Program-made: the position numbers and the translations under genes | Notes under the pieces: generated by a model | Seen by the model: only the letters and a program-made list of their open reading frames with translations | Databases searched by the model: none | Told to the model about the DNA's origin: nothing | IMG/VR virus record: IMGVR_UViG_3300032236_001503 | Span: 1-64,000 of that record | Length of the DNA stretch: 64,000 bases | Source of the DNA: a virus | Strand: one strand, 5' to 3' | Shown here: in pieces, positions 1-64,000 of the stretch | Layout of the letters: each line of letters opens with the position of its first letter | How positions within the stretch are numbered: position 1 is the first letter of the stretch

Positions 1-918
1 ACTAAATACTGATGCATTATTAGCTGATGCTGATTGTAAGAATGAAATTGAATTCCAATTAGCAGAATTGGAGTTAACGTTAGTGAAAACTGATTGATCG
101 TTTGCTGAAATAGCCTGTAAGAAAGATATAGTATTCCAATTTGCACTACTTGAATTAACATTACTGAATACAGAAGCATTGTTAGCTGAATTGGAATTAA
201 CGTTACTATAAACTGATTTATCATTAGCGGATAAAGCCTGTAAAAAAGAAATACTATTCCAGTTTGCGGAATTAGAGTTTACATTACTGAATACTGAAGC
301 ATTATTAGCAGATTGAGATTGAAATCCACTACCTGAATTCCAACCACTACTTAAAGAAAATACCTGACTATAAACAGATTGGTCATTTGCTGATAATCCC
401 TGTAAGAATGAAATGCTGTTCCAATTGGCTGAGTTGGAATTTACATTACTGAATACTGAAGCATTATTAGCAGATTGAGATTGGAAACCACTGCCAGTAT
501 TCCAATTACCACTAAGATTAAATACTTGACTATAAACCGATTGATCATTTGTTGATAATGCTTGCAAGAAAGATATAGTATTCCAATTAGCACTACTTGA
601 ATTTACGTTACTGTAAACAGATTTATTATTTGCTGAAATAGCCTGTAAGAAAGATATGCTATTCCAGTTGGCACTACTTGAATTTACATTACTATAAACT
701 GATGCATTATTAGCTGATGCGGATTGTAAAAAAGATATTGTATTCCAGTTAGCACTATTTGAATTTACGTTACTATAAACTGATTTATCATTTGCTGATA
801 ATGCTTGTAAGAATGAAATACTATTCCAGTTTGCTGAATTAGAATTTACATAACTAAAAACACTTAGATTATTTGCACTTTGAGATTCAAAAAAATTAAT
901 GTTATTCCAATTAGCAGA
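1..918 (-). repeat. Tandem ~81-bp coding repeats (27-residue units)
   Basis: About twelve head-to-tail units of roughly 81 bp, one shortened to 14 residues, all in frame within the partial fibre gene. Two variants alternate: one with SISFLQ-A-LSAND and one with GSGFQSQSANN. The units differ mainly at third codon positions and at a few residues, which suggests old duplication followed by divergence and exchange between units. The array continues past the window edge. Confidence 0.8.
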
Positions 919-1257
919 ATTAGCGCAAACTGAACTAAAAACAGAATTCCAATTAGCTGAAGTTGAAAAAACAGAACTATAAACCGTATTCCATAATCCA
1001 GAATTAGAAGTGACTGAGCTATAAACAGAATTCCAATTGCCTGAAAGCGATCCTAGTGTTACAAGATTAGCGGAATTATTTTGAACCCATGTTGCATAAT
1101 CTAATGTTTCGGTATAACTCGCAAGATCAGTAAAAGCTGCCTTTTTAGTGACACCACCTTGTGAAAGAACGAATAATTCAGTACCAATAAAAGGCGTTGA
1201 TGCCTGTGTTAAATCGGTAATTAGTTTTATTCTATCTGAAGTGATATTGTCAGCCAT
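1..1257 (-). CDS. Tail fibre-like protein, N-terminal part (C-terminus outside window)
   Basis: The reading frame is open from an ATG at 1257 to the window edge, 419 codons. The first 60 or so residues (MADNITSDRIKLITDLTQAS onward, then an ELFVLSQGG turn) look like a short virion-attachment module. After that the protein consists of about twelve copies of a 27-residue unit rich in Ser, Asn and Ala, with core SANWNSISFLQALSAND and a SVYSNVNSN end. Such regular, polar, cysteine-free repeats are typical of fibrous trimeric phage stalks; this is inference from composition and periodicity. The same unit occurs in the N-terminal third of the 1998-residue fibre encoded at 40013-46009, so the two are partial paralogues. 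It lies directly downstream of the RCC1 fibre gene on the same strand. The receptor-binding tip, if any, is beyond the edge. Confidence 0.75.
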   Translation of the reverse strand, partial: MADNITSDRIKLITDLTQASTPFIGTELFVLSQGGVTKKAAFTDLASYTETLDYATWVQNNSANLVTLGSLSGNWNSVYSSVTSNSGLWNTVYSSVFSTSANWNSVFSSVCANSANWNNINFFESQSANNLSVFSYVNSNSANWNSISFLQALSANDKSVYSNVNSNSANWNTISFLQSASANNASVYSNVNSSSANWNSISFLQAISANNKSVYSNVNSSSANWNTISFLQALSTNDQSVYSQVFNLSGNWNTGSGFQSQSANNASVFSNVNSNSANWNSISFLQGLSANDQSVYSQVFSLSSGWNSGSGFQSQSANNASVFSNVNSNSANWNSISFLQALSANDKSVYSNVNSNSANNASVFSNVNSSSANWNTISFLQAISANDQSVFTNVNSNSANWNSISFLQSASANNASVFS

Positions 1258-1263
1258 ATAGTA

Positions 1264-1269
1264 TATTTA
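1264..1269 (-). promoter_or_regulatory. Late-type motif TAAATA before the partial fibre
   Basis: GGTAAATA lies with only 6 bases between the motif and the ATG at 1257. It overlaps the TAG stop of the preceding gene. It resembles the T4 late promoter core TATAAATA. Confidence 0.5.
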
Positions 1270-1270
1270 C

Positions 1271-4200
1271 CTATAATTGATAGGTTTCTGTTGGTACATA
1301 ATACCAAGAGTTAGCATTACCCAATCCTAGTTGACCGTAGTTGTTCATACCACACATATATACTCTACCTTCTTGTGTTATTATTTGTAAGAATATTTGA
1401 TTTGAATAACCAACAATAGCAATACTTTGAGCATTTTGTTTAGGTAATTTTACTTGTGTTAATGTTGTTACATAAGGCTGTTCACTATCGAATGCCAAAC
1501 CACCCCAACCATTATATCCACATGTGAATACTCTTCCATCATTTGTTAATAGAGCAAATGCACCATCTGCTGCTGTGAAATCTTTAACCAATCCACTTGA
1601 CCAAGACCAATTTGGTACGGCTGCAACACCAGTTCTATATGTTGGATATACTGGATTGTGCATTGGAACAGGTGTTGGGTGAGCAGCCCCATCTGTTGTT
1701 CCGATACCTAATTCACCCCATGTATTTCGCCCCCAACTCCATAATTGACCATAACCATCTAATGCGTAACATGCGGTATGATCGCCTATTAAACTAAATG
1801 TTTCGAATTTTACAATATTACTAAGAGAAGTGATTTTTGTTGCATAATTTCTATTTGTTGTATCACCCAATCCTAATGCACCAATTCCATTATATCCAGT
1901 TGACCATAATGTTCCATCGTTACATAAGAAATATGTTGCACCAGTTCCTGATACGCCACCATTACTACCATAAACTGCTTTAACATTACCAATTGGTAAA
2001 TTCACACCACTCATTACGTTGCCGAATGTTGGTATATAAGAACCATATCCTGATGATCCTCTACCTAATTCACCATAATTAGTCCATCCACAACCCTGAA
2101 CTTGTCCATTATTAAATAGTATAAATAAACTTTGACTATTACTTGAGTCACCAGTATTTAATATTTGTTTTATTCCACTACTATTGGTCAATGATATCGG
2201 TATTGGTGTTGGGTGTGCAGAACCATCTGTTGAACCTATTCCAAGTTGTCCATAGCCATTATAACCCCATGTCCAAATTGTACCATCTGCTGTCATCGCA
2301 ATACATGTTATGTATGCTGCCTGATCTTCAGATTCATTTACTGCGAATTTAACAACCGCACGTTTTGGATTAATATTACCTTCTTGTCCACCGAAGTAAA
2401 CTTTATTCATGAATGTTTCATGTTCAGTGCTACCGTTTCCAAGATTTCCGTAATTGTTATAACCACTTGCCCATAAAACACCATTTGAATCTAATACATA
2501 TAAAGATAATCCTGCTTGCCAATATTCAACAGGTCTTCCATATGGAGTTGCCGAATCTGTTGGTGTTACTGATACTGGTGTGTATGAGTATATATCAGCA
2601 TAATATCCCATTGGAATGGTTCCATAATATGATCTACCTGCGCTAAACATTCTACCATCCCAATATAAAACAGCAGAAGTTTGTCCACCTCTTCCATACT
2701 TGTTTGGTAATGCCGAGTAATCAGCTAAAGCATATGCTATTGCACCAGATCCACTACCACCACTAATAGTTACATTGGGGTGTTGTAAATAACCTTTACC
2801 AGCGTTTGTTACGGTTATACTTGTAACAACTCCACCTGCAATATTCGCTACAGCAGTTGCTTGAATATTATTACCAATGATATCAGTTGGTGCATCTATT
2901 GTAACACTTGGTGGTGTTACATAACCACTTCCACCATTTCCCACGATGATATTTCTAACTGAACCGTTTACAACGGCTCTACTAACATTTGTAAGATCAC
3001 CTAATACATTAACGCTACCACTAATAACTACATTGTTAGTATAGATATTACCTGTTGTACTTAAATTATTAACATATGTAAAATTTGGTTGCGTTGCGGT
3101 AATATTTGAACCTAAAATAAAGGTATTAGTTTGATTATTTGTATTGTTACTAACACCACCTAAAATTGCTGAACAATTTCCGGATGCGATATTACTACTA
3201 CCACCAGCAACGGTTGACCAAGATCCAGATGCTGTATTGATAGCACCACCAGCAACGGTTGAATATATTCCCGAAGCAGTATTACTATTACCACCAGCAA
3301 CGGTTGAAATATTGCCATTAGCGATATTACCTGCTCCACCACCAACTGTTGATTCATATCCAGCTTGATTGTTACCACCACCAGCTATAGTTGATGCACG
3401 ACCTGATGCAGTATTACAAATACCACCGCCAACAGAAGAATATACACCGGATGCGGTATTGTTTAATCCACCATCAATATGTGAATAACATGCTGAAATT
3501 AAGTTACCAGCACCACCAGTGATTGATGAATCAACACCAGCCGAAGTGATTAAATTATTTTGTCCACCAAAAACCGATGAGAAGTTAGCACACGCACAAT
3601 TTCCACCATATACATATCTCAATGATGAAAGAGATGTGCCAGTTGTAAAGAAACTACCTGATGCAAGAACACCAGTTAAGTTTGAACCATTACCAATGTA
3701 ATTTCCATAAACGTAACCGCATGAACTTATATTATTAACATATGTAAAATTAGGTTGTCCTGCTGTGATATTTGAACCTAAAATAAATGTATTTGCTTGA
3801 TTATTTGTATTGTTGGCTGAACCAGCAGCTACGAATGAAACCAATCCATTTGTTGTATTACATGAACCACCAGCTACTGTGGAATATCTACCGGAAGCCG
3901 TGTTGCATGAACCACCGATTACAGTGGATGCAAAGTTACAAGCGTTATTAAATTGTCCACCTAAAACAGAAGCCGCAGTGCATGTTGCATTATTACAATA
4001 GCCTCCTCCGATATTTGAATATGCACCAGATGTTGTATTATATTGACCACCAGTAATGTTAGAATAACAATTACAAACATTGTTGCATCTTCCACCAACA
4101 ACACTTGAGAACGTACATGCTACTTGATTTGATGAACCACCTGTGATGCTGGAGCAATTAGCCGTTACGTTATTTGAAATACCACCAGCTACAACTGAAT

Positions 4201-5458
4201 AGTTTCCAGTTGCGGTATTATTATAACCACCAGTTATAACAGTATAACATGCTGATGCTGTGTTGTTTTTACCACCAACGACACTTGAGTAATTAGCAGA
4301 AGCGGTATTATTAACACCACCTAAAATATTCGCATAACCTGATATATTTGTATTGTTATTGGTTCCAATCGATATTGATTTATTGCCACTAATTTGACCA
4401 TTTACGGTAAGCGTTGCATTTGGAGTTGATGTATTAATACCAACATTTGCGTTTTGATCTATTGCAAATGCTGTGATTGATGGTGTATTACCAAATACTG
4501 AACTAATGTAATATTTGTTTTGTAATTCATCATAAGATGTAATGAAACCAGACATTGCGTATGTTCCGGTTCCATATTCACCAATAAAAAGAACAGGAGC
4601 TAAACCATCATTTGCAATACCATTTGTTAAATAAACATAACTTGTGGATAATACAGGTGTAAAAATATTACTTTGTGCGCTAATATTTCCTGCAACGGTT
4701 AAATTCGCATTTGGCTTTGATGTACCAATACCAACATAACCACTTGTTGAGCCATCAACATAAAAAGCAGTATTAGAATTAACAGTCGCTACGATAACTG
4801 GATACGGGCCAGTTTGCGTTAAATTTAATGTTGTTCTGGTTCCATTATTAATTATATCTAAACCTTGACTAGAGAGAACCGCTGTTGTATTTGTTATAAT
4901 TCCACCAGAAACATAGAAATTACCAGTTACACGCAAATTACCATTTGCATTGATGTCTCCAACGACATCCAATGGATAAACTGGGTGTGTATTACCAATA
5001 CCCACTTTACCACCCATGAATGTTGCTACTGGTACACCTGATGGTGATTGTACATATATACCATTGCCACCTGAAATCATACCAGTAACAGTTTGGTATC
5101 CTATTACCGTAGAATTACCACTTAATCCTAAATTTCCTGCTGCAAAAATATTACCATTTGTTACTAAATTGTTGATATTTAATGCACCATTTATATACTG
5201 ATCACCAGTTGAACTTATATTACCAACAACCGTTAATGCTGCATTTGGATGACCTGTACCAATACCAACATTACCACCCATGAATACGGCAGAATATGCA
5301 CTTGTGGGTGGAACTACAGCACTTAACCCACCCGATAAAACGAAATCACCATAAAAGGGAGCGTCAAAACTGGCTATCGGATCATGAGATGAATCAGGAT
5401 TTGTAGCTGATGCATAAGTGTGGTGATTCTGTCTATGATATTTGGAATTCGGTCTCAT
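1271..5458 (-). CDS. Giant tail fibre: YadA-head-like repeats plus C-terminal RCC1-type propeller
   Basis: 1395 residues. From about residue 60 there are several VGIGT-(S/T)-xPNAxLTVxGxIS modules, a common phage fibre motif. Residues about 360-790 are dozens of hairpin repeats of the form GGxxNxASGxxSxVxGG, the YadA-head-like fold of trimeric adhesins. Residues about 830-905 hold two GGSGYxxPPxVTI glycine-rich units. From about residue 915 to the end come repeats with the WGYNGYGQLG signature and alternating DGxxWxxGxN segments, which is the RCC1 beta-propeller pattern. Likely role: a trimeric fibre carrying three propellers as a host-contact tip (inference). The gene is co-directional with the other fibre and baseplate genes. 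RCC1 repeats are best known from eukaryotic GEFs, but here no GEF function is implied. Confidence 0.8.
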   Translation of the reverse strand: MRPNSKYHRQNHHTYASATNPDSSHDPIASFDAPFYGDFVLSGGLSAVVPPTSAYSAVFMGGNVGIGTGHPNAALTVVGNISSTGDQYINGALNINNLVTNGNIFAAGNLGLSGNSTVIGYQTVTGMISGGNGIYVQSPSGVPVATFMGGKVGIGNTHPVYPLDVVGDINANGNLRVTGNFYVSGGIITNTTAVLSSQGLDIINNGTRTTLNLTQTGPYPVIVATVNSNTAFYVDGSTSGYVGIGTSKPNANLTVAGNISAQSNIFTPVLSTSYVYLTNGIANDGLAPVLFIGEYGTGTYAMSGFITSYDELQNKYYISSVFGNTPSITAFAIDQNANVGINTSTPNATLTVNGQISGNKSISIGTNNNTNISGYANILGGVNNTASANYSSVVGGKNNTASACYTVITGGYNNTATGNYSVVAGGISNNVTANCSSITGGSSNQVACTFSSVVGGRCNNVCNCYSNITGGQYNTTSGAYSNIGGGYCNNATCTAASVLGGQFNNACNFASTVIGGSCNTASGRYSTVAGGSCNTTNGLVSFVAAGSANNTNNQANTFILGSNITAGQPNFTYVNNISSCGYVYGNYIGNGSNLTGVLASGSFFTTGTSLSSLRYVYGGNCACANFSSVFGGQNNLITSAGVDSSITGGAGNLISACYSHIDGGLNNTASGVYSSVGGGICNTASGRASTIAGGGNNQAGYESTVGGGAGNIANGNISTVAGGNSNTASGIYSTVAGGAINTASGSWSTVAGGSSNIASGNCSAILGGVSNNTNNQTNTFILGSNITATQPNFTYVNNLSTTGNIYTNNVVISGSVNVLGDLTNVSRAVVNGSVRNIIVGNGGSGYVTPPSVTIDAPTDIIGNNIQATAVANIAGGVVTSITVTNAGKGYLQHPNVTISGGSGSGAIAYALADYSALPNKYGRGGQTSAVLYWDGRMFSAGRSYYGTIPMGYYADIYSYTPVSVTPTDSATPYGRPVEYWQAGLSLYVLDSNGVLWASGYNNYGNLGNGSTEHETFMNKVYFGGQEGNINPKRAVVKFAVNESEDQAAYITCIAMTADGTIWTWGYNGYGQLGIGSTDGSAHPTPIPISLTNSSGIKQILNTGDSSNSQSLFILFNNGQVQGCGWTNYGELGRGSSGYGSYIPTFGNVMSGVNLPIGNVKAVYGSNGGVSGTGATYFLCNDGTLWSTGYNGIGALGLGDTTNRNYATKITSLSNIVKFETFSLIGDHTACYALDGYGQLWSWGRNTWGELGIGTTDGAAHPTPVPMHNPVYPTYRTGVAAVPNWSWSSGLVKDFTAADGAFALLTNDGRVFTCGYNGWGGLAFDSEQPYVTTLTQVKLPKQNAQSIAIVGYSNQIFLQIITQEGRVYMCGMNNYGQLGLGNANSWYYVPTETYQL

Positions 5459-5467
5459 TACTATTAA

Positions 5468-5473
5468 TAATTA
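5468..5473 (-). promoter_or_regulatory. Variant late-type motif GGATAATTA before the RCC1 fibre
   Basis: AAGGATAATTATTA lies 9 bases from the ATG at 5458. Nearly the same sequence precedes the cysteine-rich fibre gene (35751-35756), so the pair look like a shared TAATTA variant of the TAARTA motif. Confidence 0.35.
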
Positions 5474-5476
5474 TCC

Positions 5477-8400
5477 TTAAGAACTTGCATTAGGGTAAAA
5501 TGTATCATTACAACAATCTGATGATGCTTCACCCCATGTTTTTGTTAACTGTTGACTTGATGAAAATGAATATGAACTTGGGAAATTACTCTGTAATTCG
5601 GCATATGTTATTGGATTAATGTTACATATACGAATTACTGGTAATGTGAGATTGTAACACGACATGCCCTTCCAAGACCAACAGAATGGATTACTGCAAC
5701 CAGTATTAATACCAGAAAGGTTTCTGTTATCGGTAACTGTTAAATAACCTGCCAAGTAATTTAAAGCATTATATATTTTACCCAATTCTCTATTGAGAAC
5801 CTGTGGGATATTAAATTCATTTACGCCAACTTGAACATTTTCATTTTCTATATCATCAGCAAAAACTGGTCTACTTGAAACTAAAATTGGTGTTTTTGAA
5901 AAGTATTGAATTTGACCATAAGGTGTTGATTCCGTTACAATAACGAATTTTGAATTCATTGTATTTCTAAATGTTTTAATATTCTGAATCAATCGGGTAA
6001 ATGCACGATTGTAAACATTATCCATAGTAAATTCATCTCTTGATATTAGTATTTGATCCTTTGTCCAATATTGGTAAGGTAATCCTTCACCAACCTTAAA
6101 TAAGGTTACAATATCCTGACATTTTATAATACTATTTGATGTCGAAAATACTAGAGATTCACTATTTGAATATTTAGCGGAAGTAAAATTCAAAAATTCT
6201 ACACTTGGTATTTTATCAACATATGATATAAACGTTCCAGTTAATGTAAATTTGATTATTTCATTACTATATAAAACATACATGAAATTTCCATTTTTAT
6301 CAAAGATGATCTTAATTGGTTTTGCTTTAAGATTTATTCCATTTTGATCGGTTAATTGGAAACTGGTGATTAAATCACCCATAGTATCAAAAACATAAAT
6401 CTTATTACTGATTGTTAAAATATATGGAAATTCTGTCGTTGGGTGTACAGCAAAACATTCTGGATTATTTGTATAAATTGGTTTAATTGAAGTTCCCACA
6501 TTTATATCAAATTCTTCGTTATAATATGTATAAATCCAGTTTAAATCTTCAGTATAATGTTTTAAACAATGGTTTTGATAGTCTAAAACATAAACATTAT
6601 CATTTAAATAAATTAATTCTGTGGGAGAATTAAATTTATTTGGATCTTGTCTTCCACCATAGTTTCCAACCACTAATTGAATATTAATTTCGTTTATGTA
6701 ATCAAAACTTAAATTGAGTTTATATATTTTATTGTAATATTGATCTAAGACATATAAATTTTGACTCGGTTCATCGTAATCGATTGAAACCGGATTCACT
6801 AATAATTGATATACTTCATTTATATTATCAAAAAATATTTCCGTTGGATTTGCACCAGTTGTAAATGCTCTCGCACTCAAACCATCAAGTACAAATGTGT
6901 AGTAATCAGTTTGAACTAAATCTTTAATATTTGAAAATGATGGAGATACTGCATTTTGTGCAGAACTTACGGTTGCGTAATTTGGATGAACGTAATCACC
7001 TGATAAGAAATCCTGAGTATGCCACTGAATACCTCTGCCTACATTATTTTGACTAGTACCAAGCCACCCATAGAATAATGTTGGTGAATCAGTATTAATA
7101 GTTTGGGTATTGTATATTAAATATTCCAAATTATCATAGAGACGACTCATTGCGGTATTAAATATATCCGCATCAGCATATTCATTTGGTTGAATATCAA
7201 CTTGATCCACTGTCCAAGGAAGAGTTAAATATTCCTCGGTTAATAATCTTATTTTCGATTGATCATAAGTGGGCCATGTATTATAAACTGTAATCGCATG
7301 TGTATTAGGTAATTGAAAACTTAATGATGAACCATTGTTATAATTAACTTGATATGATAACGTGTATGTTCCCTCTGATTGATAAGAATGTTGTGTTATA
7401 TCATTGACTAAATGATAAGCTGATAAGCCATCTCCAAAATATATGTTATAAGAAGTTATTGCTACATTTGCTTCTGGTGTATTTTGTAGATAAGGTGTTT
7501 TGAATTGTATAAAAATATTATCGCCTGTTGTTGCGTAATAAGATGAAATATAAATTTCTGGCTTTACTGCTGTTGCATAAACAACAAATGATTCTGTTGC
7601 TGTTGTAAGTTTCTGTTCAATCACATTCCATGAATCATATGATCCAGTATAGCTAGTAGCTAAATTGTATGTAGTTGATGGGATGTAAGCTGAGAGTGTA
7701 GCCGATGCATTTAATAATAAATGATTTTGAACATAGTTATCAACCGTTAATGGTTGGGAACCATCTCCAATATTTAAGATAAACAAATCATAAAGACCAT
7801 TTACCATTGGCACATTTATCTGACTAACCCATCCACCCGAAAGCGACGATAATGAATATGTTACATATGAATTAGGGTTTTGTAATGCTCGTACAGGTGT
7901 ATTTGCTGTATTAGGAACAGTGAGTGTTTGTAAAACACCAACGAATATATTATTATCAAGATCGATTGATGTTACTGGTGTAAATTGTAAACCTAGTTGT
8001 GTTACTGTATTGTAATCAAAAACAACAGCTGTATCTACAGTTGAAAACTGTAATTGTAAAGTATCATAACCAACCAATTTAGGTGATTGATTAAATGCTG
8101 ATAATCCATTTTTTGAATATGTTAAATTATTAAAACTATTAGTGTTTGATGCAATTGAATAATTTCCTAGATATAAACCAGATGTAGAATTGTTTGAAGT
8201 TAACCCGATATAATTTAAAGAGTTAACTGATCTACGAGGGAAAAAATTATTGAATGCCGTTAGGTAAACAGTTAATCCTCTATTTGATGATAGATCGTTT
8301 ACATAAGGTAAATTAATTAAGTGATTATTGGTATTAAAAGTGGAAAATAATGATACCGATGGGTCATTTAAATTTGCATAACCGTATTGATATAACCCAC

Positions 8401-11400
8401 CTTTATTTGCTGAAACATAAAAATTCTGTGAATTTGTATTATTGTGAGCATAAGCAGTTGGTGCTTGTGATACTGTAAAATTATTATTATTAACAATAGT
8501 CAGATATCCACTATTTCCTTGATGCCAAGTATATGGTGGATATATTAAAAAGTTAGTTGGTGCAAAGAATTGTGCAGTTGGTAATGTGTATATAGTTTGT
8601 GTTGAAACTAAATTATGAGGAATTGTCCACCCAGCAATTGTTGCACTCAATGCACATAATGATACATTTGTTGATGTAACACTAGGTGAGGAGATTACAT
8701 AATTAAAGGTAGAAATACTACTGAGATTTGCTGATGTTGAACTCAGTGAATAATAATGCCCTGTATTATCCGTTATTACCCATTGAATAACAGGAGCAAC
8801 TAAATTGGATACGATTTCACCAGTTGAAAATTTAAAACTATTAAAATCTGTATTTGGTCTAGATAGTACATTATTCGCAGATGTATTTGCGATAAATGGT
8901 GAATTTTGAGGAGAATAAATTATATATTCTAATTGATAGAATTGATTTATATCATACCAAGAAATTTCCTGATTAACCACATTAGTTACAACACCATTGG
9001 TGACTGTTATTTGAACTGGAACCAATACGGGTCTAGGACCTAACCAAGGATATAATTGTATTATTGGTTGTGATTGGAAATATATGTTTACAACTTCTCC
9101 TGTAAAGTTATATGCTGTTCTAAAATATGTATTAAAAATGTTATCTGATGGATAATCTAAAACACTAATATTACTATTTCCTATGGTATATGGATTATTG
9201 TAATGCGATATCGCTGATACCGATAAATTGTGAATATTAAATGAGTTTAGAGATGAACTTAATTGTACATTTAAAACTATAGAGCTTAGATAATCAGAAA
9301 AATTAGTACTACCGTTACTATATGTATTTCCAATAAATGGTGTATTATTATAAAAAGCAGTAATTGGTAAATTAGTTGTTTTGTTATCGTAACTCCAAAC
9401 CCAATACATTGGAATGCCTGTTGGGATTTGATATGAATTTTGGTTGTATGGAACCGTTGCAGTTACGGTATATGATACAGTTTTTCCCAAAATTTGCGTA
9501 TTTGCGACACCAACATTAAATTTATTATGTGAGAGGATATTGAATAAATTTGGATTAGATGAAAGAGTTGCAGTTTGATTATATTTCTGAGAGGAAAGAG
9601 TTACGTTTACGGTGTTAGGACCGTATCCCGAAACCGAAACCGTCCAACTGTTACTATTAAATGGAATTGGTTGATTTATTGGAATTGCTGATAAAAATGT
9701 TCCATCTGGATTAACTGATTGTAAAGTGATATTACAATTTGGATTAACATTATTGGAATTAAAATTCCAACTTATTAAAGAATTACCTTGTAATGATGAA
9801 TTGGTATCACTTAATGTTAAAAGATTTTTTGATGGGAAATCTGGGTAAGATGTCAAGAATGAAGAATCTACTGTTATATTATCTGCTTCTTCATTTATTA
9901 CCTTTAATGATATAGGATAACCGAGTGCTGCCTTATATACATTATTTTGTCCTGATGCAAAATGTATAAATGTTGCATTATTTGATTCGGAAATATAATT
10001 AAAGATGCTACTACTTAAACGGGTTCTTAATGTTATATTAAAGGGTCCGTACGATGATAATGGATAAACTAAAAGGAATTGTGATCCTTCTGATGTTGGG
10101 ACAAACGGTGAATTTATAATATCATAAACCTGATCTAGATTAGATCCATAATAACAAAATATCTCATCTAATACATATGGTGTATTTTTTGGAAAATCAA
10201 TTACATTTAAAGAGATGAAATCATTTGGAGCATATGTTGGTAAGTCAACATTTAATATACCAAAATCACTAGCTAAACATGATGAAAGATAAACAAATTC
10301 GGTTTGTCCATATTGAGTAGCACCGGATGCGGTGTATTGTTTGGTTACACCACTTGATAAGTTAAATCTTAAACTATAAGTGTCACTTGGATTTGGGAAT
10401 GCATTATTGGTAAATGATGTTTTAAATGAATAATAATGCGGTGAATATGGAATAGTCCAAACCATAGTATCGAATGGTGTTGACCCATCACTAATCGGTA
10501 CGTTTAATGGAATTAAACCAGAATTACTTGTTACAAATGTAGTTGAGCCAACACTAGAAAGTGTATTGGATAAACTATTAAAATAGTAAGGAGATTCCGC
10601 TATATATTTTAATTTTAACGATTGACTTGCTGCGTTGAAATCAGGTTTACAATAAGGATATCTATTTCCGAAATTATCTTTATATGTAGCATTATTATAT
10701 CTGAAACTCGTAGGGGAATTACATGATAATGATATTGATAAAATACAATTGCTGAAATCTTGAAGTGGTGCGCTTGGGTTTATCGAACTCTGTGTTAATT
10801 GTAAAGTCTGATAATTTATTGAGTTTAAATTAAAATTATTAATGAATGATGAACGAAAATCATACCATAAAGTAGGTACTTCTTCTGGAAAGAACTGACC
10901 AAGTGGAATCATCTGATTCCATAGGTAGTTATAAGTTGTAATATTGTATTTTATATTAATTGAATTTGGTACAATATAAATGTTATTATCTTCCAATTGA
11001 ACATTGAAACTAAAAGGATTAAAATTAGGAGTATATGTTAAAACATTGTTTATTACGTTTTTTGATGCTGATAAACTATAAACCAAATTAACTGGTATAG
11101 AATTTCCTCTTATAGGATTAAAATATGGTTGATTGAATTTATAATTGGTATGTTTAACATAAGAATCGTGATCAACAACATTACTACCCACGAATAAAAC
11201 ATTAGTTGAAAGTAATACGGTTGAAGTTTGTAAATTAAACGTTCCGTTATTATTAGCTGAAAGTGAAATTGGTTTTAAAAATAATCTTTGTGGATACAAT
11301 AAATAAGCAGCATCAAATAGATTATTTGCAGTATTAGTTTGATTAATTGATGATAATACTGGATTTTGTGATGAATTATTATCAAATGAACTAATTGAAA

Positions 11401-11752
11401 GTATGAAATTGTTAAAAATATCTCCTATATTATAGGTTCTTAATGTTGATGGTTTCCAAGTAAAAGTGTTATTACTTGTTTTTGATGTGATTTGATAGGT
11501 ATCAGATTCTGGATCAACATAAGAATTTGCGTTTCCAAAATTAAAATCAATTTGATTATAAACATCAGTCACGTTGTTTATATCGTTGATCGGATTATCT
11601 ACAAATCTGAATAAGTTCAAATACTTCATTGAACTCAATCCTGCAACTTTACTGTTAAAGTATGTTGGTGTTATAAGATATTCTTCCATGGGCCAACTGC
11701 CGCTCATTGCTACAGTGTAATAACCATTTGAAGCTATGTTATAAGATGACAT
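5477..11752 (-). CDS. Giant virion protein with PKD-like and NHL-propeller segments
   Basis: 2091 residues, no close family recognised. Most of the protein is Ser/Asn/Tyr-rich beta-strand material suggesting strings of Ig-like domains. A PKD-like domain (IYFGDG followed by an SYQSEGTYTLSYQV strand) sits near residues 1430-1480. Residues about 1600-1850 contain NHL/propeller-like blades such as NLYVLDQYYNKIYKLNL and NVYVLDYQNHCLKHY. Three copies of a helical segment, (E/D)(E/Y/F)xxxxxxNxAxxRLxxN-like, occur near residues 1510, 1890 and 1975. The last 70 residues are cysteine-rich (GCSNPFCWSWKGMSC, then SDCCND). The position between the sedolisin-bearing protein and the RCC1 fibre suggests a baseplate-peripheral or fibre-connector structural protein. 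That role is inference from context. Confidence 0.6.
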   Translation of the reverse strand: MSSYNIASNGYYTVAMSGSWPMEEYLITPTYFNSKVAGLSSMKYLNLFRFVDNPINDINNVTDVYNQIDFNFGNANSYVDPESDTYQITSKTSNNTFTWKPSTLRTYNIGDIFNNFILSISSFDNNSSQNPVLSSINQTNTANNLFDAAYLLYPQRLFLKPISLSANNNGTFNLQTSTVLLSTNVLFVGSNVVDHDSYVKHTNYKFNQPYFNPIRGNSIPVNLVYSLSASKNVINNVLTYTPNFNPFSFNVQLEDNNIYIVPNSINIKYNITTYNYLWNQMIPLGQFFPEEVPTLWYDFRSSFINNFNLNSINYQTLQLTQSSINPSAPLQDFSNCILSISLSCNSPTSFRYNNATYKDNFGNRYPYCKPDFNAASQSLKLKYIAESPYYFNSLSNTLSSVGSTTFVTSNSGLIPLNVPISDGSTPFDTMVWTIPYSPHYYSFKTSFTNNAFPNPSDTYSLRFNLSSGVTKQYTASGATQYGQTEFVYLSSCLASDFGILNVDLPTYAPNDFISLNVIDFPKNTPYVLDEIFCYYGSNLDQVYDIINSPFVPTSEGSQFLLVYPLSSYGPFNITLRTRLSSSIFNYISESNNATFIHFASGQNNVYKAALGYPISLKVINEEADNITVDSSFLTSYPDFPSKNLLTLSDTNSSLQGNSLISWNFNSNNVNPNCNITLQSVNPDGTFLSAIPINQPIPFNSNSWTVSVSGYGPNTVNVTLSSQKYNQTATLSSNPNLFNILSHNKFNVGVANTQILGKTVSYTVTATVPYNQNSYQIPTGIPMYWVWSYDNKTTNLPITAFYNNTPFIGNTYSNGSTNFSDYLSSIVLNVQLSSSLNSFNIHNLSVSAISHYNNPYTIGNSNISVLDYPSDNIFNTYFRTAYNFTGEVVNIYFQSQPIIQLYPWLGPRPVLVPVQITVTNGVVTNVVNQEISWYDINQFYQLEYIIYSPQNSPFIANTSANNVLSRPNTDFNSFKFSTGEIVSNLVAPVIQWVITDNTGHYYSLSSTSANLSSISTFNYVISSPSVTSTNVSLCALSATIAGWTIPHNLVSTQTIYTLPTAQFFAPTNFLIYPPYTWHQGNSGYLTIVNNNNFTVSQAPTAYAHNNTNSQNFYVSANKGGLYQYGYANLNDPSVSLFSTFNTNNHLINLPYVNDLSSNRGLTVYLTAFNNFFPRRSVNSLNYIGLTSNNSTSGLYLGNYSIASNTNSFNNLTYSKNGLSAFNQSPKLVGYDTLQLQFSTVDTAVVFDYNTVTQLGLQFTPVTSIDLDNNIFVGVLQTLTVPNTANTPVRALQNPNSYVTYSLSSLSGGWVSQINVPMVNGLYDLFILNIGDGSQPLTVDNYVQNHLLLNASATLSAYIPSTTYNLATSYTGSYDSWNVIEQKLTTATESFVVYATAVKPEIYISSYYATTGDNIFIQFKTPYLQNTPEANVAITSYNIYFGDGLSAYHLVNDITQHSYQSEGTYTLSYQVNYNNGSSLSFQLPNTHAITVYNTWPTYDQSKIRLLTEEYLTLPWTVDQVDIQPNEYADADIFNTAMSRLYDNLEYLIYNTQTINTDSPTLFYGWLGTSQNNVGRGIQWHTQDFLSGDYVHPNYATVSSAQNAVSPSFSNIKDLVQTDYYTFVLDGLSARAFTTGANPTEIFFDNINEVYQLLVNPVSIDYDEPSQNLYVLDQYYNKIYKLNLSFDYINEINIQLVVGNYGGRQDPNKFNSPTELIYLNDNVYVLDYQNHCLKHYTEDLNWIYTYYNEEFDINVGTSIKPIYTNNPECFAVHPTTEFPYILTISNKIYVFDTMGDLITSFQLTDQNGINLKAKPIKIIFDKNGNFMYVLYSNEIIKFTLTGTFISYVDKIPSVEFLNFTSAKYSNSESLVFSTSNSIIKCQDIVTLFKVGEGLPYQYWTKDQILISRDEFTMDNVYNRAFTRLIQNIKTFRNTMNSKFVIVTESTPYGQIQYFSKTPILVSSRPVFADDIENENVQVGVNEFNIPQVLNRELGKIYNALNYLAGYLTVTDNRNLSGINTGCSNPFCWSWKGMSCYNLTLPVIRICNINPITYAELQSNFPSSYSFSSSQQLTKTWGEASSDCCNDTFYPNASS

Positions 11753-11757
11753 AATAA

Positions 11758-11763
11758 TATTTA
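11758..11763 (-). promoter_or_regulatory. Late-type motif TAAATA before the 2091-residue protein
   Basis: TAATAAATATTATT: the hexamer ends 5 bases before the ATG at 11752. No Shine-Dalgarno sequence lies in between. Confidence 0.5.
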
Positions 11764-11787
11764 TTATAAAAGGTTAAAAAATCCCCT

Positions 11788-14700
11788 TTAAATCAATCCA
11801 AATCCTTTATAAAGTTGATAGGTGAAGATAAATTCCATCATACCGTCACTATTATTCCAATTAAGGTAAGAATCTGGGTATGCTCCAGAAATTTGATTAG
11901 TTAAGGCTAACAGGTACTCGTCTTTATTAATGTTTGTAAATTGATTATTCCAATCTATAGTATTTTCCACGTATACTTCATTTGTAGCAGGTACAAATTC
12001 ATAAAATTCATATAATTGTGTCCAATCATAGGAGTTATTTTTTATACCAAGATAATAGGCAAGTTCATCCAAACTATAAGATGATACACCAGCAGTTGAT
12101 AAATTTGTAACCTTATCATCATAAAGTGGAACCTGTCCGGTTGGGATTAAGCGATATGAATTTAGAGATTTTGCTTTTAATACAACAGGGGTTCCAGCGG
12201 AAACCATATATGTATTTGTATCTAATAAATCACCCCTATTAAAATTATCATATTTACTAGGTGATGAGAAATTAAAGGAATCATTTAATACGCTACCAAA
12301 TAATCTACTTTGATTTATACTTAAAAGATCCATAGATCTTTGTATATCAATTGGATATTGTAATCTAAAATCATCAGTGTTTAAATCAACCGATTGAGCT
12401 AAATCATATAGATTATCAACATTACAAGTGTCTAAATCCATAATATTAGAAGTATAATTTGCAATTTTTTCGTATGATTTTACGCCTAAGTCGTCATGGG
12501 ACGATAATCCAAATATTGATGTGAAGAAATTAAAGAGATTTGTACTTTCTTGTAATGTTTGTTGGAAGGCAACAGATTTAAGTTGTCCTGACATATCAAA
12601 ATTTTCATTTATCTTATAAAGATCATAATAATTTTGAGGGTAAAAGGATATATAATTTGGTGCAGTCGTTCCAGATATATTTTTATATATGGTTCCTGTT
12701 GTATCACTTATATATGATGGATCATTATTATAAGCACTGAGGTAGTATTTGTTCGTCCATCTAAAGCCAGACCAATCCCCGTTTGCTTGCGCTGATTTAC
12801 TCCAAGGATTGTAATCATACATTGTTGCAGTATTAGCAGCACTAATATATGGAACTATACCCTTTGGATTTATATAAAAATTATCAATTATACTTTTAGA
12901 ATTTGAATCAATAACATATATTTTATTTTCTATGGAATTAATAACATATATTCTACCCAATAAATCACAACTTATACCTTCTAATGCTGTTTCATCTGCA
13001 TTTTTATTTGCATCGAACCATTGCGGTACGTTATTAGCGTAGTTGTCGCTTGATATAGCGAAGGTGACGGTGTTACCATTAGTAGGATTTATACTGCCAA
13101 CATAATGATAGCTATAAGTGAACCAAATATTCTGATTAATGTCGATTGTTATATCATTTATTGAATTGAAAGGACCGAATGATGTTAATAAAGCACCATT
13201 TGTGTTAATATATTGTAGATAACTTGAGTCAGTACCGGATGTTATGTGATTTGTTGATACCCATAAATTGTTATTGTTATCGCAAACTATTTCATAGGGT
13301 GAACTATAGTGATATCGAACTGATGTCAATAAATTACCATATGTATCATAATTAACTAACCATCCACTGAAAGGATTTGAATAAGTTACCCAAACATTAT
13401 TATTTAAATCTGTTTCAATGCATGTTGGTTGAATTGGATAACTGTCATCTGAATCATATGATAAATTATTTGATTTTACATTGGATTGATCTATCCATGA
13501 TTTTAAGAAATCTGGATTTTGTATTGGTGCAGCATCAAAGGTAACTGTTGTTATATAATTTCCTAAATTATCGAATTTAAATACATATGGTGTATCGAAA
13601 CATGCAACCCAAACATCTTGATTGCTATCTAAAGCAATCGACAATGGTGTTAATTGATTTGGAATTAAGAAACTTAATTGGGCAGTTGTATACTGAAGTA
13701 GCGTTAATAAACTGTTTAAGTTTACATTAATTAATATATCACCAACTGAATTTATTCTATATAAACTATTGAGTTCACTATCAGCTACCCATGCATGATA
13801 TGTTGGTTCCGGTAGTGCCGCAATCGCATTAATACCATGAATACCCGAAACTGCCATGACATCATTTTTGAATTCAACATTAAACGGTTGTATTGTTGGT
13901 ACGTCAAAAGCATTAACATGAACCTTATCTAAATAACCCAAAGAGACCGCAGAAAATGCTGGATTTGAATAATATTGAGCAGTTGCTAACATTCCTGCAT
14001 TTGGATTTGATATCCATAATATTGGATTTACATATTTTGTTGAAAGTGATGGAACTGGAAAATAACCACTACCTAATATTTCACAATCAACAGTACTTGT
14101 GTAATTTACAAAAGATCCTTTATAATAACCTCCAACTTTAAATCCATTAGAATCTTGAAATTTAAATTGTAAATTATCTGGTGTATAGGTAAAATTCAAT
14201 GGCGTACCATTTAAATCAAAAGCAGATAAACTAAATGGAATATTATTTGAACTGAATAGATTATAATATGTTGTATTATCAAAGGGAATATAGTGAATGA
14301 ATTCATTTTCATTAGCTATAACGGTTCCGTTTCCATCTATGAGATCATCCGCATAATAAGTTGGATTAACTTTCATGTTAACCAACATTGGATTATCCTG
14401 CCCAATAAATCTAAGTTTTGAGAATGGATTTATTCCGTTTTGCGTTATATTTAAATAATCTGGTTCCCTGAATGTAAAAATGTGTGGTAATGTAACCGAA
14501 GCAAGACTGTTTGAAAAACTTGGTGTTTTATTATCCTCATTAAATGAACCATTAAATGATCTTAATCCTGATGTTCTTAATGTTGCAATAATTGTACTGT
14601 AAGGATTTTCATTGAAATATAAATCCGTATTATACAAATCATCAACAAAATAAAATTCAGCAGTTCCGGAAACACCTACAACGTTTCCACTTGGATTTAA

Positions 14701-16791
14701 TTTACCAACTTCATCAATTGCAATTGGAGAATCTACTGTTTGAATGAAATCTATTTGATTACCACTTAAATCTAAGAATCTCCATTGTGGTCTTAAGAAA
14801 GACCAATTATTTTCAGGTTCTTGATAGCGATAAGATTTTGAAAATTGAGCACCCAAATCGATAAAATGAGGTTCGGTGCTTGATGATGTTATGTTTATTT
14901 TAAAAGGATATCTATTTAAGTGACCAGCAAATGTTGGTGGTGGTATTAAATCAAAATATAAAGATTCATTTAAATATAACTGTACGGGTATTACATTTGA
15001 ATCAGTAAAATATTCACCACTACTAGTATAAACTGTTAACGTTACATTATAGTTATTTGGTAATGTATATAAATGTTTTGGATTAGGTTCTCTGCTGCTA
15101 GAATAATCACCAAAATTCCAATAATATGTATTAATTCCTAGTGATGATAATTGAACGTCCGTTGTGAATTGAAAATTTGTAGCGTTTGCAAAACCACTAT
15201 TTAAATTTGTATTAAATAAACTTACTTTTACATTAGTATTAGCTATGGCTGTGTTGATGATAGTATAATCATCACCAACTACCTCATAAGCAGTCATTGA
15301 AACTGTATAATTGCCAGATGAATTATATATGTGATTTCCGGATATTTGATTTGTTAAGGTTCCATCACCTAAATCCCAATAAAAAAGATTATAATTTTGT
15401 GCAGTATAACTATCTGGAACGTATGTAAAATCAGTTGTTAAGGTATAACCGAAATTTGGGGGATTTAATACTATACTAGCTGGTGCTATAGTTGTACCAA
15501 TAGATAATGTACTATTTGTTGGTACTATAGTTGTAGTTTGTGTTGGTGAAGATGTAGCTTGATTTGATATAGTTAATAAATTAGGAACTTTTGGTGATCC
15601 AACACCTGTTACTAAATCATAACCCTTTGCTGATGCATAACCATTGCCACCATCAACGATATCATTAAAGTAATATGATGAATTTTGATTATATAAACTA
15701 TAAATTTGTTGATTTGCAAAAGATGAACTTTTGGTATATAACCCAGCACTGCATCTTCTAGCCATTATAGCAGCCCATTGTGGTGCGGCTGCACTGGTTC
15801 CAGCTAATGCTTGATAGTATGATATATTTGTATATGGATTTGTCCAAACTATCCATGCAGCTGCACCGGAATTATATGATACATCAGGAACACCTCTACC
15901 TGATAATGCAACATTATTTACGGTTAAATTTGCTTGATAAGATGGTACTGGATTTACTGATGCTACTGCTTCACCACCACCACTTCCACTCCATGAAACT
16001 TCACGGTACGGACCGGGTGAACCAGAATAATACAAATTATTTCCACCTAATAAAACAGTTCCACCTACACCCAATACATTTGGTGAAGATGCTGGGTAAT
16101 TTACTTGAGCACCAGAATCACCAGCCGCTGCAATAAAAATTGTATTTCTTGTGTTAAAGATATTATCAAATCCACTTTGATAAAAATACGATTGGTCAGG
16201 ACCGCAAGTAAAACTCATTGATACAACATCTGCGCTCAATGTGTTTACAGCGAAATTAACTAATGCTGGTAAATCAGCTACACTATTTTGGTAATCGGTA
16301 ATTAAAACCAAATTAGCAGATGGAGCCATCGCATAAGCATATTGTATGTCTAAACTTGTTTCTTGACTCCATCCAAAAGCATCCGCTGAAAGTGCTGGAT
16401 TATTCTTTAAACTTGTCCAATTAGTAGCACCAAGTGGTGCATATACTTGTATTGTCTTTTGGGGTAATCCCATAGCAGTACAAAAGAAATTAAGATCACT
16501 TTGTGCTGTTGGACTACCATAGAAATCTATGATAGCTATAGTTTTACCGGAACCGCTATTACTAAGAGTTGTTAATTGGTCAAATCCATAATAGCTTATA
16601 AAATTTTGAGGGATAAGAACACCATATCCACTTGGTGCTGATATCTCTTCTTGATTTAAATCAGATATACCAATACCATTTGAAAAGGAATCACCATTTC
16701 TGATGCTACCAGTTTGTCCATTTAAATCCCCATCGTTTTCAAGGTATTTCCAACTTAACAGGGGTGTAGCTTTTAATGCAGATAAATCCAT
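11788..16791 (-). CDS. Sedolisin (peptidase S53) fused to PKD and NHL/Vgb-like propeller, large virion protein
   Basis: 1667 residues from the ATG at 16791; an in-frame TTG two codons upstream is a weaker start. Residues about 55-405 match sedolisin. E144 and D148 lie four apart in WSQETSLDIQYAYAMAP, the oxyanion Asp D225 is in AAAGDSGAQ, and Ser S333 is in LAGTSAAAPQWAAIM. The calcium-site pair D377-I378 and D392 is also present (NDIVDGGNGY, GYDLVTGVGSP). Spacing agrees with the family E-D-D-S set, so an active serine-carboxyl peptidase is expected. The usual long pro-domain is absent; only about 55 residues precede the catalytic core. Two PKD domains follow (FYWDLGDG and YYWNFGDYSS), then propeller blades near residues 1000-1320 (DVWVACFDTPYVFKFDNLGN). 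The final 250 residues are unassigned and may anchor it to the baseplate. It lies immediately downstream of gp6, where T4 has gp7, but similarity to gp7 was not established. Confidence 0.8.
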   Translation of the reverse strand: MDLSALKATPLLSWKYLENDGDLNGQTGSIRNGDSFSNGIGISDLNQEEISAPSGYGVLIPQNFISYYGFDQLTTLSNSGSGKTIAIIDFYGSPTAQSDLNFFCTAMGLPQKTIQVYAPLGATNWTSLKNNPALSADAFGWSQETSLDIQYAYAMAPSANLVLITDYQNSVADLPALVNFAVNTLSADVVSMSFTCGPDQSYFYQSGFDNIFNTRNTIFIAAAGDSGAQVNYPASSPNVLGVGGTVLLGGNNLYYSGSPGPYREVSWSGSGGGEAVASVNPVPSYQANLTVNNVALSGRGVPDVSYNSGAAAWIVWTNPYTNISYYQALAGTSAAAPQWAAIMARRCSAGLYTKSSSFANQQIYSLYNQNSSYYFNDIVDGGNGYASAKGYDLVTGVGSPKVPNLLTISNQATSSPTQTTTIVPTNSTLSIGTTIAPASIVLNPPNFGYTLTTDFTYVPDSYTAQNYNLFYWDLGDGTLTNQISGNHIYNSSGNYTVSMTAYEVVGDDYTIINTAIANTNVKVSLFNTNLNSGFANATNFQFTTDVQLSSLGINTYYWNFGDYSSSREPNPKHLYTLPNNYNVTLTVYTSSGEYFTDSNVIPVQLYLNESLYFDLIPPPTFAGHLNRYPFKINITSSSTEPHFIDLGAQFSKSYRYQEPENNWSFLRPQWRFLDLSGNQIDFIQTVDSPIAIDEVGKLNPSGNVVGVSGTAEFYFVDDLYNTDLYFNENPYSTIIATLRTSGLRSFNGSFNEDNKTPSFSNSLASVTLPHIFTFREPDYLNITQNGINPFSKLRFIGQDNPMLVNMKVNPTYYADDLIDGNGTVIANENEFIHYIPFDNTTYYNLFSSNNIPFSLSAFDLNGTPLNFTYTPDNLQFKFQDSNGFKVGGYYKGSFVNYTSTVDCEILGSGYFPVPSLSTKYVNPILWISNPNAGMLATAQYYSNPAFSAVSLGYLDKVHVNAFDVPTIQPFNVEFKNDVMAVSGIHGINAIAALPEPTYHAWVADSELNSLYRINSVGDILINVNLNSLLTLLQYTTAQLSFLIPNQLTPLSIALDSNQDVWVACFDTPYVFKFDNLGNYITTVTFDAAPIQNPDFLKSWIDQSNVKSNNLSYDSDDSYPIQPTCIETDLNNNVWVTYSNPFSGWLVNYDTYGNLLTSVRYHYSSPYEIVCDNNNNLWVSTNHITSGTDSSYLQYINTNGALLTSFGPFNSINDITIDINQNIWFTYSYHYVGSINPTNGNTVTFAISSDNYANNVPQWFDANKNADETALEGISCDLLGRIYVINSIENKIYVIDSNSKSIIDNFYINPKGIVPYISAANTATMYDYNPWSKSAQANGDWSGFRWTNKYYLSAYNNDPSYISDTTGTIYKNISGTTAPNYISFYPQNYYDLYKINENFDMSGQLKSVAFQQTLQESTNLFNFFTSIFGLSSHDDLGVKSYEKIANYTSNIMDLDTCNVDNLYDLAQSVDLNTDDFRLQYPIDIQRSMDLLSINQSRLFGSVLNDSFNFSSPSKYDNFNRGDLLDTNTYMVSAGTPVVLKAKSLNSYRLIPTGQVPLYDDKVTNLSTAGVSSYSLDELAYYLGIKNNSYDWTQLYEFYEFVPATNEVYVENTIDWNNQFTNINKDEYLLALTNQISGAYPDSYLNWNNSDGMMEFIFTYQLYKGFGLI

Positions 16792-16803
16792 ATACAAAAA
16801 CTA

Positions 16804-18603
16804 TTAAAAATCCGCAGCCTTGATCGAACCAGTTGTTTCTTGTATAGTAATTCTTGATGCTATATTTGAAACATTATTAAATACTGGATATTGGAAGTAA
16901 TCTAAATTTACGTTTTGAGTATAAACTTTAGCATAGTTATCAGGATAAACATAATCCCAGAATAATAAAGAAACACCTTCTACATATGTGTCTAAATCAG
17001 CACGATAAGTTTGTACTCTTTGAACTCCATCAACACTTAATATACTTGTTGATAATTGATAGATATCAATTGTTTGACCAAGAGTATTTTTTGATCTATC
17101 AAATGTATTAGTAAAGATAGTTTGAATATCGTTTAAAATGGCGGTATCGGCTCTTCTTGTGTTTGGGTTTTTTGTTATGACTAAACCTGAGTTACCAAGA
17201 TCACTTGGTGATGGTTTTATATATGGACTTGGTGTATAAAAATCAATATAAATGTATACAGGGTCCATTGGTACGATTTCAGCCGTAATAGTTTTATGTG
17301 AATTAATTCCATTTAATATAATTTCCTTTTGTGTGGAATTTAAATAATTCTGTAAAGGACTACTTGGTACTGAATATAAATAAAGATTATTAAAGTTACA
17401 AGCATTTGAAAAATTAACTTGATTAATTAAAATTCTATTTTCCAATTGTGGTGTATTTAATCCTATATCATACAAATAAGCAATATGACCTGCCAAGTAA
17501 TCATCATTACTAACAAGCTGAATATCGGTTAATAGATTGGAATAGTTTTGTTTAATAAATGTTACATAATCATTGGTTGTAACTAATCTATATTGTGATC
17601 TAAAGGCATTGGGTGAATTTTTACGAATTGAATCAACTGATTCTTCAGCAGTATAAACAGTTGAAGGATAGTCGTTGTTCAATGACACCTGACTTAATTG
17701 ATTAATTGTTAAATAATTTTGATTAATTGAAATGTCTTTTATAATTTGATTAAAAGTTACAGAATTATAAGGGACAAGTGATGAATTGTTTAAACCATTA
17801 GGTCCAATTCCCTGTGAATTTTGATCAATTTGTAAATAAAATATTTGAACCTGATCACCTGTACTTAATCCCTTACCATTAACATTATCACCAAATGTTA
17901 TTTCATAATTTTTATTTTGATTAAATCTTACCTCGTAAACCAAATCATTAGAACCATATAAAAATAAATCTGTTGCTCTTGTCCACTCTTGCCAAACTCC
18001 AGTTGCTGCTGGCTTAACATATACGAATATATTAAAGTGATCTAAAAATACATTTGTTGGCAATGTGATATAGGCTACTTCATTATCAATACCTAAAGCA
18101 GTATAAAGTGGATTTTCTTGAAACACTCCTTGATATGCCAAATACGTATCAGCTATATTAGAAATAACTTCCTCTTTATTTGTAAACTTGGTAAAGTTTA
18201 TATCTTGATTTACTGAATAAATTGTTCCACCAACGTTTAAATAACTATATCTTGGTATTGTATAATTTCCTAATGTGATTGCAGGAGAAACAGTCATGGT
18301 AAATGGAACATTTGCTCCCAATCTACCAATTGGATTATAATCCAAAAGTTTAACAATACGATTCATGTTTTCATAAAGCTGTGCTTCAGTGAACATGCTT
18401 TCTGATGATGTTTTATTAAGATAATATAATAGTGTACTAAAGGAATAACCAACAACGTCTATCAATGCTGATAAGTTAGAACCCTGATAGTTTTGATCAG
18501 TAAAAACTTTACCCTGATTTAATCTACTGATGATTAAATCACGAATACTTGTGCCATCGAAGGCAACATATGAACTTTGGTCGAAAACAGGATTGGTAGC
18601 CAT
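16804..18603 (-). CDS. 6: Baseplate wedge protein gp6 (baseplate J-like)
   Basis: 599 residues, close to T4 gp6 (about 660). The N-terminus reads SYVAFDGTSIRDLIISRLN, then NYQGSNLSALIDVVGYSFST and the MFTEAQLYENMNRIVKLL stretch. This is the typical opening of T4-family gp6, in which helices set up the wedge dimer. The middle carries the baseplate-J type beta domain (YEVRFNQNKNYEITFGDNVN). gp6 forms the continuous inner ring of the baseplate with gp7, gp25 and gp53. It sits 15 bases downstream of gp25 on the same strand, a linkage that supports both calls. Known from the family: its conformational change during contraction. Not visible here: gp53. Confidence 0.88.
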   Translation of the reverse strand: MATNPVFDQSSYVAFDGTSIRDLIISRLNQGKVFTDQNYQGSNLSALIDVVGYSFSTLLYYLNKTSSESMFTEAQLYENMNRIVKLLDYNPIGRLGANVPFTMTVSPAITLGNYTIPRYSYLNVGGTIYSVNQDINFTKFTNKEEVISNIADTYLAYQGVFQENPLYTALGIDNEVAYITLPTNVFLDHFNIFVYVKPAATGVWQEWTRATDLFLYGSNDLVYEVRFNQNKNYEITFGDNVNGKGLSTGDQVQIFYLQIDQNSQGIGPNGLNNSSLVPYNSVTFNQIIKDISINQNYLTINQLSQVSLNNDYPSTVYTAEESVDSIRKNSPNAFRSQYRLVTTNDYVTFIKQNYSNLLTDIQLVSNDDYLAGHIAYLYDIGLNTPQLENRILINQVNFSNACNFNNLYLYSVPSSPLQNYLNSTQKEIILNGINSHKTITAEIVPMDPVYIYIDFYTPSPYIKPSPSDLGNSGLVITKNPNTRRADTAILNDIQTIFTNTFDRSKNTLGQTIDIYQLSTSILSVDGVQRVQTYRADLDTYVEGVSLLFWDYVYPDNYAKVYTQNVNLDYFQYPVFNNVSNIASRITIQETTGSIKAADF

Positions 18604-18610
18604 TATATTA

Positions 18611-18616
18611 TATTTA
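18611..18616 (-). promoter_or_regulatory. Late-type motif TAAATA before gp6
   Basis: GATAAATATAATATA: the hexamer ends 7 bases before the ATG at 18603, inside the gap after gp25. Confidence 0.5.
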
Positions 18617-18618
18617 TC

Positions 18619-19206
18619 TTATATTAAGATTTGTCCTCCCAATTGAGCAAAAATACTTAAGTTATCTTGTACGCTTAACGGAAGAATATCATATACTAAT
18701 GAAACAGCATAACCAGCACCTAGCGAATTGATATCCGATACCGACTGAAGCGTTAATTGTGTTCCATTTAAATTTATAACTGGTGTTGATGTTGGATTAG
18801 GTAAAACATACACACTTACAACACTCACTCTAGGTTCAAATTGAGTTATGGCATTATTAATATCGTTACCTATTGCATTTGCACCAAGAACCGAAACTGG
18901 TTCAAAAAGGTATTTTAATAAAGAACACCCAAAAGTTGGATTTAAGACCTTTTGACCCGGTATTGTGGTGAATAAATTTCTTAAAGAGTTTTTAATTGCT
19001 TGAATATCTGAATCGGATGCAATATCTCTTGATTCTACTGGATTTAAACCTATACCAACTGATTGATTTGGGGTTTCACTAGTAGTTAAATCTAAATGCA
19101 AATCGCTATAAATGGGTGTAGTTACCTGAACCTGTTTACTCACGGAAATACCAGATGAATTAACTTGTTTTGGTTGAATTAAATTATTTAAATCGATTAT
19201 TGCCAT
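18619..19206 (-). CDS. 25: Baseplate wedge gp25 (lysozyme-like fold family)
   Basis: 195 residues. The conserved gp25 core is at residues 67-126: DIQAIKNSLRNLFTTIPGQK, then LNPTFGCSLLKYLFEP and the diagnostic EPR (124-126) in TQFEPRVSVVSVYV. T4 gp25 is 132 residues; this one has an extra N-terminal arm of about 60 residues rich in Ser/Thr. gp25 family proteins are structural baseplate components that nucleate sheath assembly; no catalytic activity is implied here. It is followed directly by gp6. The start overlaps the opposite-strand small gene's upstream region, giving a divergent arrangement with 31 bases between the two ATGs. Confidence 0.88.
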   Translation of the reverse strand: MAIIDLNNLIQPKQVNSSGISVSKQVQVTTPIYSDLHLDLTTSETPNQSVGIGLNPVESRDIASDSDIQAIKNSLRNLFTTIPGQKVLNPTFGCSLLKYLFEPVSVLGANAIGNDINNAITQFEPRVSVVSVYVLPNPTSTPVINLNGTQLTLQSVSDINSLGAGYAVSLVYDILPLSVQDNLSIFAQLGGQILI

Positions 19207-19226
19207 GAAAAGGGTAAATAGTTATG

Positions 19227-19232
19227 TAAATA
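19227..19232 (+). promoter_or_regulatory. Late-type motif TAAATA before the 193-residue protein
   Basis: TATGTAAATATACTT then ATG at 19238: 5 bases separate motif and start. This spacing, as in neighbouring genes, is why 19238 is preferred over the in-frame ATG at 19205. Confidence 0.5.
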
Positions 19233-19237
19233 TACTT

Positions 19238-19819
19238 ATGGCAAAGTTCAATAAATTTGATACACTTTTAGAAACAGCATTTTCACACTATTCAAATGGT
19301 GGATTTAGAGAAGGCTCACCAGTGAGAATTAAACCAGAATTCTTAAAGCATCCTTATTTCAAATCACATTACAGTGGTGACGAATTATTTTGTAATTGGT
19401 TAAAGGATTTAATGGAAAGAAAGTACTTCTTCTTCATTAAGAGAGTTGTTGGACATGGTGCTATGCAAGATGTTAAGGATTCTAATGATAACGAAGGTGC
19501 AGGAGATGCTTTCTTAATCCTTAAGCTTGATCCTAGAACAGTAAATGCACCAACGGAATTAGGTGAATTCACCGTTCCTGCTGATTTCGGTGTTGTTGAG
19601 GTATTAAATTTTGGAGGCAACTTGCCACCAGTTCAATCTGTTCCAAATAGATATGAATTACCAATTGGATATCAGAAGCCTCAACCAGTTCAGATTGATA
19701 TTACTATCAATAATCAACCAACCGATAAAGATTTAGCAAAAGGTAATACAGCGATACCAGCATCCCCTGCTCAAGCTGCTAAATTTGATAAGCCGCAGAA
19801 GCTTAAGTTAAGAAAGTAA
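19238..19819 (+). CDS. Conserved-looking phage protein of unknown function
   Basis: 193 residues from the ATG at 19238; an in-frame ATG 33 bases upstream would give 204 residues. The preferred start reads MAKFNKFDTLLETAF and has the TAAATA motif just upstream. The N-terminus ends in LLE (residues 10-12), resembling prohead-targeting peptides of T4-type internal proteins. The middle, GSPVRIKPEFLKHPYFKSHY and WLKDLMERKYFFFIKRVVGH, has the look of a small beta-barrel domain. The C-terminus is a Pro/Lys-rich tail. It is a lone plus-strand gene between baseplate gp25 and the clamp loader and overlaps the end of gp44 by 12 bases in convergent orientation. Function is not recognised. Confidence 0.6.
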   Translation: MAKFNKFDTLLETAFSHYSNGGFREGSPVRIKPEFLKHPYFKSHYSGDELFCNWLKDLMERKYFFFIKRVVGHGAMQDVKDSNDNEGAGDAFLILKLDPRTVNAPTELGEFTVPADFGVVEVLNFGGNLPPVQSVPNRYELPIGYQKPQPVQIDITINNQPTDKDLAKGNTAIPASPAQAAKFDKPQKLKLRK

Positions 19820-20737
19820 GGCGTTCTCTATTGCTATAAGGCAACAGAAGAAATTAATTTCGTGATCAATCACGAAGTTATCCCTATACATATGTTCTCC
19901 TATCTCTAGGATAATCCTCTTCTTTGTTGCTTCTTTAATTTTGGTTGTATCGTAAAAGAAATCCAAAATACCTTTTAACAAGGTTTGATAATCCGCTGCA
20001 AACGTTCTCTCGTTTTCGATTACAATCTGTCTTATCTTTATTGAATCAACTTTTGATAACAATGCAGTATAAACATTCTCGGCAATGTTTTTAACATCAT
20101 TAGCCCGATTAATAATGAGAGTTCCAGTAATGGAGAATCTCTGAAGATCATTGATAATTCTCCTCATATCAGGAAAATTATTCTTTACAAATGTAATAAA
20201 TTCTCTTTGTGATCCTATATCAACATTCTCCAATTTCAGAATATTCAAACATCTCTTTGCACATTCGGCTAAATCGGGAATGATATTAAAGAGTAAGCAT
20301 CTGGATTGGATGGGTTCGATGATTTTGTTTATATAGTTCGACGTAAGAATGAATCTAGTTGTATCTGAATACTCTTCCATGACACTACGAAGGATTCTCT
20401 GGGCATCGTTTGTAGTGCCACAGAACTCGTCTAGAATGATTACTTTCTTCTTACCATCCAAAGATGAGGTTTGGGCAAATAAAGTTACCTTATTTCTAAT
20501 TGTATCAATACCGTTTTCATCGGATGCATTGATATAAAGAGATTGACATTTGAGAATATCATTTACGATGATCTTTGCTAGTGTAGTTTTACCTGTACCA
20601 GCATGACCATAGAGAAGAAGATGAGGTGTGTCCTCATTTATACCAGAAAAGAATTTCCTATTCTCTTCAGAAAGAACCAAATCCTGTAACTTCTTAGGGC
20701 GGTATTTCTCTACCCAAAGCTGATCATATAAACTCAT
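19808..20737 (-). CDS. 44: Sliding-clamp loader large subunit gp44
   Basis: 309 residues; T4 gp44 is 319. This AAA+ ATPase loads the sliding clamp (gp45) with gp62 at replication forks. Visible motifs: LWVEKYRPKKLQDLVL (residues 7-22, RFC box), Walker A GHAGTGKTT (44-52), Walker B VIILDEFC (99-106), sensor 1 FILTSNYINKI and the SRC arginine finger (145-147). The Walker B tetrad is DEFC rather than DEAD/DExD. It is separated from the rest of the replication genes and sits alone between structural genes. Its own sigma70-like promoter (20745-20772) fits early or middle expression. A probable gp62 partner is encoded at 47805-48182. Confidence 0.92.
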   Translation of the reverse strand: MSLYDQLWVEKYRPKKLQDLVLSEENRKFFSGINEDTPHLLLYGHAGTGKTTLAKIIVNDILKCQSLYINASDENGIDTIRNKVTLFAQTSSLDGKKKVIILDEFCGTTNDAQRILRSVMEEYSDTTRFILTSNYINKIIEPIQSRCLLFNIIPDLAECAKRCLNILKLENVDIGSQREFITFVKNNFPDMRRIINDLQRFSITGTLIINRANDVKNIAENVYTALLSKVDSIKIRQIVIENERTFAADYQTLLKGILDFFYDTTKIKEATKKRIILEIGEHMYRDNFVIDHEINFFCCLIAIENALLS

Positions 20738-20744
20738 ACCCTAT

Positions 20745-20772
20745 ATGATAGGGTATTTTGTCTATTTGTCAA
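20745..20772 (-). promoter_or_regulatory. Sigma70-like promoter of gp44
   Basis: TTGACA at 20772-20767, 16 bases, TATCAT at 20750-20745, then 7 bases (ATAGGGT) to the ATG at 20737. Predicted transcription start coincides with or nearly touches the start codon. Confidence 0.65.
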
Positions 20773-20942
20773 CCATTAATAAGTGATCTACCATCCAAGT
20801 TAGGATTGTTACTGAGAACTTCTCTAACCTGCTGATGTGGTTGTTCAACAATCTTATATGCTTCTAAAAGAGAAACAATGTGTTGAACCTTATCATTAGG
20901 AATGGTATAATTTCTACCTTGAACTGTAATTGTAGTTGTCAT
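20769..20942 (-). CDS. Small protein of unknown function
   Basis: 57 residues from the ATG at 20942; a longer frame reaching 21002 would run into the divergent gene, and 20942 has a well-spaced promoter. The sequence starts MTTTITVQGRNYTIPNDK and continues with a helical stretch HIVSLLEAYKI, then ends in NLDGRSLING. No family recognised. The small size, an N-terminal beta hairpin and a helix suggest a small regulatory or accessory factor; that is only an impression. It is upstream of gp44 on the same strand, and the gp44 promoter's -35 box lies over its stop codon. Confidence 0.6.
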   Translation of the reverse strand: MTTTITVQGRNYTIPNDKVQHIVSLLEAYKIVEQPHQQVREVLSNNPNLDGRSLING

Positions 20943-20963
20943 ATATAAATATATAGGTAAATA
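20936..20963 (+). promoter_or_regulatory. Promoter of the gp16-like gene (late motif, possible -35)
   Basis: TAAATA at 20958-20963, inside the palindrome GTAAATATTTAC, ends 7 bases before the ATG at 20971. A TTGTCA at 20936-20941 is placed exactly 16 bases upstream and lies over the start of the opposite gene. Confidence 0.5.
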
Positions 20964-20977
20964 TTTACACATGTCAA
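20950..20977 (-). promoter_or_regulatory. Sigma70-like promoter of the 57-residue gene
   Basis: TTGACA at 20977-20972, which lies inside the first codons of the divergent gp16-like gene, 16 bases, TATATA at 20955-20950, then 7 bases to the ATG at 20942. Confidence 0.6.
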
Positions 20978-21459
20978 GCGATAACGAAATAGATTCGATC
21001 ATAGAAGAATTAAAGGGTAGTGCTGTTCCAGCCGAACACGCAAAACCATATAAACCAGTTCCAACAGAAGAAATAACCGATGATAATGTTGGTGATTATG
21101 TTTATAAAAAATCAGCCGAATTAGTTGAATCAACTTTAGGTGCGGTTCAAAATTTAAAAGATAGTGTATTAACCGGAAGTGATCCAAGAGAAATTGCTGC
21201 GCTATCACAGCTTATAAATTCTGCTACAAAAGCATTGGATCAATTAAACAAAATCAATATACAGAATAAACAAAGTAAAAATAATATTGAGGTTAAGAAA
21301 ATGGAAATTGCAGCTAATGCAGATAGACCCCAATTACCTAATACAACAAATGTATTAATTGCAACAAGAGATGAAATTATGTCACAGATTTTTAATCCTA
21401 AAACACCAAAAAAACAACCATTAGAAATAGTTGATGCTGAGTTTAAAAAAGACAATTAA
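20971..21459 (+). CDS. 16: Small terminase subunit, gp16-like
   Basis: 162 residues; T4 gp16 is 164. The call rests on recognisable spacing with T4 gp16. There is an acidic, Pro-rich N-terminus (EELKGSAVPAE, EEITDDNVGDYVY), a central helical pair (TGSDPREIAALSQLINSAT, then ALDQLNKINIQNKQSK) and a C-terminal NTTNVLIATRDEIMSQIF that parallels gp16's NIQNATVFMGSPTELMDEI segment. gp16 oligomers recognise DNA and stimulate the gp17 packaging motor. gp17 is not in this window. The gene is alone on the plus strand, divergent from a small ORF by 28 bases and followed by a strong terminator. An alternative is an unrelated coiled-coil virion protein. Confidence 0.6.
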   Translation: MSSDNEIDSIIEELKGSAVPAEHAKPYKPVPTEEITDDNVGDYVYKKSAELVESTLGAVQNLKDSVLTGSDPREIAALSQLINSATKALDQLNKINIQNKQSKNNIEVKKMEIAANADRPQLPNTTNVLIATRDEIMSQIFNPKTPKKQPLEIVDAEFKKDN

Positions 21460-21485
21460 TTTAGTCTGATATATTGAAAGCGAAG

Positions 21486-21512
21486 AAGGTTCACCACAAG
21501 TGAACCTTTTTT
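21486..21512 (+). terminator. Rho-independent terminator after the gp16-like gene
   Basis: Perfect 9-bp stem AAGGTTCAC/GTGAACCTT with a CACAA loop followed by a T tract, 27 bases beyond the stop codon. Confidence 0.85.
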
Positions 21513-21526
21513 GTTTGTAATGTACT

Positions 21527-21545
21527 ATACACCTTATAGGTGTAT
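21527..21545. other. Small hairpin between two terminators
   Basis: ATACACC/GGTGTAT 7-bp stem with loop TTATA. There is no T tract, so a termination role is unclear; it lies between the gp16-like and gp23 terminators. Confidence 0.35.
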
Positions 21546-21572
21546 TTCGATATACAAATCAATCTAAAAAAG

Positions 21573-21624
21573 GCAAAGAAATGCCCCCATGCCTAGCAAT
21601 CGACATGGGGGCGAACTTTCTTTG
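21573..21624 (-). terminator. Large hairpin terminator after gp23
   Basis: GCCCCCATG/CATGGGGGC core stem extended outside by CAAAGAAA/TTTCTTTG, followed on the minus strand by a TTTTTT run near 21567-21572. It is the most GC-rich hairpin in the window and sits 25 bases after the gp23 stop. Confidence 0.75.
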
Positions 21625-21637
21625 GTTGAATTAACTC

Positions 21638-23104
21638 TTAGAGGTAGTTTGCAGCGACTGCATTACCTTGGAAGTTAGTTCCGAGACCCTTAACTATGAT
21701 AACGTGGTAGTATAAAGATGCACCGAAGATATGATCAACTACGCCGTAGCGAGTCATAAGACCTACACGTGGTGCAAAGTCATTAGGACCAACTGTGCGT
21801 TGGATCATAACTGGGATGTATGGGCAATATACAATACCTGTATCGTAGTATTCGGTTCCCTTATAACCTAAGAGGGCATACTCAAGCGGATTTGCTCTTT
21901 GACCTGAAAGATACTGCGCATCGGTACGTGTGTCACGGTAAACGGTGAAACGTCCACCAAGTGTTCCAACTTTGGCAATGCCTGTTGGCTGGGTGTTTAC
22001 GTTTCCATTTACTGGCATCCACTGAAACTCTGGCAACATTTCAAGAATTGCACAAACACGAGGTGTAGCGATAACGAAGTTAGCACTACCTCTACGGTTG
22101 CGGATAGCAACACGGTTTGCTTCTACAATAACCTTGGAATAGAAGTCACGGTTTCTCTCACCAAGCCAACGTGCGTCAGCTGATTGAGCGTACCAATATG
22201 TGTATCCGTTAGGTGTACCTGCATTGAGACATACTTGGATCATTCTCATGACCATTTCACGGTCGATTTCAGCCTGAATTTCATATGACATTGCATTTGT
22301 TAATTCAGAATCGATATCTAAACCGTTCATGTTCTTGAGATCCTGTTCAAGTTCAACTGACCAACGAGCAGCGAGGCGGCGTGTGCCAGCTTCAACTGCT
22401 GTTTTGCTGAACTCAACAACAACCTGTGGGATGTTGCCAGTTAATTCATAGTCACTTAAGAGTGCGGCAACACCCTGATCTTGACCGAGAACGGTGAAGT
22501 CAGCGGAGTTTGCACCAGTAATTCCTTGGAAATATGATGCTGCACTTGTGCCTGTGAATCGTGTATCTAAGTATTGATAGCCTAACTCCTGTGCGTCTGA
22601 GGATGTACGGTCGTAACCGTCACCTGTCTGCACAGTTCCTGGTCCGTACTGGGTAACACCTGGGGTGGCTACACCATCAAGACCATTTCCTGCTAAGCTG
22701 TCTGCCTCATAGCGGTAACGTAAAGCAAATGCAAGTCCGACTGGGCCGCTCATTGGCTGGACACCTACGATCTCGTTTGTGATAAGCTCTGGGAAAGTAC
22801 GGCGTACCATTGGGATGAGTACCTTTGGTAAGCGACTGTCTCCAGCAGCATAGTTATCACTGGAAAACTGATTGTATGATGCAGCTGTGCCGAAAACACC
22901 ACCCTGACCGGATGAGTTTGAGGCTTCTTCGATGCACCATCTTTCTTGGTTTTCCATGAGAATAGCAGTAGTTAAGCGTTGGTGCTCGTTTTCGATTGCT
23001 GCAACCTTATCGGATGAATAATCAAGAACTGGGGCCCACTTTTCAACTAACTGCTGAGCACGAGAACGATCAATGTAGCCTGTGGCTGGATTAACGTTTT
23101 TCAT
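21638..23104 (-). CDS. 23: Major capsid protein gp23
   Basis: 488 residues; T4 gp23 is 521 before cleavage. It forms the hexamers of the head. Diagnostic T4-family block at residues 96-121: LIPMVRRTFPELI, then NEIVGVQPMSGP and LAFALRYRYEA. A gp21-type cleavage site (I/L-x-E) is present as IEE/A at residues 58-61, so mature protein would start near A61. Codon use is richer in G/C at third positions than neighbouring genes, fitting very high expression. Unlike nearly all other genes here it has a clear Shine-Dalgarno sequence (AGGAG at 12-16 bases upstream) and a 52-base gap before gp22. It is followed by the strongest terminator seen. Confidence 0.95.
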   Translation of the reverse strand: MKNVNPATGYIDRSRAQQLVEKWAPVLDYSSDKVAAIENEHQRLTTAILMENQERWCIEEASNSSGQGGVFGTAASYNQFSSDNYAAGDSRLPKVLIPMVRRTFPELITNEIVGVQPMSGPVGLAFALRYRYEADSLAGNGLDGVATPGVTQYGPGTVQTGDGYDRTSSDAQELGYQYLDTRFTGTSAASYFQGITGANSADFTVLGQDQGVAALLSDYELTGNIPQVVVEFSKTAVEAGTRRLAARWSVELEQDLKNMNGLDIDSELTNAMSYEIQAEIDREMVMRMIQVCLNAGTPNGYTYWYAQSADARWLGERNRDFYSKVIVEANRVAIRNRRGSANFVIATPRVCAILEMLPEFQWMPVNGNVNTQPTGIAKVGTLGGRFTVYRDTRTDAQYLSGQRANPLEYALLGYKGTEYYDTGIVYCPYIPVMIQRTVGPNDFAPRVGLMTRYGVVDHIFGASLYYHVIIVKGLGTNFQGNAVAANYL

Positions 23105-23115
23105 TTGTTTGTTTA

Positions 23116-23120
23116 CTCCT
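23116..23120 (-). promoter_or_regulatory. Shine-Dalgarno site of gp23
   Basis: AGGAG on the minus strand 11 bases before the ATG at 23104, in CATAGGAGTAAACAAACAA. It is the clearest conventionally placed ribosome-binding site in the window. Confidence 0.7.
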
Positions 23121-23156
23121 ATGGATAGAATACTGTAAGTTTAAAAATTACCTAAA

Positions 23157-24074
23157 TTACTTCTTTGCAGAATAACTTTCGGTTTTCTTTAACTCACTCA
23201 GATATCCGCTAACTTGGGACGAACCCTCGTTAGAAATAGTTACTGATTCAGTAACTACTGAACTTGTAGGAACCTTGGCATCTCTGGTTTTAGCAGTAGC
23301 CTTGGCTTCACTAACAAGTTCAGACGCAGCTTCTGTTTCGCTACGTTCAAACATCTCAACAACATAGTTAAAATTCTCTTCAATATAAGAACTGTCTTTG
23401 TCGTTTAACAATTTAACAATAAAATCTTTTTTGCTTGATGGCATACCCTTGGTCTTTTGCTCAAGGATAATTGTTGCCTCAACAACTTTAAGCTTCTCTA
23501 AGAGAGCTTCATTATCTCTATAAGACTCATTGAGCTTCTCATTAAGAGAATCAATGGTCTTTTTACCTTCAGCAATTGTGGTCTTGATACCGGAGTCAAT
23601 AGCCTCCTGATCAATTCCGACAATCTGACGGATTTTGTCAAGCTGTGTACGAGCATATGTATTCTCTACAGCTTCTTGTAATTGTGCCTTTGGAAGAGCT
23701 TTATCCAAAGAGATATCAATGAAGTTTGAAACTTCATCAATCATAGAATTCTTGAAATTAGCAGCCTTTTCATTTAAGGCTTTGCGATAATATGAGGAAA
23801 GTTTTTCTAACTTGCTTGTGTGATCTTCATTAATCGCATCAACAACCTTTTGGAGTTTGTCGGTGTGATCGGTATCAATAGCTTCTAAAAGTTTTTCTAA
23901 CTTTGCAGCGTGATCAATGTCTTGCTGTGAAAGAGCACTCTCAACTTGAAGAGTTACTCTGGCTTCAACTTTTTCGTTTACTGCTGATTCAAATGCTTCA
24001 GCGATTGCTGTTGCAGTTTCTTCTGAGATTACACTCTTGTCTAAGTTTTCTAAGATTGCTTTGAAATTCTTCAT
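23157..24074 (-). CDS. 22: Prohead core scaffold protein gp22
   Basis: 305 residues; T4 gp22 is 269. It is the main internal scaffold around which gp23 assembles, and it is later degraded by gp21. The sequence is highly charged and helical throughout. It has a tandem of DHAAKLEKLLEAIDTDH, DKLQKVVDAINEDH and SKLEKLSSYYRKALNE, which are 17-residue coiled-coil repeats. A second coiled coil follows near residues 175-215 and a gp22-like C-terminal segment (KKDFIVKLLNDKDSSYIEE). The position between gp21 and gp23 matches T4 order. The N-terminus MKNFKAILE and later ISE sites offer several I/L-x-E cleavage points expected for a protein processed by gp21. Confidence 0.85.
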   Translation of the reverse strand: MKNFKAILENLDKSVISEETATAIAEAFESAVNEKVEARVTLQVESALSQQDIDHAAKLEKLLEAIDTDHTDKLQKVVDAINEDHTSKLEKLSSYYRKALNEKAANFKNSMIDEVSNFIDISLDKALPKAQLQEAVENTYARTQLDKIRQIVGIDQEAIDSGIKTTIAEGKKTIDSLNEKLNESYRDNEALLEKLKVVEATIILEQKTKGMPSSKKDFIVKLLNDKDSSYIEENFNYVVEMFERSETEAASELVSEAKATAKTRDAKVPTSSVVTESVTISNEGSSQVSGYLSELKKTESYSAKK

Positions 24075-24086
24075 ATTATGTATAAT

Positions 24087-24092
24087 AACTTA
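24087..24092 (-). promoter_or_regulatory. Late-type motif TAAGTT before gp22
   Basis: AAGGATAAGTTATTATAC with 12 bases to the ATG at 24074. It matches the GGATAAGT core seen before other genes but is spaced further away. Confidence 0.4.
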
Positions 24093-24096
24093 TCCT

Positions 24097-24342
24097 TTAT
24101 TTATTCCCTTTTGATGACTTTTTTTTAGTCTTTGCGGATTTAGGGAATTTTCCTTTCTTACCCTTGTCACCAAAGGCTGAATCTTTTTCTGACCAACCCT
24201 TTACTTTTTGACTAGGCATGGTCTTTTTTACTTTTTCCTTTGTCTTTGCTTCAACTACTTGTTCAAGTGTTGAATTGGCTTGTGCGTAATTCTTCTCACA
24301 AAGTTGTGTTATGAATTTTGAAATTAATTTGCGAATTTCCAT
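24097..24342 (-). CDS. Small basic prohead-core-like protein (gp67-like position)
   Basis: 81 residues. The N-terminal 40 residues (MEIRKLISKFITQLCEKNYA, then an EQVVEAKTKEKVKK helix) recall the start of T4 gp67, a small prohead core protein. The tail, however, is lysine-rich (KGKKGKFPKSAKTKKKSSK) where T4 gp67 is strongly acidic. In T4, genes 67 and 68 lie between 20 and 21; here the gene is between 21 and 22. A role as a core protein that contacts DNA or acidic scaffold is plausible. The family assignment rests on weak N-terminal similarity and synteny. Confidence 0.5.
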   Translation of the reverse strand: MEIRKLISKFITQLCEKNYAQANSTLEQVVEAKTKEKVKKTMPSQKVKGWSEKDSAFGDKGKKGKFPKSAKTKKKSSKGNK

Positions 24343-24353
24343 ATGTGTATTAT

Positions 24354-24359
24354 TACTTA
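24354..24359 (-). promoter_or_regulatory. Late-type motif TAAGTA before the basic core-like gene
   Basis: AGATAAGTAATAATAC, 11 bases from the ATG at 24342. Confidence 0.45.
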
Positions 24360-24376
24360 TCTTTTATTTACTACAA

Positions 24377-25045
24377 TTAGTAAGATTTCAATGCATTAAT
24401 AAATGCAACAAATTGTTCACGGAGATAAGCGTCTTTATTTTTTAATGGTAATGTTGAAATTCTATTTTCAAAATTATCATAAAGTGCTTCAAGTTCACCA
24501 TTATCTTTTAATACCCACTGCTTGGATTCTAGGATACCATTAACAAAGGCTGTGGGGACTGATGGATCAGCAACAACGTCAATTGCAACTAAACGAAAAT
24601 CAGAAACTTTACCAACGCCATTTTCCTGATCAACACGACCAAGAGCACGACTTGATACACCGAGTTTAACACCATCCATAATTAATGAACGAACAACTTG
24701 TCCAACTGGTGTTGAAAGAATTTTTGATTTACCTTCGAAAATATTTCCATCCTGCTTTAATTCGGTAACAATATGACAGGCTCTTTCTAAATTAATTTCT
24801 GGTGATGTTGGGTGATTAAGTTCACCTGTTGCACGATTACCTTTAATCATTTCTTTATCGTAACGAGCAACCTCACGAACCATTTCTTCTAATGGATAAA
24901 CACGCTTGTTACGGTTAGCCTCATTAGCCATAAGGAACGGTCCCTTAATATACATGTTTGAAGGTGAATTACGGTTTTGTTCTTCAACCAAATATTTTAA
25001 TTCATAGGTAGGTTGCTCGACCAAAAGATTATAAACGTTACTCAT
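24377..25045 (-). CDS. 21: Prohead core protease gp21
   Basis: 222 residues; T4 gp21 is 212. This serine protease of the herpesvirus-assemblin-like U9 group cleaves scaffold and capsid proteins after I/L-x-E. Visible: GPFLMANEANRNKRVYPLEE, catalytic His78 in GELNHPTSPEINL, and the Ser131/132 region in KLGVSSRALG. Self-processing sites LVE occur at residues 8-10 and 19-21. It lies upstream of the core-like gene, gp22 and gp23 on the same strand, the standard head-assembly block. The spacing His to Ser of about 53 residues agrees with the family. Confidence 0.92.
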   Translation of the reverse strand: MSNVYNLLVEQPTYELKYLVEEQNRNSPSNMYIKGPFLMANEANRNKRVYPLEEMVREVARYDKEMIKGNRATGELNHPTSPEINLERACHIVTELKQDGNIFEGKSKILSTPVGQVVRSLIMDGVKLGVSSRALGRVDQENGVGKVSDFRLVAIDVVADPSVPTAFVNGILESKQWVLKDNGELEALYDNFENRISTLPLKNKDAYLREQFVAFINALKSY

Positions 25046-25053
25046 ATATTAAT

Positions 25054-25059
25054 TACTTA
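25054..25059 (-). promoter_or_regulatory. Late-type motif TAAGTA before gp21
   Basis: CTAAGTAATTAATAT, 8 bases from the ATG at 25045. Confidence 0.45.
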
Positions 25060-25073
25060 GTATTGTATTTACA

Positions 25074-25520
25074 CTAATTCAAATGTTTTTCATTAAGAAT
25101 TAAAAAAGTATATTCATTTTTTTTACACCATTGACGAGCAGCATCCCATTTAGCCTGATTAACTGCCCATGTTACCTTCTCATAAAGCATCGTTGATTGT
25201 TTTTTCTTAGCAGTAATGGTTGGTGGTCTTGTTTGCTTCTCTGGTTTTACTTCAATTAATAACTTTTGAATTTTTCCGGTTCTATCTTTTAATGAGGCAA
25301 CAATATCGACAAAGTATTTATGAACTTTACCATCTTTGGGTGATTGATATGGTATAACAACGGATTCGCTTCCCCATGTTAATATGTTGACATTATTATC
25401 AAGGTAGCGGAATGTTTTTAGTTCTAATCCTGAACGATATATTATAGGTGATGAACCTCTATATTTTTCTGGGTTTTTGGGTTGGTAAATCCCTTGTATG
25501 TAATTGCGGTTTTTTTTCAT
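25074..25520 (-). CDS. 4: Head completion protein gp4 (TnsA-like nuclease fold)
   Basis: 148 residues, the same size as T4 gp4 (150). The N-terminus GIYQPKNPEKYRGSSPIIYR is typical of T4-family gp4. It carries the PD-(D/E)xK nuclease pattern: Glu33 (SGLELKTFRYLD), Asp72 (HKYFVDIVA) and Glu90-x-Lys92 (LLIEVKP). The family is needed to finish filled heads before tail joining. The nuclease fold and residues appear intact, so catalysis is possible although its substrate is not known from sequence. It sits between gp21 and neck gp13. An upstream motif is not obvious; a short inverted repeat of ATTTATTGC/GCAATAAAT flanks the start region at 25538-25567. Confidence 0.8.
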   Translation of the reverse strand: MKKNRNYIQGIYQPKNPEKYRGSSPIIYRSGLELKTFRYLDNNVNILTWGSESVVIPYQSPKDGKVHKYFVDIVASLKDRTGKIQKLLIEVKPEKQTRPPTITAKKKQSTMLYEKVTWAVNQAKWDAARQWCKKNEYTFLILNEKHLN

Positions 25521-25537
25521 AGATTGTTATGTCTGTT

Positions 25538-25567
25538 GCAATAAATGATGTAGTGGTCATTTATTGC
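25538..25567. terminator. Hairpin between gp13 and gp4
   Basis: TGCAATAAATGA and TCATTTATTGCG form an inverted repeat of about 11 bp around a short centre, in the 67-base gap between the genes. No clear T tract follows on the minus strand, so it may be an RNA-processing or weak termination signal. Confidence 0.4.
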
Positions 25568-25587
25568 GACAAAGATAATCAATAAGA

Positions 25588-26526
25588 TTATCCAAGATAG
25601 AAGTTGATTGGATCACGATCAACCATGTCAGTCATGATTTCTTTTTCCAATGCTTCTTTCTCTGCTTCACCCTGACGTTGAATGTCTTGGTAATTTACTG
25701 TTTGATTTCCAAATAAATTTGTTCCAGCATATTTGCCTCTGGTGTGACCCATTGTTATTTTACAAAGAGCCATTGTATATCTATAAACCCATAATTGACT
25801 TACGATATCTTTAATTGCTTTTTGAACTCTGCAACCAACTAATCCATAATAAGGAGTTAAAAGATAATTTGGTTCGGGTACAATTTTTAATATCTGGGTT
25901 TCTGGATAGAATCTAAGATATGGTTTTAATGCGAGGACTTTTTCTCTGGTATCAATCCAAGTTTTAAGAGCTTGCCATGTAACTAAATCATATCCCACAT
26001 TACCTAAAAGTTGACCAAAATATGCCTGTTGTGCAATTGTATTTTCAATTGTGAAAAGCGTATTAACACCAGAGTTATTTCCTTCTTCGTATGAGAATAC
26101 ATCAATAACTTTTCTATATTGATTCATGTCATAATCCCAACCAGCCGAATTTGGTAATGCACTAGGATTAGGTGTGAATGTGCCATAGTTACTAGGTGTT
26201 TGTATTGCGCTAGTAGCTGGTGCTTGCGTTGTTGAATTATACATATCTGGTGTTATGTTAATCAACTTGTCAATTCTTAAACCAACTCCATTTTGATATA
26301 AATCTGATCTAAAGATAAGATATTCTTCTGTTGTACCAGAAAACTTTGTGAACCATTCACAAGCTATATCTATGGCTTCGTATATTTGTTCGCTTGATAA
26401 TTCAATCTGAATTAATGGTTCACCTAATCCTCTTCTTATTCTTTGGGCTAATAAATCATATGTTGTGACCTTTGGTGAAAAGGTCATTGAGCCGTGGAAT
26501 TTATTTGGTAGTACTGAATTAGGCAT
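25588..26526 (-). CDS. 13: Neck protein gp13
   Basis: 312 residues; T4 gp13 is 309. Family features: RIRRGLGEPLIQIELSSEQI near residues 30-50, where each phage neck protein has a LGxPxxxIEL-type motif. A long helical C-terminal half includes QLWVYRYTMALCKITMGHTR and GKYAGTNLFGNQTVNYQD, followed by an acidic EAEKEALEKEI helix. gp13 and gp14 close the portal after packaging and give the tail its docking site. No gp14 was recognised next to it. It is upstream of gp4 on the same strand and downstream of gp15. Confidence 0.85.
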   Translation of the reverse strand: MPNSVLPNKFHGSMTFSPKVTTYDLLAQRIRRGLGEPLIQIELSSEQIYEAIDIACEWFTKFSGTTEEYLIFRSDLYQNGVGLRIDKLINITPDMYNSTTQAPATSAIQTPSNYGTFTPNPSALPNSAGWDYDMNQYRKVIDVFSYEEGNNSGVNTLFTIENTIAQQAYFGQLLGNVGYDLVTWQALKTWIDTREKVLALKPYLRFYPETQILKIVPEPNYLLTPYYGLVGCRVQKAIKDIVSQLWVYRYTMALCKITMGHTRGKYAGTNLFGNQTVNYQDIQRQGEAEKEALEKEIMTDMVDRDPINFYLG

Positions 26527-26532
26527 TTTAAT

Positions 26533-26538
26533 TACTTA
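26533..26538 (-). promoter_or_regulatory. Late-type motif TAAGTA before gp13
   Basis: GAATAAGTAATTAAA, 6 bases from the ATG at 26526. Confidence 0.5.
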
Positions 26539-26552
26539 TTCTTTTTATTACC

Positions 26553-27338
26553 TTATGGTATGTTATTGAGGTTTACTGGACTTGTATAGTTGGAATAAAG
26601 ATCATCAAAATCTTGTAATAATGATGGTTTAGTAGGTGGTGTATTTGACTCGACCGATCCATCAGATCCTAATAATAAGAATTCAGAATCAATATTATAT
26701 ATTTTCTTAACGACATCATTAAACGATTTAAACATCCAACCTTTAATTGTGAATTGAGTTGTTGCTGTTATTCTATATGGTTGAGTTCCATTTAAATCAT
26801 TTGGATATTGTAGTGCAATATTACCATTCCATAATACTTCACTTCTTATTTCATATGGTATAGTTGAATTTTTAAGATTTGGTAATTTCCAAGAAATAAC
26901 AATATATGGATCACAGTAAGGAATAAAATTAGTAAGAATCTGATCCATATCGGATTGATATCTTGTTACAATAGTCATATCAATTGCTATATTGACAGGA
27001 ACTGGTTGCAGTACTGGAAGAATATAGTCGCCACTTCCATTAGTTGAATCATATTCAACTCTAAATCCTTCTATTTTATTAACAACTCTGCTTTGATCTC
27101 TGGAGATTGATGCAAGGTTAACAGCTATTACTGGTACTGTTATACCACCTGCTGCTGGACTATTTAAATTACTAAATACTCTTTGTTTTGGTGAATATAC
27201 GAACAATACTTTATCACCACTGGTTGGTGGCATAACGGTTTCTGTGTTATCATATCTTTTAATAATAACATCATTGAAAGCCTGACAGAATTGCTCAATG
27301 AGCGTCTGGACTTCCCAATTAAACGTATAATTCTTCAT
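26553..27338 (-). CDS. 15: Tail sheath stabilisation/completion protein gp15
   Basis: 261 residues; T4 gp15 is 272. It caps the finished tail tube and sheath and joins tail to head. Shared layout with T4 gp15: an early IKRYDN motif (residues 26-31), a central domain VNIAIDMTIVTRYQSDMDQI followed by LTNFIPYCDPYIVI, and a late TATTQFTIKGWMF strand pair, then a disordered acidic/Pro-rich tail. The TRYxxDMxQIxxxxxPYxxP pattern is the most diagnostic. Next to gp13 and gp4, it completes a neck and connector block. Confidence 0.82.
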   Translation of the reverse strand: MKNYTFNWEVQTLIEQFCQAFNDVIIKRYDNTETVMPPTSGDKVLFVYSPKQRVFSNLNSPAAGGITVPVIAVNLASISRDQSRVVNKIEGFRVEYDSTNGSGDYILPVLQPVPVNIAIDMTIVTRYQSDMDQILTNFIPYCDPYIVISWKLPNLKNSTIPYEIRSEVLWNGNIALQYPNDLNGTQPYRITATTQFTIKGWMFKSFNDVVKKIYNIDSEFLLLGSDGSVESNTPPTKPSLLQDFDDLYSNYTSPVNLNNIP

Positions 27339-27345
27339 TAATTAA

Positions 27346-27351
27346 TACTTA
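27346..27351 (-). promoter_or_regulatory. Late-type motif TAAGTA before gp15
   Basis: ACTAAGTATTAATTA, 7 bases from the ATG at 27338. Confidence 0.5.
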
Positions 27352-27364
27352 GTATAAAACAAAC

Positions 27365-27399
27365 AAAAAAAGCCAGTGCTTTTAAACACTGGCTTTTTT
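27365..27399. terminator. Bidirectional-looking terminator after the 78-residue ORF
   Basis: AAAAAAGCCAGTG/CACTGGCTTTTTT stem with an 8-base loop. A runs on one side and T runs on the other let it act on either strand; it lies 22 bases after the stop at 27421 and before gp15. Confidence 0.85.
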
Positions 27400-27420
27400 G
27401 AAATTTAATTTAATTAAATC

Positions 27421-27657
27421 TTAGAATGCCCAAGGGATACTTGAAAGAGCAAGAACTGCTGATGCTTGTGCTGTTGCTGTTTCATTTGTCCAATTTCCAG
27501 CGGCGGCATACTGTTCTGCCCCACTCCAAAGAACGATTGGACGAGGAACATTCTTTATTTTAGAAACGATCTTTTGCTCGTGAAAAATATCTCTTACGAA
27601 CTCAATCACTACTGAATCAAGGGTTACTGTTTGTGCTGTTTGTACGGTAATTTGCAT
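27421..27657 (-). CDS. Small protein of unknown function
   Basis: 78 residues: MQITVQTAQTVTLDSVVIEF, then a charged FVRDIFHEQKIVSKIKNVPR strand-like region and an Ala-rich end (SAVLALSSIPWAF). No family recognised. It has its own TAAGTA motif and its own strong terminator, so it is probably a single-gene transcript. Together with its position between neck and fibre genes, that suggests a separately expressed late virion component. Whether it is in the particle is unknown. Confidence 0.65.
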   Translation of the reverse strand: MQITVQTAQTVTLDSVVIEFVRDIFHEQKIVSKIKNVPRPIVLWSGAEQYAAAGNWTNETATAQASAVLALSSIPWAF

Positions 27658-27666
27658 ATGTACTAT

Positions 27667-27672
27667 TACTTA
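27667..27672 (-). promoter_or_regulatory. Late-type motif TAAGTA before the 78-residue ORF
   Basis: AGATAAGTAATAGTACAT, 9 bases from the ATG at 27657. Confidence 0.5.
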
Positions 27673-27702
27673 TCTTTGTGATAATCCAATTTCAAATATT
27701 TT

Positions 27703-30700
27703 TTATGGTGCAAAATCTTGATTTGTTCTATGGTATGCAATGCCTTGCCAATTTGTAACATTTGTTTCACTGTTGCTACTATATCCAACGGTTAAGATAG
27801 CACCACCTGCGCCTTGACCATATTGTATTCTTATTGGGTAGTATTGACCACCTACTAATGATACAGGGGAACTAAATGAACCTTGGGTTCCGTGAGAACC
27901 ACCATTATTTACATTACAATTACTTGTTGTGAATCCACTTACAGCATTATTACCGATCCAAAGATAACTTGCATCATCAGAGTAGGTAAAGAATGTAAAA
28001 TTATCTGTATATGGAGCCTTAAAGTAACCTAAGAATTCCCAACTATAATTGTTTAATGTTGGACCGTATCCCTGATTGTAATTGAAATTTCCATAATTGT
28101 CCAAGTTTTGGATAGTACCACTATTATCAACATAGAAATTAAAAAGTTCTGTTGCTACATAATTTTGAGTTTTAAAATTGGTATTAGCTGCAAAGAACGT
28201 TGGATCGTTGGACATCGGTCCTGCACTAAATGAAGCATCTGAATTTCCATTATCATAATACATCCAACCGTATAACCCATTTTGATATGTTGATACTGGA
28301 ATTGTTGATCTTATAATCAATTTAGGATATACTTTTCCGAAAAAAGGATATGTTAAACCTCTACCATTATTATAAAGTTGTGTGATTTCATCTTGTGATA
28401 GTGCTCTACTCCAAATTCCAGCCTCATCCATTAAACCATTTAGTCCATTTCCATAATTTGGTTCATAACCAAAGAACATTTTACCAGAAAGATCATAAGG
28501 ATAATTTTGAGTAGATCCTTGTTGTTGACCATTTATATAACATGTAGCATTTCCTCCTTGTCTAACAAGAACCATATGATACCATGTACCAACATTTAAA
28601 GAAGGATATCCAAAGGAAGCATCATCTGTAACATATCTAGATATTTGTAATCCGTTTTCATTATACCCAAAATACATACTACCGGGATTTTGTCCACAGA
28701 AGAAGAAATAGTTATAATTTGTATCATTAAAGTTTACCCAGCAAGAAAGTGTGAAATCTCCTGATAAATCATAGTTATTATTGTTATATAAATAAACACC
28801 ATTATCTTGGAATGATGCTGCTTGGTTTACAATGCCATTTACATAAGATGTACCACCACTATCGGTTAAATCATTTCCATTACCAGAACTATCGGTTCCA
28901 TTTCCATCAAATTTCCAATATGCCTTTAAATCAGAAGTTAAATTAAATGGATGTGATAATGCATTACCACTATTATATAATGATGTTACTTCACTAGGAG
29001 ATAATACTCTATTCCAAATTTCAAATTCATCAATTTGTCCATAGAATATACCTGCTTGTCCATTAATACCATCTGGAAACGCATCATAATGACCTAATGT
29101 ATATTGACCATTACTGGATAATATCGCACCACTATATGAAAATTGTGCTATTTGATTACCATCATAATATGCGGTGCATATGCCATTACCAAATGTAGCA
29201 ACATAATGATGCCATTCATTAGCAGTTGGTATTATGTTATTACCAAGATTAATAGCCCAATGATTTTCACTATCAGTATTAAATAGCATATTTAAAGTGC
29301 TATTTCCTTCGATATATAAGACATTTAGTTCATCATAATCATGCCCTGTTCCTTGCATCGGACCAATAAACTGATAACCAATATTAGTTTCATTTAATTT
29401 AAACCAAATAGAAAATGATTTTTGATTTGAACCAACATCGCAAACTCCTGCTGGTAAGGTTAACCATGAATTATTGCCATTAGAGATATCGGCAGATTTA
29501 TCATTAATACCCAAAGTGCTACCAACTGATCCATTGGTTTCGGTCATCTGTTGATTGCTAACCGAATCATATCTGGTTCCACTTATTTCATCCATCTTCC
29601 AGTATGCTTGCAATCCTGTTTGTAATGGTGAAACAATGGTTCCTGATAAGGTATTTCCACTAAATAAAAGCTTACCAATTGTCGATGAAGTATTATAATA
29701 TTTTGATTTGAAATTATTATAATTTGTTAAAATTTCATCTGCATTTAATCCACTTGTATAGAATAATACATCATTAATTAATCCAGAATGATAAAAACCA
29801 GAAGGTGTATATTGATCACCATGCATTCCACCAATCCAGAAATTTTCTGTATTATCTAAAGCACCACCAGTTGCAAATGATCCACCTTCGGGTCTTCCAT
29901 CTACATATAAAACTGCATTTGAACCATCATTTGAAACAACTATATTATGCCACTTTCCATCATTTATTTTCGTTGTGGTTGAAAGATAATAATAGTCATC
30001 ATAACCCGTAGTATTAATTCCACCCCACATTCCAATGTAACCATTATTTGTGGTAATACCAAAATCACCAGTATCAACACCAGCACTACCTTTACCAATT
30101 AAGGATGGTTGTTGCCAGTATAAGTCACTTGTTCCGCTTTCTGTAGTATTAACCCATAATGAAATAGTAAATGTTGTTAACCCTGCACCATCAATTGTAC
30201 TAACATAATTTGATGACCCATCAAATGAAAGAAATTTATTATTATAGGTTGGTGATGGAATTGATAATGATGCATTGTTACCAACATTACTTAAATCGTT
30301 CCAACTTAAACTACCATTAGTATAACTTGATGGATTTGTCGAATCTAACCAAAGAACGAGATTATGAGGAATAGGTTTATTGGTCTTATATGGGAGGGCT
30401 TTTCCACTATTATAAAGTCTAGTCACATCAGCTTGTGATAATGCCCTATTCCAAATACCGACTTCATCAAATATGTTTGTTAACCCTTGACCGGAGCCAT
30501 TACCAGTATATGCACCAAGCGTAAAGGTGGAATTGGTTGCTTGAATTGGTGCTGCATAAGTTGATGTATTACTTAATAGTACACCATCTAAATATTGGCA
30601 AGCAGTTCCATTATTGACAACCGTAACGATGTGATGCCATTGGTTTGCTGTTGGTGATACGTTTGAATCTTGATCAGACCAACTGCTATTATTATCTAAT

Positions 30701-33285
30701 AATATATATGATAATCCAGAATTACCCTCAATGTATACTGGAACCCAATTGTATGCATCTTGACCATAATTTTGGCATATAATCCATTGATAACCAACAT
30801 CAGTTTGATTTAAATAAACCCAAACTGATACACTCATTGCCCCACTACCAACATCAAATAATCCAGCAGGAAATTGTAGATAATCACTACCACTTGTTAA
30901 TTGTGCGCCATTACCCAATATACCTTGCACTAATGTAGGTGATCCAACTGGTGTTAAATTGTTACCATTTCCTGTTATGTCCGTCCAGTTGGAATCATTT
31001 AAATCATAATATGCTATAGCTCCAGCAAAAACATTGCTAGATGCATTATAAAGTTCAGATACTTCCGTTTGTGTCAGAGATCTATTATATGCATAAAAGG
31101 ATCTTACCTTTCCTTGCAAGTAACTAGTAGTACCCATATTAGTAACCGAAGGGTATCCAATATAATACGATAAGCCAGCACTATTATTATACGGAGCATT
31201 TCTGTTTATATTTGTTGTTCCGACTATTTCACCATTTATATATGCAGTTAAAGTTGTTCCATCATAAGTGAATCCAACAAGATACCATTGATTAAATGCT
31301 CTTGGTGTTGATGATACCTTTTGTGAATAAGATCCATCATTATACCATGTACAAAAATTTATGGTTCCATCTTCTTCTATTTCAATTTGTGAATCAGTCC
31401 AACCCGAATTATAATAACCATGTTCAGAAATAATCTGACCAGCTTGTTGAGGATAAACCCACACAAAAATAGATTCAGATGTTGAACTATAATATTGTCC
31501 TAAATCTGGAGTTGTGGATATATATGCATTTGAACCATCTAAAATTATTTCTCCATTGTTACCAAAATTACCATTATTATTATATGACCAATTTCCATTT
31601 AACGCAGCATTATTTGCATTTATTGAAAGATCATTTATCAATGCACCACTACCAGAATAACTTGATGAATTTGAAACATCAAAATAATATATTAATCCAT
31701 TAGTAGGAATATTAACAGAACCCGAACTATTAAAATATAATCCTCCGGTTGTAATACCCGATAGCGCATAAAGACTTAATGTACTAGGTGTTAAATCTAT
31801 TGTTGTGTTAACAGGATGACCAGCTGTATTTCTTAAATATGAAACATCAAACTGGGATAGTGGTGTTTTTATGAATCTATAATTTACATTACTAGTTTGA
31901 TCGTTTGATGTATTAAATGATAAAACTTCTGCTGGAGAATTAACATCATTTGAATTTAAATATCCTCTGTATTCTACAATTTCGGGAGATCCTGCAATCC
32001 AATCCGCTACGTGTGTAACGGTTCCATCTTGCTCTGGTACAATTGAATAACCTCCTTGATACGGAGATTGTACACCATTAGATCCTTGATCTGAAAATAT
32101 CGAAGATCTGTGATAGAGAGTTCCACCAATTGGATCAACTTCATAGATAACACAACGTGCATTGGGTGCTGCCCCACTCTCATCATCATAGCACGATATC
32201 ATGAAATTACTTGCATTATAAATAGGCTCTAAATTTGGTTGCCATCTTGCATCGTGTTGAGCACATGTTCCACTGTATTGATATCCGTTATAATATGGCT
32301 CGTCTTGTATATTATTGTAACGATTTTCAAACCAAACGGTATTATTTAATTGTCCGTTTTGATTATTACCTATATCTTGTAATCTAGTTCCATAATATGG
32401 TTGTTGACCCTGAATAACCCATAGTATATTTTTTGTTGCATATTCGATACAAACTAAAGTTGAAGTGTGTCTGAAACTACAAAGTACATCACCTGTTGTT
32501 GGATGAACATCAACAGAATTTAAATGGAATGTATCTCCATCATAACCATCATTATTAAAACAACTATCACTATAAAAATCCCAAACAACATCACCTGATG
32601 GAGTTTGTTCTTGTAGATAGAATCCATCGTTAGTATAACATTCGGTGATGACATTACCAAATCTACTTGGTGTTTTTATTTGTTGAACTTCATGGACATC
32701 CCAACCATAATAAACTGGATTATTATTTGTATCATTATGAACATAATGACCTGTATAGTTAATAATATCATTTTGAATTTGAGCAACACCTTTAACCGAA
32801 TAGTTATTTGAATTTAATGCCAACCAATTAGTGTCACAACCTTGGTGTAGACTGAATGCCGCACCTGTATCATCTGTTGCATACCAAATTGGTACTGCAT
32901 TTTTATCATATATGAAATAATATGTGCCATCTCCTCCATTGTTTCCGTGTGCTGTTAAATAGTAACCAGAAATATAATTTTCGGTTGCAGGATAAGTTAC
33001 CGTAAGTGGCATTACACTTTGTGGTAAGAATCTTATGTAATAAGAAGAACTAAGGTTGTCGGTTAAACATACTAAATCATTTGCATGAATTTGAGCAACT
33101 TGATTGTTGGTATATTGGTTTCCATTTACATGGATATTCCAATTGTTGAGTTGAGATCCTACACTTGTTGTGGTTCTTACACAATAATCAGTAATAGTAG
33201 ACGAAAACGTAGGATAAAGAGTATTACTACCAACCGTTGATGTAATACTAGAAATCGGTACTGAAACTGTTATATTGTATAGCAT
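27703..33285 (-). CDS. Giant adhesin-like virion protein: arylsulfotransferase-like propeller, five LamG domains, PA14-like end
   Basis: 1860 residues. After an N-terminal cadherin-like segment, residues about 95-470 resemble the ASST (arylsulfotransferase) propeller. They contain HLNSVDVHPTTGDVLCSF near 255, then ILWVIQGQ, a QHDARW near 343 and an ARCVIYEVDP blade. The His and Arg positions of ASST are partly visible, but catalysis is unproven. Residues about 515-1650 carry five LamG/concanavalin-like domains, each closing with a GxxDExxIWNRALSxxEVxxLYN-type strand-helix signature (the third is degenerate). Residues about 1655-1855 are PA14-like (FKAPYTDNFTFFTYSDDASY, LWIGNNAV). LamG and PA14 domains usually bind glycans, so a host polysaccharide-binding fibre or spike is likely (inference). 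The gene carries a full TATAAATA promoter. Confidence 0.72.
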   Translation of the reverse strand: MLYNITVSVPISSITSTVGSNTLYPTFSSTITDYCVRTTTSVGSQLNNWNIHVNGNQYTNNQVAQIHANDLVCLTDNLSSSYYIRFLPQSVMPLTVTYPATENYISGYYLTAHGNNGGDGTYYFIYDKNAVPIWYATDDTGAAFSLHQGCDTNWLALNSNNYSVKGVAQIQNDIINYTGHYVHNDTNNNPVYYGWDVHEVQQIKTPSRFGNVITECYTNDGFYLQEQTPSGDVVWDFYSDSCFNNDGYDGDTFHLNSVDVHPTTGDVLCSFRHTSTLVCIEYATKNILWVIQGQQPYYGTRLQDIGNNQNGQLNNTVWFENRYNNIQDEPYYNGYQYSGTCAQHDARWQPNLEPIYNASNFMISCYDDESGAAPNARCVIYEVDPIGGTLYHRSSIFSDQGSNGVQSPYQGGYSIVPEQDGTVTHVADWIAGSPEIVEYRGYLNSNDVNSPAEVLSFNTSNDQTSNVNYRFIKTPLSQFDVSYLRNTAGHPVNTTIDLTPSTLSLYALSGITTGGLYFNSSGSVNIPTNGLIYYFDVSNSSSYSGSGALINDLSINANNAALNGNWSYNNNGNFGNNGEIILDGSNAYISTTPDLGQYYSSTSESIFVWVYPQQAGQIISEHGYYNSGWTDSQIEIEEDGTINFCTWYNDGSYSQKVSSTPRAFNQWYLVGFTYDGTTLTAYINGEIVGTTNINRNAPYNNSAGLSYYIGYPSVTNMGTTSYLQGKVRSFYAYNRSLTQTEVSELYNASSNVFAGAIAYYDLNDSNWTDITGNGNNLTPVGSPTLVQGILGNGAQLTSGSDYLQFPAGLFDVGSGAMSVSVWVYLNQTDVGYQWIICQNYGQDAYNWVPVYIEGNSGLSYILLDNNSSWSDQDSNVSPTANQWHHIVTVVNNGTACQYLDGVLLSNTSTYAAPIQATNSTFTLGAYTGNGSGQGLTNIFDEVGIWNRALSQADVTRLYNSGKALPYKTNKPIPHNLVLWLDSTNPSSYTNGSLSWNDLSNVGNNASLSIPSPTYNNKFLSFDGSSNYVSTIDGAGLTTFTISLWVNTTESGTSDLYWQQPSLIGKGSAGVDTGDFGITTNNGYIGMWGGINTTGYDDYYYLSTTTKINDGKWHNIVVSNDGSNAVLYVDGRPEGGSFATGGALDNTENFWIGGMHGDQYTPSGFYHSGLINDVLFYTSGLNADEILTNYNNFKSKYYNTSSTIGKLLFSGNTLSGTIVSPLQTGLQAYWKMDEISGTRYDSVSNQQMTETNGSVGSTLGINDKSADISNGNNSWLTLPAGVCDVGSNQKSFSIWFKLNETNIGYQFIGPMQGTGHDYDELNVLYIEGNSTLNMLFNTDSENHWAINLGNNIIPTANEWHHYVATFGNGICTAYYDGNQIAQFSYSGAILSSNGQYTLGHYDAFPDGINGQAGIFYGQIDEFEIWNRVLSPSEVTSLYNSGNALSHPFNLTSDLKAYWKFDGNGTDSSGNGNDLTDSGGTSYVNGIVNQAASFQDNGVYLYNNNNYDLSGDFTLSCWVNFNDTNYNYFFFCGQNPGSMYFGYNENGLQISRYVTDDASFGYPSLNVGTWYHMVLVRQGGNATCYINGQQQGSTQNYPYDLSGKMFFGYEPNYGNGLNGLMDEAGIWSRALSQDEITQLYNNGRGLTYPFFGKVYPKLIIRSTIPVSTYQNGLYGWMYYDNGNSDASFSAGPMSNDPTFFAANTNFKTQNYVATELFNFYVDNSGTIQNLDNYGNFNYNQGYGPTLNNYSWEFLGYFKAPYTDNFTFFTYSDDASYLWIGNNAVSGFTTSNCNVNNGGSHGTQGSFSSPVSLVGGQYYPIRIQYGQGAGGAILTVGYSSNSETNVTNWQGIAYHRTNQDFAP

Positions 33286-33291
33286 TAATAC

Positions 33292-33299
33292 TATTTATA
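33292..33299 (-). promoter_or_regulatory. T4-type late promoter TATAAATA before the ASST/LamG gene
   Basis: A perfect 8-base match to the T4 late promoter core, followed by 6 bases (GTATTA) and the ATG at 33285. Confidence 0.7.
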
Positions 33300-33335
33300 G
33301 TTTAAATCAATTTACTCTATAGTATATTTTAAATA

Positions 33336-35744
33336 TTAAACTATACATGCACCATTCCAGTATAGATGCGTTCCATCACTTGTTAAGCAACCACCATTGA
33401 TGTTTATTGCGTTTACATAAGTGTAGTTTGAATTATTGGCGCAAATATTAGAACCTAATATAAAGACATTTGAATTTCCACAATCTTGGTTATTACATCC
33501 ACCTAGAATTGCAGAACAGTTGCCAGAAGCAGTATTACATGAACCACCAGATACAGTAGAAGCATATCCAGAGGCTGTATTATAACAACCGCCAACTACG
33601 CTTGCAAATCCAGAAATTGCACAATTATATCTACCGCTAACTACAAGTGGAGCAAATCCACCACCCGAATTACAAGCAAGATTATAAGCACCAGAAACTG
33701 TTGTTGCGGTATCACCAAGTGCTGCATTACACCATCCAGCAAGAACTGCTGCTGCATTGCTACCAATATTAAAAACAGTGGAATATGCAGAGTTACTATT
33801 ACCACCGCCAATAAAATCGTAATTACCACATGCTTTGTTATAATGACCACCAGTGATTGTTGAGCAATATCCAGCAGCGCAATTACAAGATCCTCCCCCT
33901 ATTATTGAATATGTGCCAGAAGCAGTATTGCATATACCACCAAGGATAGAACTACCATTACCACTGGCAATGTTGCAGTAACCACCACTTACGGTTGTGT
34001 CATATTCACCAGAAGCTGTATTGCAACCACCACCGAGAACTGCTGACCAACCAATAGTTGCAATTGCACTATTATGTCCACCACCAGCAACAACTGAGTT
34101 TGTACTAGAACAACCAGTTACGTTATTTACACCACCTAAAATTGATGAATGAGTACCACATGCTGTATTGTTACCACTTGATGGTTGTATTGAACAAACT
34201 CCACATCCAGCAACCAATACTCCACTTATACCACATCCGTATATGCAGCCACATACACATAAATTATTTTCAACGAAAACACCGCAACAGAAATTGAGAC
34301 TTAATGTTGCATCACCATGACCACATGTGTTGGTCCCATCGGTTAATACAACTTCACTACCTCCACCTATAATTGAAGAGGAATAAACCGAATTTGTTGT
34401 AGCAAGATTATTTACATATGTTGTATTATCTTGAGTTGATGTGATGTTTGCACCAATCGCAAAAGAACAATTGTTTTGAACATTATTGTTTACTCCACCT
34501 AAAACTCCAGAATGTGAACCACCGACATTATTTGACCCATCCTTTGCTTGTATTGATGCGCAGCCGCTACCATAACAATATGGTGTATTTGAATTATTAA
34601 ATGCATTACATAATGCACACCCAGTTGTTGCATCATAACATGCATAATTGGCATAATTGGTACTATAAGCGTATCCTGAATTTGATACACAACCTTGAGC
34701 ACAAAGACCATTTATGTATACTGAATTAGAGCTATAAATATTATTATAACATTGATTTATTAATGTATTATTATTTCCATAATTGGTAACATAACAAGAA
34801 TTTGTAAAATTATTGTTAGAACCATATGATGCTGTGTTACATGAATTAATAAATGTATTAGCATTATTAGGATCATAGTTATTATAACCACAAGTAGGAT
34901 ATCCAATTAGGCAAAATCCACGGCTGTCACATCCTGCACATTGAGCACAACCAGCACTATAAGCATATCCCGAATAAGTTGAACAATAAGCATATTCTGA
35001 ACAATAAGCATTATAAGCATTATAAGCATATCCTGAATTTGATACACAACCATTTGCAAAAAGTCCGTTTATGTATACCGAATTGGAATTATATATTGTG
35101 TTATTGCATTGATTTATTACGATTGTATTATCAACACCGTACCATGTAGTTACGCCATTTGAATTGATGAATGTATTTGTATTGTCACAATCATAATTGT
35201 TACCATATCCACTAGCGAACCCAGCTAAACAAAACCCACGGCTATCACATCCTGCGCATCCTGCGTATTGAGCACAACCTGAGTATTCAGAACCATAAGC
35301 GGCGTAAGCACTATTAGCATATCCTGAACATGTAGCACACCCAGCAGTATTGGCATTACCAGCGTTAATTGCATAACATGAGTTTGTAGCAGTTCCAGCG
35401 GTGCAAGCATATCCTGAGTTTGTAGCAGTTCCAGCGGTGCAAGCATATCCTGAGTTTGTAGCGGTTGCAGCTTCAGTAGAAAAATTAGCAGAAAGTGAAT
35501 TAACCGAATTTTTTACCGCACAACCATTATTTCCATTAATAAACCATGCTATACAATGATTAGCATCGTCACATTTTGCAGTATTGGCATTACTACTAGT
35601 TCCACCACCACCGATAGCTGAACTTACATATTTAGTAAATGTACAAGCATCTACACTGTAATTTGATCCACTTCTTACTATTGGTACTATATCTCCTGTT
35701 TGTAAGCAGCAGGATTCTGGTAGTTGGGAAAATTTGATTGACAT
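33336..35744 (-). CDS. Cysteine-rich trimeric fibre with YadA-head-like repeats
   Basis: 802 residues with about 65 cysteines by hand count (near 8 percent). The N-terminus (KFSQLPESCCLQTGDIVPIV) is a fibre-attachment-like module, comparable in plan to the partial fibre at 1-1257. Residues about 95-400 are Tyr/Cys/Ala-rich repeats (NSGYACTAGTAT, AGCDSRGFC) arranged in two large related halves that share SGCAQYAGCAGCDSRGFC-type and NSVYINGL blocks. Residues about 430-780 are hairpin repeats GGxCNTASGxxSxVxGG, with cysteine replacing small residues. A phage fibre with this cysteine density is unusual and suggests stacking cysteine ladders. Its role as receptor-contact fibre is inferred from repeats and position next to the portal and giant adhesin. 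Confidence 0.75.
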   Translation of the reverse strand: MSIKFSQLPESCCLQTGDIVPIVRSGSNYSVDACTFTKYVSSAIGGGGTSSNANTAKCDDANHCIAWFINGNNGCAVKNSVNSLSANFSTEAATATNSGYACTAGTATNSGYACTAGTATNSCYAINAGNANTAGCATCSGYANSAYAAYGSEYSGCAQYAGCAGCDSRGFCLAGFASGYGNNYDCDNTNTFINSNGVTTWYGVDNTIVINQCNNTIYNSNSVYINGLFANGCVSNSGYAYNAYNAYCSEYAYCSTYSGYAYSAGCAQCAGCDSRGFCLIGYPTCGYNNYDPNNANTFINSCNTASYGSNNNFTNSCYVTNYGNNNTLINQCYNNIYSSNSVYINGLCAQGCVSNSGYAYSTNYANYACYDATTGCALCNAFNNSNTPYCYGSGCASIQAKDGSNNVGGSHSGVLGGVNNNVQNNCSFAIGANITSTQDNTTYVNNLATTNSVYSSSIIGGGSEVVLTDGTNTCGHGDATLSLNFCCGVFVENNLCVCGCIYGCGISGVLVAGCGVCSIQPSSGNNTACGTHSSILGGVNNVTGCSSTNSVVAGGGHNSAIATIGWSAVLGGGCNTASGEYDTTVSGGYCNIASGNGSSILGGICNTASGTYSIIGGGSCNCAAGYCSTITGGHYNKACGNYDFIGGGNSNSAYSTVFNIGSNAAAVLAGWCNAALGDTATTVSGAYNLACNSGGGFAPLVVSGRYNCAISGFASVVGGCYNTASGYASTVSGGSCNTASGNCSAILGGCNNQDCGNSNVFILGSNICANNSNYTYVNAININGGCLTSDGTHLYWNGACIV
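35386..35457 (-). repeat. Perfect 36-bp tandem duplication
   Basis: Two identical 36-bp units, 35386-35421 and 35422-35457, in frame inside the cysteine-rich fibre. Each encodes the 12-residue ATNSGYACTAGT-type repeat. Perfect identity suggests a recent duplication. Confidence 0.8.
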
Positions 35745-35750
35745 TACTAA

Positions 35751-35756
35751 TAATTA
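35751..35756 (-). promoter_or_regulatory. Variant late-type motif GGATAATTA before the cysteine-rich fibre
   Basis: AAGGATAATTATTAGTA, 6 bases from the ATG at 35744; almost the same as that before the RCC1 fibre. Confidence 0.4.
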
Positions 35757-36302
35757 TCCTTCGGATATGAAGAATATATTATTTTCTGTTATAAACTCTA
35801 ATCCCTGTTCGGTTACAAAGGAATTTATAGGGATAAATGATAAAGTATTATTAATATAAATACCAGATACACAAGGTCTTTGTATATCCGTTGCACCAAC
35901 CCACGAACTAGTAAATGGAACCCTACTATCTTGTGAAAGAATGCCAAAACCTGCTTCATTTTGGAAAATTATGTCGAAAAATCCAGAATCTTGAAAAATT
36001 TCAGGTAAGTTTAAAACTGCATATTTTTCAGAGCTAAAATCAACATATTCTGTTACATCTACACCACTGAAACCTATGTTTGTACTGGAAAGTTTTTCAG
36101 AATTATAAAATGGATTTATATATTCTTTATCTAATGAAAATAAAGAAGGATTATTTGAACTTAAGTAAACATTTGTTATATTGTAAAAAGATCTACCCAC
36201 CAATACCAATGCTGGTAAGCTTGAATTGGTTTGATTTAATGTAAAAGCATAGAAGTTTACATCAAATGGTTGAGGTCTGGCATTTTTTACAAAATGATCC
36301 AT
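35754..36302 (-). CDS. Unknown protein next to the portal
   Basis: 182 residues, ending 9 bases before the cysteine-rich fibre begins and starting 3 bases after the portal stop, so it is probably co-transcribed with both. It is beta-rich by appearance: FDVNFYAFTLNQ, LVLVGRSFYNITNVYLSS, then VSGIYINNTLSFIPINSF. The LVGRSFYNITNVYLS pattern looks like an IPT/TIG- or Ig-like strand pair, but no firm family can be named. A tail or fibre adaptor is possible from location only. Confidence 0.6.
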   Translation of the reverse strand: MDHFVKNARPQPFDVNFYAFTLNQTNSSLPALVLVGRSFYNITNVYLSSNNPSLFSLDKEYINPFYNSEKLSSTNIGFSGVDVTEYVDFSSEKYAVLNLPEIFQDSGFFDIIFQNEAGFGILSQDSRVPFTSSWVGATDIQRPCVSGIYINNTLSFIPINSFVTEQGLEFITENNIFFISEG

Positions 36303-36305
36303 ACA

Positions 36306-38177
36306 TTATGCAGTTGGTGCTGGTGTAGCCTGTGCTGCTGCACCAGTTTCTGGTGTTTCGGTTGCTGCTTGAGCTTCTGGCGTTTCGGTTGTTGCTCCAG
36401 CTGCCCCACCACCTCCAAATTCGGGGATTTCAGATGCAGTTGGTGCTCCACCGCCACCACCTGCGGCTGGGGCTGCTCCACCTGCACCGAGAGCACCTGC
36501 TGCTTGTTCTGCTGCTTCGATGTGTTCACGCCAGTTCGGTCCTGTCTGTGCAATCTGATCCAATTCCCACTTGAGGGCTGCATCTTTTCTGAGCCATTCC
36601 ATGTTTTCGGATATTTTAGCATCATTTAAACCAAGGTAATGTCTTTGGGCAAATGTCTTGGAAATTGATTCATTCTGAGACATGTTGTTAAAGTTATTAT
36701 ACTTTAATTCAAATTCCTGATTCTTTCTTATTGCAAAATAATTGGAAGGTGGGTTGAAATGTATATCGAAATATGACTCATGCATTCCATATTCTTTCCA
36801 CCATCCACGGAGTTTTAAGTGTGTTACGAATGCTTCCTTTAATCCGGTTGAAAATTGATTCTGAACACGGACAATAAACTTAGCAAAGCGTAATTCTTCT
36901 CTTAAAATCTCTGCACCATCCTTGTATCCTTCGTCTGGATTCATTCTTGTTAATGGTACTTTGAGACTCTTGTAGAGTTTGTTTACGAAATAGGTTAAAT
37001 CTTCAATTTTACCAAGATTTGCTCCACCTTGCATTAATTCAACATCACTTCCACTTTCACCTTGACGTTTTGCAAACCAATATGAATCTAACATGGACTG
37101 CGGATCATAGATATTTCCTGCGCCCTTGCCTGATTGTGAGTCATAGGTCTTTTTTGACCAGTATGATTGCATGAGTTGTTTTAAATATGCCTCTGCTTTT
37201 GCTGGTGGCATGTTACCAACGTCAATTTTAAATTTTAAACGCTCTGGAGCACGTACCATTCTATAGATAACGACAGCATCTTCAAGTAATGAAACCTGTT
37301 TATATGCACGACGAGCATTTTCAAGGAAAGGAACCTTGATCGACATGTCTTCGTTCCACATTCCTGAGTTAATATAGGTAATCTGATTGCCTTGGAACGT
37401 GATTAATTGCTGTTGTAATGAATTAGAATTGTTTTGTGATGGTGGCGGTGCGGATGGGCTATTTGGACTATTAGCATTTTGTTGTAAGCTAATTGGTTTT
37501 TGGAATATAAAGTTTTCAATTACATTATTTTGAACATTATCATAGACAGGGTTAATGAGTTCACCGGGTATGTTAAGTACACCAATAATACCTAATTCCT
37601 TTTTTCTTTCATGAACAACATTTTCAAAGAAAATTTCACCTTCAATTAATAATTGACGACAATATCCCCATCCTTTGTGTTCTAAATCAAAAACCTGAAT
37701 GAATTTATAGAATTCTTTTTCTATTTCACTTCTTTCGGTTGATTCCAACTTACCAAATGTTGAAAATCCAATTCTTAAGAACTTATCTTCATCATCTTTA
37801 TTTAAAAATTCATCACAAATTTCATCTAAACAATCTGAAATTTCAGCATATGAACCCATTCTGCGATATTCTGCAATTCTACGAACCTTATCAACGTCAA
37901 CGCTGGCATAAATGTACTTGTGATAAGCATGATCTGATGTAAAAGAACCTGCACCATATTGATCTGTATTCTGGCGCATGGCAGGACCGGTAATAACGGA
38001 CTGCTGCATAACACGATATTCGTGTCTTTTAGCTAAACGATCAAAGAGTTCATATCGTGGATTACCAATATCTGCATCGACTGCATCTTGGATGTAGGGT
38101 AATCTTGAAAGAATATTGGATATAAAATTTCTACCGTTATCAGGCTGTCTATTCGGTGTTGGTAATACGTCAGGCAT
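36306..38177 (-). CDS. 20: Portal vertex protein gp20
   Basis: 623 residues; T4 gp20 is 524. It forms the dodecameric portal through which DNA is packaged. Family block near residues 300-420: EDAVVIYRMVRAPERLKFKI followed by DVGNMPPAKAEAYLKQLM, WSKKTYDSQSGK, the FAKRQGESGSDVELMQGGAN loop and LYKSLKVPLTRMNPDEG. A Ser/Asn/Pro-rich insertion lies near residues 240-250 (NSPNSPSAPPPSQNNSN). The last 75 residues are a low-complexity Ala/Gly/Pro/Thr tail absent from T4 and much richer in G/C than neighbouring DNA. Opposite-strand cysteine-rich frames across this tail are artefacts of that composition. Confidence 0.93.
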   Translation of the reverse strand: MPDVLPTPNRQPDNGRNFISNILSRLPYIQDAVDADIGNPRYELFDRLAKRHEYRVMQQSVITGPAMRQNTDQYGAGSFTSDHAYHKYIYASVDVDKVRRIAEYRRMGSYAEISDCLDEICDEFLNKDDEDKFLRIGFSTFGKLESTERSEIEKEFYKFIQVFDLEHKGWGYCRQLLIEGEIFFENVVHERKKELGIIGVLNIPGELINPVYDNVQNNVIENFIFQKPISLQQNANSPNSPSAPPPSQNNSNSLQQQLITFQGNQITYINSGMWNEDMSIKVPFLENARRAYKQVSLLEDAVVIYRMVRAPERLKFKIDVGNMPPAKAEAYLKQLMQSYWSKKTYDSQSGKGAGNIYDPQSMLDSYWFAKRQGESGSDVELMQGGANLGKIEDLTYFVNKLYKSLKVPLTRMNPDEGYKDGAEILREELRFAKFIVRVQNQFSTGLKEAFVTHLKLRGWWKEYGMHESYFDIHFNPPSNYFAIRKNQEFELKYNNFNNMSQNESISKTFAQRHYLGLNDAKISENMEWLRKDAALKWELDQIAQTGPNWREHIEAAEQAAGALGAGGAAPAAGGGGGAPTASEIPEFGGGGAAGATTETPEAQAATETPETGAAAQATPAPTA

Positions 38178-38183
38178 TTGAAT

Positions 38184-38189
38184 TATTTA
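38184..38189 (-). promoter_or_regulatory. Late-type motif TAAATA before the portal gene
   Basis: ACTAAATAATTCAA, 6 bases from the ATG at 38177. Confidence 0.5.
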
Positions 38190-38215
38190 GTATAATAATA
38201 TACTTATCAAGATAC

Positions 38216-38243
38216 TTGACTTAAAATTACTTTATAGTAAATT
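38216..38243 (+). promoter_or_regulatory. Sigma70-like promoter of the GT9/sulfotransferase pair
   Basis: TTGACT at 38216-38221, 16 bases, TAAATT at 38238-38243, then 6 bases to the ATG at 38250. Confidence 0.6.
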
Positions 38244-38249
38244 TAAAAT

Positions 38250-39188
38250 ATGGACAAATACGTTATCTTTCACATTGATGGTGGTTGTGGTAAAAACATA
38301 GTCGCTACTTCTGTTGTTAAATCAATCAAAGCCGCTTACCCTGAACACAAATTAATCGTAGTAACCGCATGGCCCGATGTCTTCGTTCATAATCCAAACA
38401 TTTACAGGGTTTATAGATTTGGAAATATTCCTTATTTTTATGATGATTACATTAATGGTAAGGATTCTGTCATTTTAAGATATGAACCCTATCATTCTGG
38501 TGATCTTCTTTATCGTAAAAAGTCATTGGCTGAAATTTGGTGTGATGTTTTCAATATACCTTGCGTAGATGTTAAGCCAGAAATAGTTTTAACCGAAAGA
38601 GAGCTTCTATTTGCTCAAAAACAGCTTCAAAAGGACGGACCCGTTCTCCTCATACAATCCTCTGGTGGAGCGGAACAACAAGGTCATCCTTATTCTTGGT
38701 CAAGAGACCTTCCTCCATCACTTGCACAGGAAATTGTTTATTCAGTTAGGGATAAATTCAGTAAAATCCTCCATGTTAGAAGAGAAAATCAACCAGCATT
38801 GGATGGAACCATTCATGTAAGTGATTCCTTTAGAAATCTCTTCTGTTATATTGCACTTTCAGATAAAATTCTTGGAATTGACTCGTTTGCTCAACATGCA
38901 GCTGCTGCTTTTGATAAAAAAGCAACGGTTGGTTGGATTTCTAACTCTCCTGTTGTTTTTGGACATAAAATTCATGACAATATTCTAGCAACTGGTGCAG
39001 AATCATTCCGTCATCGTATTGATTCTTACCTTGAAGAGGATGATTGGACAGGTGGAAGATTCCATGAGTGTCCTTATGACAATATTTCTAATCTTTTCAA
39101 TAAAGATCAGTTTATTGAATCGATTTTAGGTTCAAAAACCGATTTAACTTTTGAAATTGCCGATCAACCAACTATTAAATTTAACTAA
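38250..39188 (+). CDS. GT-B glycosyltransferase, GT9 (heptosyltransferase)-like
   Basis: 312 residues. The N-terminal half has the GT9 start: FHIDGGCGKNIVATSVVKSI (glycine-rich turn), then PEHKLIVVTAWPDVF and NPNIYRVYRFGN. The C-terminal half has LLIQSSGGAEQQ, HVSDSFRNLFCYIALSD and KILGIDSFAQHAAAAFDK, which follow the nucleotide-sugar-binding half of GT-B enzymes (LSDxxIGIDSxxxHxAAA). The likely reaction is transfer of a sugar, possibly a heptose-like residue, to a glycan or protein; donor and acceptor are unknown. It overlaps the sulfotransferase start by one base (TAATG), so the two are translationally coupled. It has its own sigma70-like promoter, unlike its structural neighbours on the other strand. 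Confidence 0.7.
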   Translation: MDKYVIFHIDGGCGKNIVATSVVKSIKAAYPEHKLIVVTAWPDVFVHNPNIYRVYRFGNIPYFYDDYINGKDSVILRYEPYHSGDLLYRKKSLAEIWCDVFNIPCVDVKPEIVLTERELLFAQKQLQKDGPVLLIQSSGGAEQQGHPYSWSRDLPPSLAQEIVYSVRDKFSKILHVRRENQPALDGTIHVSDSFRNLFCYIALSDKILGIDSFAQHAAAAFDKKATVGWISNSPVVFGHKIHDNILATGAESFRHRIDSYLEEDDWTGGRFHECPYDNISNLFNKDQFIESILGSKTDLTFEIADQPTIKFN

Positions 39189-40012
39189 TGAAAAACATAT
39201 TCTTTAATTCATCGATGCCTCGTAGTATGAGTACACTTTTGCAGTGTATTTTAAATCAACACCCTGAAATACAGGCTACACAAACCGATCCGGTTTTAGA
39301 ATATCTTTATGGTGCAAGAGTGAATTTCACCAATACACCAGAAGTTAAGGCAATGGATCAAGAACTTGCTTTAAAGACTTGGAGAGGTTTCTGTAAGGGT
39401 GGCTTAGAGGGATATGCAAATTCATATACTGATAAACCAAATCTTTGCATTAAGACTCGTGGTGGAACTATTCATTACAAGTGGTTTGAATCATTCATGC
39501 CTTATAAGCCAAAAATGATTTGTATGGTTAGAAATTTAAAAAGTGTTTTTTCTTCGATGGAAAAACTTTATAGAAAGAGTCAGGAATACCATCAGGAAAT
39601 CCAAAATCACTCAGAAATGAAAGGTACATCAACCGCAAAGAGAATTGATGCTTGGGTTGCTTCACCTCCTGTTGGTATGGCTCTTGAAAGACTTCAGCAA
39701 ACCTTCTTGGAGGGTATTAATAAGGAAGTTCTTTATGTAAGAGCAGAAGATTTAACAAGTTATCCACAAAGAGAAATGGATAAGGTTTATACCTATCTTG
39801 GTATAGAAGGATTTAAGCACGATTTTGATAATGTTGAACAAACAATCAAGGAAGATGATTCGGTTTATGGTTTAACCAAGGATCTTCATACAATCAAAAG
39901 AAAAGTTCAACCTTTAACTCCCGATTATACGGAAGTTTTAGGAAAACAAGTCTGTGATTGGATTGATAGCAATTTTGCTTGGTATCAAAAGGGATTTGGT
40001 TATACCAAATAA
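39188..40012 (+). CDS. PAPS-dependent sulfotransferase family protein
   Basis: 274 residues. The 5'-phosphosulfate loop is PRSMSTLLQCIL (residues 11-22, family pattern PRSGTTLL) and the 3'-phosphate element is MVRNLKSVFSSMEKLYRKS (about 118-136). Both PAPS-binding elements are present, so sulfate transfer from PAPS is expected. Acceptor is unknown: a glycan made by the adjacent GT9-like enzyme, a tyrosine in a virion protein or a host glycan are options. Such enzymes occur in aquatic T4-like phages. It ends one base before the stop of the convergent 1998-residue fibre gene, with no visible terminator between. Confidence 0.75.
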   Translation: MKNIFFNSSMPRSMSTLLQCILNQHPEIQATQTDPVLEYLYGARVNFTNTPEVKAMDQELALKTWRGFCKGGLEGYANSYTDKPNLCIKTRGGTIHYKWFESFMPYKPKMICMVRNLKSVFSSMEKLYRKSQEYHQEIQNHSEMKGTSTAKRIDAWVASPPVGMALERLQQTFLEGINKEVLYVRAEDLTSYPQREMDKVYTYLGIEGFKHDFDNVEQTIKEDDSVYGLTKDLHTIKRKVQPLTPDYTEVLGKQVCDWIDSNFAWYQKGFGYTK

Positions 40013-43000
40013 TTAGTTAATCTTATAGATTTCTACCTTTGTCCAATTGCCATCAGATGTGCCAATTATCTGTTGACCTGATACACTACTGTATCCTGAG
40101 AAGTTAACGGAATCGGTTGTTCCATTGAAATATAATATAGCAGTTGATGTTTGTGATTGTGATGCACCAGTTCCAGTATACAATGGCATTTGTACAAGAG
40201 ATTTTGTATTAGATCCATTTAAGCGAATCTGTGAATTGTTTTGACCTGTACCCGTAGTTGAACCCCATGCTATTTGATATGTAACCATGTAGTAGCCGGG
40301 TATTTTTGGTGTTATCACACCAGATAATGCTGGATATGTTCCAAGATTTGATACCCATCCATTTGGATCATTTTTAACTGTTAATGGCAACCAATAATCA
40401 AGATTAGCTGATGAATTTATATTAGCCGAAACGTAAGCGGTTGCTGTATAGTTTGTATTAGTTGAAAGGTTTCCAGTTGCACTAATACTACCATTAACTG
40501 TTAATGTTGTATTTGGTGTTGATGTTGCAATACCAACGTTACCATTGTTGAGTATACGCATTCTTTCAGCACCTGCACCGATTATTACGGTGTTTGATAC
40601 ATCAGAACCTGCTGCAAGTCCAGTACCTAAAATTGTGTTATTTGAACCATAAACAATATTAGCACCAGAATTTATACCTAATACTACGTTATTACAACCA
40701 CCGATTGAATTACCTAAACTACCTGCACCTAAAACTGTGTTTCCGCAACCAGAAACAGATGCATACATTGTTCTGCAACCAAATGATATGTTAGAAGAAC
40801 CACAGGTGTTAACCTGCATGGCTTGATAACCCATTGAGAAATTATTAGTACCCGTAGTTGTAACTGGCTGACTTGAATACCCAAGTGATATGTTGTTATT
40901 ACCTGAAGTTAAGCCGTATAAATTACCTCTACCTAAAGCTATATTGTAGCCACCAGAAACCGTACCCGGTATGTTCAAGCAACCAATAGCAATGTTTTGA
41001 CAACCAGTAGTATTTGCTAAATAACCATTTATATTTCCAGATCCAATTGCAATGTTTCCATTGGAAACACCATAACAACTTGAAAGATTGTTACAACCAA
41101 TACCAATATTAACACAGTTATCAACACGGATTTTTTCTCCACCTGCACCGAGAATCAATGAATTACATACATCAGTATTAGGAGAAACACTAGCACCCAA
41201 AATTGTATTAGAGCACCCATTTATTATATTGGCTCCTGAACCGCAACCAATTGAGATGTTAGCACAACCAGTTGTTAAAACTCCTATTGCTCCATAACCA
41301 AGACCTATATTATGATTTCCTGATAGGTTATTGTTTAATGATCTATAACCAACTGCGAAGTTGTGTCCACCAGATGTATTGTTATATAATGTCTGATAAC
41401 CAAATGCAATGTTACAACTTCCTACTATATTTCTATATAAACTATTTGTACCAATTGCAATATTCATCCCAGCAGTAGTGACAGATCCCAACATGCTAGT
41501 ACCAATAGCAATGTTTTGATAGGCTGAACTTGTACTACCACCATAAAGGTTTACACCAAGACCTATATTATTACTACCTGTTACATTGGGTGGAATTGAA
41601 TTAACACCTATACCGATATTAGAATTACCTGTTATATTACAAATAGCACCACGACCGACTTGATTACCAATAGCAACATTATAACAACAATCAACACGCA
41701 TTTTTTCTACGCCACCAGCACCAAGAATTAAAGTATTGTTTAAGCAACTATTTCCATTTGCACCACTTCCTAAAAATGTATTGCTACAACCACAATAAAA
41801 AGAACCACCAGCATTTGTTCCAATTGCAGTATTATTACATCCTGAAATTGCACCCTGTAATGTTTGAATACCTATAGCAACATTTTGACAACCACATGTG
41901 TTGGAATTCATGGAATAACCACCAAAGGCAACGTTATCATTACCACATGTATTATTTCTCATTGTAACATAGCCAAATGCAAAGTTATTACTTCCTGAAG
42001 TATTACTTTGAAGAGTAAATGAACCCATTCCAAAATTACTTGATCCACAACCACCACCATTAATAAATGAACCCAATGCAACGTTACCACTTCCGGTTGT
42101 CATTGATTGAAGGTTATTTGAACCAACCGAGAAGTTGTTTGAGCCACAATTATAACCCATTGCAGCACCACCTAGAGCAACGTTATTTGAAGAATCAATT
42201 TGTAATCTTTGATAACCAGCGTTAATCGATAATAAGCAACTAACGTTGTTATAACTTGTTCCTGCTCCAGCACCAAGAAATGTATTATAGCAACCACACT
42301 GTGAATTTGATCCTGCGTTGTTACCAATGGCAACATTGCAACAACCCGAAAGATTACTATATAAACTAAGTTGTCCAATTGCCACGTTAAAACAGCCACA
42401 TGTGTTGCTTTGCATACTACATGCACCTATTGCAGTATTGTAACAACCGCATGCATTAGTTAATAATGAATTAATTCCAATTGCTTGATTGCAAGTTCCT
42501 ATTGTATTATTTCTTAAAGTTGATTGACCTAACGCAATGTTATCACTACTAGTAGTATTACAACATAAAGCACTATTTCCAATTGCTATATTATTACCAC
42601 CTGTACTATTACATTGAAGCGATGCTTGACCTAATGCAATGTTTTGTGATCCGGTTGTATTTCCAAGTAAAGAATTTCCACCAAATGCAAAATTACAATT
42701 TCCTGTTGTATTATTTAAAAGATTTGAACCACCATGAGAAACGTTATTGCAACAATCGATACGCATTTTTTCTGAACCAGCACCAAGAATTAATGTGTTA
42801 TTTAAACATGTATTTCCAATGATACCAGTTCCTAAAAATGTATTGCAACATCCATATTGTAACGATCCACCACTACCATTTCCGATGGCTGTGTTATAGC
42901 AACCAGAAACAGCAGCAAATAAACTACCTGCTCCTATTGAAACGTTATTAGAACCACAGGTTGTTGCATAAAGACTATTTGTACCCATTGATATATTGGA

Positions 43001-46000
43001 ACATCCACAAACATTATGATTTTGTCCATAAATTGCAATATTTTGATTACCAGATAGATTTTGAGCAAGTGAATATATACCTATTGCGATATTTTGACAT
43101 GCTATATAATTTGCATTACAGATATTACCACCAAGCATACCTATATTACAATGATATCCATCAATACGCATTGATTCACTACCTGCACCAAGAGCCAATG
43201 TATTGTTTAGTGTAGCATTACCAGCAACACCTGAACCTATAAATGTGTTATTAGATCCATATTGTAATGCACCACCTGCTTGTTTACCAATAGCCACGTT
43301 GTTGTTTCCTGATATAGAATTAGCTAATGCACAATAACCACTGGCTGTATTATCACTGCCGCAAGTATTGCAATATAATGCTTGAACACCGTGAGCAATA
43401 TTTCTTGCACCACATGTATTAAGTGCCAATGAGTAATATCCTAAAGAAATATTAGATGAACCCGATACATTAGTATTTAAAGTACCAGCACCTATTCCGA
43501 TATTACCAGAACCGATTCCACCGACCGTTTGTGAAATAATAGCAACATTATTATTTCCTGTAGTTGTTGCATTGCCTCCTAATGCAACGTTGCCACAACC
43601 AGTGGTAATGGAGCCACCTGCTCCACAACCTATAGCAATGTTACTAGTACCAGTTGTAACGTTCTGTAATGCACCATAACCAATAGCATGATTAACACTT
43701 GCTGTACTGCTATTTCTTAATGCATTAAAACCTATTGCTACGTTATTTGAACCAGTTGTATTGCAACCTAAAGCCGCCCATCCAATAGCCTGATTATAAC
43801 TACCTGTACTATTACATTGAAGAGCACCAGAACCAATCGCCTGATTGTGATTTCCTGAAATGTTACATTGTAATGCTGAACCACCAAGTGCTTGGTTATT
43901 TGCGCCAGTTGTATTATATTGTAATGCTCCAGATCCAATTGCTTGGTTATTATTTCCGGTTGTATTTGATGCAAGAGCCGAATTGCCACCGATAGATGTA
44001 TTGGTAGTACAATTGTTTGCACCTGTTGATGTTACATATTGTGAACATAACATACCTCCAGTAGAAAGATTATTAACATATGTGGTATTTGCTGCACCTG
44101 CTGTTATATTAGATCCTAAAATAAATGTATTTGATTGATTATTTGTATTATTTGAACAACCACCAGCAATAAAAGTATAAATTCCCGAATTTGTATTTGT
44201 TCCAAAATTAGGATTTACGCAATTTCCTATTAATTTATATGGTTGACTAGAAAGTTTTGCAAATGTTGTGACATTGTATGTTGGGTTATTTGTTGCACTA
44301 TTAGAGTTTACATAACTATAAACTGAAGCATTATTAGCAGATTGAGATTGGAAACCACTACCTGAACTCCAACCACCACTTAATGAAAACACTTGAGAAT
44401 AAACTGATTTATCATTTGCTGATAGTGCTTGTAAGAACGAAATACTGTTCCAGTTTGCGGAATTAGAATTAACATTACTAAATACAGAAAGATTATTAGC
44501 TGATTGGGATTGTAAAGTTGTATACGCACTGTTATCTTTAATCCAATTAGCTGAATTAGAATTAACACTACTATAAACTGATGCATTATTAGCTGAATTA
44601 GAATTTACATTACTGAATACAGAAAGATTATTAGCTGAATTAGAATTTACATTACTGAATACAGAAAGATTATTAGCTGATTGGGATTGTAATGTTGTAT
44701 ATGCACTATTTCCACCATTCCAAGTAGCTACTTGTGAACCAACTACGGTTCCAGCATTACAAGCATATCCTGAATATGTAGCATTATCAGCATAACACGC
44801 ATGATATGAATTATAAGAATATCCCGAATTTGTAGCGCACCCAGCATTTGAAGCATATCCTGAATTGGTAGCATAATTTGCATTACCTGCATTTGAAGCA
44901 TATCCTGAACATGTAGCGCACCCAGCATAATTCGCATTACCTGCATTTGAAGCATATCCTGAATTAGTAGCACATGCAGCATTACAAGCATATCCTGCAT
45001 TTGTAGAATAATCCGCAGTACCATGTAAATTACCAACTACGGTTCCGCTTAACGAACCTAATACATTAGCTCTTAATGTATCGATAGTAAATGTTGGATC
45101 ACTATACATTAAATTTGGGTAATCTAATGGTTCTGTTGTTAAACCACTAAATAAACTCCAAACTCCACTTACAGCTGATCGAATCAAGCCAGTGTGTTGA
45201 TATCCTGATGTTCCGTTATCTAAATTACCGATAAAGTGACCAACAAGACCCATATCGTAGACATTTCCTTGTCCAGAAAGTGATTCAGCAATATAAAGTA
45301 TAGGTGAAGATACTTGAAATGTTGTTGTATTTAAAACAATCCCAGAACCAGCAACATATAAGTTACCAGTAATGTTTAAATCACCCGGCGTGGTTATCGA
45401 TGGAGTAAATCCAACTGTAACTACACCATTGTTTACCGATGTGTTAATTTGATTTGGTGTACCTTGGACTGATGTAACTGCCAAATATAATGAACTTAAA
45501 CTGCTTACATTATTATAGGTGTTATTCCAAATATCAGAGCTTAAACCACCAACAACTGTTTCATAAGCAAATTGCCAATCTGAACTTAATGCATTAGTTA
45601 GATTATAATTGGAAATCCAGTTAGCAGAATTGGATTGTAGTGTTGTATTTTCACCACCCATGTTCCAAATGGCTGAATTTGCAAAAACTGATGAATATAC
45701 ACTATCCCAATTTGAACTTAACGAATTAACCGTAATTGTTACATCATTCCATGAACCAAAATTACTAGTTACAAGATTATTTAATGTGTTAAAAAGGGAT
45801 AAATCGGTTTTTAAAAGTAAAGCACTTAATGTTGCATTAGAAATTGGTTTATTTAAATCACTAGTATTATCAACTTGATCTAACCCTAAGTCGGATTTCG
45901 TAATTGTTACATATCCACCTTTACCATTAACAGAAATAACACCTCCGCTTCCTATTACGTTAACGTTATTACTTGGTATATTCGTAGTTATTGTTACTTG

Positions 46001-46009
46001 TTGTTCCAT
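40013..46009 (-). CDS. Giant tail fibre with YadA-head-like super-repeats and C1q-like tip
   Basis: 1998 residues. Near the N-terminus is the phage fibre motif GLDQVDNTSDLNKPIS (residues about 40-56). A second module repeats SANNxSVYSxVNSNSAN, shared with the partial fibre at 1-1257. Next come NSGYASNAGNAN-type repeats like those of the cysteine-rich fibre. From about residue 590 to 1860 there are well over fifty 14-residue hairpin repeats of the type GNNNVAIGxNALxxNTxG. These are grouped into six blocks that each end in LGxGxxxNxxLNNTLILGAG followed by EKMRID. The last 135 residues (IPGYYMVTYQIAWGSTTGTG, then ILYFNGTTDSVNFSGYSS) look like a C1q/TNF-like jelly roll. A trimeric fibre with a jelly-roll tip is inferred. 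Its gene is opposite to the sulfotransferase. Confidence 0.78.
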   Translation of the reverse strand: MEQQVTITTNIPSNNVNVIGSGGVISVNGKGGYVTITKSDLGLDQVDNTSDLNKPISNATLSALLLKTDLSLFNTLNNLVTSNFGSWNDVTITVNSLSSNWDSVYSSVFANSAIWNMGGENTTLQSNSANWISNYNLTNALSSDWQFAYETVVGGLSSDIWNNTYNNVSSLSSLYLAVTSVQGTPNQINTSVNNGVVTVGFTPSITTPGDLNITGNLYVAGSGIVLNTTTFQVSSPILYIAESLSGQGNVYDMGLVGHFIGNLDNGTSGYQHTGLIRSAVSGVWSLFSGLTTEPLDYPNLMYSDPTFTIDTLRANVLGSLSGTVVGNLHGTADYSTNAGYACNAACATNSGYASNAGNANYAGCATCSGYASNAGNANYATNSGYASNAGCATNSGYSYNSYHACYADNATYSGYACNAGTVVGSQVATWNGGNSAYTTLQSQSANNLSVFSNVNSNSANNLSVFSNVNSNSANNASVYSSVNSNSANWIKDNSAYTTLQSQSANNLSVFSNVNSNSANWNSISFLQALSANDKSVYSQVFSLSGGWSSGSGFQSQSANNASVYSYVNSNSATNNPTYNVTTFAKLSSQPYKLIGNCVNPNFGTNTNSGIYTFIAGGCSNNTNNQSNTFILGSNITAGAANTTYVNNLSTGGMLCSQYVTSTGANNCTTNTSIGGNSALASNTTGNNNQAIGSGALQYNTTGANNQALGGSALQCNISGNHNQAIGSGALQCNSTGSYNQAIGWAALGCNTTGSNNVAIGFNALRNSSTASVNHAIGYGALQNVTTGTSNIAIGCGAGGSITTGCGNVALGGNATTTGNNNVAIISQTVGGIGSGNIGIGAGTLNTNVSGSSNISLGYYSLALNTCGARNIAHGVQALYCNTCGSDNTASGYCALANSISGNNNVAIGKQAGGALQYGSNNTFIGSGVAGNATLNNTLALGAGSESMRIDGYHCNIGMLGGNICNANYIACQNIAIGIYSLAQNLSGNQNIAIYGQNHNVCGCSNISMGTNSLYATTCGSNNVSIGAGSLFAAVSGCYNTAIGNGSGGSLQYGCCNTFLGTGIIGNTCLNNTLILGAGSEKMRIDCCNNVSHGGSNLLNNTTGNCNFAFGGNSLLGNTTGSQNIALGQASLQCNSTGGNNIAIGNSALCCNTTSSDNIALGQSTLRNNTIGTCNQAIGINSLLTNACGCYNTAIGACSMQSNTCGCFNVAIGQLSLYSNLSGCCNVAIGNNAGSNSQCGCYNTFLGAGAGTSYNNVSCLLSINAGYQRLQIDSSNNVALGGAAMGYNCGSNNFSVGSNNLQSMTTGSGNVALGSFINGGGCGSSNFGMGSFTLQSNTSGSNNFAFGYVTMRNNTCGNDNVAFGGYSMNSNTCGCQNVAIGIQTLQGAISGCNNTAIGTNAGGSFYCGCSNTFLGSGANGNSCLNNTLILGAGGVEKMRVDCCYNVAIGNQVGRGAICNITGNSNIGIGVNSIPPNVTGSNNIGLGVNLYGGSTSSAYQNIAIGTSMLGSVTTAGMNIAIGTNSLYRNIVGSCNIAFGYQTLYNNTSGGHNFAVGYRSLNNNLSGNHNIGLGYGAIGVLTTGCANISIGCGSGANIINGCSNTILGASVSPNTDVCNSLILGAGGEKIRVDNCVNIGIGCNNLSSCYGVSNGNIAIGSGNINGYLANTTGCQNIAIGCLNIPGTVSGGYNIALGRGNLYGLTSGNNNISLGYSSQPVTTTGTNNFSMGYQAMQVNTCGSSNISFGCRTMYASVSGCGNTVLGAGSLGNSIGGCNNVVLGINSGANIVYGSNNTILGTGLAAGSDVSNTVIIGAGAERMRILNNGNVGIATSTPNTTLTVNGSISATGNLSTNTNYTATAYVSANINSSANLDYWLPLTVKNDPNGWVSNLGTYPALSGVITPKIPGYYMVTYQIAWGSTTGTGQNNSQIRLNGSNTKSLVQMPLYTGTGASQSQTSTAILYFNGTTDSVNFSGYSSVSGQQIIGTSDGNWTKVEIYKIN
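40530..43290 (-). repeat. Six super-repeat blocks in the 1998-residue fibre
   Basis: The module NNTLILGAGxEKMRID (with variants) recurs six times near 43200, 42790, 42230, 41740, 41160 and 40600, spaced about 400-575 bp. Between modules are variable numbers of short GNNNVAIG-type repeats. The first and the sixth modules are the most diverged (SESMRID; AERMRIL), the third is degenerate. Confidence 0.7.
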
Positions 46010-46014
46010 TTTAT

Positions 46015-46350
46015 TTAAATAAGTTTGATGATTGGCAATGTTCCAGCAGCAAATGTATCAATTTCACCTGATGATAAAGTTACAGTTACTACCCATGTAT
46101 AATTAGCAGGTGGAACGTCTATAACTGTTGGTGTAACTTGTAATACACCAGCTGAAGCAGGTTGGAGTATAGTGACACCACCCTGAATGGTATCAAAATA
46201 TATCATTGTTGGTGCATCAAGTTGAGTTTTTGCCCTAAAATCGGCAAAAGCACCTGTGAGGTCTACAGCAGAGCCGTCTCTTGCTATAGTTACAGTAAGA
46301 CCTTCCCAAGTATCACCAGCAATATATTGAGCTAAATTGAATAATTCCAT
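46015..46350 (-). CDS. Small beta-rich protein, possible baseplate/fibre adaptor
   Basis: 111 residues, ending 5 bases before the giant fibre starts. The sequence (GDTWEGLTVTIARDGSAVDL, TGAFADFRAKTQ, then YTWVVTVTLSSGEIDTFAAG) follows the pattern of N-terminal domains of Gram-positive-phage upper baseplate proteins (BppU-like): GDT, a Gly-xx-hDLTG turn and a final strand pair. That likeness is by pattern only. Tight coupling to the fibre gene suggests a fibre-attachment or cap component. Confidence 0.5.
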   Translation of the reverse strand: MELFNLAQYIAGDTWEGLTVTIARDGSAVDLTGAFADFRAKTQLDAPTMIYFDTIQGGVTILQPASAGVLQVTPTVIDVPPANYTWVVTVTLSSGEIDTFAAGTLPIIKLI

Positions 46351-46356
46351 TCATAA

Positions 46357-46362
46357 TATTTA
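46357..46362 (-). promoter_or_regulatory. Late-type motif TAAATA before the small adaptor and giant fibre
   Basis: GAGTAAATATTATGA, 6 bases from the ATG at 46350. Confidence 0.5.
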
Positions 46363-46372
46363 CTCTTTAATA

Positions 46373-46639
46373 TTAAAGTTTGGAAAAATCTATCTTATCA
46401 CCTATGCTTTTCTTGATTTCTTCTACGTCGAGCACCTTTCTAACGCAATTGCAGATTTGATAACTTAAAGTTTGATTATCTCTACCAATGTGACCTTTAC
46501 CAAAGCATTTTTTGCAATTTGAAGCTGGGTATTTTAGTAATGGGAGTTGTCCCATGTCTAAAAGTGAAAAATCCTTCTCAGGAATACTATAGAATGTCCC
46601 AGAAAAGGCACTGAATATGATTTTAGTCGTTGTTTCCAT
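46373..46639 (-). CDS. Small zinc-binding-like protein
   Basis: 88 residues with Cys42, Cys45, Cys63 and Cys65 (NCKKCFGKGHIGRD and ICNC), the CxxCxGxG beginning resembling a DnaJ-type zinc finger half. Similar small CxxCxGxGxxGR...CxC proteins are common in T4-like phages. It probably binds one zinc ion; function unknown. The start lies inside the end of the preceding 123-residue gene (17-base overlap). Confidence 0.6.
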   Translation of the reverse strand: METTTKIIFSAFSGTFYSIPEKDFSLLDMGQLPLLKYPASNCKKCFGKGHIGRDNQTLSYQICNCVRKVLDVEEIKKSIGDKIDFSKL

Positions 46640-46994
46640 ATTTAATAGTTGAAATTGTAAGGATAGTATCCCAAAATTTGTTTCCTGCGACCTTTGTTGG
46701 ATAAATCATCAAATTATTTTCTATTTCAGGTGCATGTTTTGATAATGTTTTGATTCGGTAATCAAAATATACCAAATCATCTTCTTCATGGAGTTCTACA
46801 TCAAACGGAATTGGTATTTCTATCTTTTCCTTTGCTTTTTTAGCTGTATCCATTATGAATGTAAGATAAAAATTCTTTTGATAGAAAAGAATTAACTTTC
46901 CTTGTTTGTGTTGCTTTTTTCCAAGTTCTAATGTGATGTTTTTTTGTAATAAAAACTTGCAAACTTCTTCTAATTTTGTTCCGTATATAGTCAT
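46623..46994 (-). CDS. Unknown protein
   Basis: 123 residues: a basic, beta-rich start (LELGKKQHKQGKLILFYQ, NFYLTFIMDTAKK) followed by a middle of alternating charged residues (PIPFDVELHEEDDLVYFDYR) and an aliphatic end. No family recognised. It overlaps the zinc-binding-like ORF by 17 bases and abuts the 126-residue gene, so it is one member of a tight minus-strand run 46373-47794. Confidence 0.6.
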   Translation of the reverse strand: MTIYGTKLEEVCKFLLQKNITLELGKKQHKQGKLILFYQKNFYLTFIMDTAKKAKEKIEIPIPFDVELHEEDDLVYFDYRIKTLSKHAPEIENNLMIYPTKVAGNKFWDTILTISTIKYGNND

Positions 46995-47375
46995 TTATTT
47001 TTTCATGAATTGCTCTTTCTGTTTAGCACTCATTGGTCTTATAATCTTATCAAAATACAATAAAAACTGCTTAAATGGTTTGGTTGGTACTACTGATACA
47101 ACTTCAACCGATTCCGTTGGAACATTTCGCCAATCTTGCAATAATATATCCCATAATGTGCAAAGATTTTTAGCCTTTGCATTATATGGTGGTCTACCAG
47201 TTGGTTTTCTATAATTTAAAATTTCTTTTCCGAAAACCGACTTAAACAAACTTTGATCGTTTGTACAAAGCATTCGTCTAGTGTTGGGATTTACACGCTT
47301 ATTCCTTCTAACAAATCTTAATTCAACAAGATTGCTAGAACAAAGAGCATATAAACCTTCAACACTAATTGCCAT
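46995..47375 (-). CDS. Small protein, DUF2693-like (T4 phage family)
   Basis: 126 residues. Pattern: a short VELRFVRRNKRVNPNTRRM strand pair, LCTNDQSLFKSVF, then LCTLWDILLQDWRNVPTESV. The order (arginine-rich RMLCTND, DILxxDWRxVxxxSV) recalls the DUF2693/SH3-like small proteins of T4-type phages, where a WRxhxhxxhxxhxh end is usual. Biochemical function is unknown. Its start overlaps the stop of the gp31-like gene by one base, indicating co-expression. Confidence 0.45.
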   Translation of the reverse strand: MAISVEGLYALCSSNLVELRFVRRNKRVNPNTRRMLCTNDQSLFKSVFGKEILNYRKPTGRPPYNAKAKNLCTLWDILLQDWRNVPTESVEVVSVVPTKPFKQFLLYFDKIIRPMSAKQKEQFMKK

Positions 47376-47794
47376 TACTTTTTAATCTTAGTTTTATTTG
47401 TTTGAGAATCTGTTTTTGGTTCACATACACCAAAAATTCTGGATTCATTTAAGAAAACAATATGTTTAAGGTTATTAAAGTTTTGAACCGTAATGCCCTT
47501 GTCGGAAGGGTGAACAATAATGTCTCCTTCTTTAACGGTTTTACAATCCGGACCCGCTAAAAGCACTTTGGCTAATCTCCATGTGAAATTAACCGTATTA
47601 ATTGGAACCCAAATACTACCTCTTTTGATTTCTGTACCATCTTCGTTTACGTCAATATATTGACACATTAAAATGTCATCTAACACCTTGGTTAAATTCC
47701 ATCCATCTAGGTTGAATTCGTTTCCGATGTAATTGTCTAACTGAACTTTTCCACCAATTAGATCTTCTTGTTTGGGTCTTGGTATAATTGCCAT
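47375..47794 (-). CDS. 31: Co-chaperonin, gp31/GroES-like
   Basis: 139 residues. The order of elements fits GroES: a mobile-loop region near residues 40-60 (ILMCQYIDVNEDGTEIKRGS), then IWVPINTVNFTWRLAKVLLAG, VKEGDIIVHPSDKG and a final HIVFLNESRIFGVCEP. GroES proteins keep the GxVxxxG...VKxGDxVxF...xxxxExDIxAV order. T4 gp31 replaces GroES to fold the large capsid protein gp23 in GroEL. Length is greater than both GroES (97) and gp31 (111). Probable, not certain; it could instead be another SH3-barrel protein. Confidence 0.55.
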   Translation of the reverse strand: MAIIPRPKQEDLIGGKVQLDNYIGNEFNLDGWNLTKVLDDILMCQYIDVNEDGTEIKRGSIWVPINTVNFTWRLAKVLLAGPDCKTVKEGDIIVHPSDKGITVQNFNNLKHIVFLNESRIFGVCEPKTDSQTNKTKIKK

Positions 47795-47804
47795 ATATGT
47801 GTTT

Positions 47805-48182
47805 TTATTTAGGTGTTAGATTTAATTCTTCAAGTGTTTTTTGGTATTCTTCAATCTCTTTTCTGGATAACTCCATTAAATTAGAATAAAATTCAATATT
47901 TTCATTCATTTCTTCATCCTCTTTGGGTGATTTTTTAATGTAATTTATCTTTCTTGCAAATTTAGGAATCAATGTCCTGTAAATTTTACTATTAGTTTCA
48001 TCATCAAAACTAAATTGACAATTATTCCATCTATTTGATGTAGAATTAACAATCTGTGCAATTGGTTTACTTGCCATTGACAACCATCTATTACTTAGAA
48101 ATCCTACATTTTTAGGAATCTCTGGTTTACTTGAACTGGATTTTAAAATCCATTGCAAATATGGGAAAAATATATTCTTCAT
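47805..48182 (-). CDS. 62: Probable clamp loader small subunit, gp62-like
   Basis: 125 residues; T4 gp62 is 187. The N-terminus (MKNIFFPYLQWILKSSSSKP) is followed by FLSNRWLSMASKPIAQIVNS, which parallels the family pattern of an NxxLSxxPxxxxxVN helix. The TLIPKFARKINYIKKSP segment lines up with T4 gp62's PRGKRYGKWAK. The C-terminus is a long acidic coiled coil not present in T4. If correct, it partners the gp44 ATPase encoded at 19808-20737, 27 kb away. The call is moderate because it depends on two short motifs. It overlaps the glycosyltransferase stop by 4 bases. Confidence 0.5.
   Translation of the reverse strand: MKNIFFPYLQWILKSSSSKPEIPKNVGFLSNRWLSMASKPIAQIVNSTSNRWNNCQFSFDDETNSKIYRTLIPKFARKINYIKKSPKEDEEMNENIEFYSNLMELSRKEIEEYQKTLEELNLTPK
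47806..47811 (-). promoter_or_regulatory. Late-type motif TAAATA before the gp31-like gene
   Basis: CCTAAATAAAAACACATAT, 11 bases from the ATG at 47794; it overlaps the stop of the gp62-like gene. Confidence 0.45.
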
Positions 48183-48871
48183 CTTTTTAATGGACTATTA
48201 ATACCATAAAAATTATTAAATGCAATTGAACTTGTCTGCCAATCTTGCGTATTCATAGAATCACCAAGACCAAAATGAATAACCCTGATAGGAGTAACAC
48301 CCATTTTTAATTTATGATAATTAGCATTTAAGCAAAAGGTAATATCGTAATGATGAAAATTAAAATTCTCATCGAATTTCAAAGGTGTTTGTAAAACCTT
48401 TTCCATATTAACTGCTAGGAAAAGTCCATCCATTACTAATGCACGAGATTCAGATTTACCAAAAACAGTTGTCCATACGTTTTTCTGGTGACAATGACCA
48501 ACTTCACCTACATGATCTTGTCTATCACTCATTAAATGCCAAGCAGGTGGCTTTGTGATATCACATTTCTTAGATCCAGCTAAACCAACAATATCGTATT
48601 TTTCAAATGCGAGATTAAGTTTTTCTTCCCAAAACAAATCTTCAATTAAAACATCATCATGAACAAAAATAATTCTTTTTAATTTGTTTTTTTCAATAAA
48701 AAATTGATTGTATATCTTAGGCAAACCTTCTTTATTTTCAAAAAACACTGTACAGTTATTTCTATAACCAGCTTTCTCTAAGAAAATAGCAATTTGAGAT
48801 TTTTCCCAGAAATCTTCTTCGTTTAACTGGGTTGCAATAACAAAATGATAATTACTTGGTAGATTTGACAT
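48179..48871 (-). CDS. GT-A family glycosyltransferase
   Basis: 230 residues. A Rossmann start (YHFVIATQLNEEDFWEKSQI) is followed by a nucleotide-binding and metal motif HDD (71-73) in RIIFVHDDVLIEDLFWEEK. The catalytic-domain end HHYDITFCLNANYHKLKMGV carries an acceptor-side HYD. This is the usual plan of family 2-like sugar transferases that use UDP- or GDP-sugars with a divalent metal. Donor and acceptor cannot be read. It ends with a 4-base overlap onto the gp62-like gene. It is the minus-strand half of a divergent pair with the ORF at 48902. Confidence 0.75.
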   Translation of the reverse strand: MSNLPSNYHFVIATQLNEEDFWEKSQIAIFLEKAGYRNNCTVFFENKEGLPKIYNQFFIEKNKLKRIIFVHDDVLIEDLFWEEKLNLAFEKYDIVGLAGSKKCDITKPPAWHLMSDRQDHVGEVGHCHQKNVWTTVFGKSESRALVMDGLFLAVNMEKVLQTPLKFDENFNFHHYDITFCLNANYHKLKMGVTPIRVIHFGLGDSMNTQDWQTSSIAFNNFYGINSPLKR

Positions 48872-48880
48872 AAAACAGGA

Positions 48881-48886
48881 TAAATA
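48881..48886 (+). promoter_or_regulatory. Late-type motif GGATAAATA before the 213-residue gene
   Basis: ACAGGATAAATAGTTG at 15 bases from the ATG at 48902, the longest motif-to-start distance in this set. The motif is located in the 30-base intergenic region shared with the divergent glycosyltransferase. Confidence 0.4.
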
Positions 48887-48901
48887 GTTGTAATTATAAT
48901 A

Positions 48902-49543
48902 ATGAATACTAACAAGAAAGTCAAGAAGTTAAAACCTTTAAAGGCAGTAAAGAAAACTGGCATTAAAAGTACTATCCCTAAACCATGTTGCTGCGAAAAG
49001 AAGGCTGGTGAGATTATTCAAGCTAGAAATATGAAGGGTGATGTTAAATTTAACAAATTAGAAGAAGCAGCTGACTATCTTTTTGCTAAAAGCTTTTTAG
49101 TTGCATTATTAAAGGAACAAGAAGAAGTTCAAGAGTTGCCACCTGCACCGACAGAAGAAGCTTCTCCTGAAGATTTTACCCCTGAAAAAAATCAAGCTGA
49201 TTTTGAAAACTCCTTAGAACCAGAAACTGATGGTTCACAATTTGATGTTGAAGGTATTTCTCCCGATGTAACAATGGAAACCATTAAAAAGGTTAAAGAG
49301 TGGGCGATTAAACTTAATGAGTTTGAAAAGTTTTTAAATAACCCTTCCGATGATTCACTTCACCGCATTTTATCCGATAACGATAGAGCAGGAAGTCTAT
49401 TAAGAGGTATTACTCGTAAGGCTTCTGATTCAATTACTCGTATTGCTGGTGAAATCGCCAAACTTAAGGAAGTTCTTAACACATTCGTTAATACTGCCCC
49501 TAAAAAGATTCGTGATCTTGAACAAAATAACGTTGCTCAGTAA
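48902..49543 (+). CDS. Unknown protein with basic Cys-cluster N-terminus
   Basis: 213 residues. The first 35 are very basic and contain a KPCCCEKK cysteine cluster. An acidic/Pro-rich linker near residues 75-120 (ELPPAPTEEASPEDFTPEKN) leads to a C-terminal helical half (IKKVKEWAIKLNEFEKFLNN, ITRIAGEIAKLKEVLNTF). No family recognised. The three consecutive cysteines could bind metal or, together with the basic patch, RNA or DNA. It ends with a one-base overlap (TAATG) with the following 114-residue gene, so the pair is coupled. Confidence 0.6.
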   Translation: MNTNKKVKKLKPLKAVKKTGIKSTIPKPCCCEKKAGEIIQARNMKGDVKFNKLEEAADYLFAKSFLVALLKEQEEVQELPPAPTEEASPEDFTPEKNQADFENSLEPETDGSQFDVEGISPDVTMETIKKVKEWAIKLNEFEKFLNNPSDDSLHRILSDNDRAGSLLRGITRKASDSITRIAGEIAKLKEVLNTFVNTAPKKIRDLEQNNVAQ

Positions 49544-49887
49544 TGAACGATAAAGATTCTAGATTATTACAAGAAGCATATGATAGTATCTTAAATAATG
49601 ATACTAGTAATGTTTATGTTATAAACGGAATTGAAACTCATTACGATCCAGAGATTGACGAGGAAGAAGATAATAGAAAAATTTGGCATTTCTTTAGAGA
49701 TAAAGAAGGTAAAGAAGTAGCAGATATGGATTGGAGTCCTTATAGTCACCCAAGTCCAGACGTAATTAGATTTTGGATTAAATTGGGATGTCCAAGTAGA
49801 TCAGATATTAGAAATTCTGGCGCAGGACATGGTACAGGACCAATTGATCTTAAAGATTTGCAAAATTACGCAAAATCCAAAATTTAA
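49543..49887 (+). CDS. Unknown acidic protein
   Basis: 114 residues. The first 11 (MNDKDSRLLQE) end in an L-x-E of the kind used by prohead-targeted proteins. The middle is acidic (DPEIDEEEDNRKIW) and the end is HPSPDVIRFWIKLGCPSRSD. No family recognised. It overlaps the primase gene end by 4 bases in convergent orientation, with no terminator between. Confidence 0.55.
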   Translation: MNDKDSRLLQEAYDSILNNDTSNVYVINGIETHYDPEIDEEEDNRKIWHFFRDKEGKEVADMDWSPYSHPSPDVIRFWIKLGCPSRSDIRNSGAGHGTGPIDLKDLQNYAKSKI

Positions 49888-50852
49888 CTATAACAGTTAT
49901 CTAGTATTCCTTGATAAGGGATTTCATCAAGGTCTTCAAAAAGACACCATTCATTAAAATCTTTATATCCTTTACCAATTCCCCAATTAAAGACCTTCTC
50001 GCCTTTAACTAACAATTCTTTAACCTTATCCTTTGCTGTTTCATCATGTTGAGGATTATCCAAAACCCAAATTCTTTGATGAAATGGGAATTCAGCAAGT
50101 TGAATTGATTGAGTTTTGGTTAAAGATATACCAGCAACACCGACTCCATTTTTAACAAACATTGAATCGATAGGTCCCTCAAACAAAAAGATATAAGGGA
50201 TATCCGAATTAACCCTATCTATACCGAATACTGTCTTTTCATATCCTGCTTTACCTAGATATCTTGGCTCCGTCTTATCCAATGCTCTAGTTTGATAAAA
50301 AACTACTTTTTTATTTCTATCGTAGAATGGAATACATAGTCTGTTAGCATGAATATTATCCGTTAAACTTATAAAAAGATTTGGGGATTTGTTTATGGCA
50401 GTATCCAATCTTCTATCCTTTGCATATTGTAATGCTTTTTGAAATTCTTTACTCTTTTGATAATATTGTTGCTGAACTTGATCGTATATATTAATAGAGT
50501 CGTAAGGTAGATCGGGTATATCCTTTCTCTTAAATGTTACTGTTCCGGTTTCTTTCTTGAACACATCTAGTGAAATATCATTAGTTGACAATTCAACCTG
50601 AATATCTTCATATGACATACCAGTTGTCTTTTTTATCCAATTAAGTGCAGACCATGTTTGATTACAATTAAAACAATGAAATGTATTTGAGTGTGGATAA
50701 TACCAAAGTCTTTTTTTCTTGCCGAGACTTTTGCCTTCCTTGCATATAGGGCAAGCTGCATTGTATTGACCAGTATGTTTTTTAAACTCTGGTTCAATAG
50801 CATAACTCATGAACTTATTCATGACATAACTTTCAGGAAGACGGTACTTCAT
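49884..50852 (-). CDS. 61: DNA primase, gp61-like
   Basis: 322 residues; T4 gp61 is 342. It makes RNA primers for lagging-strand synthesis with the helicase gp41 (not in this window). Visible: a zinc site Cys34, Cys37, Cys60, Cys63 (AACPICKEG and FHCFNCNQT), and a TOPRIM-type end YIFLFEGPIDSMFVKNGVGV with the conserved EGPID, then WVLDNPQHDETAKDK. The start codon is immediately preceded by AGGAGG with no spacer, an odd arrangement, and by a TTGACA promoter. No nearby in-frame alternative start fits that ribosome site. Confidence 0.88.
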   Translation of the reverse strand: MKYRLPESYVMNKFMSYAIEPEFKKHTGQYNAACPICKEGKSLGKKKRLWYYPHSNTFHCFNCNQTWSALNWIKKTTGMSYEDIQVELSTNDISLDVFKKETGTVTFKRKDIPDLPYDSINIYDQVQQQYYQKSKEFQKALQYAKDRRLDTAINKSPNLFISLTDNIHANRLCIPFYDRNKKVVFYQTRALDKTEPRYLGKAGYEKTVFGIDRVNSDIPYIFLFEGPIDSMFVKNGVGVAGISLTKTQSIQLAEFPFHQRIWVLDNPQHDETAKDKVKELLVKGEKVFNWGIGKGYKDFNEWCLFEDLDEIPYQGILDNCYS

Positions 50853-50858
50853 CCTCCT

Positions 50859-50886
50859 ATGGTAACAGTTATTTTAACACTGTCAA
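50859..50886 (-). promoter_or_regulatory. Sigma70-like promoter of the primase gene
   Basis: TTGACA at 50886-50881, 16 bases, TACCAT at 50864-50859, then 6 bases (AGGAGG) to the ATG at 50852. The Shine-Dalgarno-like hexamer touches the start codon. Confidence 0.65.
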
Positions 50887-50890
50887 CAAA

Positions 50891-51376
50891 TTAAAATTCG
50901 TCTTCTTCATCTTCCTCTTCTGGAAGATCGGTATACTGCTCTCTTTCTTTTGGTTCATGATCAAACCACTCGCCAGTTTCCTTTGAAACTGGTTCTTTAT
51001 TCTCAACCGACTCGTGTTCTTTGCTTTCTTCGTCTTCTGATTCAACATCATCATTGGTATAATCACCAAGAGGTGATTCATCATGGTTTTTCAACCAATC
51101 ATAGAAAATTGTTGCATATCCATCAGCAATTTCACCTTTTTTAAGTTGTTTGAAAATTAAAGAGATTGCATTCTTGAATGTTTTAGGTGTATAAAAATCC
51201 TTTTCTTTTAACTTTGATACAATTGATCTAAAATGACCTTTATGTTCATCTTCAGCATCTAAATCTTCTACTAATTTCTTAACAGAATCAAGATCAAACT
51301 TAAATTTTTTAAGTTCATCCTTTTTTCTGCCTTCATTTAAGAGACTTTCTACTAAAACATCATATTTTCTAAACAT
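50891..51376 (-). CDS. Unknown protein with acidic tail
   Basis: 161 residues. The N-terminus YDVLVESLLNE (residues 5-15) ends in L-N-E, a possible gp21-type site. The first 100 residues are helical (KLVEDLDAEDEHKGHFRSIV, FKNAISLIFKQLKKGEIADG); the last 55 are strongly acidic (DDVESEDEESKEHES, then EEDEEDEF). No family recognised. It lies between the P-loop protein and the primase on the same strand. Confidence 0.6.
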   Translation of the reverse strand: MFRKYDVLVESLLNEGRKKDELKKFKFDLDSVKKLVEDLDAEDEHKGHFRSIVSKLKEKDFYTPKTFKNAISLIFKQLKKGEIADGYATIFYDWLKNHDESPLGDYTNDDVESEDEESKEHESVENKEPVSKETGEWFDHEPKEREQYTDLPEEEDEEDEF

Positions 51377-51381
51377 ATTAC

Positions 51382-51387
51382 TACTTA
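51382..51387 (-). promoter_or_regulatory. Late-type motif TAAGTA before the acidic-tail gene
   Basis: GGATAAGTAGTAAT, 5 bases from the ATG at 51376; it overlaps the end of the P-loop gene. Confidence 0.5.
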
Positions 51388-52074
51388 TCCTGTAATAATA
51401 CCCATATCTTTTTCTATTCTCTTTAAATCACTTTCCGTTGCTCCGATAATATCACTGAGAAGACTTTCATCACCTCCGTACATATTACCATCTTCTCCTA
51501 TATAGAGTTCGCATATTTTAATTCTCTCATCTCTATTACCAAATACTTCAATCCATGCTGGTGAATCTTCCTTTGGAAAAATTCTACCATCTCCTTGATT
51601 ATAAGATTGACCAAATGCTTTGAAAATATTATCAATCTCCTCTCTGAAAACTTCATCAATTTCTCTGAATCCATCATTCTCAATTGGTACATCAGCAACT
51701 TTTGTTAATGGTGTGAAGAAAATGATATCATAAAGTTTCATGGTCTCTCTAACTAATATTCTTTGTTCATCTAAGAATTTATCAGAAACCACACCATTGA
51801 TATTAAGCCATGCGGAATATGCCAAGCAATCTAATACACATCTATCAGATATTACATTTTCCTTTGTTGAGTTTTGAATCGCCTGATCAGTAAGAAAATC
51901 CATGATAACTCTTTGTGTCTCCTCCGTTGCTTGCTTACTATGCGGAAGATTTTTTTCGATTAAGATGTCACGATATGTTTTTTCTGATGTTTCATACATT
52001 GACCACTTTTTAATAAAGTCCTTTACAAAGGTGGACTTACCCATATTGGTTGAACCTGAAATGCAAATTTTCAT
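51385..52074 (-). CDS. P-loop NTPase, NadR/AAA_28-like kinase
   Basis: 229 residues. Walker A GSTNMGKST at residues 7-15 (MKICISGSTNMGKSTFVKDF). A later DRCVLDCLAYSAWL segment resembles the Walker B/lid region of the nicotinamide-riboside-kinase and AAA_28 families, with IIFFTPLTKV (about 118) as the following strand. The predicted action is phosphorylation of a small molecule, perhaps a nucleoside or NAD precursor. The substrate is not identifiable. It begins just after the 100-residue gene. Confidence 0.6.
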   Translation of the reverse strand: MKICISGSTNMGKSTFVKDFIKKWSMYETSEKTYRDILIEKNLPHSKQATEETQRVIMDFLTDQAIQNSTKENVISDRCVLDCLAYSAWLNINGVVSDKFLDEQRILVRETMKLYDIIFFTPLTKVADVPIENDGFREIDEVFREEIDNIFKAFGQSYNQGDGRIFPKEDSPAWIEVFGNRDERIKICELYIGEDGNMYGGDESLLSDIIGATESDLKRIEKDMGIITG

Positions 52075-52076
52075 AA

Positions 52077-52379
52077 TTACTTTGTAATAACCTCTTCTAG
52101 AACTTCGGGAAAGAACTTAACGATATCGGCGGTGTGTTCATCATGAAAAACTTCTTCGCCATTTTCATCAACTACTGGTGTGATGTTAATGTCATCTAAT
52201 AAAACATCTGGAAACATTGAGCGTATTTTTTTAGCAACATCGAACATTTCAAGTGCTTCTTCTTTATAAAAAGAACCAGATACATCACATGATGATGCAA
52301 ATAATAAGCTCTCTAAGATTGTTTTAACTTCTTCTCTTGATAGAGAATTTATGCTAAATGTTTCATTGATGTTTTTCAT
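52077..52379 (-). CDS. Unknown small protein
   Basis: 100 residues with helical stretches (SLSREEVKTILESLLFASS, ALEMFDVAKKIRSMF) and an acidic second half. No family recognised. It has its own sigma70-like promoter, so it is likely early and is followed within 2 bases by the P-loop gene, suggesting that the two are co-transcribed. Confidence 0.6.
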   Translation of the reverse strand: MKNINETFSINSLSREEVKTILESLLFASSCDVSGSFYKEEALEMFDVAKKIRSMFPDVLLDDINITPVVDENGEEVFHDEHTADIVKFFPEVLEEVITK

Positions 52380-52386
52380 TAATACT

Positions 52387-52414
52387 ATTTTAATAGTATT
52401 TGATGAAAAGTCAA
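52387..52414 (-). promoter_or_regulatory. Sigma70-like promoter of the 100-residue gene
   Basis: TTGACT at 52414-52409, 16 bases, TAAAAT at 52392-52387, then 7 bases to the ATG at 52379. A nearby inverted repeat AATACTATT/AATAGTATT overlaps the promoter core. Confidence 0.6.
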
Positions 52415-52415
52415 C

Positions 52416-52796
52416 TTATAATGTGGAATCAGAATCCTTTACCATTTTGTTAGTCTTATACTGATTAACAAATTCGGTTATATTATTTTCTAAATTTTCC
52501 TTATCACTTGTATCTAATAAATTTAAAAGTTGATTTGGATTACTGATACCACTGCTATTACTTGCAATAGAGTTTTTTAGTATATTAATTAAAGAAATGA
52601 TATTATCATTACTGACTAATTGCTGAGCAGAATCATTAGTTTCGGATGTTTCGATATTTTGAGCTTCAACTTCTGGTTGTTGCGTAGCTACATTAGGATC
52701 TTGATTGGCAACATTTGGATCTTGTGTTGGTGCAACTTGATCTGCTTCACTTAAAAGACCATTATATCTACTGATTAGATTTAAAAATTTACTCAT
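52416..52796 (-). CDS. Unknown protein with possible prohead-targeting start
   Basis: 126 residues. The N-terminus MSKFLNLISRYNGLLSE ends in L-S-E at residue 17, similar in plan to T4 capsid-targeting sequences. A Gln/Pro/Asn-rich linker with two near-identical QDPNVA units follows (residues about 24-42), then helical, Ser/Asn-rich sequence. No family recognised. It is the last gene after the endolysin in the minus-strand run and has its own TAAATA motif. Confidence 0.55.
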   Translation of the reverse strand: MSKFLNLISRYNGLLSEADQVAPTQDPNVANQDPNVATQQPEVEAQNIETSETNDSAQQLVSNDNIISLINILKNSIASNSSGISNPNQLLNLLDTSDKENLENNITEFVNQYKTNKMVKDSDSTL

Positions 52797-52803
52797 ATTA
52801 GAC

Positions 52804-52809
52804 TATTTA
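52804..52809 (-). promoter_or_regulatory. Late-type motif TAAATA before the 126-residue gene
   Basis: GGATAAATAGTCTAAT, 7 bases from the ATG at 52796. Confidence 0.5.
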
Positions 52810-52813
52810 TCCT

Positions 52814-53425
52814 TTATGCACAGCTTTCAACCAAATTTGCTTCAGCATCTCTTCTTTCAAGTAACCCATCTAAGCCTTGACCTTGCCAAATTCTTTTCAT
52901 ATTTCTTATCTGTTGAGCAATTCCTTTATAATCTTTTTTAGGAACTAAGTCTCTTATGTTTCTCATTTCTGTTCTACTTTCACCTTCTAATGAACCACCT
53001 CTATTAAAAACGAGTGATACTAATGCACCATATGCATTGTCACATAATTCCTCCGCATGCGGAAAAGTCTTTTCGGTGAGTTGTGCGAATTTGGGCCACG
53101 TTAATCGGTCGAATATATCAATTGCTTGATCATAACTAACTGTTATACCTAATGGTTTAACTTGCTCCACATATTCCTTCCCAAGTTGCCCAGTTTTACC
53201 TGAAGCTTGTTTAACTGCATCAAGTTGTTTTTGTGGTAAAAAATAAAATATTTTTTGTAACTCATTGGGATTATAATAACCACAATCAACACCAATGCCA
53301 AGGGTTAGTCCGCTGTGACCCCCGGGCCACGTAGGATGAGATAGAAATTTATCGTAATAAGATTTTCCACCACCAATTTCATATTCTAAAATTAAACTTA
53401 ATGCTTTTGGACTTGGTTGTTTCAT
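52814..53425 (-). CDS. Endolysin, lysozyme-like peptidoglycan hydrolase
   Basis: 203 residues. Near the N-terminus a candidate acid, Glu14 or Glu16 (ILEYEIGGGKSYYDKF), is followed by the glycosidase loop PTWPGGHSGLTLGIGVDCGY. Later come ALVSLVFNRGGSL with SRTEMRNI and the RIWQGQGLDGLLERRDAEA end. The Glu-then-GxTxGxGxD layout is that of GH24-type lysozymes. There is no signal peptide, so release would need the adjacent holin. It overlaps the holin candidate by 4 bases, forming a lysis operon. Confidence 0.8.
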   Translation of the reverse strand: MKQPSPKALSLILEYEIGGGKSYYDKFLSHPTWPGGHSGLTLGIGVDCGYYNPNELQKIFYFLPQKQLDAVKQASGKTGQLGKEYVEQVKPLGITVSYDQAIDIFDRLTWPKFAQLTEKTFPHAEELCDNAYGALVSLVFNRGGSLEGESRTEMRNIRDLVPKKDYKGIAQQIRNMKRIWQGQGLDGLLERRDAEANLVESCA

Positions 53426-53898
53426 AATTCAGTTATATTATAATCTTGTTCTTTTGCGTTATTTGTAAGAATTTCTTCAATAATATTTTCAGCTTTTTGT
53501 TCATTTGAATTTGAATTTAAAGTTTGGTCTACCGATTGTGCATCACCCGATACGCTTACACTTGATGAACTATTATATTTTAAATCAACTAATCCTTGCG
53601 CACCTAAATAAACAGATATAACAAGAGCAATTTGCTCCATGATTTTTGTAAAAATTGTAGCATAGGTTGTAATAACGATGTCATGATCTTTAGGAATTAC
53701 AAAAAGAATACCAACAGCAATAAAAAACATTGTGACAATTATAAGCAAAGAAGTCATAATGATAAAAAACTTCTTTGATGCCAAATGATTTGTTTGCTCC
53801 ATCTGTTTCTCGTATTCAGGTGGAGTATTGGGTGGTGCTTTTCCATTTGTAAGAAAAGCAGCAGCGGTTTGAGCTATTGTAACTATATGTTGCCACAT
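53422..53898 (-). CDS. Holin candidate, two membrane helices
   Basis: 158 residues. Two hydrophobic segments, about 43-69 (FFIIMTSLLIIVTMFFIAVG) and about 77-105 (IMEQIALVISVYLGAQGLV), are separated by a short IPKDHD loop. N- and C-terminal tails are polar and Ser/Asn-rich, so both probably face the same side of the inner membrane. The position directly before the endolysin with a 4-base overlap supports a class II holin role. Size is larger than typical holins; it could also be another lysis regulator. Confidence 0.6.
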   Translation of the reverse strand: MWQHIVTIAQTAAAFLTNGKAPPNTPPEYEKQMEQTNHLASKKFFIIMTSLLIIVTMFFIAVGILFVIPKDHDIVITTYATIFTKIMEQIALVISVYLGAQGLVDLKYNSSSSVSVSGDAQSVDQTLNSNSNEQKAENIIEEILTNNAKEQDYNITEL

Positions 53899-53903
53899 AT
53901 AGC

Positions 53904-53909
53904 TACTTA
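53904..53909 (-). promoter_or_regulatory. Late-type motif TAAGTA before the holin candidate
   Basis: GAATAAGTAGCTAT, 5 bases from the ATG at 53898. Confidence 0.5.
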
Positions 53910-53919
53910 TTCAAGTGGC

Positions 53920-54123
53920 TTAAACTAAAGTACCTAAAATAAATCCAACTATAAAACCAATTATTGCAGCCGTTTTAACTGGATGGGTTTTACCCCATGC
54001 ATAAAGAGCCGTTATAATGTTAAATGTTTCTTGTTTAACAATTGGTGCTTCTGTTTCAATTTTTGAAACATATTGATTAATATATTTTTCAGTTGATGAT
54101 ACTGTTTGCGTTAATGTTGTCAT
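53920..54123 (-). CDS. Small membrane protein of the lysis region
   Basis: 67 residues with one C-terminal membrane helix containing glycine-zipper spacing (AAIIGFIVGFILGTLV). The first 45 residues are polar. It could be a second holin, an antiholin or a membrane regulator. It overlaps the spanin candidate by 4 bases upstream and is followed 21 bases later by the holin candidate. No family recognised beyond these features. Confidence 0.6.
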   Translation of the reverse strand: MTTLTQTVSSTEKYINQYVSKIETEAPIVKQETFNIITALYAWGKTHPVKTAAIIGFIVGFILGTLV

Positions 54124-54701
54124 AAGAAGAATAAACCATTTGCTTTAGCGTAGAAATAAAGTGCAATCAAAGCAAGAAGACTAACTATGATAACGTTTCT
54201 CCAAAGAATTGCTAAATCTTTTTTAACTAAAAGTTTTTCATCAGCATTCAACTTGTCGATAATTTTACTATTATTATTTTTAAGGGTTGCAATTTCCTTT
54301 GTTGTATTTTCTTTATCCTTTAAAAGATTTTTATTATCATTTGTCAATTGTTGCTTGGTAGCACGATCTTTTAATAAATCCTGATACTCATTAGAACCAA
54401 CAACTACAACCTTTGAACCTTGATATTGTTTTGGTACAAGAATAACTTCCGTTTTATCACCTTGTTTTGAGTTTTTAGCAACCGTACCAGCTTCATAGAC
54501 TGATGCAATCGGAATTCTATGTTTTGGTGGCTTTACAATTCGTGTTGCTTGATCAGAATAATAATAAGCAAGGTCAATTCTTCCTTTATTTACGGAATCA
54601 TTGGTAGCGTATGTGTTCTGACTCAACATTTCAGTCTGTTTTTCAGTATAAACAGTACATGAAGCTAATAATAGTGCTAAAAATACAAATAATTTTCTCA
54701 T
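54120..54701 (-). CDS. Candidate unimolecular spanin (u-spanin)
   Basis: 193 residues. The N-terminus is a lipoprotein signal, KLFVFLALLLASC, with lipobox LLAS-Cys15. The C-terminal 25 residues hold a membrane helix (NVIIVSLLALIALYFYA, about 169-185). Between them is a charged coiled coil near residues 110-160 (QLTNDNKNLLKDKENTTKE). An outer-membrane lipid anchor plus an inner-membrane helix is the plan of unimolecular spanins, which join the two membranes at the last step of Gram-negative lysis. It lies upstream of the membrane protein, holin and endolysin genes. It could also be an ordinary lipoprotein with a C-terminal anchor. Confidence 0.68.
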   Translation of the reverse strand: MRKLFVFLALLLASCTVYTEKQTEMLSQNTYATNDSVNKGRIDLAYYYSDQATRIVKPPKHRIPIASVYEAGTVAKNSKQGDKTEVILVPKQYQGSKVVVVGSNEYQDLLKDRATKQQLTNDNKNLLKDKENTTKEIATLKNNNSKIIDKLNADEKLLVKKDLAILWRNVIIVSLLALIALYFYAKANGLFFL

Positions 54702-55144
54702 AATTCTACCATATTTAAATGATTCTTTTTATTTTTCAATAGATGTCCAAATAAATCCCATTTAAATGATTCTTTATCATATGTTCCTTTGGTTTTTAAA
54801 TGTAAATCACCAAAAATCTTTTTAACATCATCAGTTTGATATATTCTTTCTTTAGTTGGATCTAAAGTTAAAAGATCTGTAATCGTTGGATCAGTTTTAG
54901 TGAAATCATTAGCAAAAGAAGTTTCGAATAATTTTCCTTTATATTTGTCCGATACCCTGTTCTTAACTCGTTTGGTATAAGCTAAAAATTGACTATCCAG
55001 ATAACATCCCACATTAAAAACAAAACTAAAAAATAAATCTTCAATTTTATAAATTAATTTCTTAGAAATTTTTGGTTTATAGATCTTTCTATAAGAATCC
55101 ATTATTGCACCATCTTCTTTTGGTTGTGCATATATATTTCTCAT
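54698..55144 (-). CDS. Unknown protein upstream of the spanin
   Basis: 148 residues, basic, with a hydrophobic patch FFSFVFNVGCYLDSQFLAYT (about 38-57) that is not clearly a membrane helix. The rest is Lys-rich and helical. No family recognised. It overlaps the spanin candidate's start by 4 bases, so the lysis operon may begin here or at the 98-residue gene. Confidence 0.6.
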   Translation of the reverse strand: MRNIYAQPKEDGAIMDSYRKIYKPKISKKLIYKIEDLFFSFVFNVGCYLDSQFLAYTKRVKNRVSDKYKGKLFETSFANDFTKTDPTITDLLTLDPTKERIYQTDDVKKIFGDLHLKTKGTYDKESFKWDLFGHLLKNKKNHLNMVEL

Positions 55145-55155
55145 ATTTTTAATTA

Positions 55156-55452
55156 TTAATACAAATCCTTTGTCAAGTCTTCAGTATATGTTTTATAACT
55201 ATCATACCAATTTGGTGCATCTGGCTTCTTATACAAGACATCTTTTTCACAATAAGGTGTATTTGTATTGGTATTAGGTAAAGGTGTACCTTGATTACCT
55301 ACGCAATTTATAGGTGTACGTGACCATATTGGACTTTCTATACCTTTTGGTTTATTTCTTTCTTCTAGTGCTGAAGCTATTCTTTCTAAAGCATTAACGG
55401 TCTCATCTAATCTCATGCTGATCTTGTTTAGTAATTGTTTTTTCGTTTCCAT
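55156..55452 (-). CDS. Unknown protein, first gene of the lysis-region operon
   Basis: 98 residues: an amphipathic helix-rich start (KKQLLNKISMRLDETVNALE) then a Pro/Asn/Thr-rich middle (TPLPNTNTNTPYCEK) and an acidic, aromatic end. No family recognised. It has a sigma70-like promoter and is followed 11 bases later by the 148-residue gene. Confidence 0.55.
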   Translation of the reverse strand: METKKQLLNKISMRLDETVNALERIASALEERNKPKGIESPIWSRTPINCVGNQGTPLPNTNTNTPYCEKDVLYKKPDAPNWYDSYKTYTEDLTKDLY

Positions 55453-55458
55453 ATAAAA

Positions 55459-55486
55459 ACCTTAACCCATCTTTGCCAAAAGTCAA
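55459..55486 (-). promoter_or_regulatory. Sigma70-like promoter of the 98-residue gene
   Basis: TTGACT at 55486-55481, 16 bases, TAAGGT at 55464-55459, then 6 bases to the ATG at 55452. Confidence 0.6.
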
Positions 55487-55580
55487 CTCTCGCCAAGAAA
55501 AATTATAAGTATTAGAGTATATTAAAGTACTTTAAGTATTTAAATTAATAATATAGTTAACTTAAAAGAACTATAAGAAT

Positions 55581-55598
55581 TAAAAAGGATGACATCCT
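55581..55598 (-). terminator. Weak terminator after the 169-residue gene
   Basis: AGGAT/ATCCT short stem with a 3-base loop followed by TTTTTA on the minus strand, just past the stop of the gene starting at 56111. Confidence 0.5.
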
Positions 55599-55601
55599 AT
55601 T

Positions 55602-56111
55602 TTACCCAATTGAGTGATACTTGTCAATAGGGTGTTTCAATCTTTTTTTAACTTTTGTTAAAAATTCTTCATCTTCTCCTGTAGGGATAACACAAGGAAT
55701 GTGGTTGAAAGTACCTTTAATGGACTGAAACATAGGGTTTTCACTTTCATGTTCAATAAAATTAGGTAATCTTTGCTTTAATTGTTTTTTAGCAATTTTT
55801 ATAAAATTCAAAGGTTCTTCAAAGTATGATGACCATACATTAAAATTTTTCTTTTGACTGTAAAAACATAAAATCCTACAATTTGACTTGCTGGCTTTAT
55901 CATTAATGCTAATTACAGCATCTGAAATCCATAGTTGAACGAATTCCTTGATTCTTAAATTTTTAGCTGATACTTTATTTTCTTTTATAAAACCCCATTC
56001 ATGGGCATAATCTACATAATCAGCTGCTAGTTCTTCAATGTAATCAAAAACATCAAAGATAAGAATGTTATCTTTAATATGGTAACAAAAATACTGTTTA
56101 GACGTTCTCAT
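55602..56111 (-). CDS. Unknown protein
   Basis: 169 residues. A soluble, mixed alpha/beta-looking protein with an aromatic/acidic start (YFCYHIKDNILIFDVFDYIE) and a basic helical middle (LNFIKIAKKQLKQRL). No family recognised. It overlaps the zinc-knuckle gene by 14 bases, so the pair is probably translated from one message. Confidence 0.6.
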   Translation of the reverse strand: MRTSKQYFCYHIKDNILIFDVFDYIEELAADYVDYAHEWGFIKENKVSAKNLRIKEFVQLWISDAVISINDKASKSNCRILCFYSQKKNFNVWSSYFEEPLNFIKIAKKQLKQRLPNFIEHESENPMFQSIKGTFNHIPCVIPTGEDEEFLTKVKKRLKHPIDKYHSIG

Positions 56112-56643
56112 CCCTGTTAGATATTATAACATCTAATAGGATTTGTTCAACTAATTCTTGTGGTAAAGCAGTATTTGCATACTTTACACTTTCGTTGATA
56201 TCTTTATACTGCTTTTTAAGTCTTTCTTTAAGTTCAAAAGCTAAAACGTTCTGTTCTCTGGAGAGATTCTCGTATGATGGTGTTTGTTGAAGTTGTAATG
56301 CCTCCAGTAATGGTTCACCAGCATTTGCAATAATACCAGCTAGTCTCTTGTAAAAACGATTTAAAGGGGAAATTACAGGTGTATTCTTTAACTTTGAAAG
56401 ATTTTCATAAAGATAGCTTAAAATTGTTGATTTTTCAACCTGCTCCTTTACGTTTGCAAGAAATTCCGGTCCCTTGATATGGATTTTACCATAAGGATTA
56501 AATGGGCAACCTGATCCTGTTACCTTTGAACCACAAAAAATACACTTATTTGGTGCATCAAAGTGAACATGGGTTTTTGTTGGGCTATAAAGGCATGGTC
56601 TACCATAATATCTTGAGCCACAATATATGCATTTTGAATCCAT
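56098..56643 (-). CDS. Protein with two tandem zinc knuckles
   Basis: 181 residues. Two 29-residue-spaced copies of CxxCGSxxxGxxC: Cys5, Cys8, Cys17 (KCIYCGSRYYGRPC) and Cys34, Cys37, Cys46 (KCIFCGSKVTGSGC), with His residues (25/27 and 55) completing each site. The C-terminal two thirds are helical and basic. Each unit probably binds one zinc, a nucleic-acid-binding style of fold. The function is unknown; related double-knuckle proteins are found in T4-like phages. It has a TAAATA motif and probably heads a two-gene unit. Confidence 0.65.
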   Translation of the reverse strand: MDSKCIYCGSRYYGRPCLYSPTKTHVHFDAPNKCIFCGSKVTGSGCPFNPYGKIHIKGPEFLANVKEQVEKSTILSYLYENLSKLKNTPVISPLNRFYKRLAGIIANAGEPLLEALQLQQTPSYENLSREQNVLAFELKERLKKQYKDINESVKYANTALPQELVEQILLDVIISNRDENV

Positions 56644-56650
56644 TATCTAA

Positions 56651-56656
56651 TATTTA
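56651..56656 (-). promoter_or_regulatory. Late-type motif TAAATA before the zinc-knuckle gene
   Basis: GACTAAATATTAGATA, 7 bases from the ATG at 56643; it overlaps the 3' end of the GIY-YIG gene. Confidence 0.5.
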
Positions 56657-57085
56657 GTCTAAAATACCGAATTTTTCTAGCTCTTGTTTGGGTGCTTTAC
56701 CAATTCTCAGGTTCAAAATACCATTATAGTAGTCTTTTCGGAATAAAACATCCTTTTCCATCTGCTCTTTTGCTTCAAAGTAAGCTAATGCCCATTTTGA
56801 ATCACATGTTCTCAATATTTTAAAAATAAACTTATCCTTTCCGTATTTTTTAACATCTTCGATTAGTTCATTAGAAGAGCTTGTGTAGGATTTCCAATCC
56901 GATTCCTTGGAATCAATACGATTTCTAGTTTTGCCCTTTAATGGTTTTCTTTTAATACGAGAAAAACATTGCTTTTTACCAATATACTTTTTATTTGTAA
57001 CAGTATTGGTTATTTCGTATATAAAGCCGAAAGTTTCTTCTGTTAAATGAACAGATTCATTTAAAATCCAATGTCCAGTATCCAT
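56654..57085 (-). CDS. GIY-YIG-like endonuclease
   Basis: 143 residues. The GIY-like part is IYEITNT (22-28) and YIG is at 34-36 (KKYIGKKQCFS). A basic stretch SRIKRKPLKGKTRN follows and a Glu sits in ALAYFEAKEQM, placed like the metal-binding Glu of this superfamily. The first motif has FIYEI instead of canonical GIY. Similar genes are annotated as putative endonucleases in T4-like phages, some mobile (Seg family). No target can be named. The start overlaps the stop of the 79-residue gene by one base. Confidence 0.6.
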   Translation of the reverse strand: MDTGHWILNESVHLTEETFGFIYEITNTVTNKKYIGKKQCFSRIKRKPLKGKTRNRIDSKESDWKSYTSSSNELIEDVKKYGKDKFIFKILRTCDSKWALAYFEAKEQMEKDVLFRKDYYNGILNLRIGKAPKQELEKFGILD

Positions 57086-57324
57086 TATTTCTTTTTACGT
57101 TTAACTTTACGTTTACGTTTATTTGATTTAGTAATTAATTCTGGAAAATTTCTTTTTGTAACTCCACCTATACCTTGAGCTAAACGATTATCGTTAGGAT
57201 TCCAAACATTAGGACCACTAAATTGACTAGAAACGCCAGAAGAACTACCGAGTGCTCCACCATTTCCAGCAAAATTGCCCATTTCTAACAAAATATCCTT
57301 AATAATAATTTGCAATTTATTCAT
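57085..57324 (-). CDS. Unknown small basic protein
   Basis: 79 residues. The N-terminal helix (KLQIIIKDILLEMG) ends in L-L-E at residues 12-14, a possible prohead-targeting and cleavage signal. A Gly/Ser/Asn-rich stretch follows and the last 14 residues are almost all Lys and Arg (KRKRKVKRKKK). DNA contact inside the head would fit the composition; no family recognised. Divergent from uvsY with only 24 bases between the two starts. Confidence 0.6.
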   Translation of the reverse strand: MNKLQIIIKDILLEMGNFAGNGGALGSSSGVSSQFSGPNVWNPNDNRLAQGIGGVTKRNFPELITKSNKRKRKVKRKKK

Positions 57325-57339
57325 AATATGTTATATTGA

Positions 57340-57345
57340 TAAATA
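57340..57345 (+). promoter_or_regulatory. TAAATA motif before uvsY
   Basis: TTGATAAATACTT, 3 bases between the motif and the ATG at 57349. No well-placed -35 box was seen. Confidence 0.4.
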
Positions 57346-57348
57346 CTT

Positions 57349-57747
57349 ATGGAGCTATTCGATAAATTTCAGCAAGAAATTAAAGAAGATACTAAGATTG
57401 ATCAATTAAATCTTATGGATCGCCAGTTAATGCTCCCTGCAATTAAACATAAATGGGTAGCTCGTTTAATTGAACAAAAAAGAAATAGAAACAATTTAGA
57501 AAAAAAGAAAAAGGTCTTAAGAGAAGAAGTTCTTAAGAAATTGGAAAGTGGTGGTATACCAACTGGCGTTCCAAAAGCATCCATTAAGGAAAAAGTTGAC
57601 GCATCCGATACCATTAAGAAAATAAACGAAGAAATAGATGATGTTAATCTTTTAATAGAATATCTTGAAAAGGTAGAAGGTATATTTCGTAGTATGACTT
57701 ATGATATTAAAAATATTACCGAAATATCCAAACTCGAAACCACATGA
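57349..57747 (+). CDS. uvsY: Recombination mediator UvsY
   Basis: 132 residues; T4 UvsY is 137. It displaces single-strand-binding protein and loads the recombinase UvsX. Visible: EIKEDTKIDQLNL in the opening (family: KxDxxID-x-xxL), then KHKWVARLIEQKRNRNN, a basic coiled coil and a final acidic heptad region DDVNLLIEYLEKVEGIFRSM. Assignment also rests on its overlap by 4 bases (ATGA) with the start of uvsW. UvsX is not in this window. Confidence 0.72.
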   Translation: MELFDKFQQEIKEDTKIDQLNLMDRQLMLPAIKHKWVARLIEQKRNRNNLEKKKKVLREEVLKKLESGGIPTGVPKASIKEKVDASDTIKKINEEIDDVNLLIEYLEKVEGIFRSMTYDIKNITEISKLETT

Positions 57748-59168
57748 TCGAATTAACATTAACACCTAGCGAAAAACAAGGTCAGATTAATGCTGATCCA
57801 ACTACGCTTGCGTTAATTAGAGAAAAATTTTCAATTGCTAATCCAGCACACCGAAGAAATACAAGATTCGTTCCAGCAAGACTCTATGCAATAACACCTG
57901 CTGGAAAATTTGAAATAGGTATGTTAAAAGATATATGTGCTTATTGCGATTCAAAACAATATCTTTATAAAATAACTGAAAATTTAAAAAATAAATTTCA
58001 TGTAGGGTTTTTAGACCCAATAATTAAAAAATATTGTTTAACATATAGAGATCACCAAGATAAATCAATTAATCTTGCGGTAAAAAATGGAAGAGGCGTT
58101 ATATGTATTCCAACTGCTGGTGGTAAAACATTAATCATGTCAGGAATTATTGAAAGTATGAGACTTTCAATGTATAAGCCGAATGCAAAGGCACTCGTTT
58201 TGGTTCCAAATATTCAACTTGTTGAGCAAACTTCAAAGGACTTTGAGGAATATGGCATGGAAAAAGTAACTAAATGGTCAGGTGACAACATTCCTAACCC
58301 AGAAGCAACAACTATCGTTGCTGGAACGCAAATTTTATTAAGTGAAAAAACAGATTTATCAATTTTAAATGAAATTGATTTGTTACTTGTTGATGAAACT
58401 CATGGTTTAAGAAAAGGTAATGAAATTAATAAAGTTCTTCAACTTGTAAATACCAATTATAGGTTTGGATTTACTGGTACGATGCCGACATCATTAATTG
58501 ATCAATGGAACATCATCGGTAAGATCGGTCCCATCATATATCAGGAAAAAACCCAAGATTTAAAAGAAAAAAATTACGTTTCAGATTTTAAAATTTTTAT
58601 ATTAAACATTCTCCATAAAGACATACCCAAAATAGAACATAATCCACATAGACCAAGTGAAGCTTTTGAAAAAGAATTGGAATTTTTAACAAATAATGCA
58701 AGAAGAAATGAAATAATATGTAATCTTGCTTTAAAATTAAAAAATAACACCATTATAATGGCTGATAGAATTCAACATGGTGAAACATTAGAAAAAATGT
58801 TAAAGGATAAAAGCGGAGATGATAAATTAATTTATTTTATAAGAGGTTCTACAGAAATGGAAGATCGTGAGAGTATTAGAAAATTAATGGATGGTAGAGA
58901 TGATGTTATAGTCGTAGCAATATCAAAAATTTTCAGTACTGGTATCAATATACCTAATCTTCACAACATAATATTCGCTTCAGCAGGAAAAGCAAAAATA
59001 AAAATTATGCAGTCTATTGGTAGAGCACTCAGATTGCATCCCACAAAAACAATGGCTAATATTTTCGATATTTCCGATAATACAAAGTATGGCAAAAGAC
59101 ATATAGCCGAAAGAGAAGCATTATATTTAAATGAAAACTACAATTATGAAAAAACAAACATACAATAA
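57744..59168 (+). CDS. uvsW: Recombination helicase UvsW
   Basis: 474 residues; T4 UvsW is 587 (or 503 from the internal start). This superfamily 2 helicase resolves branched recombination intermediates and R-loops. Visible: Walker A PTAGGKT (123-129), DETH box (217-220), FTGTMP motif III (243-248), and motif VI IMQSIGRALRLHPT near residues 420-435. The N-terminal 90 residues (PANPAHRRNTRF region onward) are a shortened DNA-binding part. Sequence continues into gp55, whose start lies 38 bases inside this gene. Confidence 0.9.
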   Translation: MIELTLTPSEKQGQINADPTTLALIREKFSIANPAHRRNTRFVPARLYAITPAGKFEIGMLKDICAYCDSKQYLYKITENLKNKFHVGFLDPIIKKYCLTYRDHQDKSINLAVKNGRGVICIPTAGGKTLIMSGIIESMRLSMYKPNAKALVLVPNIQLVEQTSKDFEEYGMEKVTKWSGDNIPNPEATTIVAGTQILLSEKTDLSILNEIDLLLVDETHGLRKGNEINKVLQLVNTNYRFGFTGTMPTSLIDQWNIIGKIGPIIYQEKTQDLKEKNYVSDFKIFILNILHKDIPKIEHNPHRPSEAFEKELEFLTNNARRNEIICNLALKLKNNTIIMADRIQHGETLEKMLKDKSGDDKLIYFIRGSTEMEDRESIRKLMDGRDDVIVVAISKIFSTGINIPNLHNIIFASAGKAKIKIMQSIGRALRLHPTKTMANIFDISDNTKYGKRHIAEREALYLNENYNYEKTNIQ

Positions 59169-59826
59169 AAGAAAAAAGCGAATAAAGAAGGAAGATTCAT
59201 ATGATGATTTAATTTATCATGATGTTATAGATGAAGATCATGATTTAAGAGATGATCACGAAGAAGAATTAGCAATAAATGAAGATGAAATTGATTTGGT
59301 CGAAAATGCTTTAGATGATGAAGAATTATTGACTACTATTGTTTCAGTAGAAACGGTGGATGTTATTGTTAACGAAGATAAACCAAAGGGTAGACGTAAA
59401 GGAAATCCTGACAAAACGAAATTCTATGTAGATCCGAAGGAATTTGATCAAGAAATTATGAATTATTATAAATCAGGTAAAATGTCTAATAACTTGGCAG
59501 AAATGGTTAGTAAGATTTCTCATAAGTTAAGCTATGCTCCTAATTTCATCAATTATACATACAGAGAAGAAATGGTTGGTGATGGAGTTATAAGAATGAT
59601 GAAGGCATTAATGGCTAAAAAGTATAATCATGAGAAGGGAACAAATCCATTTAGTTATTTTACCAGAATTGCTTTCAATGCATTCAGAAACAGGATCAAA
59701 AAAGAGAAACATATGGCTGAAACTCATGAAAAATATCAAAATGAACTCATGATGATGTCTCAAAATTACAATGTTCTCATGAAAAACAATAATATCAGAA
59801 TCAATAAAGAAAGAGAAAGACATTGA
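59131..59826 (+). CDS. 55: Late sigma factor gp55
   Basis: 231 residues from 59131, or 226 from an ATG at 59146; T4 gp55 is 185. It directs host RNA polymerase to late promoters. The C-terminal half matches sigma region 2: APNFINYTYREEMVGDGVI followed by RMMKALMAKKYNHEKG and PFSYFTRIAFNAFRNRIKKE. An acidic N-terminal 100-residue segment (DEDHDLRDDHEEELAINED) is longer than in T4. The presence of gp55 supports reading the TAARTA motifs seen upstream of structural genes as late promoters. Co-activator gp33 was not seen. Confidence 0.85.
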   Translation: MKTTIMKKQTYNKRKKRIKKEDSYDDLIYHDVIDEDHDLRDDHEEELAINEDEIDLVENALDDEELLTTIVSVETVDVIVNEDKPKGRRKGNPDKTKFYVDPKEFDQEIMNYYKSGKMSNNLAEMVSKISHKLSYAPNFINYTYREEMVGDGVIRMMKALMAKKYNHEKGTNPFSYFTRIAFNAFRNRIKKEKHMAETHEKYQNELMMMSQNYNVLMKNNNIRINKERERH

Positions 59827-59850
59827 TATATTGTAAAAAACTGTTAGAGT
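59823..59850 (+). promoter_or_regulatory. Sigma70-like promoter of gp47
   Basis: TTGATA at 59823-59828, 16 bases, TAGAGT at 59845-59850, then 7 bases (AGTTGTA) to the ATG at 59858. Confidence 0.6.
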
Positions 59851-59857
59851 AGTTGTA

Positions 59858-60904
59858 ATGAAGATTAAGAGTAAAAAGATAGGATGTTTTTCTGATATCC
59901 ATATTGGGTTAGGTCAGGATAGCAAACAATGGCATGATATTGCTTTAAATTTTGCTAAATGGGCATCTGAATATTACAAAGATCAGGGTATTGATGAAAT
60001 ATTGATACCCGGTGACATCTTTCACAACAGAAGTGAGATCGGTGTTAACACCCTAGCAGTCGCAAAACAGTTTTTTGATTACTTTAAGGATTTTACAATT
60101 TATATTTCTAGTGGTAATCATGATTGTTTCTATAAAAACAACAGCACAGTCAATTCTATATCTATTTTAGGTGGTTGGGGTAACATTCATATCATTGATA
60201 ATGAATGTGAGACGATTAAAACACCATATAAAGATATAATCATGGTTCCTTGGGGCGTTGAATATGATCAAATACCAAAAACTGACGGAATAATCTTTGG
60301 ACACTTCGAAATTAGTTCATTTTACATGAATTCTTACAAGGTTTGTGAGCATGGTATGGAGTCAAAACAATTATTTAAGAAAGCACCATTAATTGTATCT
60401 GGTCACTTTCATAAAAAAGATGATAGAAAATACGATAAAGGTAGAATTGTCTATTTAGGTAGCCCATTCCAACATAATTTCGGTGATGCTGGTGATATTA
60501 GAGGTATCTACATTCTTGATTTAGAGAAAAATGAGTTTGAGTTTATTGAAAATGAAATTTCACCCAAACATATCAAAGTTTCAACTAAAGCAATTTTAGA
60601 AAATGATGTAGACATCGAAAATTACTTATTAAAGGATAATATTGTAAGTTTGATTGTCGATATGGAAATTGAGCAAGAAGAACTTGCACAATTAACTTTA
60701 AAAATTAACAAAAATTCACCTTTATCGGTTAGAACTGATTATCTTGCTGAAAATTCCAATATCGAAACGTTTGATGACACTAAAGAATTTGATTCTGGTA
60801 ATCTTCTTAAAGATATAGAGGATTTCGTCAACAATCTTGATATAGAAAACAAAAAAGAGGTAATTGAATATCTAACAGATTCTTATAATTTATTAACAAA
60901 ATGA
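59858..60904 (+). CDS. 47: Recombination nuclease subunit gp47 (Mre11/SbcD-like)
   Basis: 348 residues; T4 gp47 is 339. It forms an exonuclease with gp46 for end resection. Metallophosphoesterase motifs are in order: SDIHIG (12-17), GDIFHNR (52-58), GNHD (86-89), GHFE (148-151) and SGHFH (181-185). All metal ligands appear intact. In most T4-like phages gene 46 follows; here the next gene is a glycosyltransferase whose start overlaps the stop by 4 bases. gp46 is not in this window. Confidence 0.93.
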   Translation: MKIKSKKIGCFSDIHIGLGQDSKQWHDIALNFAKWASEYYKDQGIDEILIPGDIFHNRSEIGVNTLAVAKQFFDYFKDFTIYISSGNHDCFYKNNSTVNSISILGGWGNIHIIDNECETIKTPYKDIIMVPWGVEYDQIPKTDGIIFGHFEISSFYMNSYKVCEHGMESKQLFKKAPLIVSGHFHKKDDRKYDKGRIVYLGSPFQHNFGDAGDIRGIYILDLEKNEFEFIENEISPKHIKVSTKAILENDVDIENYLLKDNIVSLIVDMEIEQEELAQLTLKINKNSPLSVRTDYLAENSNIETFDDTKEFDSGNLLKDIEDFVNNLDIENKKEVIEYLTDSYNLLTK

Positions 60905-61680
60905 ACAACGAAATAGGAATAGGCATTCTTGACCTTTATACTCAAGAGGATTTACAAAACTGTTGGGATTCAATCCCACAACAATATAAAAATCACGATG
61001 ATTTACTGACTCGTGTATTTGTTGTCAGTAATAACAAGAATAAACCATTGCCTGATGCTCAAACCAAGCAATATACTACCGCAGTTCAACTCGCAACAAT
61101 GAGAAACTATCTTATTTCTCAGATGAGACTTCGTGGATGCAAATATTATTTCTTATTACATTCGAATCAGGTTATTAAAGACCCACAAATTTTTGAAAAG
61201 ACTCTTAAATTAGCAGATACATTTGGTACTTGGGTTATTATGGGAGCATCAACCGATAACATTCCCCTTGAAGACGATGAAAAAGGAGTAACCCTTAATT
61301 TATCAAAGCATTTAAATAGTGAATTTATGTTTTTATTCTCAGGAATAGTAAAAACTTTTGGATATTTTGATGAAAGATACTTTAATAGTTTGCAACTTGA
61401 TGTTTTAGACTACGTTACGAAGGTAAGAGGTAAGAATGCTTATCCACCAAACAACTATCATCCAACAATACCTAATGATTGGTTAGAAAGCGGTATAGGA
61501 AATATCAATAAGCTTGGATTAAAGGACATTCCGGACGAATCAAGAGATGTTCAATTGAGTTATGCTCATTTTATGAATCAACATAGATATTTGCCAACAC
61601 AAAATGATCCAGTTCATGTATCTCAGGATGAATTACTCAAAGCAATGGAAGTAATTCAGACTAATTATGCAAAAAAATAA
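60901..61680 (+). CDS. Glycosyltransferase-like protein (divergent GT-A)
   Basis: 259 residues. The N-terminus IGIGILDLYTQEDLQNCWDS parallels the next three genes (each begins with IGVGI or IGI). The position of the metal motif is held by FLLHSNQVIKDP rather than a clear D-x-D, so catalytic competence is uncertain. It may be an inactive paralogue or use a different metal residue. First in a tandem run of four related genes directly after gp47. Confidence 0.6.
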   Translation: MNNEIGIGILDLYTQEDLQNCWDSIPQQYKNHDDLLTRVFVVSNNKNKPLPDAQTKQYTTAVQLATMRNYLISQMRLRGCKYYFLLHSNQVIKDPQIFEKTLKLADTFGTWVIMGASTDNIPLEDDEKGVTLNLSKHLNSEFMFLFSGIVKTFGYFDERYFNSLQLDVLDYVTKVRGKNAYPPNNYHPTIPNDWLESGIGNINKLGLKDIPDESRDVQLSYAHFMNQHRYLPTQNDPVHVSQDELLKAMEVIQTNYAKK

Positions 61681-62494
61681 AATCGGTGTTGGTCTAATCA
61701 CATGTGATAGGCAAGACTTTTTTACAAAGGCTATAAAAAGTCTTATTAATGCATTAGAAGATTATCCATATCATGAATTGATTGTTGTTAATGACGGATT
61801 AACTGCTATACATAGTGAAGATTACCATGTTGTTAATACTGGTGGTAAAATTGGAGTTGGTAGAGCTAAAAACGTAGCATTAAATTACCTTTTGAATAAA
61901 AATCGTAAATGTGAACACATATTTTTAATGGAAGATGATATCGAAATATCAGATCCATATGTTTTTAAAGAATACATCAAAACTGCAAGCGTTACAGGCA
62001 TTAAACATTTAAATTATGCTTTACACGGTAATCACAATAGAGATAATTACGGTAATGCACTCGTAAGAAAGACTGTTAACTATCCAGACAATACAAAAGT
62101 AGATTTATATCCAAATTTACTTGGTGCATTTAGTTATTTTCATAATAGCTGCTTAGATGAAATTGGATTAATCGATCCCGATTATTATAATGCTATGGAA
62201 CACGTAGATCATACATATAGAGCGATTAAAGCAGCATATCACCCACCCTTTAGGTGGTTTGCTGATGTTCATGGTTCGGATAAAATGCTTAAAGATATAG
62301 TTCCAGACCATCAACAAAGTAAAATTAGAAATGAGGCTAATTTTCAAGAAACTTTTAAGAAAGGTGTTGATCTTTTTATCGAAAAGCAAGGGTTTAGTGT
62401 TATTGGTGGGTACGGACCACCAGAAAAACACTATACCGAAGAGGAATGCCTAAAATCATTACAAGATATATGGAAAAAGAGAAAATCGGAGTAG
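61667..62494 (+). CDS. GT2-like glycosyltransferase
   Basis: 275 residues. The opening KIGVGLITCDRQDFFTKAIKSL is followed by LIVVNDG, GVGRAKNVALNYLL and the metal motif EDD (HIFLMEDDIEISDPYVF). Later, NAMEHVDHTYRAIKAAYHPP and WFADVHGSDK give the acceptor-side acid and basic end. An intact family 2 arrangement suggests an active transferase; donor and acceptor are unknown. The start overlaps the previous gene by 14 bases. Confidence 0.75.
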   Translation: MQKNKIGVGLITCDRQDFFTKAIKSLINALEDYPYHELIVVNDGLTAIHSEDYHVVNTGGKIGVGRAKNVALNYLLNKNRKCEHIFLMEDDIEISDPYVFKEYIKTASVTGIKHLNYALHGNHNRDNYGNALVRKTVNYPDNTKVDLYPNLLGAFSYFHNSCLDEIGLIDPDYYNAMEHVDHTYRAIKAAYHPPFRWFADVHGSDKMLKDIVPDHQQSKIRNEANFQETFKKGVDLFIEKQGFSVIGGYGPPEKHYTEEECLKSLQDIWKKRKSE

Positions 62495-63246
62495 GAATAG
62501 TTACATATAACTCAGAAGAATACTTTAAAACTCTTTATGAGTCACTTCCGCTTGCAAAAATTGATGAATTGGTTGTGATTAACGGTGGAAATCACTATAG
62601 GGAAAATTATGCATGTCATTGGGTTCAACATAATACAAATTGTTACCCATCAGTTTGCAGAAATGATGCTGTAAGCTTCCTTTTAAATCGAAATTGTGAG
62701 CATATTTTTATAATTGAAGATGATATGATAATAAAAAGACCTGATATTTTTGATGCATATATTAATGCTTCAAAAGAATCAGGTTTAAAGTATCTTTGCT
62801 TTACTAGTATGGCTTGGGAATCGGGTTCTATTGGTAATAGGACACCACGATTAACCGTAAACTACAAAAATGATGTAAAAATATCTCTTTATAAGAATAT
62901 GTGTAATGAATTTACATATCATCATAAATCATGTTTTGAAAAAGTTGGATTATATGACACACAATTTAGAGATCCATTTGATATTGATATGGCTTATAGA
63001 GAATCGCAACAAGACTACGCCGCACCATTCTGGTGGTTTGCTGATATAGCTGACGCAGATTTATATATTGAAAATAACCCAAATGCCACTAGCCGTTTAC
63101 AAGCTGAAAGACCAGATGGATCAAGAGAAACTAGAATACAAGAGCAATGGCAACTGTTTATTAAAAAACATGGGTTACAAGTAAATCAAATACCGGATAT
63201 TTCACAAATAGACGTAGTTGATAAGTTAAAAAATATTAAACCATGA
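62470..63246 (+). CDS. GT2-like glycosyltransferase paralogue
   Basis: 258 residues from the ATG at 62470 (MEKEKIGVGIVTYNSEEYF). An ATG 24 bases upstream exists, but 62470 gives an N-terminus aligned with the neighbouring paralogues. The metal motif EDD is in HIFIIEDDMIIKRPDIFD, and the acceptor-side DPFDIDMAYRESQQDYAAPF matches its neighbour's pattern. The two share WWFADI/RWFADV ends. They are recent-looking duplicates by layout but diverged in sequence. Confidence 0.72.
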   Translation: MEKEKIGVGIVTYNSEEYFKTLYESLPLAKIDELVVINGGNHYRENYACHWVQHNTNCYPSVCRNDAVSFLLNRNCEHIFIIEDDMIIKRPDIFDAYINASKESGLKYLCFTSMAWESGSIGNRTPRLTVNYKNDVKISLYKNMCNEFTYHHKSCFEKVGLYDTQFRDPFDIDMAYRESQQDYAAPFWWFADIADADLYIENNPNATSRLQAERPDGSRETRIQEQWQLFIKKHGLQVNQIPDISQIDVVDKLKNIKP

Positions 63247-64000
63247 AAATAGCAATAGGAATCAATATTTTTGGTTATTATACCAGACAAGATCAATGTA
63301 TAGAAGTTTTAAACCGTTTTGTGTCAAAACATTCAAATATTTCTCTCTATAATATAACATTTGAAAATGAAAAAAACTACACTTTAGGTTTTAAACATCT
63401 ACCGATCTTAAAAAGAAGAGCAAAAGATATAATTCAAGGGTCAGTTTCGGACAAACCAATAGCCAAAGATTTTTTCGATGCATTATCTACGGTTGATTGT
63501 GATTATTTTTTATTTTTAAACAGTGATATATTAATAACCGAAAAATTAATCAAGTTGATAGAAAAGGGAGAATATGAAACCTATTCCTTTTCAAGACATG
63601 ATTGCTATAAGATCGAATCCCTGAGTAATATTATTCCATTTAGGATAGAAATAGCAGGATTTGACGCATGGTGCGTTAAAAAAGATTGGTGGATTGAAAA
63701 TAGAGATTATTTCAATGATTATGTTTATGCTGAACACTTATGGGATGTTGCTTTTACGGTAGAAATGTACAATCGAAGCAATTCATTCATTGGTAACAAA
63801 GAAGTTTATCTTTGTCACGAAAAACATGAACTAAAGTGGAATGAATTTTCACCTGAAGCAACTCATAATTCAAAATTATGGGAAAATACACCATATCATA
63901 AGAGATGGCACGAGTTTATCTACTCATACCTAGTAAAAAGAATGCCATACGGTCAATTTTTATATGCTTTACCTGACGAGCAACAAAAAGAAAAGGAATA
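63243..64000 (+). CDS. Glycosyltransferase-like protein (C-terminus outside window)
   Basis: The frame is open from the ATG at 63243 to the window edge, 252 codons and part of a 253rd. MKIAIGINIFGYYTRQDQC opens like the preceding genes, and a strand with a metal-binding-like Asp is visible in DYFLFLNSDILITEKL (N-S-D in place of E-D-D). A GFDAWCVKKDWWIENRDYF segment and an AEHLWDVAFTVEMYNRSNSF acceptor-side acid follow. Overlap with the previous stop by 4 bases shows the array continues as one operon. The end is missing, so length and C-terminal features cannot be judged. Confidence 0.6.
   Translation, partial: MKIAIGINIFGYYTRQDQCIEVLNRFVSKHSNISLYNITFENEKNYTLGFKHLPILKRRAKDIIQGSVSDKPIAKDFFDALSTVDCDYFLFLNSDILITEKLIKLIEKGEYETYSFSRHDCYKIESLSNIIPFRIEIAGFDAWCVKKDWWIENRDYFNDYVYAEHLWDVAFTVEMYNRSNSFIGNKEVYLCHEKHELKWNEFSPEATHNSKLWENTPYHKRWHEFIYSYLVKRMPYGQFLYALPDEQQKEKE

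Follow-up and report, generated by a model that had tools for sequence, protein, structure and literature searches.

A gene in the baseplate cluster of an uncultivated T4-like phage raises two questions, namely, whether it encodes a genuine sedolisin-type (S53) protease and what such an enzyme would do at the N-terminus of a phage structural protein. We analyzed a window of 64,000 nucleotides (positions 1 to 64,000) from the 163,237-base IMG/VR virus record IMGVR_UViG_3300032236_001503, which carries T4-type gp23 and gp20 genes. The gene lies at 11788..16791 on the minus strand, as do all window features given here. Its open reading frame (11788-16797) runs without internal stop over 1669 codons from a TTG, or 1667 from the ATG at 16791. 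A preliminary description made from the window's letters had given the 1667-residue size and the coordinates correctly, and the strand is added here. It had also placed the gene directly downstream of gp6, and the upstream neighbor is indeed a gp6-like baseplate wedge subunit (16804..18603; PHROG 219, E=2.4e-38), itself preceded by a gp25-like wedge subunit (18619..19206; PHROG 261, E=1.8e-26; Pfam GPW_gp25, 2.7e-15). Downstream of the fused gene are encoded a 2,091-aa PKD/NHL protein (5477-11752), whose C-terminal ~700 residues form a separate ORF in some relatives (L108, L109), and, two genes away, a protein of 1,395 aa that contains an RCC1-type propeller (1271-5458; Pfam RCC1-like, E=1.4e-48).

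A predicted S53 protease domain behind gp6

A phmmer search against the PDB matched residues 81-419 of the protein, numbered from the TTG, to kumamolisin-As (4ne7; E=7.8e-16), and the Peptidase_S8 profile scored above its cut-off (35.6 versus 21.8 bits). Together with AF2 and Foldseek, this match places the catalytic domain at residues 59-405 (15577..16617), and in the tree the window domain falls inside S53. Aligned to kumamolisin, the predicted catalytic residues are Glu144 (16360..16362; kumamolisin E78) and Asp148 (16348..16350; D82), with the oxyanion Asp225 (16117..16119; D164) and the nucleophile Ser333 (15793..15795), whose surroundings, AGTSAAAP, correspond to GTSAVAP around S278; the set stands in S53 order and includes the GTSxxxP motif. 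The predicted C-terminal Ca2+ site retains its aspartate ligands, Asp377 (15661..15663), aligned to the HDI site of kumamolisin, and Asp392 (15616..15618), where GYDLVTG aligns to GWDPCTG. The kumamolisin Gly334 position at this site is Ala388 in the window domain, and we take it to be a main-chain-type ligand. The preliminary description had named these same six residues in calling the domain a sedolisin; the family assignment holds, and every residue number proved exact in the alignment. Across 40 aligned S53 domains, Glu144 is invariant and the other five residues are conserved at 95-97%, while the window domain keeps 53 of the 60 columns that are conserved at ≥90%. Near-invariant residues are changed at W151Y, H153Y, and S277A; the residues lost are non-catalytic.

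AlphaFold prediction, which had been proposed as a check on the domain, pointed the same way. The AF2 model built from the 40-row alignment reached a pTM of 0.81, with pLDDT of 88-96 in the blocks that hold the catalytic residues. A Foldseek search of the PDB with this model returned kumamolisin-As and sedolisin first (kumamolisin-As, E 2.1e-21), the best matches all being S53 enzymes followed by subtilisins, and the TM-score against the best kumamolisin-As chains was 0.79-0.81 by target length. Taken together, these results indicate that residues ~59-405 are an S53/sedolisin-type domain with an apparently intact predicted catalytic set. The domain shares with kumamolisin, kumamolisin-As, and sedolisin (MEROPS S53; PDB 1siu, 1sio, 1ga1) the predicted fold, the Ser-Glu-Asp set, the oxyanion Asp, and the Ca-site aspartates; it differs from them in having no prodomain, in missing the DGEQDG-type loop that follows the oxyanion Asp, and in being fused to a phage structural protein.

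An in-frame insertion into a conserved protein

The remainder of the fused gene (11788..15477) encodes a conserved host protein of ~1,230 residues that comprises PKD domains, a conserved beta domain, an NHL propeller, and a C-terminal region. About 80 contigs of uncultivated T4-like phages have an orthologue, at 28-72% identity, and across this clade the protein is encoded immediately after gp6. The PKD and propeller domains announced in the preliminary description are both there: PKD domain 1 (15223..15453; Pfam PKD_4/PKD, in two stretches) corresponds to the N-terminus of the relative L116, PKD domain 2 (14992..15204; Pfam PKD_4, 4e-16) comes next, and an NHL-type beta-propeller follows (12868..13860), with profile matches to Pizza/PknD/NHL structures and Foldseek matches to NHL.

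L116, from contig G040, is the nearest relative (gp23 97% identical over residues 171-488; host-protein core 72%). Its gene has no S53 domain and begins MASSYIILNPPNFGYTL, matching the window protein from residue ~437. By blastn, the DNA of the two phages is 82.6% identical across gp6 up to and including its stop; the match ends at the next gene's start codon and is regained, at 80%, 1,319 bases further on, around codon five to six of the L116 gene. The 1,319-bp segment (15476..16794) holds a leader, the S53 domain, and a linker, and its third-position G+C, 0.151, is similar to the 0.17 of the flanking structural genes. The S53 segment is thus a clean in-frame insertion of ~1.32 kb that follows at once on the start codon of the host-protein gene. 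The protease had been described earlier as built into the gp6-adjacent protein; the fusion stands, but the domain is an N-terminal add-on absent from the nearest relatives rather than an integral part. In other relatives, the same N-terminal slot holds a LamG domain (L104/L124), a He_PIG Ig-like domain (L106 and others), or an extra PKD (L123, L127), and in some it holds nothing. One gene-7-position orthologue (L192:4312-9075) has a different N-terminal region of ~540 residues, whose only Pfam match is a PKD at its end.

The host protein occupies the gene-7 position of T4, where gp7 likewise sits directly behind gp6 and is similar in size to the conserved part of the host protein. The sequences, however, are unlike, and the host protein adds the propeller, PKD domains, and S53 extension. 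Sequence homology to T4 gp7 was not detected by hhalign (probability 0.5%), the window protein had no PHROG match, and gp7 was not among the 50 best PDB matches, mostly propellers, of a model of the host-protein core (pTM 0.68). Identification of the host protein as a gp7 homologue, unsupported by all three approaches, was thus dropped. Fold searches with the carrier match mainly its propeller or other uncharacterized phage proteins, and its putative place in the baseplate is therefore deduced from gene order.

Recurrence of the module and its cellular relatives

When viral contigs were scanned, neither the window domain by itself nor its two-row alignment with kumamolisin gave any match, and the window domain as query among 38 relatives gave none either. 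Phage relatives surfaced only with an alignment including cellular relatives, and four further contigs were found with an alignment of the window domain and L279, a 418-aa S53 protein of an unrelated large phage; the earlier empty scans thus reflect sensitivity. All four contigs are T4-like and of the same clade as the window (gp23 81-93% and gp6 51-55% identical), and their gene-7-position proteins carry no S53 domain. In G045 and G047, the module is instead N-terminal on a protein of ~1,570 aa (the pair 52% identical over full length), and 40 of 50 clade contigs have a conserved counterpart of its S53-free remainder, the other contigs' copies being without S53. In G046, it heads a protein of 3,337 aa that has long stretches rich in Thr, Pro, and Gln and, on visual reading, parts resembling LamG and a propeller, and in G048 it is N-terminal on a 647/659-aa protein. 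Each genome has one copy. Besides the window, only 4 of the 50 clade contigs tested carry the module, a rarity that marks it as dispensable. The G045 fusion (L311) is repeated identically in L344, a contig from another metagenome, so that this fusion is not an assembly chimera; for the fusion in the window itself, no other independent contig was found. In both L311 (3470-7960) and L313 (3488-7972), the gene immediately preceding the S53 fusion encodes a conserved protein of ~1,495 aa with a stretch that by eye recalls a vWA domain.

The five T4-like phage S53 domains group together at 100/98, and with L279 at 95/89, with no branch flagged as long. In an early tree, the window domain and L279 had paired as two long branches; the grouping holds with the T4-like relatives added. 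Glu144, Asp148, Asp225, Ser333, Asp377, and Asp392 are invariant in 6/6 members of the phage clade, even though identity elsewhere in the domain has fallen to 35-46%. The L311 and L313 domains, 59% identical, give a dN/dS of ~0.24, which at a near-saturated dS of ~1.5 is only roughly indicative of purifying selection. A leader precedes the domain (residues 1-58; 16618..16791) and could be aligned in six phage S53 proteins; its motif is, in the commonest form, PxLxWxY..(D)GxLxGxxGS, all six sharing P10, W14, and G28 (numbered as in the window protein), and it is predicted to be disordered (pLDDT 31-58). A pattern search of 5,273 ORFs found the motif at no protein N-termini other than those of S53 carriers, and a role as a general virion signal was dropped for that reason; the leader of L312 is a looser version that escapes the pattern. 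Behind the domain lies a Ser/Thr/Pro-rich linker (residues 406-437; 15481..15576), recognized by its S/T/P fraction: in the window protein, the fraction is 0.45 over the 60 residues that follow the domain versus 0.23 overall, and in the five fused proteins it ranges over 0.32-0.62 versus 0.21-0.36 for the whole protein, whereas L279 lacks such a stretch. In a crude test, the fused S53 proteins showed neither a signal peptide nor a lipobox. Comparison of these sequences suggests that the S53 domain is a portable module, added to the N-termini of different proteins within one phage clade.

Sedolisins commonly carry an N-terminal prodomain, the family being defined by its catalytic unit, and their proteolytic activity is usually found at acid pH. 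The window protein had no Pfam match to the Pro-kumamolisin (Pro-kuma_activ) domain, in line with the missing prodomain of the preliminary description. The absence is not, however, peculiar to the phage. The closest cellular relatives, S53 proteins of Planctomycetota and Armatimonadota (L196-L223; about 33-39% identity), are likewise without Pro-kuma_activ, and their N-termini are mostly short; the domain is present in the Rhodanobacter and Alicyclobacillus enzymes tested, and the tree splits prodomain-free from prodomain-bearing wings at 100/99. Prodomain absence thus looks inherited rather than the result of a deletion in phage, and the idea of a phage-specific loss was dropped, the trait being common to S53 of the planctomycete/Armatimonadota type. 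The phage domain most likely derives from a prodomain-free S53 lineage. Some of these cellular proteins then carry a PKD-like domain, but they have no phage leader and are not fused to phage proteins, and the phage domains group separately from them. One planctomycete homologue (L225:3346-4437) has Asn at the Asp148, Asp225, and Ser333 positions (ENNN) and is an apparent pseudo-protease.

Three different S53 queries found no S53 protein in 50,697 phage records, and we found nothing on point in the open-access literature on phage S53, tail proteases, or prodomain-free sedolisins; the earlier impression that a fusion of S53 to a baseplate-region protein is undescribed agrees with both searches. 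One pattern-based scan of limited sensitivity gave about 20 IMG/VR contigs with S53 genes, mostly stand-alone and often encoding lipoproteins. The stand-alone phage enzymes L277-L292 belong to the same prodomain-free wing of the tree as the window domain but are mostly 400-550 aa long, mostly bear lipoprotein-type signal peptides, and are unfused to virion proteins. Those with such signal peptides (LxxCG; L277/L278, L281, L283-L288, L290-L292) are possible envelope-displayed proteases, perhaps for receptor shaving. The L286 gene lies shortly downstream of the terminase large subunit and upstream of ssDNA-binding, UvsX, and UvsW-like genes, and the protein adjoining the stand-alone S53 of L279 (L279:2213-3886) has an HELGH sequence resembling a zinc-metallopeptidase motif.

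Proposed function and alternatives

Our best reading, to which we give about an even chance, is a tethered S53 protease displayed on the tail or baseplate that cuts host-surface or extracellular protein; enzymatic activity, display, and substrate are all things we infer. The module would combine a short leader with a prodomain-free S53 domain, usually followed by a tether rich in Ser, Thr, and Pro. As an in-frame insertion just after the start codon, it would give each copy of the host protein one protease on a flexible N-terminal leash and leave the C-terminal part of that protein intact for assembly. The tethered enzyme could then reach outward from the tail or baseplate and cleave protein of the surface layer, outer membrane, or matrix while the phage approaches and adsorbs, much as tail-borne depolymerases do with polysaccharide. 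Since the fused proteins have no signal peptide or lipobox, unlike the stand-alone S53 lipoproteins, virion assembly is their likely route to the outside. We infer that the carriers are virion components from the position next to gp6 and gp25 in the window, the clade-wide conservation of two carriers, and the missing export signal. Moreover, the LamG, Ig-like, and PKD modules found in the same slot are of a kind used for surface contact, an analogy that would support display. A further proposal, which we rate slightly short of even, is that the module is a mobile cassette moving among unrelated structural genes, always to the N-terminus, and equipping the particle with an enzyme that cuts protein; its leader would either take the prodomain's place in folding or latency or serve as an anchor.

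For virion-associated depolymerases and tail lysozyme, the substrates are mainly polysaccharide or peptidoglycan, and the one polypeptide-cleaving case cited, the enzyme of phage PhiNIT1 acting on poly-gamma-glutamate, is not S53 (reviews PMC5380687, PMC3004832). The proposed likeness to these systems is that of a tail-carried enzyme opening a host barrier, and a virion S53 protease would be, by analogy, a new version of this theme with a protein substrate.

Other roles can be envisaged for the domain. It might serve maturation, either cutting itself off its carrier or trimming tail proteins, and be lost or inactive in the mature virion. An N-terminal protease set before a long low-complexity linker fits this picture, the conserved leader could be a processing or inhibitory element, and maturation proteases have precedent in T4-like phages, which use a prohead protease, a different enzyme, for this purpose (gp21 is annotated in P-HM1). 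We nevertheless consider a maturation role unlikely: the carriers differ completely between sister phages, which is unexpected for a dedicated function of this kind, and 46 of the 50 clade contigs tested manage without the module. A use of the S53 fold as adhesin or spacer, comparable to the LamG and Ig-like domains of the slot, would be in keeping with the carbohydrate- and protein-binding folds that relatives carry there and with the changes at the near-invariant W151, H153, and S277. Such a binding role seems rather improbable, as all six catalytic and calcium positions are kept in every phage-clade member, where some losses would be expected in a pseudo-protease, and the changed residues are not catalytic.

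Improbable to much the same degree is an intracellular or post-lysis role, for example on debris or on the receptors of competing phages, with the fusion partner as a mere carrier. The missing signal peptide would suit it, and other phages encode stand-alone S53 lipoproteins that are likely located on the host envelope; the module has, however, been joined repeatedly to large proteins, of which two are conserved clade-wide, a pattern more in line with use on the particle, and prodomain-bearing sedolisins are typically secreted, acid-active enzymes. Finally, the window's own fusion is so far a single observation, as would be the case for an assembly chimera or dead passenger DNA. We regard this explanation as very improbable, given that the insertion is in frame at both ends with third-position composition close to that of the structural genes, that the window domain groups with the domains of the four other clade contigs, and that one sister fusion was recovered from two metagenomes.

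A portable protease of the tail-displayed type proposed here is not known from any cultured phage. If the preferred reading of a tethered, tail-displayed protease is true, protein barriers on or around the host would be under selection as a target in these uncultivated T4-like phages, and the module would provide a natural example of an enzyme cassette swapped between carrier proteins. Furthermore, a prodomain-free sedolisin would open the folding and latency of such enzymes to direct study.

Follow-up and report, generated by a model that had tools for sequence, protein, structure and literature searches.

A Probable Lysis Module with a Candidate Unimolecular Spanin of Predicted Helical Fold in an Uncultured T4-like Phage

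Introduction

The order of events in lambda-type lysis is established: the holin acts first, the endolysin follows, and the spanin comes last. Two-component spanins reportedly obey a disulfide rule, by which at least one periplasmic Cys is present for formation of a covalent dimer. Phage T4 has a separated spanin pair, PseT.3/PseT.2, that is not located near t and e, as stated in the available text of PMC6139136. The prototype of the unimolecular spanins (u-spanins) is gp11 of phage T1, and the available text of two sources describes its periplasmic domain as mainly beta (PMC6139136, PMC7830690). The same texts attribute a mainly beta structure to the published u-spanins in general, along with an evolutionary origin separate from that of the two-component spanins, and they treat the mechanism by which u-spanins breach the outer membrane as unresolved (PMC6139136, PMC7830690). 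All 58 published u-spanins lack a periplasmic Cys according to the accessible part of PMC6139136.

Among cultured phages, unimolecular spanins were annotated by the authors in the flavobacterial phages Ingeline and Nekkels (accessible part of PMC8776804). A 2025 survey of lytic proteins in IMG/VR used profile searches to collect 261,425 spanins and reports, in its available sections, that Bacteroidetes phages use only u-spanins (PMC12596118). The spanins of this survey may include some members of the family that we present below.

Results

Layout of the Lysis Cassette

The window analysed here is a stretch of 64,000 nucleotides (positions 1 to 64,000 of IMG/VR record IMGVR_UViG_3300032236_001503) and is part of a virus record of 163,237 bases, which encodes major head, portal, and baseplate-wedge proteins. 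The head protein is 33–35% identical to those of the best 25 listed phage records; 24 of these 25 are cyanobacterial phages, and several of the proteins are annotated as gp23. Because of this likeness of the head protein we use the label T4-like for this uncultured phage. Eighteen tRNA genes are present at 130–149 kb of the same record (G000; 16 in L178 and 2 in L179). Start sites are A-rich, and Shine-Dalgarno-like motifs were found at 15 of 142 sites compared to a shuffled mean of 7.5 and a shuffled maximum of 17, which is a weak signal. Occurrences of a Bacteroidetes promoter pattern numbered 8 versus 11.0 expected, which is no enrichment, and no relative was found when GTDB genomes were scanned with the alignments of the spanin and of the holin.

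An earlier note, made from the letters of the window alone, had read positions 52814–54701 as a Gram-negative lysis cassette with a u-spanin candidate. This is still the best reading, and the homologues described below add support to it by their lipobox Cys, their anchor, their Cys-free periplasmic part, and their linkage to holin and endolysin genes. We consider it likely that the region serves this uncultured T4-like phage as its lysis module, that the host is Gram-negative, and that the module includes a u-spanin. The genes of the module are listed in Table 1. The earlier note had described them as overlapping in order. Three overlaps of 4 bases are real, among them the one at the start of the spanin gene, where the partner is an upstream ORF of 148 aa without a Pfam or PHROG match below 0.01. 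The genes for the 67-aa and the 158-aa proteins, however, do not overlap but are separated by 21 bases (53899–53919).

Table 1. Features of the predicted lysis module (positions refer to the window).
Feature	Position	Strand	Remarks
Candidate u-spanin, 193 aa	54120..54701	-	signal with lipobox LLAS|C15, hydrophobic C-terminal anchor
Small one-helix membrane protein, 67 aa	53920..54123	-	C-terminal hydrophobic motif around GFILGTL kept
Probable holin, 158 aa	53422..53898	-	strong segment 50-68, weaker one at about 86-104
Endolysin, GH24/pesticin-like, cytoplasmic (non-SAR), 203 aa	52814..53425	-	PF00959
ATGA overlap, upstream 148-aa ORF/spanin gene	54698..54701	-	
ATGA overlap, spanin gene/67-aa gene	54120..54123	-	
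ATGA overlap, holin gene/endolysin gene	53422..53425	-	-4 spacing recurs in many homologous cassettes

Genes resembling GIY-YIG homing endonucleases lie in or near several lysis cassettes: in the window at 56654–57085 (SegE, 9.8e-31), at L023:3759-4454 (NUMOD3 above cut-off), and at L167:3217-4011 (recognised by eye only).

The Spanin Candidate and Its Family

The lipobox of the 193-aa protein (L-A-S-C15) is in line with the consensus given in the accessible part of PMC6139136, and its C-terminal hydrophobic stretch (residues 163–181) reaches a hydropathy of 2.36. The record contains 349 ORFs that reach 60 aa, and among them one other un-nested ORF combines a lipobox in a hydrophobic signal with a later membrane segment; this ORF has 296 aa and four hydrophobic segments.

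Conservation is stronger evidence for a spanin than this rarity within the record. Scans of IMG/VR yielded at least 77 distinct spanin sequences and at least 82 distinct holin loci, the window being included in both numbers. The other members among the 77 collected spanins are 37–72% identical to that of the window. Both the lipobox Cys15 and the C-terminal membrane segment, which had been recognised in the window from its letters, are kept in 77 of 77 distinct members; S, G, or A is found at position −1 in all 77 and T at position +2 in 73. One of the retrieval patterns contained the Cys motif itself, and the Cys was present as well in all 15 members that fell outside this pattern. A periplasmic Cys is lacking in the window spanin, as in 75 of the 77 distinct members (L041 and L043 carry one).

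For the window spanin, neither Pfam nor PHROG gave a match below 0.01. Weak matches to the PHROG entry 'Rz-like spanin' were obtained for 4 of 57 members (best 0.0021), alongside weak matches to unrelated families, and coiled-coil composition could explain all of them. A tblastn search of 50,697 phage records found no relative of the window spanin or holin. In the viral fold search, A0A6J7X9M4 was the single match below 0.001; it is 44% identical, uncharacterised, and encoded by an uncultured phage. The best match in the PDB fold search had an E value of 2.2. This spanin family was not described in any paper found in the literature searched.

An AlphaFold2 model of the spanin, calculated from 57 sequences (pLDDT 85.8, pTM 0.64), consists of a signal helix, a helical hairpin (24–55), two short strands (about 68–86), and a helix (113–187) that ends as the membrane anchor. 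According to the model, the periplasmic part would be mainly helical, with the last helix continuing into the membrane. The aligned helix region contains no proline in 3850 cells, and its periodicity at 3.5 was matched by just 13 of 2000 shuffles. The coiled coil claimed by the earlier note is supported insofar as the heptad period beats most shuffles, but the plain amphipathic period of 3.6 scores higher. A coiled coil is likely for the modelled helix, and a plain amphipathic helix is the alternative.

Linkage of the Spanin Genes to Holin and Endolysin Genes

A gene of the holin family is located downstream of 63 of the 77 distinct spanins (62 and the window), at a distance of −1 to 1098 bases. 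It is missing in 11 cases despite sufficient room and in 3 cases without such room. Viewed from the holin, a u-spanin is found upstream in 60 of the 81 distinct loci other than the window; a GH24-type endolysin follows downstream in 57 of these 60, is absent in 2 that have room for it, and could not be accommodated in 1. At L029, one of the 11 spanin loci that lack the holin family despite room, the endolysin is preceded by a short membrane protein whose tail is similar.

Ten of the 77 distinct spanins stand alone, with no recognisable holin or endolysin nearby (the downstream side was viewed in 8, the upstream side in 4). The 11 fragmentary records that cover all ten gave no match to the holin alignment, to PF00959, or to the window endolysin, with part of these searches run without a positive control. 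Such separate homologues would be expected if the protein were a tether, a superinfection-exclusion factor, or an envelope-stress factor that merely lies beside lysis genes, and the lack of likeness to T1 gp11, together with the different predicted fold class, also fits such a role. The frequent position directly ahead of a holin-family gene argues against it, as do 18 related loci in which the slot is filled by a lipoprotein and a coiled-coil membrane protein, the two sets never occurring together in the records searched. We regard such a bystander role as unlikely; as far as the sequences tell, the 193-aa protein probably links both membranes of the bacterium and later fuses them.

The lone u-spanins include L046, L057, L059, L065, L069, L083, L089, and L092. 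Downstream of the one at L046, an ORF (5262-5837) resembles Peptidase_M99, just below the cut-off. Some cassettes carry additional ORFs. An ORF of about 215 aa, membrane-anchored as judged by eye, is located between spanin and holin at L080:4768-5415 and L086:4761-5411; the L080 copy had no Pfam match below 0.01. At L012:6402-7139, an ORF between holin and endolysin shows weak likeness to ART-PolyVal, an ADP-ribosyltransferase (PF18760, 1.1e-4, below cut-off).

Holin Candidate, 67-aa Protein, and Endolysin

As expected for a holin, the 158-aa protein is a membrane protein encoded beside a non-SAR endolysin; it ends in a hydrophilic tail with a conserved NxKExDY motif. The two helices assigned to it earlier hold for the strong first segment, while the second reaches just 1.56 in the window; in 55 of the 82 family members it reaches at least 1.6. 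Nine members of the family were scanned and matched no known holin family: a PHROG holin was hit by one at 0.043, and the best Pfam match, MgtE at 0.0025, was likewise obtained for one of the nine. The family partners both types of spanin described here and, in two loci, another type of endolysin. Since it is the constant element across loci, its identity as a holin is supported, and we classify the 158-aa protein as a probable holin on the basis of sequence. T4 holin T (PF11031) had no match in the record at E values up to 1.

For the 67-aa protein 24 distinct homologues were found. Its gene was detected (HMM search of ORFs of at least 40 aa) in 22 of the 60 holin loci that have a u-spanin, whereas the remaining 21 holin loci gave no hit, and is for this reason considered accessory or optional. 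Its short hydrophobic C-terminal helix contains a GxxxG motif which, together with the weak second segment of the 158-aa protein in the window, would be compatible with reversed roles: the 67-aa protein would be the actual holin, of the pinholin type, and the 158-aa protein would act as antiholin or regulate lysis. Pinholins are usually paired with SAR endolysins, though, and the endolysin here has no SAR segment; moreover, it is the 158-aa family that is constant, while the 67-aa gene comes and goes. Such a reversal appears improbable to us, and we keep the 158-aa protein as the holin candidate. A function of the 67-aa protein as antiholin or second holin is a guess.

The assignment of the 203-aa protein as a GH24-like endolysin is confirmed by the Pfam family Phage_lysozyme (PF00959), which was matched at 1.6e-8 with 35.4 bits versus a cut-off of 22.3; this is the only place in the record with such a match. 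PF16754 was matched below its cut-off (1e-4). Residues E16, T41, and D47, each present in 75 of 77 distinct sequences, presumably resemble the catalytic residues of pesticin. The enzyme shares with the GH24/pesticin lysozymes both the Phage_lysozyme match above cut-off and these three conserved residues. Its maximum hydropathy over 19 residues is 0.51, with no SAR-like or signal segment, and it should therefore need a holin. Two relatives were found in cultured phages, the closer one in Xanthomonas phage AhaSv (41% identical). At L007:401-1417 and L008:1717-2733, the endolysin homologue has about 130 extra N-terminal residues, hydrophobic as judged by eye, and is perhaps membrane-tethered or fused to a holin.

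A Two-Gene Set in the Spanin Slot

In the slot upstream of the holin, 18 of the 82 distinct loci (window included) carry another gene set and 3 carry neither set. Inspection of 17 of these 18 loci revealed a lipoprotein of 67–95 aa and a coiled-coil protein of 164–178 aa. The lipobox Cys of the lipoprotein is invariant in 16 aligned sequences. The coiled-coil protein has an N-terminal hydrophobic signal, a helical middle part, and, at its C-terminus, one or two hydrophobic segments that exceed the threshold; 2 of 16 weakly match the PHROG entry 'Rz-like spanin' (best 3.9e-4). A mature periplasmic Cys is absent in 10 of 16 pairs inspected, and because these depart from the disulfide rule for two-component spanins, we term the pairs spanin-like and do not count them as members of that class. 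When one coiled-coil protein of the pair type was modelled, a single helix resulted (2–175; pLDDT 85.1, pTM 0.42), in which membrane segments and signal cleavage are not resolved. Searching the phage collection by tblastn with a coiled-coil protein and a holin from pair-type loci, one of each, returned nothing.

Downstream of the 18 pair loci, a GH24-type endolysin was found in 14, the locus ends too soon in 2, and another endolysin is present in 2. In the latter (L165:4440-5150 and L167:4479-5174), the gene after the holin encodes an endolysin of a different type, which in L165 combines PG_binding_1 and Peptidase_M15_4, both above cut-off; that of L167 resembles the L165 type by eye.

The u-spanin and the two-gene set share the position upstream of a homologous holin and presumably the same job, but no homology between them is detectable. 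The apparent exchange is clearest between L170 (u-spanin) and L133 (pair): the holins are 78.7% and the endolysins 79.7% identical, while the spanin modules are unrelated and gave no meaningful BLASTP match. Similarity of the DNA begins one base ahead of the start codon of the holin. On the careful holin tree both loci are joined with a support of 100/100. Just 226 bases separate the L170 spanin from the end of its 14-kb contig, and a chimaeric assembly is possible, although the break would need to fall exactly at this position.

On the holin tree the spanin states require three changes, two of them forced by the best-supported branches. The same count was obtained from a quick tree of 82 rows, for which long branches were indicated by a warning, and from the careful tree of 71 rows, from which 11 long or odd rows had been dropped. 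The u-spanin was absent from all 17 pair-type records searched (all except that of L139) and from 3 of 3 neither-type records, many of them fragments (positive control 5/5). Conversely, the coiled-coil protein of the pair was absent from all 20 u-type records searched and from the same 3 neither-type records, again including many fragments (positive control 4/4). Judging from these sequences, related phages seem to carry two proteins in the place of the u-spanin as the result of an exchange.

We considered whether the u-spanin and the two-gene set are homologous and rejected this for lack of evidence, as the profiles share coil and signal features alone: they align over a coil stretch (probability 35%) and over the signal/lipobox stretch (59%). 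The u-spanin could also have arisen by fusion of a lipoprotein gene with a gene for a C-terminally anchored coiled-coil protein like that of the pair. Slot and orientation agree with such an origin, with the lipid N-terminal and the membrane segments C-terminal in both cases. Convergence would explain both overlapping stretches, however, and the failure of BLASTP to connect the L170 and L133 modules likewise speaks against a fusion, which we consider distinctly unlikely. We lean slightly towards exchange of unrelated modules. In this reading the u-spanins form a family whose fusion engine is helical, closer to viral fusogens of class I than to those of class II, and uncultured phages repeatedly exchanged them with an unrelated two-gene spanin with a C-terminally anchored coiled-coil subunit, the holin remaining unchanged.

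Discussion

The sequences themselves show the genes and their order, the conservation, the co-occurrence of the genes, and the exchange with a two-gene set in one slot. For the module in the window we infer lipidation and topology of the spanin, the action of the holin, membrane fusion, and a Gram-negative host. The 158-aa protein would gather in the inner membrane and open it at a set time, allowing the GH24-type endolysin to leave the cytoplasm and to cut the peptidoglycan. The 193-aa protein, with a predicted lipid at Cys15 in the outer membrane and its C-terminal helix in the inner membrane, would, once freed from the wall mesh, oligomerise via its long helix, fold back, and fuse both membranes. 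The 67-aa protein would be a dispensable modulator. The structural model suggests that the fold-back involves the long helix instead of beta strands. A widespread helical u-spanin would break the rule that u-spanins are mainly beta. The cassettes of L170 and L133, closely related but for their spanin modules, represent a ready-made swap for studying how the outer membrane is breached; if the exchange reading is true, it provides a natural matched pair of one-piece and two-piece outer-membrane disruption.

The earlier note had called this a lysis solution distinct from that of T4. This is correct in comparison to T4 and at the level of sequence families, but the principle is not new: T1 and further phages are already known to have u-spanins. 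New, as far as the literature searched shows, are the spanin family, its predicted fold, and its apparent exchange with a two-gene set.

The window spanin shares with T1 gp11 the N-terminal lipobox, the C-terminal transmembrane helix, the Cys-free periplasmic part, and the location of its gene in a lysis cassette (available text of PMC6139136). The two proteins have no sequence similarity (hhalign probability 0.5%), and because of this, and of a model that is mainly helical where gp11 is mainly beta, we do not file the window spanin in the gp11 family. The gene order differs as well, the spanin gene being first in the window cassette and last in T1, and the endolysin here is non-SAR, whereas most endolysins associated with the gp11 family are SAR endolysins (accessible part of PMC6139136). 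The u-spanins of Ingeline and Nekkels can be set beside the window spanin by annotation only. T4 uses two spanin proteins compared to one here, and its T holin has no match in the record. With lambda Rz/Rz1 and T4 PseT.3/PseT.2 the window spanin has in common an outer-membrane lipoprotein, a helical or coiled-coil periplasmic part, and presumed membrane fusion. Lambda Rz, however, is anchored by an N-terminal helix (available text of PMC6139136), while the anchor of the window spanin is C-terminal and one protein takes the place of two; in the two-gene set, too, the clear membrane segments of the coiled-coil subunit are C-terminal, in contrast to lambda Rz.
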